Positions 1-40,010 of a stretch of 40,010 nt of DNA are shown in pieces. Source of the stretch: Bacillota bacterium (GTDB lineage Bacteria; Bacillota; Sulfobacillia; UBA995; UBA9673); NCBI GenBank assembly GCA_003599345.1, contig QZJP01000083.1:1-40010 (forward strand), written 5' to 3'. The position numbers were made by a program, and so were the translations under genes. A model generated the notes under the pieces. The model was not told the DNA's origin. It made no database searches and saw nothing but the letters and a program-made list of their open reading frames with translations. Within the stretch, counting starts at the first letter, position 1. Each line of letters starts with the position of its first letter.

Positions 1-1116
1 TTACGTGATGAACAGGAAGATCATCGCCAGGGCCACCACCGAGATTATGACCTCGGACACCAGGCCGATCACGAACGGCGTGATTCCGGCCTTCAACCGA
101 GAGAACTCGGTGGAAAGGCCCACCCCGGCGAAGGTGAGCAGGAACAACCACTTGGACATGCCGGCTATGGCCGATATCTGCGGCTTGGCCAGGAGCCCCA
201 AGCTCACTACCACGGACAGGGCCAGGAAGCCGAGGACGAACTTCGGGAACCGGTCCCAGAGGAACTTGCCCTTGTTCTTCACCTCGCCGGTCATGCCCCT
301 GCGGGCATAGGAGACCGCCAGGTAGAGGATGACCAGGCCCATCAGCGCGTTCCGGCAGAGCTTGACGAGGGTGGCCACTTTGCCGGCGCCCTCGGAGTAG
401 GCGAAGCCGGCCGCGACGCATTCGGCTGTGTTATCGACGGCTAGGCCGGCCCAGAAACCGAACTGGGTGTCGCTCATGCCCACGTAGTGCCCTATCACCG
501 GGTAGAGGAATATCATCGCCGCGCCGAAGAGCAGGATAGTGGCGATGGCGTAGGTGGCTTCCTCCTGTTTGGCCTCGATGGCCCCCGCGGCCCCGATTAT
601 GGCCGACACGCCGCAAATGCCGTTGCCGACCCCGATGAGGCTACCCAGCTTGTCACTCAACTTGAACCGCTTGGCCAGCCAGTTGGCGACCACCATGGCA
701 CAGGCTATCTCCACGACAACCAGGGCGATGCCCACGGCTCCTAGAGAAAGGATGCTCGACAGGGCGAACCTCACGCCCATCAGAACGATGCCGGCCTTCA
801 GCCACAACTCGTAGGTGGCGATGCCGGGCAGGAACACCTTGGGAAGGGGAATGGTGTTCCGGATGAGCATCCCGATGGCGATGGCCCAGATCACGTACTC
901 CGTGTGCGGGATCAAGGGAGTGACCAGCTTTCCCGCGTAGCCCACCAGGAACAGGAGTACGATGCCTGGTACGTACTGCAAACCCTGCTTGAGGGTGGCC
1001 CCCAGCCCCACGCCGGCCCCGACGCGGCGCCTGGCCTCGGCCTCGACCAGGCCGGGCACAGCCACGGCTGCCGGCGCGTCAGGCGACGGGCGGACCGGGG
1101 ACGGTGACAGTGTCAT
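1..1116 (-). CDS. YeiH/UPF0324 family putative sulfate exporter (multi-TM)
   Basis: ORF track 1..1143; hydrophobic protein with GIGNGICGVSAI-like and AVDNTAECVAAGFAYSEGAGKVATLVKLCRNALMG motifs typical of the YeiH family. ATG at 1116 preceded by aaggaggaggt, so preferred over 1143. Confidence 0.88.
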   Translation of the reverse strand: MTLSPSPVRPSPDAPAAVAVPGLVEAEARRRVGAGVGLGATLKQGLQYVPGIVLLFLVGYAGKLVTPLIPHTEYVIWAIAIGMLIRNTIPLPKVFLPGIATYELWLKAGIVLMGVRFALSSILSLGAVGIALVVVEIACAMVVANWLAKRFKLSDKLGSLIGVGNGICGVSAIIGAAGAIEAKQEEATYAIATILLFGAAMIFLYPVIGHYVGMSDTQFGFWAGLAVDNTAECVAAGFAYSEGAGKVATLVKLCRNALMGLVILYLAVSYARRGMTGEVKNKGKFLWDRFPKFVLGFLALSVVVSLGLLAKPQISAIAGMSKWLFLLTFAGVGLSTEFSRLKAGITPFVIGLVSEVIISVVALAMIFLFIT

Positions 1117-1161
1117 GCCGCAAACCTCCTCCTTGAGACACACTCAGCGCCGGTCCCGCTT

Positions 1162-1269
1162 TCAGAAGGGTACCGACTTGACCAGACCGGTCGCGACGAG
1201 GAGCACGCCGGCGGTGGCCAGGATGACCGACCACCAGTCCAGCGTGATCCTCCGGCCGAAGAGCGTCAA
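1162..1269 (-). CDS. Unannotated small single-TM protein (35 aa), TTG start overlapping comA stop (TTGA)
   Basis: Reverse-strand reading: TTG ACG CTC TTC GGC CGG AGG ATC ACG CTG GAC TGG TGG TCG GTC ATC CTG GCC ... CCC TTC TGA = (M)TLFGRRITLDWWSVILATAGVLLVATGLVKSVPF*. Purine-rich SD-like stretch (gggggggat) just upstream; overlaps the comA stop by TTGA. Confidence 0.55.
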   Translation of the reverse strand: MTLFGRRITLDWWSVILATAGVLLVATGLVKSVPF

Positions 1270-2108
1270 ACCCTATCCCCCCCTTCCAGCGCGAACGGAG
1301 TCTCGCTCGGCACGGTGACCTTGAGGGTATCGGCCCTCAGGCCGAGCCGCAAGGCCTCCAAGGCGTAGATGTCCGACGGCGGCACGTTCCCCAGGTTGAC
1401 GTTCACGCCCAGGCGCAGGATGAGGTAGGCCTGCTGGTTCTTCAGCGGAGCCTCCCACATGACCGCCTCGGGCCGGTCGAGGCCGGTGATGATGGACTCC
1501 AGCTCGGCCTCCTTCACCGACCCGTCACCGGTGAAGATGCCTACGCCCTTGCCGGACTCGCGGGCCTCGACGATGACCAGCCGCGCTCCGTAGTCGAGGT
1601 CGAACTTGAGGCGGTCCACGACTTCGGCGGGCGGTAGGTACTGCGTCGGGTCCTTCTTGCCGACCTCGCTGATGACGTCGAACCCGGCGTCGAGAACCGC
1701 GGTGATGACGGCGCCCCGTTGCGCGGCGCTCATCCTGATGGTCCCGTCGGACACCTCGATGGCGTCGAACCCCAGACCGGCGACGCGCGAAAGGAACTGC
1801 GACAGCCGGTTCTGCAAGACGGCTATTTCGAGCAGTGTCCCGCCTGGACAGACGGTGATGCCGTGCGAGCGGGCGGCCCTGATTTTCGCCCTGAGCTGCT
1901 CGAGTGGGTAAAGCGCCGCGGTGCCGAAGCTGATCTTCAGGATGTCGAAGTAGTCCGCACCCAGAGCCAGCATGTCGTGAGTCTCGGAAAGACCGAGGCC
2001 TTTGTCTATCACCATGGTGAGGCCTGACTGGCGAGGTTTGGAGCGGCGGCCGTCGAGCGGGCTGTGCAGGACGCCATTGAGGGCCTTCAAGCCAAGAATC
2101 TCTGACAA
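1266..2108 (-). CDS. comA: Phosphosulfolactate synthase (ComA family)
   Basis: ORF 1266..2168; motifs KPRQSGLTMVIDKGLG, DYFDILKISFGTAALYP, GFDAIEVSDGTIRMS, SEVGKKDP match ComA. TTG at 2108 (MSEILGLKALNG) follows gggggaggggggagag. Confidence 0.88.
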   Translation of the reverse strand: MSEILGLKALNGVLHSPLDGRRSKPRQSGLTMVIDKGLGLSETHDMLALGADYFDILKISFGTAALYPLEQLRAKIRAARSHGITVCPGGTLLEIAVLQNRLSQFLSRVAGLGFDAIEVSDGTIRMSAAQRGAVITAVLDAGFDVISEVGKKDPTQYLPPAEVVDRLKFDLDYGARLVIVEARESGKGVGIFTGDGSVKEAELESIITGLDRPEAVMWEAPLKNQQAYLILRLGVNVNLGNVPPSDIYALEALRLGLRADTLKVTVPSETPFALEGGDRV

Positions 2109-2245
2109 AGCTCTCCCCCCTCCCCCTGTGTCTCTCTGTGTTTTCCTTCTCTCCGGCCCCTTGAGCACTCCACACTATGCTCAGTCTCCGGGGCGGGTGC
2201 GGACCCGGCGACCGCCTATCAGCGCGCTTGGCGGGCCGTGGCCTC

Positions 2246-3553
2246 CTAGGATTCCCGCCCGGTGACCATGAGCGACTTCTGGTCGATGAGAACCAGAGCC
2301 AGGATAGCCGCCACGAGCCCTATGCCGCCTGCCGCCAGGAAGAGGACCAGATTGCCGCGGCCCATGAGCAGCCCGAACAGCGGAGGCCCCAAGGCCACGC
2401 CGAAGAAGCGCACGGCGCCGTAGTCGGACGTGATCATCCCCCGGCGCTCCTGTTTCACGGAGCTGGTCACCAGGACGTTGAGCGTCGCCAGTGCGGTCCC
2501 ACTCCCCACGCCGATGAGGAAGATCGCCCCGTAGAGGTAGTACGGGTTCTGGATGAGAGCCAGGCTGACAAGGGCGGCGGTGATGAGCGCGAGCCCTCCG
2601 AAGACGAGAAAGCGCCTGTCGACGAGCTTCTGAAGGTACGTGCCGGACCCGTAGGCCGCGATGGAACTGGCGAGCACCGGGACGGCCAGGACGAGGCCCT
2701 TGAGCACTCCCCGGAGGTGGAACCGGCTCTCGAGGGTCTCCGACAAGAAGAAGAGGGTGCCGAACAGGAGGAATAGAGCGGTCATGCCAGCCAGGAGCGA
2801 CGCGCCCAGGGCGGCTCCTTTCCGGCTGAAGACCTGTAGGACCGACCCGAAGTAGTCACGGGCCGACGACTGCGCGGGGGGCCTCGCCTCCTTGGCCAGG
2901 AGGGCGACGGCGATAGCCACGGGGACGGTAAGGACGGCGAAGAACACGAAAGGAGCGTACCAGGCGGCAAGACCCAGAGCCGCCCCGAGCACGGGGCTTA
3001 CCACCTTACCGAACCCGTTGGTGGCCTCGAGCACGCCCATGGCCTGGTCCCTGGCCGGTCCTGCGTAGAGGTCGCCGGCCAAGGCCAAGGCGATGCTGGC
3101 GGTACCCGCCGCGCCTATCCCTTGCATGACCCGGCCCACCATCAGCAGCGGGAACGCGCCCGCTTGAAAGAGGATGGCCGCGGCGGCCGCGACGAACCCG
3201 CCCAGGGCGTAGAGGCCGAGACCCGGGACCATCACCGCCTTCCGCCCGTAGCGGTCGGCAAGGAAACCCGAGAAGGGAATCATGATACCGGCCGGAACCG
3301 AGAACGCTGTGATGACGAGACCGCTCATGGCCGGGGACACGCCAAGAGCGCTCTTTATGGCCGGCAACACCGGTATCAGGATGGAGTTTCCGAGCACCAT
3401 CACGAACGGGACCAGGGAAAGGGAAACGAAGGCCGCGTCGAACTTCACCTTGTCCGACGCCTGACCCGAGGACCTGGCCTTGGAAGACCCGGCCCCCGTG
3501 GAACCGCGCCCACGCGCCAGGTTGGAGTCCCTGCCGTGCACCCTGGTGCTCAC
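2246..3553 (-). CDS. MFS transporter
   Basis: 12-TM-like ORF with GFLADRYGRKAVMVPG and GRVMQGIGAAG motifs. Confidence 0.85.
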   Translation of the reverse strand: MSTRVHGRDSNLARGRGSTGAGSSKARSSGQASDKVKFDAAFVSLSLVPFVMVLGNSILIPVLPAIKSALGVSPAMSGLVITAFSVPAGIMIPFSGFLADRYGRKAVMVPGLGLYALGGFVAAAAAILFQAGAFPLLMVGRVMQGIGAAGTASIALALAGDLYAGPARDQAMGVLEATNGFGKVVSPVLGAALGLAAWYAPFVFFAVLTVPVAIAVALLAKEARPPAQSSARDYFGSVLQVFSRKGAALGASLLAGMTALFLLFGTLFFLSETLESRFHLRGVLKGLVLAVPVLASSIAAYGSGTYLQKLVDRRFLVFGGLALITAALVSLALIQNPYYLYGAIFLIGVGSGTALATLNVLVTSSVKQERRGMITSDYGAVRFFGVALGPPLFGLLMGRGNLVLFLAAGGIGLVAAILALVLIDQKSLMVTGRES

Positions 3554-3589
3554 GGGCGGTAGTATGTCCGGCAGGAAGGAGAAAGGCCC

Positions 3590-4456
3590 TTGCCCCGGTT
3601 GGACCTGGACAGAGCGGTGGCTGAGCTTGAACGAGAATCCGCCCCGACCGAGTTGGCTCCCGGCAGAGAAGTCCGCCTCGTCGACGAGGCGGTGGTTCTC
3701 CGGGTTGCCTCCGACTACGGCGTACCCAAGCGCCGCCTGGAACTGGCCGCTCTAGAGGCCGGGGTCGCGCCGCGGCGTTACCACAGGAACCTGGGACTCC
3801 TGGGCCTTCACGGCCAGGCTCGACTACTGGAGGCTAAGGTAGGTGTGGCCGGGCTGGGAGGCCTGGGAGGCCTGCTCACCGAGACCCTGGCCCGGGCCGG
3901 CGTGGGACGGCTGGTCCTGACGGACCCCGATTCGTTCGCGGACAACAACCTGAACCGCCAGGCCTTCTCGACCGAGGACAATCTCGGGCGCCCGAAGGTG
4001 GAGGAGGCCGCGGCCCGGCTGGCCAGAATCAACTCCGCCGTCGAGGTCGAGGTTCACCAGGTCGAAGGGGACCGGGACGAGTTTGAGAGGTTGTTCGCGG
4101 GGGCCGCGGTGGTGTGTGACGCCCTCGACAACCTCCCCGCCCGGTTCGCCCTGCTCGACGCAGCGCGCCGGCTCCGGGTCCCGTTCGTCCATGGGGCCAT
4201 AGCCGGCATGACCGGACAAGTCACGACGGTGTTCCCGGAAGACCCCGGGCTCGAGGTGCTCTACGGGCCGCCCCGCGAGGCCCCTTCCCGCGGCGTGGAG
4301 ACCGTTCTCGGGAATCCTTCCCCCACGCCCCCGATGATCGCCGCTCTCGAAGCCCAAGAGGTCGTGAAGATAGTCACGGGCGTGGGGCAGCCCCTACGCC
4401 GGAAATTGCTGATCGTCGACGCCTTCACGCCCTACGCGGCGGTCATCGACCTGTAA
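3590..4456 (+). CDS. HesA/MoeB/ThiF family adenylyltransferase (E1-like)
   Basis: GLGGLGGLLTETLARAGVGRLVLTDPDSFADNNLNRQ nucleotide-binding motif, CDALDNLPARFALLDAARR. Confidence 0.85.
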   Translation: MPRLDLDRAVAELERESAPTELAPGREVRLVDEAVVLRVASDYGVPKRRLELAALEAGVAPRRYHRNLGLLGLHGQARLLEAKVGVAGLGGLGGLLTETLARAGVGRLVLTDPDSFADNNLNRQAFSTEDNLGRPKVEEAAARLARINSAVEVEVHQVEGDRDEFERLFAGAAVVCDALDNLPARFALLDAARRLRVPFVHGAIAGMTGQVTTVFPEDPGLEVLYGPPREAPSRGVETVLGNPSPTPPMIAALEAQEVVKIVTGVGQPLRRKLLIVDAFTPYAAVIDL

Positions 4457-4468
4457 GGAGCCTCCCGG

Positions 4469-5230
4469 CTAGCTTCCCGCGCCCCTCAGGCCGCCCAGCT
4501 CGCGTGCGGCCTTCGCCAGCCGGACGACCAGGTCCAGGCGCTCCTTGACCAGTTCCGCGCTCGATACCTTGCCTTCCTCGTGCAGGAAGACCCCGTAGCG
4601 GTTGACCTCAATGCCCCTGAACCCCGTCCCACCGGATTCCAGGAGGGCCGCCCGCACCTCGGGCGAAAGGACGGCCAAGGCCTCGTCCGGCCGGTGAGCG
4701 AGAACGAGGAAGCGCCGGTCGAACTCCGGCTCGTCCAGGAGCACCTGGCGCCCGGCAGGCGGTTTCCTGACCTTGGAGCGGTCGTAGATGGTGAACCCCG
4801 TCATCTTCACGTTGTGGTAGGCCACAATGCGCGTCGAGTCCGGGGCACCCGCGTCGAAGGCCACGCCCACCGGGACCCTGACCGTGACCGCGAAACCTTC
4901 GTACTCCCCCACGATGGCCGGCAGGCGCCCGTCGACCTTCCAGCGGAAGACATCGGCCTCGCTGGTCACGCGCATGCGCTCGAGGATCGCCGACCCGCGC
5001 TCCTCGGCGCCTGACGTGAGACACGCTAGGCCGAGTTCTCCCGCGGCCTGCTTGAGAACGGCCGTGTAGCGGGAGTGGGCGATCCTGGCCATGACGAACC
5101 AGCCGAATGACCCCGCGGCCAGCACTGCCACCGCGGCGCGGCCGGGGTTCGGGACGAAGGCGATCACGGCCGCGATCCCAGCGACAGTGGCGAAAACAAG
5201 GAACCACGTGAGTCTCTTGAGTAGCGGCAT
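4469..5230 (-). CDS. Membrane-anchored hypothetical protein
   Basis: ORF 4469..5476; start re-placed at ATG 5230 (MPLLKRLTWFLVFATVAGIAAVIAFVP) preceded by ggggaggtgat; two N-terminal TM segments. Confidence 0.7.
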   Translation of the reverse strand: MPLLKRLTWFLVFATVAGIAAVIAFVPNPGRAAVAVLAAGSFGWFVMARIAHSRYTAVLKQAAGELGLACLTSGAEERGSAILERMRVTSEADVFRWKVDGRLPAIVGEYEGFAVTVRVPVGVAFDAGAPDSTRIVAYHNVKMTGFTIYDRSKVRKPPAGRQVLLDEPEFDRRFLVLAHRPDEALAVLSPEVRAALLESGGTGFRGIEVNRYGVFLHEEGKVSSAELVKERLDLVVRLAKAARELGGLRGAGS

Positions 5231-5384
5231 CCGGGTATCACCTCCCCGGGCAGTTTCAACCGGCGGCGGCCCCAGTCCTTCGTGGAGAGGGATACAGGTT
5301 TGAAGCTTCTGACCTCGAAACATCTTCTCTCTTGCTGCGTAATAACACCGTGATACTAACCAGAGGAGAGGATATCTAACCACC

Positions 5385-6104
5385 ATGGTCGGTTCGGCTC
5401 TTGCGCCCGGGGCAGCCCGCGGGACGGCGGGCCCCACGTCTCGTTTCGCAAGACATCTCCACCTGGCGGAGGTCATCCGCTTCCGCGAGGGCCAGACCCT
5501 TTTCGACGAGGGCCAGCGGACGCCGAGAGGTCTCTACTGGCTGGAGTCCGGTCGCGTCAAGTTCTCCCTCTTGACCAGTTCGGGGGTGGAGCGGGTCGTG
5601 GGTTTCGCCGGCGCGGGGGCCGTGTTCGGTGAGGAGTCGGTCCTGGAGGAAGTCGAGCGTCCGGTCATGTGCCAGGCCACGAGCGATGGAGTCGCCTACT
5701 TCTTCGATTGGGCGGCCATCCGGTCGGTGCTCCGCGGCGATCCCGACCTCGCGCTCGAACTCCTGTCCGCCATGGCCCGGAAGCTCGTCTTCTCGGTCAG
5801 GCTCGTGGAGGAGATGACTTTCCTCGGGGTCAAGGACCGCGTGGCTCGTACCTTGGCCCGTCTCGCCACGGGAGGGACCGACCTTGGAATGGCTACGCCG
5901 GCGCGAGCGGTCGAGGTTACTCACCAGGAACTCGCTAGCATGGTCGGGGCCTCTCGGGTCATGGTCTCGCACGCGCTGGCCGAACTCAGAGAAGAGGGTG
6001 TGATCGAGCAACACCGGAGGAAGCTGGTGGTCCGCGACCTCGCCTCGCTGCGCCTGCAGGCCGGGCTAGGACACGCAAGAGCGACCCCGGTGGGCGACCC
6101 ATGA
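5385..6104 (+). CDS. Crp/Fnr family transcriptional regulator
   Basis: cNMP-binding fold (FREGQTLFDEGQRTPRGLYWLESGRVK) plus C-terminal HTH (THQELASMVGASRVMVSHALAELREEGVIE). Confidence 0.9.
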   Translation: MVGSALAPGAARGTAGPTSRFARHLHLAEVIRFREGQTLFDEGQRTPRGLYWLESGRVKFSLLTSSGVERVVGFAGAGAVFGEESVLEEVERPVMCQATSDGVAYFFDWAAIRSVLRGDPDLALELLSAMARKLVFSVRLVEEMTFLGVKDRVARTLARLATGGTDLGMATPARAVEVTHQELASMVGASRVMVSHALAELREEGVIEQHRRKLVVRDLASLRLQAGLGHARATPVGDP

Positions 6105-6179
6105 GAAGCGACAGGTCCGCGGCCCGGTGGACCGTGGACCTGCCCTCAAGCATCGAGGCCGGCACGCGCCGGTCTTTCG

Positions 6180-6293
6180 TCACTTCTTCGCTTCCGCGAC
6201 CTCTTCGTCGCCTGTCTTTTTGGCCGGCCAGATGAAGACAAGAAGCAGGATCGCCGCCAAGATGATGCCGGTTACGGCCAAGAGCTTGAGCAT
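6180..6293 (-). CDS. Small single-TM hypothetical protein (37 aa)
   Basis: MLKLLAVTGIILAAILLLVFIWPAKKTGDEEVAEAKK; TM followed by charged tail; ATG at 6293. Confidence 0.5.
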   Translation of the reverse strand: MLKLLAVTGIILAAILLLVFIWPAKKTGDEEVAEAKK

Positions 6294-6350
6294 CTTCACC
6301 CTCCCTCGACCCGGGCCCTGTGTTGGTCGTGAGCCACGCAGCCGGGGAGG

Positions 6351-6359
6351 ATTGTACCA
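6351..6359 (-). promoter_or_regulatory. Extended -10 promoter candidate (TGGTACAAT) for the 37-aa ORF
   Basis: Reverse strand reads gcaagaTGGTACAATcctcc, matching TGnTATAAT. Confidence 0.4.
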
Positions 6360-6453
6360 TCTTGCTACAAGCGTTTCTGTAAACTGCTTGACATTCAGAT
6401 CCACTGCCCCCACGCCTGGGCCGTGCCGTTCGGCCATGGCCCCCGGGCTCTCT

Positions 6454-7320
6454 CTACGCCGCCGCGACCAGGCCCTGGTCGACCAGGAACGATAACACCT
6501 CTCTGAAGACGTCCTCTTTCTCGTCTTCCTGGAAGAGTTCGTGGTAGAAGCCGTCCCACAGCTTCAGAGCCTTGGGGATGTCGCCCAGACCATCGTAGAA
6601 TAGACGGCTGCCCTCGAAGTGGGTCAGGCGATCCGCGGTCCCATGCATGATACAGGCGGGAATGCGGACACTCGCCGCGCTCGCCGCGGTCTCAGCCATG
6701 CCCTCCGTCAGCGATATGAAGAAACGGGCGGTGACTTTCCGCTCGACAAGTGGGTCGGCCACGTATTTCCGCCCCACCTCCGGGTTGCGGGCCAGGTCTC
6801 CCGGGTCGAGTTCGTTGGTCATGGCGAACTTCGGGGCAATCCCGGAGAGGATCTTCCCGAGGGTGGCCTTCCAGCCCGGGACCTCCAGGGCCAAACGAAG
6901 GGGCGGCCCGGAGACCGTCACGGCCGCGAAGCGGTCGCCGTGACGGGCCGCGGTCGCCAGCGCGATTAGGCCGCCCAGGGAGTGCCCGATGAGGACGACC
7001 TTCGCCCCCGGGTGGCGGGTGCCCACCATCTCCCGGAAGAACAGGACGTCGTCGACGTAGTCCTGGAAACGGTCCACGTGACCCCGGGTGCCGCCGGACT
7101 GCCCGAACCCGCGAAGGTCGAAGGCGAAGACGGGCATCCCCCGCGAGGCGAAATACCGGCCCAGGTCCTCATACCGGCCGGAATGCTCCCCCATGCCGTG
7201 GACGAACAGCGCGACGGTCTTCGGCCGCGCCCCCGGCGTCGACCACTCCCGCCAGAAGAACCCGGTTCCCTTGGGGCCGGTCACTCTCCCGGCCTCGACT
7301 CTCACATCCGCTGTAGCCAT
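6454..7320 (-). CDS. Alpha/beta hydrolase (monoacylglycerol lipase-like)
   Basis: VHGMGEHSGRY, FDLRGFGQSGGTRGH, VLIGHSLGGLIALATA (GxSxG), IMHGTADRLTHFEGS. Confidence 0.87.
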   Translation of the reverse strand: MATADVRVEAGRVTGPKGTGFFWREWSTPGARPKTVALFVHGMGEHSGRYEDLGRYFASRGMPVFAFDLRGFGQSGGTRGHVDRFQDYVDDVLFFREMVGTRHPGAKVVLIGHSLGGLIALATAARHGDRFAAVTVSGPPLRLALEVPGWKATLGKILSGIAPKFAMTNELDPGDLARNPEVGRKYVADPLVERKVTARFFISLTEGMAETAASAASVRIPACIMHGTADRLTHFEGSRLFYDGLGDIPKALKLWDGFYHELFQEDEKEDVFREVLSFLVDQGLVAAA

Positions 7321-7429
7321 CGAGCAAGACCCCCCTTCACATCCTGAGGGGGTAATTCGACGGCCCGTGACGGGGACCTACTATCGTGGCGGGGGGTTCC
7401 GCGCGGGGCGCGGCGGGCGGCGGGGCCTC

Positions 7430-7717
7430 CTAGGTGGCGGGGCGCCAGGTGTCCACGTTCTCGGGCTCGCGGTCGGGGTGCAAGGCCCGGTACTGCGTGA
7501 GGAGTTCGTCCTTGGACTCGCGGTGCTCCGGATCCGGCACGATGGCATCCGTGGGACACACGCCCACGCACTGCTGTTCGTCATAGAAACCAAGGCACTC
7601 GGTGCATCGCTCCGGGTCGACGACGTAGTAGTCGTCTCCGGGGCTGATGGCGTCGTTGGGACAGGTCGGCTCGCAAGCCCCGCAGTAGACACATTCCTCG
7701 TTTATCTTGACGGCCAA
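7430..7717 (-). CDS. YfhL family 4Fe-4S dicluster ferredoxin
   Basis: CVYCGACEPTCPNDAIS ... CTECLGFYDEQQCVGVCPTDAI, with the extended loop in cluster II. Confidence 0.9.
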   Translation of the reverse strand: MAVKINEECVYCGACEPTCPNDAISPGDDYYVVDPERCTECLGFYDEQQCVGVCPTDAIVPDPEHRESKDELLTQYRALHPDREPENVDTWRPAT

Positions 7718-7772
7718 AGTACTCGACCTCCCGGACCGGGGTCTCGGCTATTCTTGCCCCGGCCGGCCGTGG

Positions 7773-8603
7773 CTATGTGGCCCGGAGGACGCTCAAGTCC
7801 CGGCCGAGGTCGGAGAACCCTCCGCGCGGGCCCCGGCGCTCCAGGACGGCCCCAATGGCTTGAAGGTGATCACCGAGGATGAGCTCGGCCATGTCCGGGC
7901 CTGCCCACGGCCGGGGGCCTGAGCCCGTCCCCCGGTTGGCGACTATGGTGTTGACCGTGTGCACCGACCGCACGTCGAGGCCGGCCATCACCGCCAGGGC
8001 CTGGGCGAGCGGCGGCACGGCAAGGGCGGCGTACCCCACGAGCCTGACCGCCCTGGGCGACAAGGCGTGCGGAACCGACAAGAGGCTGTCCAGACCGAGA
8101 TCGGGGCGCCCGAGGACTCCGTTGAGCGTCCGGCGAGCCGAGGCCACCGGTCCCGAGGAGGCCCAACCCTCGACAAGCGGTGTCAGCCGGTTGAGGGCGA
8201 GGTCTACCCCGCCCCTCACGGCCTGCACGAAGGGGGTGATATCGCTCGCGGGGATGGGGAAGTCCGCGTCCAGAAAAACGAGGACTCCGGCCCCTTCGGC
8301 CAGGGCCCACCGTGCGGCCACGGCGCGACCGACGTCGTGGCCCAGCCGTCCTCCGTAGTCCCGCACCCTGATATTGAGGCGGCCGGCGGTCCGGCCGGCT
8401 GAACGGATGGTCGAGGCGACCTCAAGCACCCGACGGGCTGTGCCGTCGGTGGTACCGTTCACGACCACGTAGGCCGAGTCGACCTCCGGGCACAGGGCGG
8501 CCTGGGTGAGAACGTCACCTATGGTCTTCTCTTCGTCGAGAGCGGGTACGCACACGACGGCGGGTCCCGCTTCGGGTCGTCCGGCGCAGGTGGAATCGGG
8601 CAT
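7773..8603 (-). CDS. Glycosyltransferase family 2-like protein
   Basis: VVCVPALDEEKTIGDVL, VNGTTDGTARRV, VLVFLDADFPIP. Confidence 0.8.
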   Translation of the reverse strand: MPDSTCAGRPEAGPAVVCVPALDEEKTIGDVLTQAALCPEVDSAYVVVNGTTDGTARRVLEVASTIRSAGRTAGRLNIRVRDYGGRLGHDVGRAVAARWALAEGAGVLVFLDADFPIPASDITPFVQAVRGGVDLALNRLTPLVEGWASSGPVASARRTLNGVLGRPDLGLDSLLSVPHALSPRAVRLVGYAALAVPPLAQALAVMAGLDVRSVHTVNTIVANRGTGSGPRPWAGPDMAELILGDHLQAIGAVLERRGPRGGFSDLGRDLSVLRAT

Positions 8604-8627
8604 CGCCCAGCCCCCCGGTAGCGAATC

Positions 8628-10016
8628 CTACGCGGGAAGCCCCGTCCCCGCTTCCTCACACGAAATCCTGCCGGCGGCCCGCCTCTCGGACCGGAGGACG
8701 AGGTAGAAGGATAGAGAGCCAATGAGCCGGCCCAGCCCGCAGATGAGGAACGCCCAGAAGAACCCGAGGAGGTTCAGGAGAGCGACCCCGATCATGGGAG
8801 CGAACACGGCCGTAAGGGTGATTGCGGTGTTGTAGTAGGCCATGTAGGTAGTCGTGTGCTCGTCCGGGGTCTTTTCCAGGAGCACGTTGAAGAGAGACAG
8901 GTTGACGCCGGAAAACACGGCACCGACCGCCAGGTTCAGCGCGGCTATGGCGGTCAGGTCATGGGAGAACGCGTAGAGGACCGGCACGACGAAGATTCCC
9001 GCGGTGGAGACGCAGAGGGTCTTGAGGTGTCCGTGGCGTTCCGCGAACGAGGCCCAGAAGCCGTAACCGAAGACCGAACCGCCGGTGTTCGCCAGGGTCA
9101 GCAGGCTTATCCAGAGGTTGTTGGCCCCCAGGACTTTCACCTGGTAGAGAGTGAACAGCGGCCATGCTATCTGCCACATGAAGTAAAAGACCATCGAGGC
9201 CAGCGTGTAGCGGACGAACCTCGGGTGAGCCAGGATATCGCGGACCGCCTCCCGGAACGAGCCCTGCAGCCGGATGAGGCGGCGGTGCAGGCCGTGCTCG
9301 CTGCCATTGGCACGGACAGCCGTCATGGCACCGGCCGTGACGGGAAACGGGGGAGACTCCGGCTCCTCGATCCGCTGGAAGATGCGCAGTTCCACCAAGG
9401 CCGCGACGAAGGCGAGGAAGAACGTGACCTGGTAGCCGATGGGATAGGACATGATGTCGAGCGCGCGACCGGCGATGACCACCGCCCCGGTGCCGACTAT
9501 GTTCATGAGCCGGTTCCTGTGGGCGAACGCCTTGGCCCGATGAGCGGGAGGAATCACACGGGAGATGAAGGATTGCCAGGCCACGTTGCCGATGGCCCCC
9601 GGCAGGTTCATGAGAGCCACCGCGACAACCAGCGCCGCGGCTCTCCTGTCGGCGGTCATGAAGGGAATGCAGGCAAGGACTAGGAAGAAAACACGGTGCG
9701 CCAGGAAGAAGAGCGTAGTGATGCGCTTCTTCTGCGGGAACCGGTCGACGTAGACGGCCCCGGGTATCATCGCCAGGAGAGACACCACGGCCGGCGCCGA
9801 TGAGAGCAAGGCTACCTGGTAGTTGGAGGCGCCGAGCTTGAGGGCGAAGATACCGAAGAACGGGACGGCGAGGTTGACGGCCAGGATTGAGGCCACGCCG
9901 TGGTGCACGTTGTGGAGCATGTTGCGCTCTGTCTGTGTCGACGGGACCGAGGTCGGTGTCACAGAGTCGGGGGTTTCTGGACCGCGCGGACTTTCCCTCC
10001 TCCCAGATTCGGCCAC
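8628..10016 (-). CDS. MFS transporter
   Basis: Multi-TM ORF; NLAVPFFGIFALKLGASNYQVALLSSAPAVVSLLAMIPG. Confidence 0.82.
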   Translation of the reverse strand: MAESGRRESPRGPETPDSVTPTSVPSTQTERNMLHNVHHGVASILAVNLAVPFFGIFALKLGASNYQVALLSSAPAVVSLLAMIPGAVYVDRFPQKKRITTLFFLAHRVFFLVLACIPFMTADRRAAALVVAVALMNLPGAIGNVAWQSFISRVIPPAHRAKAFAHRNRLMNIVGTGAVVIAGRALDIMSYPIGYQVTFFLAFVAALVELRIFQRIEEPESPPFPVTAGAMTAVRANGSEHGLHRRLIRLQGSFREAVRDILAHPRFVRYTLASMVFYFMWQIAWPLFTLYQVKVLGANNLWISLLTLANTGGSVFGYGFWASFAERHGHLKTLCVSTAGIFVVPVLYAFSHDLTAIAALNLAVGAVFSGVNLSLFNVLLEKTPDEHTTTYMAYYNTAITLTAVFAPMIGVALLNLLGFFWAFLICGLGRLIGSLSFYLVLRSERRAAGRISCEEAGTGLPA

Positions 10017-10190
10017 GACGACGCGTCCGCGGTAACTCCATTTCCGGCAGGCACGGCCCTCGTAAAGGTGAAGGAACTTCCGAAACGCTATTAAGTGGGT
10101 GGAATGGGCAGTGGGCAGAACGGGGTCCGGCCCCGCGCTGCCCGATCCAAGCGACGCGGAGCACCACGTACAGAAGAGAGTGTCTCTACC

Positions 10191-10550
10191 ATGATTTCAG
10201 GCGATGGTGTCTCGAGGCGTCGGCCCAGCACTTCCTACTCCGCGCGCCTCCTAGGCAGCAAGTGGAACATCCTCATCATCCGGGAACTCACCGGGGGACC
10301 CAGGCGCTTCAGCGAACTGCAGGCGGCTCTTGCCGGCATCAGCCCCCGCACCCTCTCTGACCGGCTGCGCTGGCTCAAGACAGAGAAAGTTGTATCGAGG
10401 ACCGTCTATTCGGAAGTGCCCCCCAGGGTGGAGTACGCTCTCACCGTCAAGGGTCGCGCTCTCGGCCCCGTCCTCACGGCCATGAAGGACTACGAGCGTG
10501 TCTGGGGACCTCCCGACGGACCCGCCGCCCACCCGCCGGGCCTGGAGTGA
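10191..10550 (+). CDS. HxlR family winged-helix transcriptional regulator
   Basis: LLGSKWNILIIRELTGGPRRFSELQAALAGISPRTLSDRLRWLKTEKVVSRTVYSEVPPRVEYALTVKG. Internal ATG at 10191 preferred over track start 10095. Confidence 0.88.
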   Translation: MISGDGVSRRRPSTSYSARLLGSKWNILIIRELTGGPRRFSELQAALAGISPRTLSDRLRWLKTEKVVSRTVYSEVPPRVEYALTVKGRALGPVLTAMKDYERVWGPPDGPAAHPPGLE

Positions 10551-10627
10551 CCGGTCCACGTAGTCGGTGAGGGCCGGCTTGGCATGGGTCTTGTCGCCCC
10601 GCCGGCGGCATAGGGTTTCCCCGTGGA

Positions 10628-11830
10628 GTGGCCCCGAGAAAGGGGCTCTCCCCGGGAGGCGGGAAGATGGCCGGCCGCCGGCATCCCCAGGACAGGCTCT
10701 CCACCCCCCGGGCGGAGGGCCGGGCCGGTCCCCAGGCTGACCTGCCGGCCGACGCGCGGACCGGCCCCGGACAGCGCTCGCAGGCCTGGAGGCCGGCGAC
10801 GCGGCATCGCGCGGGCCTGAGCGGGGCGCGCCGTTCGGCGGCCTCGGACCTGGTCCTCTACGCCGCCCTGGCCGCCGCTCTGGTTTCGTCTCTCTACCTC
10901 TGGCACCTGAGTTCGCCGGCCGTCCGAGCCCTGTGGGTGTGGTCGAGCGGCCTACCCCAGCCGTCGTGCGAGAGGACGCGCCTCATCGAACTCCGGGACC
11001 CGCCGATGACCGGGGACGACGTGGCCGAAATCCAGGTGGCCCTGGCGCAGTTGGGCCTGTACGAGGGCCCGGCCGACGGCGTCTTCGGCCCGGAGACGGC
11101 CGGGGCCGTGACCGTCCTCCGGATGCAGAACGATCTCAGCGCTTCGGCGAAGGTCGATTCCGCCTTCTGGACGACCCTCGAGCAGGAGTGGTTCGCGTCA
11201 ACGGCGTCGGGGCGCGCCCTGGCGGCCGCGGCGGCGCAGGGTTCCACCCCGCCCCCGGAAGGTGAGCTCATCATCCGCATCAACATCGAGCGACGTCAAC
11301 TCACCCTCTACGCCGACGGCTTCCCCTACAAGACCTATCCGGTGGCGGTCGGCAAGCCGAGCACTCCCAGCGCCGTCGGGCAGTGGACCATCCGGAACAA
11401 GGGCGTCAACGTGGGGCCCCAGTTCGGCACAAGGTGGATGGCCCTGACGGTCCCCTGGGGGACTTACGGCGTCCACGGGACGAACAACCCGGGCTCTATC
11501 GGTTCGGCGGCCAGCGGCGGCTGCATCAGGATGTTCAACCACAACGTCAACGAGCTCTACGAGTGGGTCGGAATCGGGACCCCGGTCCACATCTACTCCC
11601 CCAGCTGGCGGGCCTCGGTGTGGCCCTCTCTCCCCAAAGGATCCGCGGGACTGAGCGTGGTGTTCCTCCAGTGGCAGATGCAGCGGCTGTCCTGGGACCC
11701 GGGTCCGGCGGACGGACGGCTGGGGCAGGCGACCGCCGACGCCGTCAAGGATCTCGAGACGTTCTACGGTCTCGCGGTCGACGGCCTGGCCGATACGGAC
11801 GTCCTCTGCCTTCTGGATCTTGACCGCTAG
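10628..11830 (+). CDS. L,D-transpeptidase with peptidoglycan-binding repeats and N-terminal TM
   Basis: YkuD core HGTNNPGSIGSAASGGCIRMFNHNVNELYEWV; PG_binding_1-like stretches (AQLGLYEGPADGVFGPETAGAV; LSWDPGPADGRLGQATADAVKDLE). Exact start uncertain. Confidence 0.88.
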   Translation: MAPRKGLSPGGGKMAGRRHPQDRLSTPRAEGRAGPQADLPADARTGPGQRSQAWRPATRHRAGLSGARRSAASDLVLYAALAAALVSSLYLWHLSSPAVRALWVWSSGLPQPSCERTRLIELRDPPMTGDDVAEIQVALAQLGLYEGPADGVFGPETAGAVTVLRMQNDLSASAKVDSAFWTTLEQEWFASTASGRALAAAAAQGSTPPPEGELIIRINIERRQLTLYADGFPYKTYPVAVGKPSTPSAVGQWTIRNKGVNVGPQFGTRWMALTVPWGTYGVHGTNNPGSIGSAASGGCIRMFNHNVNELYEWVGIGTPVHIYSPSWRASVWPSLPKGSAGLSVVFLQWQMQRLSWDPGPADGRLGQATADAVKDLETFYGLAVDGLADTDVLCLLDLDR

Positions 11831-11875
11831 GGCCGGCCGACAAGCCCCGGCCGCCCTCAGGGGAGTGGTCATGGC

Positions 11876-13465
11876 GTGTTCCTGGCGCATCTTCGCAGGC
11901 CCGGCCCGCGCGGAAGACGCCGGCCGGTCCTCATCCTCGTCGCGGCCGGCGTGGTGGCCGCCGGCATAGCCGCCGCGGTCGTCTTCTCGGACTTCACGGA
12001 GACAGGTCTGTCCGGCCTGGACTTCACCTGGCCCTGGAGCCGCAAGCCGGAAGCTCTCGATCCGAAGGCCCCCATCGACCCGGCCAGGCAGTACCACCTG
12101 TCGGTCTGGGACTACGAACTGCCTTTCCGGTCACCCGGAGGAGCCCCGTTCAGCGACGCGGCCCGCCGGGCCATCGAGCGGTTCGAGCGCCGATACCCCA
12201 ACGTCAAGGTCGACCTGACCGTCCTGGATCCGGCGGACGGCCAGGCCAAGCTGGCTGAGGCGCTGCAGGCCGGATACCCGCCCGACGTCTACTGCAGCCC
12301 GTTCGGCCCCGGAGCCGTGGGTTCTGACTACCAGGTCCCGGTGGGGCTCTACCTCGACTACGACATCTGGGCAGGCTACGATCCCGTTGCCTGGCAGACG
12401 GTCAAGGTCGAGGGGACGGTCTGGTCCTACCCCCGCTGGCTCATGCTGTGGCCGTGGCTGGGAAACCGCGAGCTGCTGGCGGCGGCCGGCGTGGACACGG
12501 CCCGGGTCGCGGCCGAGGGCTGGACGAGGGATGAGTTCGCCGCCGCGATTGTCGCCCTCGCGGGTACGGGACGGCAGGCCCGACCCTCCGTTGCGGCGAC
12601 ATCGCCGGCCGTAGTCTTGAGGGACCTTCTCCTGCCGGGGCACCTGGCGGGCGAGACCCCCCAGCCGGCGGACCTCTACTGGCTCGGCGCCGAACCGGGA
12701 GCCGTAGCCCTGTGGCTGTCGGAGCTCAGAGACGCCGGAGCGCTTGCCGAGGACGGCAGGGGCACCAATCCGGGGGTCATCGATTCCTTCGTCCACGGGC
12801 GGACGTCTATCCTGGTGGCCCCGTCGCCGTGGGCGACGATGTTCATCCTGGAACCGGTCAGGCGCCCGCCGGCGTGGGAGTTCTCGCTTCCTCCCCGCGA
12901 CCGGCCGGCCATGGTCCTCCTTCCTCCCCCGCACGCCGCGGACCAGCCGTCGGCGGTGTGGGTGTCCGCGGCCACCGTCTCGGTCTTCCGGCAGGCCCGC
13001 TACAAGGGTGACGACCACACCCGCCTGGCCGCCGAACTGGCGCGCGAGCTGAGTGTCGGGACTCGCCCGTGGCTCCGCGACCAGCCCCTCTGCATACCCG
13101 CGGCTTACTCCGAGCAGGTCTCCTGGCGGCTGAGGGTGGGACGCTACGGGCAGGCCGGGGAGTTCGCCACCGGCTCCCTCCACCGGCTCGCCGAACTACC
13201 CAAGGACCGCCTCAGCCTGGCCCTGTCCGCTCTCACGTACGGGCCCCGTCCGCCAATCCCGAGCGACCAGCCTGAACCGGGCGACGCCGGGACGGGATTG
13301 GAGGTCCGCGGGAAGGAGCCGGCGGGGCCGCGTCTCACGTGGGGGTATCTTGGGCCCTTCCTGGCTGAGACCGTCGCGCCTGCCGCGGCCGACTTCTGGG
13401 CGGGCAGGACGGGGCCGGGGGACCTGGTGAGCGAGCTGACCGAAGGAATCCTAACTGGTGACTAG
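11876..13465 (+). CDS. Extracellular solute-binding protein-like (family 1), membrane anchored
   Basis: N-terminal TM, RAIERFERRYPNVKVDLTVLDPADGQAKLAEALQAGYPPDVYCSPFG, typical of substrate-binding proteins; GTG start. Confidence 0.72.
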   Translation: MFLAHLRRPGPRGRRRPVLILVAAGVVAAGIAAAVVFSDFTETGLSGLDFTWPWSRKPEALDPKAPIDPARQYHLSVWDYELPFRSPGGAPFSDAARRAIERFERRYPNVKVDLTVLDPADGQAKLAEALQAGYPPDVYCSPFGPGAVGSDYQVPVGLYLDYDIWAGYDPVAWQTVKVEGTVWSYPRWLMLWPWLGNRELLAAAGVDTARVAAEGWTRDEFAAAIVALAGTGRQARPSVAATSPAVVLRDLLLPGHLAGETPQPADLYWLGAEPGAVALWLSELRDAGALAEDGRGTNPGVIDSFVHGRTSILVAPSPWATMFILEPVRRPPAWEFSLPPRDRPAMVLLPPPHAADQPSAVWVSAATVSVFRQARYKGDDHTRLAAELARELSVGTRPWLRDQPLCIPAAYSEQVSWRLRVGRYGQAGEFATGSLHRLAELPKDRLSLALSALTYGPRPPIPSDQPEPGDAGTGLEVRGKEPAGPRLTWGYLGPFLAETVAPAAADFWAGRTGPGDLVSELTEGILTGD

Positions 13466-14843
13466 CAAGCGGCAACCAGACCCGGACCGTGGTGCCGTGC
13501 CCGGGCCGGCTCTCCAGGGCGATTCTCCCGCCGTGAGCTTCCACGATTCGGCGGCACACCGCTAGTCCGAGGCCGGTGCCGGATTGCTTCGTAGTGAAGA
13601 ACGGCTCGAAGACGCGGTTCCGGTTCTCGCTGCTGATGCCGACACCGGTGTCTCGGACCTCCAGCAAGACCTCGCCTCCCTCGCGCCGGGCCTGCAGGGC
13701 GAGCTCGCCCCCGCGCGGCATAGCCTCGATGGCGTTGCGGCATAGGTTGAGGAGGACTTGTTTGAGGCGGGTGGGATCGGCCGTCACCTGCAAGGCCGGG
13801 TCGCACCCGGCGTAGGAGACACCCACCGGCTCGCGGCCCACGCACATGCTCCTCGCGAGGACCGCCGCCTCGGAGAGGAGGCCGTCCACGCTCATGTCGG
13901 TAGTGGGTTGGAGCCTCGGAGCCCTGCTGAACAGGGAGTAGTCCTCGAGAAGGCTTATGGCCCTGTCGAGCTCGCGGAGAGCCAGCCCGGCGTACTCCGG
14001 GACCTTGTTCCTCTGGACGAGAGTGAGCTGGAGAAAGCCCCTGACGGCCGTGAGAGGATTCTTGACCTCGTGGGCCAGGCCGGCCGCGGCCTCGAGGTGA
14101 GCGGAACGTTCCTGCCTCAGGCTGAGGCTGAGGTCGATGGCCTTGGCCGAGAACAGGGCCTGACCAAGAAGCGCCTCGGTGGCAGGTTGGAGCCTGGGCG
14201 GGAGAAGTACGGCTAGGCAACCCACCGGGACCGCGCTGCCCCCCAGCGGGACTCCGATGCCGCACAGGGTCGGAGACCTGTGTCTTCCGGGGGCCCGGCC
14301 GGGTTCCACCACGGCGACGGCCCCCTCGCTCAGGGCGAGACCGGCCGGGGTCAGCCCCGCGGCCTGGAGCGACAGGATTAGACCGGGCCTCGGCACGCAG
14401 GTCTCGGACCCGTAGCCCGCGGGGTCGGATGCGTCCGTCGCGACAACGTCCAGGACGACGCTCGAACTCTCTAAGACAGCAACCCACCCGGCCAGGCCGA
14501 GAGTGTTTCCGGCCCGCGCCAAGGCCTCGACATAGTCCCGGCAGGCGTTGACCAGCCAGTCGTTGTCCAGCCGGAAAGAAGATAGGTTCGACGCGTCCAC
14601 CGCCAGCGTGCCCCGGAGGGCCCTGCTCCGTGGAGTGAGAGACCCACCCCCGGGCCATTGGCCGGACCCGCTGACGACACGGAAACCGAGGCTCTGGGCC
14701 ACCGGCCTGATGGCGTCAAGTAAGACCCTCTTCGGGGCACCGCCCGGTGCCTTGTGTAGTTCCAGCCGAGCCACCTCGTCCCTCACGCTTCGGCGGTAGG
14801 AACTGCTCCCCGATGGCTCAAGGGCGCGGTGCAAGGGGGTCAC
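13335..14843 (-). CDS. Soluble sensor histidine kinase with sporulation-kinase-like H-box
   Basis: H-box AAGLAHEVKNPLTAVRGFLQLT, N-box LLNLCRNAIEAM, DTGVGISSENRNRVFEPFFTTKQSGTGLGLAVCRRIVEAHGG; no TM segments seen. Confidence 0.9.
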   Translation of the reverse strand: MTPLHRALEPSGSSSYRRSVRDEVARLELHKAPGGAPKRVLLDAIRPVAQSLGFRVVSGSGQWPGGGSLTPRSRALRGTLAVDASNLSSFRLDNDWLVNACRDYVEALARAGNTLGLAGWVAVLESSSVVLDVVATDASDPAGYGSETCVPRPGLILSLQAAGLTPAGLALSEGAVAVVEPGRAPGRHRSPTLCGIGVPLGGSAVPVGCLAVLLPPRLQPATEALLGQALFSAKAIDLSLSLRQERSAHLEAAAGLAHEVKNPLTAVRGFLQLTLVQRNKVPEYAGLALRELDRAISLLEDYSLFSRAPRLQPTTDMSVDGLLSEAAVLARSMCVGREPVGVSYAGCDPALQVTADPTRLKQVLLNLCRNAIEAMPRGGELALQARREGGEVLLEVRDTGVGISSENRNRVFEPFFTTKQSGTGLGLAVCRRIVEAHGGRIALESRPGHGTTVRVWLPLASHQLGFLRSARSPGPPAPSCPPRSRPRQARRSQPGRAQDTPT

Positions 14844-14845
14844 GC

Positions 14846-16036
14846 CTATTCGTGGTAGCGTGTAAACCCCATGAACCGCTGCATCACGACGATGAGCCTA
14901 TCAAGATGCTCGCTCATCTCCCTGACGCGGGTGTCCTGGAAACCGAGTCCGCTGGCTACCGCTTCCTCTAGGACTTGCCGTTGCCGGTCGATTTCTTCGG
15001 CCAGGAAATGGCTGTCCATGACTATGGCCGTTGCATCGCCGGGCAACTGGTACACCGGGTCCCTCCCTTCCCTGTCCCTCGCCGCGGCGAGGTATGTTTG
15101 AAGGTCCAGAAGGTCACAGGCGGCCGCCAGAAGCGTTCCGGGGTCCGCCGTGTCGTCGGGGCAGACGGTGATGGCCATCGCCGCGATTTCGGGTCTCACA
15201 CCCCTGGTGTTGCCCGGCGGCCCAACGAGTCCCCAAAGAGACAAAGCTCTCGACATGTGCGGAGTGAGCATTCTCACCGCTTTGGCCCTCCCGGTTCGAA
15301 GGAGGACAAGGGCGATCTGGCTCGACTCAGGCCCGAAGCAGCTGAAACCCCGGCCGGTGTTCGCTCCTTTGGACGTGACGATGGGCCGCCCTCGCGAGGG
15401 GAGAAACCCGCGGCTGCCGGTACCGGCCAGGCGGGCCATGACCACCGTGACCGGTTCCTCGAGGCAAGTCCGTTCAAGGGCCGAGGACAAGTATCTCCAG
15501 AGATAGGGGTTCATGGCCTCGAGGCTCGAAGTCCGAAATGGCTGGGGATGCGACCTCATGTCCTCGTGCGGGACGGCGCGGGTGGACCGGGCGACGGTTA
15601 TGGAGATGGCGGTTCCGTAGGACAGAGCGCGGGCAAGGTCCACTTGCGCCCGGGTGAGGCTTGAGCCCTTGATCGGCTGGCCCGACACGACCCCGTGGAG
15701 ATGGCGGCTATCGTAGAGAGGTAGCGCGAAGCCTCCCGGCCCAGCCTCGAGATCGGATTCGAGAGCCCCGCGCTCAAGGGATATCGGGTGGGGTTCCGGT
15801 GAGACCTCGCTCCCGGCCCTCACCGCCCTGGCCGTCTCTATGAGATGGACCCGCTCGGAATCGTAGAGGAAGACGACGCAGGTCTCAAGGGGCAGCAGGT
15901 GGACTAGTCGCTGCGCGAGGTGGTCGGCTATCTCGCCGACCCCCGTGCCCCCCAACACGGGGGCCTTCCGCCGTTCGCCGCTGTCCGCTCCCCATTCCGG
16001 TTTGGGCCGGCTCCTGGCACTGTGATATCCGGTCAC
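14846..16036 (-). CDS. GAF-like sensory protein with C-terminal Spo0E-like motif
   Basis: N-terminal GAF-like region (VGEIADHLAQRLVHLLPLETCVVFLYDSERVHLIETARA); C-terminus EEIDRQRQVLEEAVASGLGFQDTRVREMSEHLDRLIVVMQRF resembles the Spo0E family helix-turn-helix with S-x-x-LDRLI. Confidence 0.65.
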   Translation of the reverse strand: MTGYHSARSRPKPEWGADSGERRKAPVLGGTGVGEIADHLAQRLVHLLPLETCVVFLYDSERVHLIETARAVRAGSEVSPEPHPISLERGALESDLEAGPGGFALPLYDSRHLHGVVSGQPIKGSSLTRAQVDLARALSYGTAISITVARSTRAVPHEDMRSHPQPFRTSSLEAMNPYLWRYLSSALERTCLEEPVTVVMARLAGTGSRGFLPSRGRPIVTSKGANTGRGFSCFGPESSQIALVLLRTGRAKAVRMLTPHMSRALSLWGLVGPPGNTRGVRPEIAAMAITVCPDDTADPGTLLAAACDLLDLQTYLAAARDREGRDPVYQLPGDATAIVMDSHFLAEEIDRQRQVLEEAVASGLGFQDTRVREMSEHLDRLIVVMQRFMGFTRYHE

Positions 16037-16081
16037 GACGGACTCCTTCCGATCCGACTTCCGGTGGTTGCCCCGGCCGTT

Positions 16082-17473
16082 CTATGAGCCCACGACAAAG
16101 CCGGAACCCTCCTCGATAGTGAAGGGGAGGGCGCGGACACTCGCGCTCAGGCCGCGGCTCTTCAGGACGCGGAGTACGCGACGCGAGCCATTGTCGGGAC
16201 TTAGTAGCTCCAGATGCAGGGCGAAGTCGGCCAGCCGCTCACCTGAAACCTTGCGGGGAGCTACCGCGCCGTATGGGCCGAGGGTTGTGGTGGTCATCAC
16301 CGTGGTCACGCCGCGTCCTTGGAGAAGTTGGGAGATTGTGTAGAGGAATGCCTGGTAGTCGTCTTCCGGGATCGCCTGGGTGCTGAGATCGCTTACGGCG
16401 TCGAGGACCACCCGGCGCGCCCCGACACTATCCACCGCCTCCAGGAGGAGGTGGCCGAAGCGGTCGACCTCGACGTCGAGCGGCGGAGTGTGAAACATGA
16501 CAAGCAGCCGGTTCGCCTCGAGAGTCTCTGGGTCCCAACCGAAGTTGGAGCCGACCTGTTTGAGGCGCAGCGGGCTTTCCTGGAAGGAGGCGAAGACACC
16601 GGGCTCCCCCGCGGCGGCCCCCTGTAGGAGGAAGCTCAAGGCGAAAACTGTCTTTCCGCTGCCCACGGGACCGGACACGAGGGTCGTCGTGCCGCGGAGG
16701 ACACCCCCGCTAAGGTGTTCGTCAAGGCCCGCGATACCTGTCGCACAACACCCGTCGGTGGCTCCGACGGGCGCGGGCGTGATCGAACCCAGGCGAGGGT
16801 AGACGACCGCCCCGGCGCCGTCAATCACGAAGAGATGTGAGCCGGGCAGGAACGCCGAACCGCGCAGCTTGAGAATCTGCAGTGATCGCCTGCCGGACCG
16901 TCCGCTGGGCTCGTAGTCGATGTTGACGATGCCGTCGGCCACGGCGCTCGCGCGCGAGGTCAGTAGCTTATCGATCGGGCTTTCGTCAAGAAGGAATGTC
17001 ACGCAATCGAGCGCGCTCAAGGTGCCCGAAAGCTCGTACAGGAACACCGCCATCTCCCGGTCGCTCGAGGACAGGCCCTCAATGGCTCGGAAGCTGTCGA
17101 TCACCACGAACCCCGGAAGGTACTTGGACACCTCTTCTCTTATCACCGCGAGTGCCGCTTCCACCCCCCCGGTCGCCAGCGCACGGCCGAGATCGCGGTA
17201 GTGGATGACGCGGCCCGGGTAGTCGCGTCGGAAGAAGCCGAACGATTGGACATGGACGATGATCTTCTCGTAGGGCTCGGCCACGGTCGAGAAGTACAGC
17301 GCGGGACGGTCCGGAGCCGCGGCGCTGTAGACCACTTGCTGCGCCAGGACCGTCTTACCCCCGCCCGGCACACCTGACACCAGGTTGATGCTGGCCGCGG
17401 GAAGCCCGCCTCCCAGGATCTTGTCAAGACCTGGGATTCCCGTAGCCACACGACCGAAGGGCATCCGTTGCAC
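16082..17473 (-). CDS. KaiC-like RecA-superfamily ATPase, two ATPase domains
   Basis: Two Walker A motifs (GVPGGGKTVLAQQ and GPVGSGKTVFALS), each preceded by TGIPGLDKILGGGLP / TGIAGLDEHLSGGV KaiC-family signatures. Confidence 0.9.
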   Translation of the reverse strand: MQRMPFGRVATGIPGLDKILGGGLPAASINLVSGVPGGGKTVLAQQVVYSAAAPDRPALYFSTVAEPYEKIIVHVQSFGFFRRDYPGRVIHYRDLGRALATGGVEAALAVIREEVSKYLPGFVVIDSFRAIEGLSSSDREMAVFLYELSGTLSALDCVTFLLDESPIDKLLTSRASAVADGIVNIDYEPSGRSGRRSLQILKLRGSAFLPGSHLFVIDGAGAVVYPRLGSITPAPVGATDGCCATGIAGLDEHLSGGVLRGTTTLVSGPVGSGKTVFALSFLLQGAAAGEPGVFASFQESPLRLKQVGSNFGWDPETLEANRLLVMFHTPPLDVEVDRFGHLLLEAVDSVGARRVVLDAVSDLSTQAIPEDDYQAFLYTISQLLQGRGVTTVMTTTTLGPYGAVAPRKVSGERLADFALHLELLSPDNGSRRVLRVLKSRGLSASVRALPFTIEEGSGFVVGS

Positions 17474-17504
17474 CTCCCATTGCTGCTTACCACAGCGATC
17501 AGGC

Positions 17505-17897
17505 CTATCCCCGTTCGATCAACCCGGCCACCAAGCCCGCCAAGGCGTGCCGTTGAGCCGGCTTCCGGAGGAACACGTCGGCTCCCGATTCGGCTGCTTC
17601 GTCCGCGGCGTCCAGCACGCTGAAGAGAACCACGGGCACGGACGAGATGCCGGGCCTCGACTTTATCTGCCGGCAGAGTTCCAGGCCGTCGGTCCCGGGC
17701 AGCAGGATCTCCAGGACGATGGCGGAAGGCCGGCGCGAGGCCATAGTTCTGAGGAGGGCGTCAGGCCGAAGGAACTCCAGGTGGAAGGACCTCAGCATCA
17801 CCCGCTGCATCTCGGCCATGAACGGGTTGGGTTCGACTACGTAGACCAGCTGGCCGCTGGCCGCGCCCGACGATTCGTGGGAAACCGCCCTGGGCAT
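17505..17897 (-). CDS. Atypical response-regulator receiver domain (stand-alone)
   Basis: Receiver fold VYVVEPNPFMAEMQ...AIVLEILLPGTDGLELCRQIKSRPGISSVPVVLFSVLD...GADVFLRKPAQ; Glu in place of the usual phospho-acceptor Asp. Confidence 0.8.
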   Translation of the reverse strand: MPRAVSHESSGAASGQLVYVVEPNPFMAEMQRVMLRSFHLEFLRPDALLRTMASRRPSAIVLEILLPGTDGLELCRQIKSRPGISSVPVVLFSVLDAADEAAESGADVFLRKPAQRHALAGLVAGLIERG

Positions 17898-17989
17898 CGC
17901 TTAGACTCCTCACAGAGGTTAGCTGGTCCCTTCTGCCGGATTGCCCCTCTTCCTGCCCATGTCGGAAAACAATGGGGAGGGGGTCGAAT

Positions 17990-19252
17990 TCAGGCCTTTC
18001 CCGCAAGTATCTCAAGAAACGCGTCGACCCTTGTCGCGGTGGGCCCGGCCGAGTAAGCGCGGGAATCCGCCATATCGGCCTCGATGACCAGTGTGGGCAG
18101 CCCCAACTCGTCTCTGACGGCGCGCGCCAGCTCGTACTGGCCGAGGGAGTAGGTCTTGCAGCTCCGGCAGGAATGGAAGACAACCCCGTCCGCGCGTTGT
18201 GACCTCACCATGCGGAAGAGACGCTCCTTGCGTATCCCAAGACCGATGTTCAGGAGGATCAGGGAGTACTGCCTGGCCATGGCCTGGAGGGGATCGTGGG
18301 CGTCCGATGGGTCGAAATCGTAGATGCCCCAGGCATCGGTGTAGGTTTCGCCGACAAAGGCCGCGCCCCGCGCATGGAGGTATCGGACGAGGTCGAAATC
18401 GTACCAGATGGCGATGTTGTCCCAGATCAGACGGTACTTCTCCAGCGGCACCGCGCCGTAGCCCTGCTTCACGCGCTCCGAGAGTTCCTCCGTCACTTTG
18501 CGGTAGTAGTCGACGCAGGTCTTGGTGCCCCTCAGAGTGACGATAGGGAACATGTTCGTGAACATGTCCAGGGCCGAAGCCGGGGTCGGCGAGGCTTGGC
18601 GAAGGGCCTGGATGCCGTTCCAGAGCGAGACGGTCTGTCGCGTCAGCTCTAGGACCTCCGAGAGCTTCGACTCGAAGGCTTCCTTCGACGGGACACGCCG
18701 CCTAGCGGCCTTGGACGCGAAAACCACCAGGTCCTCGAGTTGTCCCTTGACGTAGGCGACCTGGTCGGGGTTCAGGCCGTCGGCGGCGTAGGGCGTGTCG
18801 AGGATGAAGAGCGGGCAGCCGAAGTGCCTGGCCGCAACCTCCCACCACTTCACGACCACGTCACAGATGTTCTTGGCCGCGACCAGCAGATCGGGAGGGG
18901 GTAGGGGTCTGCCCCCCAGCTCCCCCTGCCCGAGGAGGAAGGTGCCGATGTTGGTGCGAGCGTAGGCGCACAGGTCCAGGCTGTAACCAGCCTGCTCCGC
19001 CGCCTCACAGTAGGGTAGAGCGGCCTTCCGGCTGGCAACGAGGGCCCCGTAGTTCTCGGGGTAGACCGGCAGGATGCCGAGGGCCAGCAGGATCTCGACC
19101 GGGGCACCGCTGGTCACCCAGGCCACGGGCTTCCGGCCCAGGGGGCTCTTGGCCCGGAAGGCCGACATGTAGTGCTTGAGGATGAGGCCCTTGAGTTCAC
19201 GATCTACGGTCAGCCTACGGTCCTGGGCGATCTCACGCACAGGTTCGCTCAC
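17990..19252 (-). CDS. 2-hydroxyacyl-CoA dehydratase / benzoyl-CoA reductase family subunit (HgdB/BcrB-like)
   Basis: WVTSGAPVEILLALGILPVYPENYGAL, CxxCK (SCRSCKTYSLGQ), LPTLVIEADMADSR...TRVDAFLEIL. Confidence 0.85.
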   Translation of the reverse strand: MSEPVREIAQDRRLTVDRELKGLILKHYMSAFRAKSPLGRKPVAWVTSGAPVEILLALGILPVYPENYGALVASRKAALPYCEAAEQAGYSLDLCAYARTNIGTFLLGQGELGGRPLPPPDLLVAAKNICDVVVKWWEVAARHFGCPLFILDTPYAADGLNPDQVAYVKGQLEDLVVFASKAARRRVPSKEAFESKLSEVLELTRQTVSLWNGIQALRQASPTPASALDMFTNMFPIVTLRGTKTCVDYYRKVTEELSERVKQGYGAVPLEKYRLIWDNIAIWYDFDLVRYLHARGAAFVGETYTDAWGIYDFDPSDAHDPLQAMARQYSLILLNIGLGIRKERLFRMVRSQRADGVVFHSCRSCKTYSLGQYELARAVRDELGLPTLVIEADMADSRAYSAGPTATRVDAFLEILAGKA

Positions 19253-20532
19253 ATCCGGCCACCTCCCCGACCGGCCCGCGATGCGGCGGGGCCTCGCGCG
19301 CCGGCGGCCGCCCCCCGCGGATGACCCGGCCCGCGAGACGTACGCGCCGTCTGGCGCAGGGTCTCGATGAAGGCTTCGAGTCTCGTGCGGGCCTGACCGG
19401 TCGAGACCGCGCCGAGTTCCACCTCGATGACGAGCGACGGCACCCCTGCCTCCGCGAGAGTGTCGCGTAAGGCCGGGTAGTCGAAGGCGTGAGGATCGCA
19501 GAACTTCTGGAGGAGGAAGATGGCGCCGTCGACGCCGTCAGTGGTGGCCCGGCTCCGGATCTCCTCGAAGCGCCGGTCGGGCGGGTGCTTCGTGGGGCAC
19601 GGGGTGCGGCCGAGGTACATGGCGGCAAGACGGCGGTACGGGTCGGAGTCGTCCCCGGCGCCGAACTCCAGACGTCGACCGCCAAGGCAGAGGTCGTCCG
19701 AGACGATGTCCGCCCCCGATTCCTCGATGAGCCGCAAGGGCTCCTCGGTCTCGAGATAGCCTCCCAGCACCAGGACCCTGGGGCGGCCTCCGCCAGGCCG
19801 GGGCGGCGCCCCGGACGGCGTCCGGGACGGCGACACGGTCGCTCCCATCGCGGCTGTGAGCTCGTCCGCCACGGCCGCCGTCAGCGTCGCGGCCTCCCTG
19901 CGGTCGAGGACCGCGGCTCCGCGCGCCATCGCCATGTAGGTCGACCCGGGAAGGAGGTCCGGCCTCGCGCGGCGCACGCGGGCCAGGCCTTCGAGGTTCT
20001 GCCGGACTGCGCCGATGAGCCCGATCGCCCAGGCCAGGTCGTCGGGAGTCGGCGGGTGGGCGCCGTCGACTCCGCCCAGGGCCTCGGACAGCCGTCGCAT
20101 CTCGGACGCCGCGTAGTCGAGGACACCAGGACCTTCGATTCGTGCGGGGAGATTAAGAAAGTGCACGAGACGCCCCGGCGGGGCGCTGATGCGCCACGAT
20201 TCGAACGCCGCCCGGAGCGAGTCGCAGGTGTAGGCGAAGACGAAACCTTCGAGGCCGTTCCACCGGCCGGACAGCAGCCCGTCGAGGAGGGCCCGGGCGA
20301 AGGAGCACGAGAAGCTCTGCAGACGGCTGTCGGCCGGGCCCGTGGGTCCGGGCCTCGCCCCCAGCCTGACCGGGTGGAGACCCGCAGCCAGGATGATCTC
20401 CTCCGGGACGTAGGAACACACGTAGCCGACGGCCGGGCCTGGAGCGTGAGCGGCCGGGTCGGCACCGGCGGCCAGGAGCCGGTCCATGGCCCCGCTCGCC
20501 GTGCTGTTGGTCATTGCCGGAGCCCCCTCCAC
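19249..20532 (-). CDS. 2-hydroxyacyl-CoA dehydratase family subunit
   Basis: YVCSYVPEEIILAAGLHPVRLGA, QSFSCSFARALLDGLL, QKFCDPHAFDYPALRDTL, VPSLVIEVELGAVSTGQARTRLEAFIETL. Confidence 0.85.
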   Translation of the reverse strand: MEGAPAMTNSTASGAMDRLLAAGADPAAHAPGPAVGYVCSYVPEEIILAAGLHPVRLGARPGPTGPADSRLQSFSCSFARALLDGLLSGRWNGLEGFVFAYTCDSLRAAFESWRISAPPGRLVHFLNLPARIEGPGVLDYAASEMRRLSEALGGVDGAHPPTPDDLAWAIGLIGAVRQNLEGLARVRRARPDLLPGSTYMAMARGAAVLDRREAATLTAAVADELTAAMGATVSPSRTPSGAPPRPGGGRPRVLVLGGYLETEEPLRLIEESGADIVSDDLCLGGRRLEFGAGDDSDPYRRLAAMYLGRTPCPTKHPPDRRFEEIRSRATTDGVDGAIFLLQKFCDPHAFDYPALRDTLAEAGVPSLVIEVELGAVSTGQARTRLEAFIETLRQTARTSRGPGHPRGAAAGARGPAASRAGRGGGRM

Positions 20533-20548
20533 CCGCTAGCGCTGCCTA

Positions 20549-21706
20549 CTAGTTCTTCCTGAACATCTTGTCGAAGAGCCCGGCGGCCTCTCCGGCGGGG
20601 ACTTCCATCGCCCCCTCGGTGCACAACTCGGCGCAGCAGAAACACGCTATGCACTTCGCCGGGTCGACCACGGGGTACGGGTCGAGAGTGATGGCTCCAG
20701 GCGGGCAGTTCTCGGCGCAATCACCGCACATGATGCACAGGCTCTCGTTGACGACCGGGTTGATGTTGCCGAGAGAGACCAGGATTTGAGCCTGTTCGTC
20801 GAGAGAGACCCCAATGGTATTCGGCATGGCGAAGTCCGGGATGGGTTCGATGTCGATGGGGCGGCCCTCGCCGTCGAGGGCCCGGAACTCCCCTGGACGG
20901 TACCTCCCCAGTGGGGCCTGGCCCTGGGCCTCGAGTTCGGCGGCCTTCTGGAACACCCTGAGTTGCATCGGTTCGACACCCATCATCAGCGACAGCACGG
21001 CGTCGACCGCCAGGCCGTCGGTCCCGGCGACCAGCTTCCCGAGCGGTCTTACCCGGCCGTGGCTCGGCCCATTCCCGTCCATGATGTAGAGAGCGTCGAC
21101 GATGTGCAGATCCGGCACCCGCAGGGAGTAGATGTCGAGGAGAACGTGGGCGAACCGCCCGCGGGAGAAGGCCGCCAGGTGCAGCTTGGCCTTGTTCGTG
21201 CCGGCGACATAACCGAAGCAGTTCTTGACCGCTCCCGTGAGGGTTGTGAGCATGTGCGTCTTGAAGACGGGGACGTTGATGACGTGGCCGGCCTCCAAGA
21301 TGTACTTGGAGATGACGAGCTTCCCGGCGTACGGGTTGGATACGGCCTTCTCCACGACCTCGTCGGACAGGTTGCGGAAGCAGCCCTCCGCGGCGTCGTA
21401 GATGCCGCAGGTCCTTGCGGTATGAAGCGAGTTCCTATCCACTCCGCCCGGGTTGTCGCCCACCGCGGGTTGCCCTCCCGCCCGCCGGACGGCCCTCACG
21501 ATGGCCGTCACCAGCGACGGTGTGGTCGTCACATGCAGCTCGGGCGGCGCCGGCGCCAGGATGTTCGGCTTTATGAGCGCGCTTCGCCCCTTGAGCCGCT
21601 CCCCGGCGCCGGTAAGGGCGAAGATGGTGTCGACCGCCTGTTCGAGGGCTGGCAGCCCGGGGTCGGGGCCGCCCAGGTCCAGTATGTAGACGTCGCTCGT
21701 GTCCAC
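20549..21706 (-). CDS. DUF362 domain protein with C-terminal 2x[4Fe-4S] ferredoxin domain
   Basis: VFKTHMLTTLTGAVKNCFGYVAGTNKAKLH; CIMCGDCAENCPPGAI and CIACFCCAELCTEGAM. Confidence 0.88.
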   Translation of the reverse strand: MDTSDVYILDLGGPDPGLPALEQAVDTIFALTGAGERLKGRSALIKPNILAPAPPELHVTTTPSLVTAIVRAVRRAGGQPAVGDNPGGVDRNSLHTARTCGIYDAAEGCFRNLSDEVVEKAVSNPYAGKLVISKYILEAGHVINVPVFKTHMLTTLTGAVKNCFGYVAGTNKAKLHLAAFSRGRFAHVLLDIYSLRVPDLHIVDALYIMDGNGPSHGRVRPLGKLVAGTDGLAVDAVLSLMMGVEPMQLRVFQKAAELEAQGQAPLGRYRPGEFRALDGEGRPIDIEPIPDFAMPNTIGVSLDEQAQILVSLGNINPVVNESLCIMCGDCAENCPPGAITLDPYPVVDPAKCIACFCCAELCTEGAMEVPAGEAAGLFDKMFRKN

Positions 21707-21758
21707 AGGTAGGACGCACCTGCCTTTCCCGATGGCTCTCGCGGCCGTGACGGTTCGC

Positions 21759-23546
21759 CTAGCCCGCTTCCTCGCGCTTCTTCCGCTCCTCCTCGGCCAG
21801 AACCCTCCTCAGGACCTTCCCGACGAATGTCCTCGGCAGTTCGGAGCGGAATTCCACGTACTTGGGGACCTTGTACTTGGCGAGCTTGCTCTTGCAGTAG
21901 TCGATGACCTCCTCGGCCGCGAGGTGCTCACCGGGCTTGAGGACGACGAACACCTTGACCGCCTCGCCCCGGTACTCGTCCGGCACGCCGACCGCCGCGG
22001 CTTCGAGGATGGCCGGGTGCTCGTAGAGGACCTCGTCGATTTCGCGTGGGTAGATGTTGAACCCGCCGGCGATGATGAGCTCCTTCTTCCGGTCGACGAT
22101 GTAGGTGTAGCCGTCTTCGTCCATCTTGGCGATGTCTCCCGTGTAGAGCCAGCCGTTTCGGAGCGTCTCCTTCGTCTCGTCCGGACGGTTCCAGTAGCCC
22201 TTCATCACCTGGGGGCCCTTGAGGATGAGCTCGCCGGTCTCGCCAACGGGCATTTCCTTGTCACCGGTGTCCGGGTCTACCACTTTCGACACCGTGTCCG
22301 GGAAGGGCAGGCCGATGCTGCCGGCCTTCCGGTTCCCGAAGAGCGGGTTAGAATGAGTCACCGGCGACGCTTCGCTCAACCCGTAGCCTTCCGAGAGATA
22401 GCCGCCGGTGATCTCCTCGAACCTCTTCTGGACCTCGACCGGCAGGGCTGCGGAGCCGGATAGACAAGCCCCGACGGACTTGAGGTCGTACTTCTTCACG
22501 TCGAGGTGGTTGTTGATCGCGATGTACATGGTCGGAGCGCCGGGGAACAGGGTCGGCTTCCACTTATCGATGGCCTTGAGAATGTCCTCGACGATGAACC
22601 TCGGAATGAGGATCATCGAGGCGCCGATCGCCGAGGATAGGTTCATGCAGCAGGTCATGCCGTAGCTATGGAAGAGCGGCAGGACGGTCATGATGCGCTC
22701 CTGGCCCGGCTTGGTCTCCGGGTACCACCTGTAGACCTGGGTCGCGTTGACGACCATGTTCCGGTGGGTCAGCATGCATCCCTTGGAAACGCCCGTGGTC
22801 CCGCCGGTGTACTGCAGGCAGCAGAGGTCCTCAGCCAGGTCGAACTCGTAGGCCGGCGGGTTCGGCCCGTACTGCTTCAAGAGGTCGGTAAGCTGGTAGT
22901 TGCCGGCGGTGGGCGGGACCTCGACGTAGGTTCCGTCCTTCTTGGCCTTGATCGGGTAGAGCTGCCTCAGGGGGAAGGGGAGGAAGTCCTTCATGCTGGT
23001 CCAGATGATCTTCTCAAGTCCGGCACCCTCCCGGACCTTGGAGAGGCGTCCGAAAAGGAGATCGAGAGCGATCATCACTTTCGACCCGGAGTCAGTGACC
23101 TGGTGGTGTATCTCGCGCTCCACGTAGAGGGGGTTGAAGGCGACCACGACCCCGCCCGCCTTGAGCACGCCGTAGTAGGCGATGACCATCTGCGGAGAGT
23201 TCGGGAGCATTATCGCCACCCTGTCACCCTTCCTGACTCCCAGGGCGGCGAGGGCGGCGGCGAACCTGTAGACCTTGTCCAGGAGCTGGCGGTAGGTTAG
23301 CTTGCCCCCCATGAAGATGGTGGCGACGTTGTTCGGGTACCTCTCGGCCGCCTCCTCGAGAAGCCCGTGCACCGGGATGCCCGGGTAGTCGATGTGCCGC
23401 GGCACCCCTTCGGAGTAGTTCTTGACCCAGACAGACTCAAAGTCCGGCACTGCTCTTCCCCCTTTCCCCCTCCTAGAGGACTCCGACCGAAGCACCTTCG
23501 AGGCTGGGGTGCGGCCCGCGCGGTCGTGCCCGGACCTTGCACCCAA
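21759..23546 (-). CDS. Long-chain acyl-CoA ligase (AMP-binding family)
   Basis: YTGGTTGVSKGCMLTHRNMV, EGYGLSEASPVTHSNP, YTGDIAKMDEDGYTYIVDRKKELIIAGGFNIYPREID, LPRTFVGKVLRRVL. Start probably at an internal codon near MPDFESVWVKNYSEG. Confidence 0.9.
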   Translation of the reverse strand: MGARSGHDRAGRTPASKVLRSESSRRGKGGRAVPDFESVWVKNYSEGVPRHIDYPGIPVHGLLEEAAERYPNNVATIFMGGKLTYRQLLDKVYRFAAALAALGVRKGDRVAIMLPNSPQMVIAYYGVLKAGGVVVAFNPLYVEREIHHQVTDSGSKVMIALDLLFGRLSKVREGAGLEKIIWTSMKDFLPFPLRQLYPIKAKKDGTYVEVPPTAGNYQLTDLLKQYGPNPPAYEFDLAEDLCCLQYTGGTTGVSKGCMLTHRNMVVNATQVYRWYPETKPGQERIMTVLPLFHSYGMTCCMNLSSAIGASMILIPRFIVEDILKAIDKWKPTLFPGAPTMYIAINNHLDVKKYDLKSVGACLSGSAALPVEVQKRFEEITGGYLSEGYGLSEASPVTHSNPLFGNRKAGSIGLPFPDTVSKVVDPDTGDKEMPVGETGELILKGPQVMKGYWNRPDETKETLRNGWLYTGDIAKMDEDGYTYIVDRKKELIIAGGFNIYPREIDEVLYEHPAILEAAAVGVPDEYRGEAVKVFVVLKPGEHLAAEEVIDYCKSKLAKYKVPKYVEFRSELPRTFVGKVLRRVLAEEERKKREEAG

Positions 23547-23989
23547 GCTCGGTGATAGTGCCTGGTATGGAGCTAATTGCTGGGGGGAGCAGTGGATTCC
23601 TGCCTGAGTTGAGCCAATAGTCAGCCTACCCTGGCAATTGCCCGGGCTGGGTCGAAGGGCCGGGTCGTGGACTTAGTGGGAAGTCAGAAAGGCCTGTGCG
23701 ATGACCACACAGACCCCTTGGTTCCTGCTGGGAGGGGACTGGCACTAGCTAGGGCTAGTCCTTTCCTGGACTCCCCCTTGACTCAGATGGCCGAGGTTCA
23801 CGACCTTCCCGGTCGCGTTTGGCCTTGCGAAGCTTCTTAGCTTCTTCCCACACGGGATTGAGTTCTGGCGGTCAACCGTACCAGATCCTGTCGACGAATC
23901 GTCAAAGGTGGCGGACACCTCCTTTAACTGTATGCGCTTCACTTGAATGTCTGCCATCGCGCACGTTCTCCTTCCGAACCGACAACCTT

Positions 23990-24479
23990 CTAGTATCTCG
24001 GGAACATGCCCCGCTTCAGACAGAAGTCCGGAGGCGTACGGAGTCTCTTCTTGGCAGGGTCAAGCGTCTCCCATTGCTCCTTCACAGCCTCGCTTGTTCT
24101 CTCAAAGGGCGTCATGGTCACATGAAGGACGTATCTGGGAGAACCACCACTCAGCAGATAAAGCACATACTGGTTTAGGCTCACTCCCTCCAGATACGCC
24201 ATGAGGACAAGGCGCCGGTGGAGGCTCTTTGGCATGCGTATCGTGAACTTCCCGCTATACTCAGACAGATCGAATACCTCTTCGGGGAGCTCCCAGCCTT
24301 CCTCCAGAGCTGCAGCAATCCACCGCTCTTTGGCGTCCATGATACTCTCGAGGGCTTCTTCGGGAGTATCCGCCGTACGACAGACAGCCGTCCAATTCTG
24401 GAATCTCCGCAGCCCACTGTACCTTGCCACTATCGAGCTCTGGACTAATGAGTATCCGGTAGCTACGATCCCCCGCCAT
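23990..24479 (-). pseudogene. HicB-type antitoxin with apparent single-base frameshift
   Basis: Frame A (ATG 24479) MAGDRSYRILISPELDSGKVQWAAEIPELDGCLSYG; frame B (23990..24430) continues DTPEEALESIMDAKERWIAAALEEGWELPEE...GKFTIRMPKSLHRRLVLMAYLEGVSLNQYVLYLL (RHH C-terminus). One extra base near 24370-24371 separates the frames. Confidence 0.75.
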
Positions 24480-24695
24480 TCAGCACACCCCCAGTTCGTC
24501 CAAAGCCTCTAGCGCTAGGCGAACATAACCTTTCTTCACCACGGGTTCGTACTTAACAGTGATGATTCTCCTCAGGGACGGGTGCCGAAAGGAGACGTGC
24601 GAAGAGCCGGACCGTGGTCGGGTCACGCGAAAGCCTGCCGAGACCATGACCTTCTCGTACTCTTCGTACCGAACGTTGCCAGGGCTATCCCTCAT
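24480..24695 (-). CDS. HicA-type toxin (YcfA-like, dsRBD fold)
   Basis: YEEYEKVMVSAGFRVTRPRSGSSHVSFRHPSLRRIITVKYEPVVKKGYVRLALEALDEL; GSSHVSFRHP corresponds to the HicA GSHxxFxHP motif; stop abuts the hicB ATG (TGAATG). Confidence 0.75.
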   Translation of the reverse strand: MRDSPGNVRYEEYEKVMVSAGFRVTRPRSGSSHVSFRHPSLRRIITVKYEPVVKKGYVRLALEALDELGVC

Positions 24696-24776
24696 CTTCC
24701 GTATTACACCCCCGGGCAGAGCAAACGCCAGTCCGGACCTTCATCCGGCGCCTTGAGCGACCAAAAGAAAGCAGAA

Positions 24777-24802
24777 GGTCCGCGCCTACTTCTGGGCGGA
24801 CC
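24777..24802 (-). terminator. Rho-independent-type terminator downstream of the tRNA-Leu genes
   Basis: Inverted repeat ggtccgc-gcctacttctggg-cggacc followed on the minus strand by TTCTGCTTTCTTTTGG. Confidence 0.55.
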
Positions 24803-24818
24803 CTCACGTACAAAGTCT

Positions 24819-24903
24819 TGGTGTCCGGAGGGGGACTTGAACCCCCACGGGTTTCCCCATACGCCCCTCAAACGTACGCGTCTGCCAGTTCCGCCATCCG
24901 GAC
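24819..24903 (-). tRNA. tRNA-Leu (anticodon GAG), CCA encoded
   Basis: Reverse strand GTCCGGATGGCGGAACTGGCAGACGCGTACGTTTGAGGGGCGTATGGGGAAACCCGTGGGGGTTCAAGTCCCCCTCCGGACACCA; long variable arm, anticodon stem TACGT/GCGTA, loop TTGAGGG. Confidence 0.9.
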
Positions 24904-25014
24904 AACTCAATATGGAGCGGGCCTACGGAATGTACGGCGCCTGCGGATCCAGCCTTGGGCTGGTGGTCAGCGATTCGAGCGCCGCAATCGCAAATGTGCC
25001 CGTCGTTTTCAAAG

Positions 25015-25102
25015 TGGTGCCGAAGGTGGGATTTGAACCCACACGAGCGCTAGGCTCACGGCGCCCTGAACACCGCGTGTCTGCCAGTTCCACCACTTCG
25101 GC
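25015..25102 (-). tRNA. tRNA-Leu (anticodon CAG), CCA encoded
   Basis: Reverse strand GCCGAAGTGGTGGAACTGGCAGACACGCGGTGTTCAGGGCGCCGTGAGCC...GTGGGTTCAAATCCCACCTTCGGCACCA; anticodon loop TTCAGGG. Confidence 0.92.
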
Positions 25103-25120
25103 ATCCGAACTGCGAAATCA

Positions 25121-25150
25121 ACTATAGCACACAGGTCAAGAAGCTATCAA
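25121..25150 (-). promoter_or_regulatory. Sigma-A-type promoter for the tRNA-Leu pair
   Basis: Reverse strand TTGATA-N18-TATAGT, 19 bp before tRNA-Leu(CAG). Confidence 0.55.
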
Positions 25151-25223
25151 GGAACGAGGGTACAGCGCCGGCAAACCTGCGCCAAGCCGCTCATAGACGT
25201 GCCGAGGACGTGTCGATGCCGCC

Positions 25224-25898
25224 TCACGTCCCCGACGACGGCACGTCACTCGGGAGCGTCTTCTGGTATATGTCGCGGTAGCATTCCAGAGCGCTGAGGA
25301 CGCCCCGAACGTAGTTTCTGGTCTCCTGGTACTCAATGGCGGAGAGCGGGAAATCCTCGACGACCTCGGGCGGAGGCCATAGCGCGGGGTCTACCGCCGA
25401 GGGCGGGTCAAGGCTGTCACCGTGCCTCTCCGCCCACTCCCGGACCCGTCCACGCCCGCAGTTGTAGGCCGCTACTACGAGGACCACCTTGCCGGAAAAC
25501 TCACGTCTCAACTCGGCCAAGTACCACGACCCTATCATGATGTTCGTGGCCGGGTCCTTCAGCATTTCCGGGTCGTAGCCGGCGAACCCGAGTTGCTCCG
25601 CAACCCATCGCCCCGTCTCCGGCATGACCTGCATCAGCCCCACCGCGCCCTTCTTCGACACGGCGCTTGGGTTGAAGCGGCTTTCGTTCTTGATAATCGA
25701 CGCGATAAACAGCGGGTCCAGGCCGTTTTCGCGGGCGTAGGTGATGATCTCATCCCTGTAACCGAACGGGTAGAGACGCTCGAGAACAGCCTGGCGTCCC
25801 CCCCAGAAGGCGAGGATGGCCACGACCACCCCGAGGGCCGCGAGTAGCCACGTTCTTCGTCTGAGGAGCCGATTTCGCCCGGTGATCTTCGTCGTCAT
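25224..25898 (-). CDS. Lytic transglycosylase (SLT domain)
   Basis: IASIIKNESRFNPSAVSKKGAVGLMQVMPETGRWVAEQ...DPATNIMIGSWYL...VVAAYNCGRGRVREW. Confidence 0.92.
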   Translation of the reverse strand: MTTKITGRNRLLRRRTWLLAALGVVVAILAFWGGRQAVLERLYPFGYRDEIITYARENGLDPLFIASIIKNESRFNPSAVSKKGAVGLMQVMPETGRWVAEQLGFAGYDPEMLKDPATNIMIGSWYLAELRREFSGKVVLVVAAYNCGRGRVREWAERHGDSLDPPSAVDPALWPPPEVVEDFPLSAIEYQETRNYVRGVLSALECYRDIYQKTLPSDVPSSGT

Positions 25899-25954
25899 TC
25901 GCGCGGTTAGTGTATCGGCCCAGTGGGTGGATGATGCCCGGAAACGCCTTCTGG

Positions 25955-26569
25955 CTACCCGGCCTCACGGACGATCCTGTCCCATAACCTCCTCACCCTG
26001 GCCCTAGTCTCGCGGACGGGTCCGGTGTTGTCGATTATGACGTCCGCGTACTTCTTCTTCTTCTCGAGCGGGATTTGTGCGTTGATTCTGTTCAGAGCCT
26101 GCTCGACCCCGAAATGGTCACGGGCCATGAGTCTCTGAATCTGGGTCTTCTGGTCTACGACCACAAGCCAGACTTCGTCGACCATGTCGACCATCCCGGC
26201 CTCGATGAGGACCGGGGCGTCCACCACCACGGCGGGTGGCCTCTCCTTAGGGTCGGCCTCGGCGAACTTCCTGAGCCTCTCCCGTATCTCGCCGATGATG
26301 CGGGGGTGGGTGATGGCGTTCAGCCGCGCGACCGCGCCGGGGTCGCCGAACACCCTGTCTCCCAGCTTGCGCCTGTCGATGGTGCGGTCTTCGAGGAGGA
26401 TGTCGTCGCCGAAGGCCTCGACGAGTTCTCTCCAGGCCTCCGTACCTGGTCGAACGACCTCCTTGGCGACCAAATCGGAGTCAATGACCGGCGCGCCCAG
26501 CTCTCGAAGGACCCGGGACACCGTGGACTTGCCGCTGGCGATACCTCCCGTGAGACCGATGATGATCAG
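25955..26569 (-). CDS. coaE: Dephospho-CoA kinase; probable non-ATG start
   Basis: In-frame extension upstream of the track ATG (26521) restores LIIIGLTGGIASGKSTVSRVLRELGAPVIDSDLVAKEVV. Candidate CTG at 26567-26569 with gggggt SD-like motif 7 nt upstream. Confidence 0.85.
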   Translation of the reverse strand: MIIIGLTGGIASGKSTVSRVLRELGAPVIDSDLVAKEVVRPGTEAWRELVEAFGDDILLEDRTIDRRKLGDRVFGDPGAVARLNAITHPRIIGEIRERLRKFAEADPKERPPAVVVDAPVLIEAGMVDMVDEVWLVVVDQKTQIQRLMARDHFGVEQALNRINAQIPLEKKKKYADVIIDNTGPVRETRARVRRLWDRIVREAG

Positions 26570-26628
26570 GAGTTGGACCCCCAGGACTGACTCGGCGACC
26601 GGCCGGGTTTCGACCGGGGCTTTGTCAG

Positions 26629-26657
26629 ATTCTATAACCCGCCTGAGTGAGGGTCAA
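26629..26657 (-). promoter_or_regulatory. Sigma-A-type promoter upstream of coaE
   Basis: Reverse strand TTGACC-N17-TAGAAT. Confidence 0.55.
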
Positions 26658-26738
26658 CCGGTGGACCGCCGGGAAACGTGCTGGTAGACTAGTACTGACG
26701 CACGGCGTGTGACGTAGGAGGAAACCCGAGGACAGGGA

Positions 26739-26996
26739 GTGATGCGCGTGGTGGAGGGTCTTGTCGCGGTCCTCATCATAGGGCTCCTGGCGCTGGTGGG
26801 CGGCCTGGTTCTCGGCTCGCTGGGCCTGGCTCTGGGCGTGGGGGTCGTGACCTTGGCGTTGGTTCTGTTCGTGCTGGTGCCCCTGGCCGTCCTCTTCGTC
26901 CCGCTCCTGTTGGGTCTCCTGCCGTTCATCCTCCTCTTCGCGCTCGCCTGGGCGTTCCTCAGACCGCCGCGTCCGGCAAGGCGAGGCCCGCGATAG
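26739..26996 (+). CDS. Small hydrophobic membrane protein (85 aa)
   Basis: MRVVEGLVAVLIIGLLALVGGLVLGSLGLALGVGVVTLALVLFVLVPLAVLFVPLLLGLLPFILLFALAW; followed by terminator at 27082. Confidence 0.55.
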   Translation: MMRVVEGLVAVLIIGLLALVGGLVLGSLGLALGVGVVTLALVLFVLVPLAVLFVPLLLGLLPFILLFALAWAFLRPPRPARRGPR

Positions 26997-27047
26997 AGCC
27001 AAGCAGCTCGGCCTTGAGCGTCCACCGGTCCACCGGAAACCGTGGCG

Positions 27048-27085
27048 GCCGACCGGAATCGTGAGTGCCGACCGGAATCGTGAGC
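27048..27085. repeat. 19-bp tandem direct repeat, two copies
   Basis: gccgaccggaatcgtgagt / gccgaccggaatcgtgagc. Confidence 0.85.
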
Positions 27086-27114
27086 GGCCACCGGGATGGG
27101 TGGCCGCTCTTGTT
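27082..27114 (+). terminator. Rho-independent-type terminator
   Basis: gagcggccacc-gggatg-ggtggccgctc followed by ttgtt. Confidence 0.65.
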
Positions 27115-27170
27115 CCTCGCTCCCCGATGTTGCGGCCTCGGGGCGAGACGCCCCAGACGCGGCAGCCTGT

Positions 27171-27401
27171 CTAGGTGCCGGCTTCCCTCAATTCGAGAGA
27201 GGCGGCGTCTACCCTCCGGCCCTGCAGTTTATCGAGAGTCGTGTCGCGTAGTTCTTTCTCCGACGAGACCTCCAGGAGCCACTTCCCTCCGGCTAGAGGC
27301 TTCATCTCTATCTCTCCGGTGACTCCGTGCTTGGTCATGAGCCGCCTGGCCCCGTTGCGGAGGGCGTCCTCCGTGTCGAAGATCATGGCAAACGACTGCA
27401 A
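27171..27401 (-). CDS. Small conserved-looking hypothetical protein (76 aa)
   Basis: MQSFAMIFDTEDALRNGARRLMTKHGVTGEIEMKPLAGGKWLLEVSSEKELRDTTLDKLQGRR; ggaggggaggtgg SD; consensus promoter upstream. Confidence 0.6.
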   Translation of the reverse strand: MQSFAMIFDTEDALRNGARRLMTKHGVTGEIEMKPLAGGKWLLEVSSEKELRDTTLDKLQGRRVDAASLELREAGT

Positions 27402-27468
27402 GGACCGTCCACCTCCCCTCCATGACGACCCCCGGCCCGCTCGCGGACCGGGGGTTGCTTCCGTCCTT

Positions 27469-27498
27469 ATTATACCAGGTTTCGCCCGCTTCGGTCAA
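27469..27498 (-). promoter_or_regulatory. Near-consensus sigma-A promoter
   Basis: Reverse strand TTGACC-N18-TATAAT. Confidence 0.65.
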
Positions 27499-27629
27499 AC
27501 ATTTGTTCGGGGGATTTTCCTTGGTTTTTCGCGGCTTCTTGCGGCTAGGCTACCCTTCCCCAGTCACCCGGGCGGGGCACCGACCACGGCCACCGGCCTC
27601 CGCCGGCCCGCGGCCCGGGCCGCGAAGAG

Positions 27630-28607
27630 CTAGCGCCCCGGCTCATCCTCTAGCTGGCACTTCGGGCAGAAGTGGGAACCCCGGCCCGCGATAACGATAC
27701 GACTCACCTTCGTGCCGCAGCGGGGGCAGGGCTCGCCTGTGCGGCCGTAGGCCTGGAGCCTTTCCGCGAAGCTGCCCTCCCGGCCGTCGCCGTCGACGTA
27801 GTCCCGGACGGACGTTCCGCGGTGGGTGATGGCCTCGGCGATGACTTCCCTCATGCACCGGTAGAGGGTGCCGGCCTCGTCCTCGGTGAGCGATGAGGCC
27901 CGCCTGAGCGGATGGATACCCGCCCTGAAGAGGCACTCGTCGGCGTAGATGTTGCCGAGGCCGGCCACGAAGGCCTGGTCGAGGAGCAGGGGTTTGATGC
28001 GCGCGTTTCGAGAGCCGAGCCTATGCCGGAAGGTCTCCCATTCGAGGCCGCCCTCCCTCGGCTCGGGGCCGAGGCCAGCCAGGGTGCGCAAGGCCCGGTC
28101 GAGGAGCGGGTCGGAGCGGTCGCCGCGAAGGTAGTAGACGCGGCCGAAGTGGCGGGTGTCTACGTACCGGAGCTCGTTACCGTCGTCCAGCCGGAAGACG
28201 ACATGCGTGTGCCTCTCCCGGGTGGGTCCGAGGTCGCGGTCGGGCGGGCAGTAGACGAGTTGGCCCGCCATCTTCAGGTGGACGGCGATGTCGCCGTCAG
28301 CCGCGGGCAGCTCCTTCCCGAGCAGCCCGTCCCCGCGCCGCTCCCGGTCGGTACTGCCGGTACGGTCGCCGTCGGTACGGTTGAGGTCGTTACGGCCGGC
28401 GGCGGGACGTTCGGTGTCGATGATGAGGAACTTGCCTTTTCTGCTGAGGCCCGTGATCCGCGATCCTTCGACTGCCCGCGCGAACTCCTCGGGGGTGGCT
28501 CCCGCTACGAACTTCGGGTTTCTGACCTCGAGTCTTTCCACGCGCCGGCCTACGAGGTGGGGCTCCAGCGTCCTGCGTATGGTCTCAACCTCGGGCAGTT
28601 CAGGCAA
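27630..28607 (-). CDS. mutM: DNA-formamidopyrimidine glycosylase
   Basis: N-terminal MPELPEVETIRRTL, SRKGKFL, C-terminal zinc finger CPRCGTKVSRIVIAGRGSHFCPKCQ. Confidence 0.96.
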   Translation of the reverse strand: MPELPEVETIRRTLEPHLVGRRVERLEVRNPKFVAGATPEEFARAVEGSRITGLSRKGKFLIIDTERPAAGRNDLNRTDGDRTGSTDRERRGDGLLGKELPAADGDIAVHLKMAGQLVYCPPDRDLGPTRERHTHVVFRLDDGNELRYVDTRHFGRVYYLRGDRSDPLLDRALRTLAGLGPEPREGGLEWETFRHRLGSRNARIKPLLLDQAFVAGLGNIYADECLFRAGIHPLRRASSLTEDEAGTLYRCMREVIAEAITHRGTSVRDYVDGDGREGSFAERLQAYGRTGEPCPRCGTKVSRIVIAGRGSHFCPKCQLEDEPGR

Positions 28608-28624
28608 TCAGCTCGTCCTTTCGT

Positions 28625-31549
28625 CTAAGACACCGCCTGCATCTCGTACCAGTTGGGCCCGGCCTTGAGGTCGACGACGAGCGGCACATCGAGACTGACC
28701 ACCCGCTCCATCCGGTCGCGGAGGAGTTCGGACATGACCGCGACTTCCTCGGGTGGGACCTCGAAAAGAAGCTCATCATGGACCTGGAGAATCATCTTCG
28801 AGGCCAGCCCTCTCGCCTCCATGTCCCGCGCCATACGCACCATAGCCAGCTTGACGATGTCCGCCGCCGTCCCCTGGATGGGAGTGTTCCGGGCGGCTCG
28901 CTCGGCCATCTGACGCTGAACCCGGTTGGAGCTCGAGAGCTCAGGGAGGTAGCGGCGCCGGTTGAACAAGGTCGTCACGAAACCCCGGCTCCGGGCCTCC
29001 ATCAGAGTGCGCTCGACGTAGGCCTGTATGCGGGGGTACCGGGAGAAGTAGCCCTGGATGTACCGTCCGGCCTCCTCGCGGTCGACTCCGAGGTTCCGGG
29101 CCAGCCCGAAGTCGGAGATGCCGTAGATGATGCCGAAGTTCACCGCCTTCGCCCTCGAACGAAGGTCGGGCGTGACATCCTCCATGGGTACCCCGAAAAC
29201 CTCGGACGCGGTGCGCTGGTGGATGTCCTCTCCGCGGCGGAAGGCCTCGATGAAGGCCTCGTCCCCGGACAGGTGGGCCATCAGGCGGAGTTCTATCTGT
29301 GAGTAGTCGCCCGCCAGGAGAGTGCGACCGGGGGCCGGCACGAACACCCGGCGAATACGCCGGCCTTCCTCCTCACGGATGGGGATGTTCTGGAGGTTGG
29401 GCTCGGCTGATGAGAGCCGGCCCGTGGCCGTCGCGCACTGCTTGAACACGGTGTGGATCCTTCCGGTGACGGGGTTGATGAGTTCGCCCATGCCGTCGGT
29501 GTAGGTACCCTTGAGTTTGGAGAGCTGCCTGTGTTCCAGAATCTTGGCCACTATCTCGTGCGAGGCGGCCAGCTCCTCGAGGACCTCCGCACCCGTGGAG
29601 TAGGTGCCGGTCGAGGTCTTCCGCCCGACCGGCAGGTTCAGCTTCCCGAAGAGGACCTCCCCGAGCTGCTTCGGGGAGTTGAGGTTGAACTCGACCCCGG
29701 CCATCTCGTAGACCTGGCCGGCCAGTCCGTCGATGCGCCGGCCCAGTTCGGCCGACATCTCCTTCAACGCGGCGGCATCCACCCCCACACCGGCATACTC
29801 CATGGCCGCGAGGACACTCTGAAGCGGCATCTCCATCTCGTCGAGCAGCGCCTCGAGATCCTTGTCGGCAAGCTCGGACCGGATGGGGTCGGCCAGCCCG
29901 AGGGTCATGTCGGCCTCAAGACAGAGCCGCTCCGCGCGCCAGTCCATACCCGGGCTCGCCGGTTCCCAACCCTCGGGCGGATCGTCCGGGAGCAGAATGT
30001 CCTGCCCGGCGAACTCCCGGAACAGGGACTCGATGCTGTACTTGGACCTCGAGGAGTCCAGGAGGTAAGCTCCGACCTCCGTGTCGAGAACCAGACCGTC
30101 CAGCTTCAGGCCCATGGCGGCGAGCCAGACCCGGAAGGGCTTGGCTCCGTGAGCTATCTTGACCGGCTCACCGGCCGACAGAAGCGGGCCCAGGATGTCG
30201 GCCACGTCTCCGAAGCCGACGCCCGGGGCGTCGTCCCCGGAAGCCGCCACGGCGCCTGGGCCGGGTGCCGGCCCGTCGCCGGCCCCGCCGGTCGGGAAGA
30301 GACCGCCCGACCACTCGGAGAGCCCGCCGGCCGGCGACACCGGGGCAATCGGGATGTAGGCCGTCTCGGTGAGGCCGTCTGCGGCGATGGCCAGAGATGT
30401 CAGCCTCGACCGGAGTGGCCTGTCGCCGTCGAGCGCGACGGCCAGGGCGAAGCGCGGGACCCGGGCGAGCGAGGACGCGAACGCGGCGAGGTCGCGGCGC
30501 GAGGCGATGACCCTGTGACCCTTGATGGGCCCCCGGACCGTTCGCGGTCCCGCCCCTTCGGCCCCCGGCTCGCCGGCACCGGCGTCGCCAGGCGCCCCGT
30601 CCGGGGCCGCGCCGGGTGCCGCGCCATGGGCCGTGTCCGGGAACAGCGTCCCGGCCGCGGCCGCCTTCTCGGCCAGACCCAGCCGCCGGAGAAGTGCCCG
30701 GAACTCGAGCCGCCGGAGGAGCCCGGCGAGCTTGTCGGCGTCCCACCCGCGGTACCGGAAGTCTTCGAGCCGCGGGGGCTCATCGAAGGGAACATCGCGC
30801 CTGATGGTAGCCAGGGTGCGGCACAGGCGGGCCCCGTCACCGTGCTCACGAAGGGCGGTCCGCAGCCGGTCGGGCGTCACCTCGTCCACGTGGCTCAACA
30901 CCTCTTCCAGGGTTCCGTAGCGGGCAAGCAGGCTGACGGCAGTCTTCTGGCCCACCCCGGGAATGCCCGGCAGGTTGTCGGAGGCGTCGCCCATGAGGCC
31001 CTTCAAGTCAGGGAGGCGTGGCGGCTCCACGCCGTACTTCTCTTCCACCACCTTGGCGTCGAACAGGGCTGTCTCGCTGATGCCCTTCAAGGTGATGATG
31101 GCCTTGACCCCCGGACCCAGGAGTTGGAGGGTGTCGCGGTCCCCCGTCAGGATGAGGACCTCTACGCCGTTCTTCCTGGCGAGGTCGGTCAGGGCCGCCA
31201 GGATGTCGTCGCCCTCCCACCCGTCGACTTCGACCACCGGTGCCCGCAGAGCGCCGAGGAATTCCTTTATGAGCGGGAACTGGGGTCGGAGCTTATCGGG
31301 CGTGGGCTTTCGCTGGGCCTTGTAGTCCGGGTATTCCTTCATCCGGAACTCGGGCTTGCCCTTGTCGAAGGCTACTCCGATGTAGTCCGGCTTCTCTTCC
31401 GCCAGGATGCGGAGGAGCATCTGGGCGAACCCGAGGACGGCGTTCGTGGGCTGACCTTCCGCGGTCGACAACGTGTCGGGCAGGGCGAAGAACGCCCTGT
31501 AAGCCAAGCTGTGCCCGTCGACGAAGAGTGCCTTCGGTATGGCCGCCAC
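28625..31549 (-). CDS. polA: DNA polymerase I
   Basis: N-terminal 5'-3' exonuclease domain (LFVDGHSLAYRAFFALP, GDASDNLPGIPGVGQKTA); Pol A motifs (GDYSQIELRLMAHLSGDE, RSRAKAVNFGIIYGISDFGLA, MILQVHDELLFEVP). Confidence 0.97.
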   Translation of the reverse strand: MAAIPKALFVDGHSLAYRAFFALPDTLSTAEGQPTNAVLGFAQMLLRILAEEKPDYIGVAFDKGKPEFRMKEYPDYKAQRKPTPDKLRPQFPLIKEFLGALRAPVVEVDGWEGDDILAALTDLARKNGVEVLILTGDRDTLQLLGPGVKAIITLKGISETALFDAKVVEEKYGVEPPRLPDLKGLMGDASDNLPGIPGVGQKTAVSLLARYGTLEEVLSHVDEVTPDRLRTALREHGDGARLCRTLATIRRDVPFDEPPRLEDFRYRGWDADKLAGLLRRLEFRALLRRLGLAEKAAAAGTLFPDTAHGAAPGAAPDGAPGDAGAGEPGAEGAGPRTVRGPIKGHRVIASRRDLAAFASSLARVPRFALAVALDGDRPLRSRLTSLAIAADGLTETAYIPIAPVSPAGGLSEWSGGLFPTGGAGDGPAPGPGAVAASGDDAPGVGFGDVADILGPLLSAGEPVKIAHGAKPFRVWLAAMGLKLDGLVLDTEVGAYLLDSSRSKYSIESLFREFAGQDILLPDDPPEGWEPASPGMDWRAERLCLEADMTLGLADPIRSELADKDLEALLDEMEMPLQSVLAAMEYAGVGVDAAALKEMSAELGRRIDGLAGQVYEMAGVEFNLNSPKQLGEVLFGKLNLPVGRKTSTGTYSTGAEVLEELAASHEIVAKILEHRQLSKLKGTYTDGMGELINPVTGRIHTVFKQCATATGRLSSAEPNLQNIPIREEEGRRIRRVFVPAPGRTLLAGDYSQIELRLMAHLSGDEAFIEAFRRGEDIHQRTASEVFGVPMEDVTPDLRSRAKAVNFGIIYGISDFGLARNLGVDREEAGRYIQGYFSRYPRIQAYVERTLMEARSRGFVTTLFNRRRYLPELSSSNRVQRQMAERAARNTPIQGTAADIVKLAMVRMARDMEARGLASKMILQVHDELLFEVPPEEVAVMSELLRDRMERVVSLDVPLVVDLKAGPNWYEMQAVS

Positions 31550-31626
31550 CCCCGGGGACTAGCTGTCTAAGGAGGGAGGAAAGCGTGGTCTCGGGCCTAG
31601 TATTCACCGGTAAAGAGCCATCACCT

Positions 31627-31683
31627 TCGGGGCACGCGGCCGGGTAGTCCCGCCTCGGGGGCATGCGGCCCCGGTAGTTCCGC
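31627..31683. repeat. Imperfect ~27-29 bp tandem repeat in the polA/deacetylase divergent region
   Basis: tcggggcacgcggccgggtagtcccgc / tcgggggcatgcggccccggtagttccgc. Confidence 0.7.
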
Positions 31684-31689
31684 GTATGC

Positions 31690-34368
31690 TTGGACATGTC
31701 CCCACGCGGAAACCGAACGTGTCCGTACCGGCGTGTCCTCGCGGCGCTCCTCGCCCCCGCGCTCCTTGTCCCCGCGCTCTTTGTCCCCGCGCTCCTCGCC
31801 CTCGCCACCCCTGCCCTCGCTGCCGCGGATGTCTCCACGGGCGCCGCCCTGCCCGGCGCCACGGGCGAAGCTGACTTCAGTGAGCCGGGTTCGGGACCGC
31901 TTCCCGCGGCGGAAGTAGTCATCGCGGTGGTCGACCCATCCTTGCGGGGAATGCCGGGGCAGAGCCTGCCGCCGCCCGACCCGGAGGCGGACTCCCCCCT
32001 TGCCCTTGCCGTGACCGTGGTAGCCAGGGGTCTCGAGCCCGGGGAGTGCGCGTGGCGTCCTCTAGAGGGGCCGTTCCCACACCCGGCGGGAGTCACTCAG
32101 CTTCCCGTGGCCGGTGCCCGGCTCTGCGGCCCGGATGGCGCCACTGTCCCGTGGGAGGCGGAACCGGGCTGCCGACCGTTGACGGCGGTCCTGGCCGCTC
32201 CCGGCGACTACACCCTGACCTACACGGTCGATGGCCCATCCGCCGGGCAAAGCCTCGCGCCCGGCGCCCTTGTGCTCCTCCCCGACGTCCTTCGCGGCCC
32301 CGCGACGGCCGCCGTCTCCCTGCTCGTCTTGCCCCCTGAGCGATGGCACCTCCTGACCAACGTCCCCGAGGTCCTGCCTGGAGGGGCACAGGTCGATCGC
32401 GAGCTGGGGGGAATTCGTCTGGTCCTTGATGTCGTCACCTTGCCGCACGTCCGCATCCTTCTCTCCCCCACGGAGCCCCACGTGCTTCTCGAGGCCCCGG
32501 CTCCCGCCGAGGCGGCTCAGAACGGGCAGCCGCCGGCGCCGGTAGCCGTCCTCAGGGTGTGGGTGGCCCCGGGCCCGCGAGAGTCTGGACCGCCGGTAAG
32601 TGAGCCGGAGCAGCCGGCACAGGCTGGGCAGCCGGCACAGGGCGAACAGGCGACGCAGGTCGACGAGATACGGCTCGCCCTCGCGAAAGTCGCGGGCCTG
32701 TTCGCCAGCCACGCAACCTGGGTAGCGGCCTTCCACGGCTCGGCGGGCTCGTCCGCCGACACCGCTCTTCCGCCGGGCACCGCCCCCCTGGTGGTCAACG
32801 TCCCACTGCCTCCGGCTGGGGACGATGCCGGGCTCTTCCGCGACGCCCTCGACACCCTGTGGCTCCTCACCTCCGCGAAGCCGCGCGACCCCGTCGCGGC
32901 CCGTTTCGTGGCCCTGGGAGCCTGGCCCCTCGCGCGGGCAGCTCTCCTGGAGCAGGCCGGGATCAACGACCCGCACGCCGGCCCAGTGGCCCTGGCCGGA
33001 GCCGTCTGCGCCGAGCACCGGTCCTACCAGGAGACCCTGCCTACTCCCTCTCCAGGGCCGGCCCCGCCCGCACCGCCCGCCATCGAAGCGGCGCCGCTCG
33101 TCAGCGCCTGCCTTCTCGCCCGGGCCGCCGGCGTGGGCCCGTCCGACTTCCTCGGGCTGGTCGTCTCGGCCCTGCAGGCGGGCGAGGAGTTCCTCCCCGG
33201 GCTGAAAGCCGCCCTCGAGAGGGCCCGCGGCCCGCTCGCCGGTGACAGCCTCCGGCTGCTCGAATCCCTTGCGACGGCCGGGAGCCTCCCCCGTCTCCCC
33301 GAGGACATCCTGGCCATGGGCGATCCGGACGCCGACGGCGACGGCTTGCCCGATAGGCTCGACCCGGCCCCGAACGTGAAGGGCGTATCGGTCACCGTGG
33401 ACGGTAGGGTCGTCAGATGGGATGTCCCGCCGGACCTCGTCCGCGGGCGAGTCATGGTCCCCGTCCGGTTCCTGGCCGAGACGCTCGGGGCCGAGGTGAC
33501 CTGGGACGCGATCGCCCGCCAGGTTGTGGCCCGCTATGGCTCAAGGGTGATCGTGTTCCCGGCGGACTCGTGGAGCTACACGGTCAACGGCCGGACTTAC
33601 TTCAGCGACGCGCCGGCCCGGGTATCCGCGGGCCGGACCTTGGTGAGCCTGAGGTTCGCGGCCAAGGCCCTCGACGTGAGCGTGGAGTGGGACGCGGCCA
33701 CCCTCACGGCCATCGTCGACCGCTCTCTTCCGTACCGGGACAGCTACCCGCCGCCCGTGTCGGGACGCCTCGCCTACCTCACGTTCGACGACGGGCCGCA
33801 TCCGTCGTTGACCCCGCGCATCCTCGACGTCCTCGCGGCCTACGAGGTGAAGGCCACGTTCTTTGTCGTCGGCAGGGCCGTCGCCCGCTACCCCGACATC
33901 GTGCGCCGCATCGCGGCGGAGGGGCACGCCCTGGCCAACCACACCTACAGCCACGACCTCGACCCGCGGTCGGCCACCTGGATCTACCGCTCGCCCGAGG
34001 CCTACGTAGCCGAGCTAGACGCTTGCGACGCGGAGATCGCGGCCGTGACCGGTCTTCACCCGGTGGTGACGAGGCCCCCGGGAGGCTCGTACCCGTACCT
34101 CACCCAGGAGTTCCGCGACCTTTTGCGGGACTGTGGGTACGTCACGTACGACTGGGACGTGAGCGCGGCCGACTCGGCCGTCCCGCGACCGGCGGCCGAC
34201 CAGATCCTTGCCCGCGTAGTCGCCGGCGCGCGGGAGGGGCGGCAGTCGCGCCTCATCATCCTGATGCACGACGGCGGGAGCGGCCACGAAACCACGCTCG
34301 AGGCCCTGCCGGCGGTCATCGAGTTCCTACGCCACACAGGCTACTCGTTCGCCGTGCTGACCGGCTGA
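31690..34368 (+). CDS. Secreted polysaccharide deacetylase with copper-amine-oxidase-N-like domain
   Basis: Signal peptide; CuAO-N-like region (VPVRFLAETLGAEVTWDAIARQV...SLRFAAKALDVSVEWDAATLTAIVD); NodB motifs YLTFDDGPHPSLTPRILDVLAAY and ALANHTYSHD. Confidence 0.9.
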   Translation: MDMSPRGNRTCPYRRVLAALLAPALLVPALFVPALLALATPALAAADVSTGAALPGATGEADFSEPGSGPLPAAEVVIAVVDPSLRGMPGQSLPPPDPEADSPLALAVTVVARGLEPGECAWRPLEGPFPHPAGVTQLPVAGARLCGPDGATVPWEAEPGCRPLTAVLAAPGDYTLTYTVDGPSAGQSLAPGALVLLPDVLRGPATAAVSLLVLPPERWHLLTNVPEVLPGGAQVDRELGGIRLVLDVVTLPHVRILLSPTEPHVLLEAPAPAEAAQNGQPPAPVAVLRVWVAPGPRESGPPVSEPEQPAQAGQPAQGEQATQVDEIRLALAKVAGLFASHATWVAAFHGSAGSSADTALPPGTAPLVVNVPLPPAGDDAGLFRDALDTLWLLTSAKPRDPVAARFVALGAWPLARAALLEQAGINDPHAGPVALAGAVCAEHRSYQETLPTPSPGPAPPAPPAIEAAPLVSACLLARAAGVGPSDFLGLVVSALQAGEEFLPGLKAALERARGPLAGDSLRLLESLATAGSLPRLPEDILAMGDPDADGDGLPDRLDPAPNVKGVSVTVDGRVVRWDVPPDLVRGRVMVPVRFLAETLGAEVTWDAIARQVVARYGSRVIVFPADSWSYTVNGRTYFSDAPARVSAGRTLVSLRFAAKALDVSVEWDAATLTAIVDRSLPYRDSYPPPVSGRLAYLTFDDGPHPSLTPRILDVLAAYEVKATFFVVGRAVARYPDIVRRIAAEGHALANHTYSHDLDPRSATWIYRSPEAYVAELDACDAEIAAVTGLHPVVTRPPGGSYPYLTQEFRDLLRDCGYVTYDWDVSAADSAVPRPAADQILARVVAGAREGRQSRLIILMHDGGSGHETTLEALPAVIEFLRHTGYSFAVLTG
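31744..31803 (+). repeat. 15-bp in-frame repeat (4 imperfect copies) in the signal-peptide coding region
   Basis: gcgctcctcgccccc / gcgctccttgtcccc / gcgctctttgtcccc / gcgctcctcgccctc encoding ALLAP-ALLVP-ALFVP-ALLAL. Confidence 0.85.
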
Positions 34369-34394
34369 GCGCTGGTAGTGGGGCGAACGCGTGA

Positions 34395-34426
34395 AAGCCG
34401 GGAACCCGCTCAGGGATCCCCGGCTT
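34395..34426. terminator. Inverted repeat between convergent genes, possible bidirectional terminator
   Basis: aagccggg...cccggctt perfect 8-bp arms. Confidence 0.5.
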
Positions 34427-34491
34427 CCGACCACATACTCTGGAGTTTCCCCGCTCCCTACCGCTGGTCGCGGGGCCGGTCCCGGTCCCGG

Positions 34492-35253
34492 CTATTGGAT
34501 ACCGTACTCGACCCTGACGTAGATCACCATCTCGACCATGCCCGGCTCCACCGGCACGGACGAGCCGGCGGCTGCGGCCATGCCCCTTTCGAGCACGACG
34601 GGTCCGGGAACGTAGGACTCGAGGCTCATGTTCTTTACCGATCCGACACGGCACCCGGCCGCGGCGGCGAGGGCTTCGGCCTTGGCCCTGGCGTCGCGGA
34701 CGGCCTCGGCTATGGCCTCGAGATAGAGGGCCTTGGAATCGGCTACGCTGAAGGTGATGCCGTAGACGTTGTTGGCGCCCGCCTGCACCGCGTCGTCGAT
34801 GAGATCACCTATCTTGTCGAGCTGGGTCCAGGTGCAGCTCACCTGGTTCGAGGCCTGGTAGCCGACAATCCGGCCCGGTCCCCGTTCCTGGTATTCGTAC
34901 TGCGGGTAGAGGTTCACGTTGGTGGTCTGGATGTTCGCGCGGGGCACGCCGGAGGAGATGATGGTGGCAATGACCCGGTTCATGGCCGAAGTGCACTGGG
35001 CCATGGCGTCCGCGGCGTTCGAGGCCTGGGCCTGGACTCCGAAGGTAATCGTGGCGGTGTCCGGGGCGGCCTTGATGGTCGCCTGCCCGTTCACGGAGAT
35101 GCTGCCCGTCGACGCGTCCGTCCCGTCGGCGGCGAGAGCGACGCCCGGGCCTAACCCGCGGGCAACTAGGACACCGGCGATAGCGACTAGGACGGCGAGG
35201 GCTAGGGCGCCGGCGTAGAGCGTGGGACGGCGCCTGACAAACGCGATCTTCAT
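34492..35253 (-). CDS. SIMPL domain (DUF541) secreted/membrane-anchored protein
   Basis: ISVNGQATIKAAPDTATITFGVQAQASNAADAMAQ, YQASNQVSCTWTQLDKIGDLIDDAVQAGANNVYGITFSVAD; start at ATG 35253 (MKIAFVRRRPTLYAGALALAVLVAIAGV). Confidence 0.88.
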   Translation of the reverse strand: MKIAFVRRRPTLYAGALALAVLVAIAGVLVARGLGPGVALAADGTDASTGSISVNGQATIKAAPDTATITFGVQAQASNAADAMAQCTSAMNRVIATIISSGVPRANIQTTNVNLYPQYEYQERGPGRIVGYQASNQVSCTWTQLDKIGDLIDDAVQAGANNVYGITFSVADSKALYLEAIAEAVRDARAKAEALAAAAGCRVGSVKNMSLESYVPGPVVLERGMAAAAGSSVPVEPGMVEMVIYVRVEYGIQ

Positions 35254-35291
35254 TCCGTATCCCTCCCGAGTGGGTATTCGTTCGCCGCGTA

Positions 35292-35318
35292 TTGACGCCG
35301 GGAGGCCCTGTTTGTTCC
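35292..35318 (-). promoter_or_regulatory. Candidate ECF-type promoter upstream of the SIMPL gene
   Basis: Reverse strand GGAACA-N15-CGTCAA, about 40 bp before ATG 35253. Confidence 0.5.
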
Positions 35319-35354
35319 ATCGGCCCGTACAGGCCATCAGCCCGTACAGTAACA

Positions 35355-35380
35355 GGGCGGCGGGTGCAAACCCACCGCCC
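35355..35380 (-). terminator. Hairpin between SIMPL promoter region and DUF4349 gene 3' end
   Basis: gggcggcgggtgcaaacccaccgccc inverted repeat. Confidence 0.4.
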
Positions 35381-35421
35381 GTCGGTTCCCGCCGGCTCCC
35401 GGCCGGTCCCCCCGGCCGGCC

Positions 35422-36792
35422 CTACATCCCGGCCCGCCGGCGCCGCCTGGCCTGCACGGCCAGGACGACGAACCACACCAGCCCGGCAAACACGACCAAC
35501 GGAACCGCGATGGCCGCCAGGAAGACGACAAATCCGCCGGCCACTCCGGCCAACCACTCAAGGCTCTTGAAGAACGCGTCGACAATCCTGTCCCAGAGCC
35601 CGGCCTCGGGGCCCGGACCAGGCTGAACGGGCTGCAGGTTCAGGACTATCGTGGACAAGGCTATTTGTTCGTCCAACGCCCTGAGCTGCGCCTCGTAGCT
35701 CTCGATCTCGGTCCTCACGCGGGCCAGCTCGTTCTCGATGGCGAACATCTCCCCCAGGTTCTGGGCCTGGCCGAGCAAGAGCAACAAGCGCTGCTCCTGG
35801 AGCTTGAGATTCCTCACATGAGCCGACAGGTCGATGTGCCGGGCGGTAACGTCCTGCCGGCTGATCTGCTCGGTGACCACCCTGCTCCCGAGTAGCCGGA
35901 TGCGCTCGAGCACCGAGTACAAGGAGTCTGTCGGGACGCGCAGGGTCAAGGACGCTCCGGTCACCCCGGCTTGATCGGTCCAGTAGCTGAGGGACTCGAC
36001 GAAGCCCCCGGCCGAGGAGGAGGCGGCGATCGCCTTATCCTTGGCCTCGGCGATGTTCTCGCACTCGAGATTCATGAACACGTGAAGGATGACCTTGCGG
36101 CCGGTCTCAGCCCCGGCGGCCAGCGTGACGGCCTCCGAGCCCGCACCGGCCCCGGCCGCGCCTAGGTCTTCTCCGGACCCGCCGCGGCCCCCCTCATCGG
36201 TCGCGATCGAGTACCCACCCGTGTCGCCGCCGGGAGCCTTGTCCGTGGCCGCGAAGTCGCCGCTATAGCCCGTGGCCCCCGGCGGGGCCCCCGGCTCCGC
36301 TCCGATTCCGGCGCCCCCCATGCCTTGGGGAGCGCTCCCCTCTTGCCCTGGGGACCTCAGGCCGAGCAGGTCGGCCCCCGGAATGGGCACGCCCATGAAG
36401 TAGGCGAAGCTTCCGGCCCACACGAAGATGAGCAGGGCCGCGGCGGCGTAGGCCAGCCTCCTTGTGGGAAGGCGACGGAACCACTCGCCGAGACCGTCCA
36501 GCAGCCTGGCCACACTCGCGGCCGCGTGGCTACCGGGCACTGCCCGCGCCACGGCCGGCGCTTCGGCCCGTATCCGCCGGACCAAGCCGGCGTGGAAATC
36601 CTCGGGCAGTTCAGGCCTGGGCATGTTCCGGGCCATAGCCACGACCGCCCTAAGGGACTCCATCTCGGCGGAGCAGGCCGGGCACCCGGCCAGGTGATTC
36701 TCGACCATAAGGCGTGACGGGGGACTGAGTTCGCCGTCGATGAAGGCGGATAGAAGTCCGCGGACCTTTCCGCAACGCGCAGGAGACATCAC
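35422..36792 (-). CDS. Zinc-finger anti-sigma (ZAS) domain fused to DUF4349 membrane protein
   Basis: N-terminal C..LLSAFIDGELSPPSRLMVENHLAGCPAC (HxxxCxxC); central TM; DUF4349-like FMNLECENIAEAKDKAIAASSSAGGFVES...LTLRVPTDSLYSVLERIRLLGSRVVTEQISRQDVTARHIDLSAHVRNLKLQEQRLLLLLGQAQNLGEMFAIENELARVRTEIE; C-terminal TM. Confidence 0.88.
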   Translation of the reverse strand: MMSPARCGKVRGLLSAFIDGELSPPSRLMVENHLAGCPACSAEMESLRAVVAMARNMPRPELPEDFHAGLVRRIRAEAPAVARAVPGSHAAASVARLLDGLGEWFRRLPTRRLAYAAAALLIFVWAGSFAYFMGVPIPGADLLGLRSPGQEGSAPQGMGGAGIGAEPGAPPGATGYSGDFAATDKAPGGDTGGYSIATDEGGRGGSGEDLGAAGAGAGSEAVTLAAGAETGRKVILHVFMNLECENIAEAKDKAIAASSSAGGFVESLSYWTDQAGVTGASLTLRVPTDSLYSVLERIRLLGSRVVTEQISRQDVTARHIDLSAHVRNLKLQEQRLLLLLGQAQNLGEMFAIENELARVRTEIESYEAQLRALDEQIALSTIVLNLQPVQPGPGPEAGLWDRIVDAFFKSLEWLAGVAGGFVVFLAAIAVPLVVFAGLVWFVVLAVQARRRRRAGM

Positions 36793-37502
36793 GCGTCAAC
36801 TCCTTTCGCCTGGCCGGCCCCCGGCCCGCTGGAAACGGCTTCCGGTCGGCCAAGGCCTGGCCGGCCCCCAGGCGGAGGGGAACCCGGCCGAGCAGAGTCG
36901 ACACTATAGACGCCCGCATGAGCGAGAAGTTCCCGACTTCTGAGCCGGTCGCGCAATGTCGAACGCGCTCGGCTGATTCTCGACTTCACCGTGCCGAGGT
37001 TACACCCCAGGACACGGGCTATCTCCTCGTAGCTGAAACCCTCGAAATCCCTCAGGACGATGGCCATTCTGTGGTCGAGAGGAAGTCCGGCGACGGCGGC
37101 CCGGATCTCGGCCTGCACCTCGGCCCGCAGGGCAAGCTCCTCCGGCTCGTAGGTAACGTCGCCCACGTCCCGCCGCAGCCCCCCCGTGTCGGTGTCTATC
37201 GGGTCGTCCATTGAGACAACCGGCACGGACCGGCGCCGCCGCCGCAATTGGTCCAGGCAAGCGTTGGACACGACGCGATAGAGCCACGTGGAAAACGAGG
37301 AGTCTCCCTTAAACCGGCCTAGTGCCCGGAAGACTTTCAGGAAGGCCTCTTGCGCAAGGTCGGCGGCGTCGTCCCTGTTGCCCGAGATACGGTAGGCGAG
37401 GCTGTAGACTTTGGCTTCAAAAGGCCCGATGAGCTGGGCGAATGCGCCCCCGTCACCCACAACCGCCCGGGCGATGAGTTCGGACTCCGCTTCCTTCTGC
37501 AA
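36789..37502 (-). CDS. ECF-type RNA polymerase sigma factor
   Basis: YRISGNRDDAADLAQEAFLKVFRALGRFKGDSSFSTWLYRVVSNACLDQLRRRR; region 4 DHRMAIVLRDFEGFSYEEIARVLGCNLGTVKSRISRARSTLRDRL. TTG start at 37502 after cgggaggtg preferred; ATGA overlap with the anti-sigma gene. Confidence 0.92.
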   Translation of the reverse strand: MQKEAESELIARAVVGDGGAFAQLIGPFEAKVYSLAYRISGNRDDAADLAQEAFLKVFRALGRFKGDSSFSTWLYRVVSNACLDQLRRRRRSVPVVSMDDPIDTDTGGLRRDVGDVTYEPEELALRAEVQAEIRAAVAGLPLDHRMAIVLRDFEGFSYEEIARVLGCNLGTVKSRISRARSTLRDRLRSRELLAHAGVYSVDSARPGSPPPGGRPGLGRPEAVSSGPGAGQAKGVDA

Positions 37503-37565
37503 CTTGCGCACCTCCCGCCGGCCGGCCAGGCCGAGCTTGCCGAGGCACAACGGACCTTTCGACTT

Positions 37566-37593
37566 TAGACGTTGGATGGGCGTGGCTTGTTCC
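37566..37593 (-). promoter_or_regulatory. Candidate autoregulatory ECF-type promoter upstream of the sigma gene
   Basis: Reverse strand GGAACA-N16-CGTCTA. Confidence 0.5.
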
Positions 37594-37632
37594 CTGTCCG
37601 GAGAGATGTGTTACCGCCGGCAGGCCCCCCGG

Positions 37633-39078
37633 CTAGTTCGGACCCCCGGTGACCCTCGTGATGGAGACGCCGTCCGCCGTCGCCTCCACGACCCAAGAGC
37701 TCGAGACAGCCGCTGCCAGGTCCCGGGCTTCGATGAAACTCGTGGCGTCGACTATCTTCACCGGGACGGGCTGCCCGGCCAGGGTCACGGTGCGAGTGCC
37801 GGAATCCCAGGTGACTCCGAGCCCGAGCGACCCGGCCACAGTCCTGAGAGGGACATAGGTTCCACCATTCTCGTGGAATGCCTCCCTGGAGACGACCAAT
37901 CCGTCAACCCGGACGTAACCGAGGTGTCCGGTCAATTCCGCGGAGAGCACGTTGTTGGGTGGAGGCCCTAGAGCCGTGACGTCCCAGACCCAAGACACGT
38001 GGCAGCCCGTGGCCGCGGCGAGCGAGTCGAGCGTGGCGTAGGCCCGGTCGGCGACCACCACCCCTTCGACGGACCTTCCGTTGACGGATGCTGTCTTACT
38101 GGTGGCATCCCAGCTCACGCTGAACCCCATCGCCGAACAGAACGGGCGCACGGCGACGAGAGTCACGACGTCCGGCGCGCGGCCCAGCCTGAGCACGGGC
38201 GAGTCGACCCGCCGCGTTCCCACCCACACGGGGGAAGCAGTATCCAGGGACACCGCCCCGTGGCGCGAAACGGCGGCAATCAGCCAATCGAGGACCCCCC
38301 GGTCGATCGTGTAGCCGGCCACTGCCAGCCGTGATTCGACGAAGGCCCGGTAGGGGCCGACCCGGCCGTAAACATCCGGATGCAGCGAGAGGACGAACCC
38401 AGGCTCGGGCTGGGTGCCGCCCGCCTCGAGTCCGGCGCTGAACGCGGCCAGCTCGACAGGTTCGTAGACAATCTCTACGGGGGCACCGATAGGGGTGATC
38501 TCGTAGAGGCGTTCCACGTCGGCATTGTGGAGCCGGACGCACCCCCCCGAGACGGTGTGCCCGATAGACCAGTCGGAATTCGTGCCGTGGAACCCGAACC
38601 TCCCGTACCAACCCAGCCACCGCGAGCCCAGGGGATTGTCCGGCCCCGGCGGGACCGGGTCTCCTCCGGGCGGGTAGTAGGTGGGATACGTGGCCTTGCT
38701 GACTATCGAGTAGCGCCCGATGGGCGTGTGGTGGTACAGGCTGCCGACAGCCGTGGGGTAGGTGGCGGTCAAGGTGCCTTGGTGGTAGACGTAGAGCTGG
38801 CGCGCGGCCACGTTCAGGACGAGGTAGATGGAGTGGGCCGGCGGGGCGGTCCGGCCGTCCTCTCCCGGAACGCCCGGCAGCACCTCGGGCGGCACCCGGA
38901 GCGGAGTCCAGCACTCGTCCGGGTCCGGGCCGTATTCCGGCGGGAACGGCCTCGGGGCGGCGGGGTCGGGGACAGTCGGGTCGTCGACCGCGGCGTGCAC
39001 ACCCGGCCGGGGACACTGACAGACCAGCAAGGCGAGAAGAGCGAGGACAACCGCGATGCGGTGGTTGATCGAGGGCAC
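37633..39078 (-). CDS. Secreted L,D-transpeptidase with copper-amine-oxidase-N-like domains
   Basis: YkuD core HGTNSDWSIGHTVSGGCVRLHNADVERLYEITPIGAPVEI; C-terminal GTYVPLRTVAGSLGLGVTWDSGTRTVTLAG repeat region; N-terminal signal peptide. Confidence 0.9.
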   Translation of the reverse strand: MPSINHRIAVVLALLALLVCQCPRPGVHAAVDDPTVPDPAAPRPFPPEYGPDPDECWTPLRVPPEVLPGVPGEDGRTAPPAHSIYLVLNVAARQLYVYHQGTLTATYPTAVGSLYHHTPIGRYSIVSKATYPTYYPPGGDPVPPGPDNPLGSRWLGWYGRFGFHGTNSDWSIGHTVSGGCVRLHNADVERLYEITPIGAPVEIVYEPVELAAFSAGLEAGGTQPEPGFVLSLHPDVYGRVGPYRAFVESRLAVAGYTIDRGVLDWLIAAVSRHGAVSLDTASPVWVGTRRVDSPVLRLGRAPDVVTLVAVRPFCSAMGFSVSWDATSKTASVNGRSVEGVVVADRAYATLDSLAAATGCHVSWVWDVTALGPPPNNVLSAELTGHLGYVRVDGLVVSREAFHENGGTYVPLRTVAGSLGLGVTWDSGTRTVTLAGQPVPVKIVDATSFIEARDLAAAVSSSWVVEATADGVSITRVTGGPN

Positions 39079-39251
39079 TCCGTTCTATCTCCTCCCGGCC
39101 TGGAGCATCGCGGTCTACCGGAGTATACGCCCGTCTGGGACGGGCCTATGCGGCTTGACCGCTTGAATAGGGACCTGAATACGGGAGTTCCAGGAGAAGA
39201 ACCCTAGGTGTCGAGAAGAGCCGGCCTAGGGCCGAACTTGGAGGGATACCT

Positions 39252-40010
39252 TTGTTCAAGCACGAGAAGCCACTGCTCCATCCCGCCAGAGTGGACCGTC
39301 CGAACCCGAACTACGCCCAGATCCTGCAGGAGAATCTGGGCGGCCCCAACGGCGAGCTGAAAGCGGCGCTTGAGTACCTCACGCAGAGCTTCAGGGTGAA
39401 GGACCCCGCGATCCGCGATCTCATGCTCGACATCGGCGCCGAGGAACTGAGCCACATGGAGATCATTGCCACGACCATCAACATGCTCAACGGTCACGAC
39501 CTGGCGGGCACCGGTGCGACCGTGGGCGCGATCGAGGCTCAAACGCTGGGCGGCCTCCTGCCCATGCTGACAAACTCCTCCGGCCAGCTCTGGACGGCGG
39601 CCTACGTCAACGCTACGGGCGACCTGGCGGCCGACCTGCTCTCCGATATCGCCGCCGAGCAGAGCGCCAAGGTGGTCTATGAGTACCTCTACCGGCAGAT
39701 AAACGACCAGGGGGTCAGGGAGACCATCGATTTCCTCCTCAACCGGGAGGAAGCCCACAACGCGCTGTTCCGGGAAGCGTTCAACCGCCTCCCGAAGGAC
39801 GCCGGCTCACTGGCCGATTTCGGGGTGGAGCGGCACGCCCAGCAGTACTTCGACACGTCGACGCCGGGCCGGTTCTTCGACCGCCCGCAGGGAACACCAC
39901 CTCACTTCACTCAGCCCGACCGCAACCAGCAGCGTGTCTACCAGCCGGGCTCGCAGAGCATGCAAGTGCCGGGCGAGCACCAGCGCTACGGGACTCCGGG
40001 AGGGACGTAC
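39252..40010 (+). CDS. Manganese catalase family protein (truncated by window end; missed by the ORF track)
   Basis: TTG start with ggaggg SD: (M)FKHEKPLLHPARVDRPNPNYAQILQENLGGPNGELKAALEYLTQSFRVKDPAIRDLMLDIGAEELSHMEIIATTINMLNGHD...DIAAEQSAKVVYEYLYRQINDQGVRETIDFLLNREEAHNALF; metal-ligand EELSHME and REEAHN motifs. Confidence 0.92.
   Translation, partial: MFKHEKPLLHPARVDRPNPNYAQILQENLGGPNGELKAALEYLTQSFRVKDPAIRDLMLDIGAEELSHMEIIATTINMLNGHDLAGTGATVGAIEAQTLGGLLPMLTNSSGQLWTAAYVNATGDLAADLLSDIAAEQSAKVVYEYLYRQINDQGVRETIDFLLNREEAHNALFREAFNRLPKDAGSLADFGVERHAQQYFDTSTPGRFFDRPQGTPPHFTQPDRNQQRVYQPGSQSMQVPGEHQRYGTPGGTY

Follow-up and report, generated by a model that had tools for sequence, protein, structure and literature searches.

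The window, i.e. the whole stretch of 40,010 nucleotides that was analysed, carries a block of genes running in one direction, in the order DUF362/ferredoxin gene, HGD-D, HGD-D, receiver, KaiC-like ATPase, a fusion gene of unusual domain content and a histidine kinase. The features of the block are the following:

17990..21706, minus strand: pair of 2-hydroxyacyl-CoA dehydratase-type (HGD-D) genes plus a DUF362/ferredoxin gene, forming the upstream part of the block
17505..17897, minus strand: single-domain receiver, with E63 for the acceptor aspartate and VEPN for the acidic pair
16082..17473, minus strand: KaiC-like ATPase with two domains, lying between receiver and fusion, with no match in L013-L015
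16043..16050, minus strand: GGAAGGAG, ribosome-binding site of the fusion gene, 6 nt upstream of the GTG, as read from the sequence
14846..16036, minus strand: GAF - pseudo-GGDEF - Spo0E fusion gene, 396 aa, GTG start
15599..15937, minus strand: GAF-like domain, fusion residues 34-146 (GAF_3 below its cut-off; Foldseek rows mostly GAF)
15032..15544, minus strand: predicted degenerate GGDEF domain, fusion residues 165-335 (AF2 and Foldseek; GGDEF motif absent)
14876..15004, minus strand: Spo0E-like domain PF09388, fusion residues 345-387 (Pfam, 24.7 bits, cut-off 23)
14900..14914, minus strand: SxxxD signature S-E-H-L-D, fusion residues 375-379, from the sequence
13335..14843, minus strand: partner histidine kinase with HisKA and HATPase_c; its start is uncertain (homology sets in after ~20 codons)

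Three other genera of the source organism's family (genomes G001, G002 and G003) have orthologues of the fusion, with 39-42% identity over the full length, and all three genomes share the order DUF362, HGD-D, HGD-D, fusion, kinase. A histidine kinase gene lies directly downstream of the fusion gene in all four genomes; fusion and kinase thus form a fixed pair. The receiver gene was found at the block in two of the four (the source and G003, at L015:4244-4660), and the KaiC-like ATPase gene at this place in none of the three relatives. HGD-D and DUF362 metabolic genes precede the signalling genes in all four genera. A scan for promoters and terminators gave nothing above chance, and no RNA families were found near the fusion gene.

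The C-terminus of the 396-aa protein is a true Spo0E-like domain. The initial annotation had proposed such a motif from an alignment by eye and placed it at 14846-14990, the same site as the PF09388 match to within an offset of a few residues; Pfam, profile-profile comparison, shuffled sequences, the motif and the orthologues all bear this out. The SpoOE-like family PF09388 is matched over profile positions 1-42 of 42, with an E value of 2.3e-5. The domain is fairly divergent, its score being 1.7 bits above the curated Pfam cut-off of 23 bits. All four family orthologues match the family, three of them above the cut-off and that of G002 at 19.4 bits as a whole protein. With a profile built from stand-alone Spo0E domains alone, the four family fusions scored 24.4-33.0 bits, to be compared with at most 11.9 bits for 10,000 shuffled copies, and in profile-profile comparison with Spo0E the tail reached a probability of 96.7%, the middle region, taken as control, 1.0%. 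A six-frame search of the source genome recovered the fused domain independently. The tail contains S375-E-H-L-D379, i.e. the SxxxD signature defined for Spo0E, the aspartate of which is required for Spo0E action (PMC11115286); S375 and D379 are invariant in the four orthologues. More generally, the Spo0E block is their best-conserved part, with a mean identity of 71%, versus 45% for the GAF and 39% for the pseudo-GGDEF region. In the AlphaFold model of the full-length fusion, which is of low confidence (pLDDT 46), the tail is also the best-modelled part: helices 342-361 and 369-395, joined by a loop, are predicted with a pLDDT of about 60-79, and this agrees with the two-helix hairpin that the initial annotation had anticipated. 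Among solved structures, the 59-aa tail alone found no match and the four-protein alignment nothing useful. With 396 aa and two further domains, the fusion is outside the stand-alone class of ~40-100 aa, so that membership of the Spo0E family applies to its C-terminal domain and not to the protein as a whole.

It had also been guessed that the protein begins with a GAF-like region and that its middle is possibly a degenerate GGDEF, and structure prediction is in line with both guesses. Residues 34-146 score 22.5 bits with GAF_3, below the Pfam cut-off of 27, and the 50 rows listed by Foldseek for the low-confidence full-length model are mostly GAF (E 0.01-0.2, probability mostly 0.9-1.0); in the G002 orthologue the GAF part is shortened. 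Residues 165-335 matched no Pfam family. Because of the low confidence of the full-length fold, the middle domain was refolded separately, together with the three orthologues (AF2); one of five models was good, and this best one, with a pLDDT of 77 and a pTM of 0.78, was used. Its top Foldseek matches were PleD and a T. maritima GGDEF, with a probability of 1.00, and the GGDEF matches as a whole had probabilities mostly of 0.9-1.0 with E values of only about 0.001-0.02 (1.2e-3 for the best). A plain HMM of GGDEF domains missed the middle domain and profile-profile comparison with GGDEF gave 29% only, so that the assignment comes from the fold search. When a profile of the middle domain was searched against 154 genomes of the class, only four weak matches lay outside the family; three of them, in three other genomes, align in register with the latter half of a GGDEF or GGDEF-like domain. 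At the position of the GGDEF motif the four orthologues have ESSQI, GSNRV, ASNRV and APGRV; since GG(D/E)EF is lost in all of them, cyclase activity is not expected. The order GAF, pseudo-GGDEF without GGDEF motif and Spo0E is thus upheld for the 396-aa protein, as far as predicted structures can tell.

Spo0E is joined to this sensor region in four of the four genera of the family. A search with two conserved peptides among 84,980 species genomes found the fusion nowhere beyond the source family, and the middle-domain profile detected no fusion orthologue beyond it among the 154 class genomes. Each family genome also contains a second, stand-alone Spo0E gene (on contig 30 in the source genome). 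In all four genomes this gene adjoins murB-like and/or NADH dehydrogenase genes (L016, L017, L018, L019). Spo0E was also surveyed in 399 genomes belonging to the phylum; among the best matches listed, almost all frames are shorter than 170 aa. The longer frames carrying Spo0E matches included fusions to different partners: with HD-GYP in G403 (L065), where Spo0E is N-terminal, and in G134 (L088), where it is C-terminal; with MEDS, placed behind Spo0E, in G142 (L085) and G148 (L087), two genomes from different families; and with YflT, a stress-protein domain placed second, in G148 (L086). Long Spo0E frames of the same class as the source, in G030, G049, G061, G078, G085 and G044, suggested fusions by their length but were discarded, their upstream residues resembling, by eye, stop-free non-coding DNA and containing no recognisable feature. 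The joining of Spo0E to another domain is thus seldom seen but has turned up repeatedly, and a GAF/pseudo-GGDEF partner occurs, within the genomes searched, in the source family only. The view, taken initially, that Spo0E is normally stand-alone holds in so far as fusions are rare, but they are not confined to this locus: since MEDS, HD-GYP and YflT-like partners occur elsewhere, the fusion as such is not unique, and a sensor-fused Spo0E is not categorically new. The class nevertheless appears little described. In the open-access literature, where most subscription papers are absent, we found no description of a Spo0E fusion with GAF, MEDS or HD-GYP. A survey of Spo0E orthologues kept proteins of 40-100 aa only (PMC11115286), and sensor-coupled fusions would therefore be missed by it.

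The best solved relative of the partner kinase is sporulation kinase B (3d36, E 1.8e-40, PDB); NCBIfam, in contrast, ranked AtoS and ZraS above KinD for the kinase core, none of them near its cut-off. When aligned with Spo0A, both copies of the block receiver (source and G003) have the acceptor aspartate replaced by glutamate (E63) and EP for the acidic pair, and are thus not expected to carry an aspartyl phosphate that Spo0E could remove. There are eleven receiver matches in the source genome and the fusion's contig has one, this glutamate-bearing receiver; no intact receiver gene lies on the contig, and the target should therefore be sought elsewhere. Spo0A with an intact receiver is present in all three relatives. 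In the source assembly, which is 82% complete, Spo0A, SpoIVB and SpoIVA were not found; spoIIIAA and two SpoVAC/AEB-type genes are present. In G001 a single contig carries spoIIIAA (14.1 kb), spoIVB (35.6 kb), spo0A (36.4 kb), a response regulator (42.6 kb) and SpoVA (63.2 kb). The source genome has spoIIIAA at the start of contig C70 (13.8 kb long) and, on contig C22, a response regulator 88 bases from the start, then SpoVA at 20 kb. Because the gene order of G001 matches the ends of these two contigs, the spo0A-spoIVB region of the source most likely falls in an assembly gap between them. Loss of sporulation, as the explanation for the missing spo0A, spoIVA and spoIVB, is less likely, given the spoIIIAA and SpoVA-type genes and the location of the spo0A region at contig ends.

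With modest confidence, we favour the view that the fusion is a soluble, signal-controlled Spo0A~P phosphatase of the Spo0E type, which together with the kinase would constitute a switch setting the sporulation decision. A cytoplasmic signal would be detected by the putative N-terminal GAF domain, and the catalytically dead GGDEF could be a further sensing, dimerising or relay module. This sensor part would set the position or the access of the C-terminal two-helix Spo0E hairpin; the latter would dock on a response regulator, in all likelihood Spo0A, by way of its receiver, from which the aspartate of SxxxD would promote loss of phosphate. The adjacent kinase, with its KinB-like core, would feed phosphate into the same pathway, and the fusion would oppose or tune it, acting against or together with it. 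The kinase/phosphatase pair would in this way set the Spo0A~P level and hence the decision to sporulate. As the sensor is joined to the Spo0E module, a signal could act directly on the 'do not sporulate' brake. It is known that Spo0E inactivates Spo0A and that the aspartate of SxxxD is needed for this; Spo0E showed no cross-complementation between B. subtilis and C. difficile (PMC11115286). That the fusion is a Spo0A phosphatase is suggested by its Spo0E domain and signature, by the hairpin model and by the higher conservation of the Spo0E block than of the two other regions; by the constancy of both the fusion and the downstream kinase in the four genera, and the likeness of the kinase core to sporulation kinase B among solved structures; by the glutamate in the only receiver match on the contig; and by the intact Spo0A of the three relatives, the spoIIIAA and SpoVA-type genes of the source and the probable position of its spo0A-spoIVB region in an assembly gap. 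What counts against this view is the absence of Spo0A, SpoIVB and SpoIVA from the assembly, the second, stand-alone Spo0E in every family genome, the number of receiver matches in the genome, the ranking of AtoS and ZraS above KinD and the divergence of the Spo0E domain.

The main alternative, which we consider rather unlikely, is that the domain is a true phosphatase and acts on a different response regulator, which the partner kinase serves as well, the stand-alone Spo0E handling Spo0A. Every family genome has two Spo0E genes, one of them stand-alone; if the latter encodes the Spo0A phosphatase, another regulator is left for the fusion, and the source genome, with its eleven receiver matches, has other receivers than that of the block. 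The conserved link of the fusion is to HGD-D/DUF362 metabolic genes, not to sporulation genes, and Spo0E-like proteins are known in non-sporulating bacteria too (PMC11115286). However, such a regulator would not be encoded by an intact receiver gene on the fusion's contig; the block receiver has Glu for Asp and is seen in only two of the four genomes; and the kinase core resembles sporulation kinase B. Another possibility, which we regard as unlikely, is that Spo0E serves as a general output module for sensor proteins, here in a one-component 'sensor-phosphatase': Spo0A dephosphorylation would be switched by a small molecule bound to the GAF and the inactivated GGDEF, for instance cyclic di-GMP or a guanine nucleotide. 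Second-messenger sensing would then feed straight into the sporulation decision, and the separate Spo0E/HD-GYP fusions of other lineages fit this. Less probable still is that the hairpin has no phosphatase activity and only docks on or sequesters a partner, be it Spo0A, the kinase or the pseudo-receiver. Spo0E of C. difficile binds RstA and Spo0A and was modelled to block the phosphorylation site (PMC11115286), and the hairpin might bind the pseudo-receiver encoded nearby; but this pseudo-receiver was not found beside two of the four fusion genes, and the serine and aspartate of the signature are invariant. Finally, that the C-terminus is an ordinary helical tail with a chance resemblance to Spo0E would fit the score barely above the PF09388 cut-off and the failure of the 59-aa tail alone to match solved structures, but it is very improbable, being already largely refuted by the profile-profile and shuffle results, with which the four orthologues and the motif concur.

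The fusion, which we continue to regard as a putative Spo0A~P phosphatase under signal control, shares with the Spo0E-like aspartyl-phosphate phosphatases (PF09388; B. subtilis Spo0E, YisI, YnzD type) the same 42-position domain, SxxxD and a predicted two-helix hairpin. However, those that have been studied are small stand-alone proteins, whereas in the fusion it forms the tail of a sensor protein of 396 aa. To our knowledge, the control of when Spo0E phosphatases act is poorly understood, because the proteins studied are tiny and lack any sensor part; a built-in sensor and an adjoining kinase gene provide a direct handle on the input to Spo0E and make it testable. The MEDS, HD-GYP and YflT fusions are alike in that Spo0E is joined in one frame to a sensory or signalling domain, and they suggest that sensor-coupled Spo0E proteins make up a class, but their partners are unrelated, without GAF or GGDEF, and Spo0E is mostly N-terminal in them. 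With GAF-GGDEF diguanylate cyclases (an example is the frame in L082, its GAF being recognised by eye) the fusion has in common the predicted GGDEF fold behind an N-terminal sensory region; it differs by having lost the GGDEF motif and gained a Spo0E tail. The partner kinase has the same HExxNPLTAxRGFxQL phospho-acceptor helix and ATPase core as the sporulation kinases KinB and KinD, but its N-terminal region is its own and its gene follows a Spo0E fusion. A further comparison is provided by the Rap phosphatases, which are under signal control and reduce the flow of phosphate to Spo0A. In contrast to the Spo0E fusion, to which their fold is unrelated, they are TPR proteins and act on Spo0F under peptide control.
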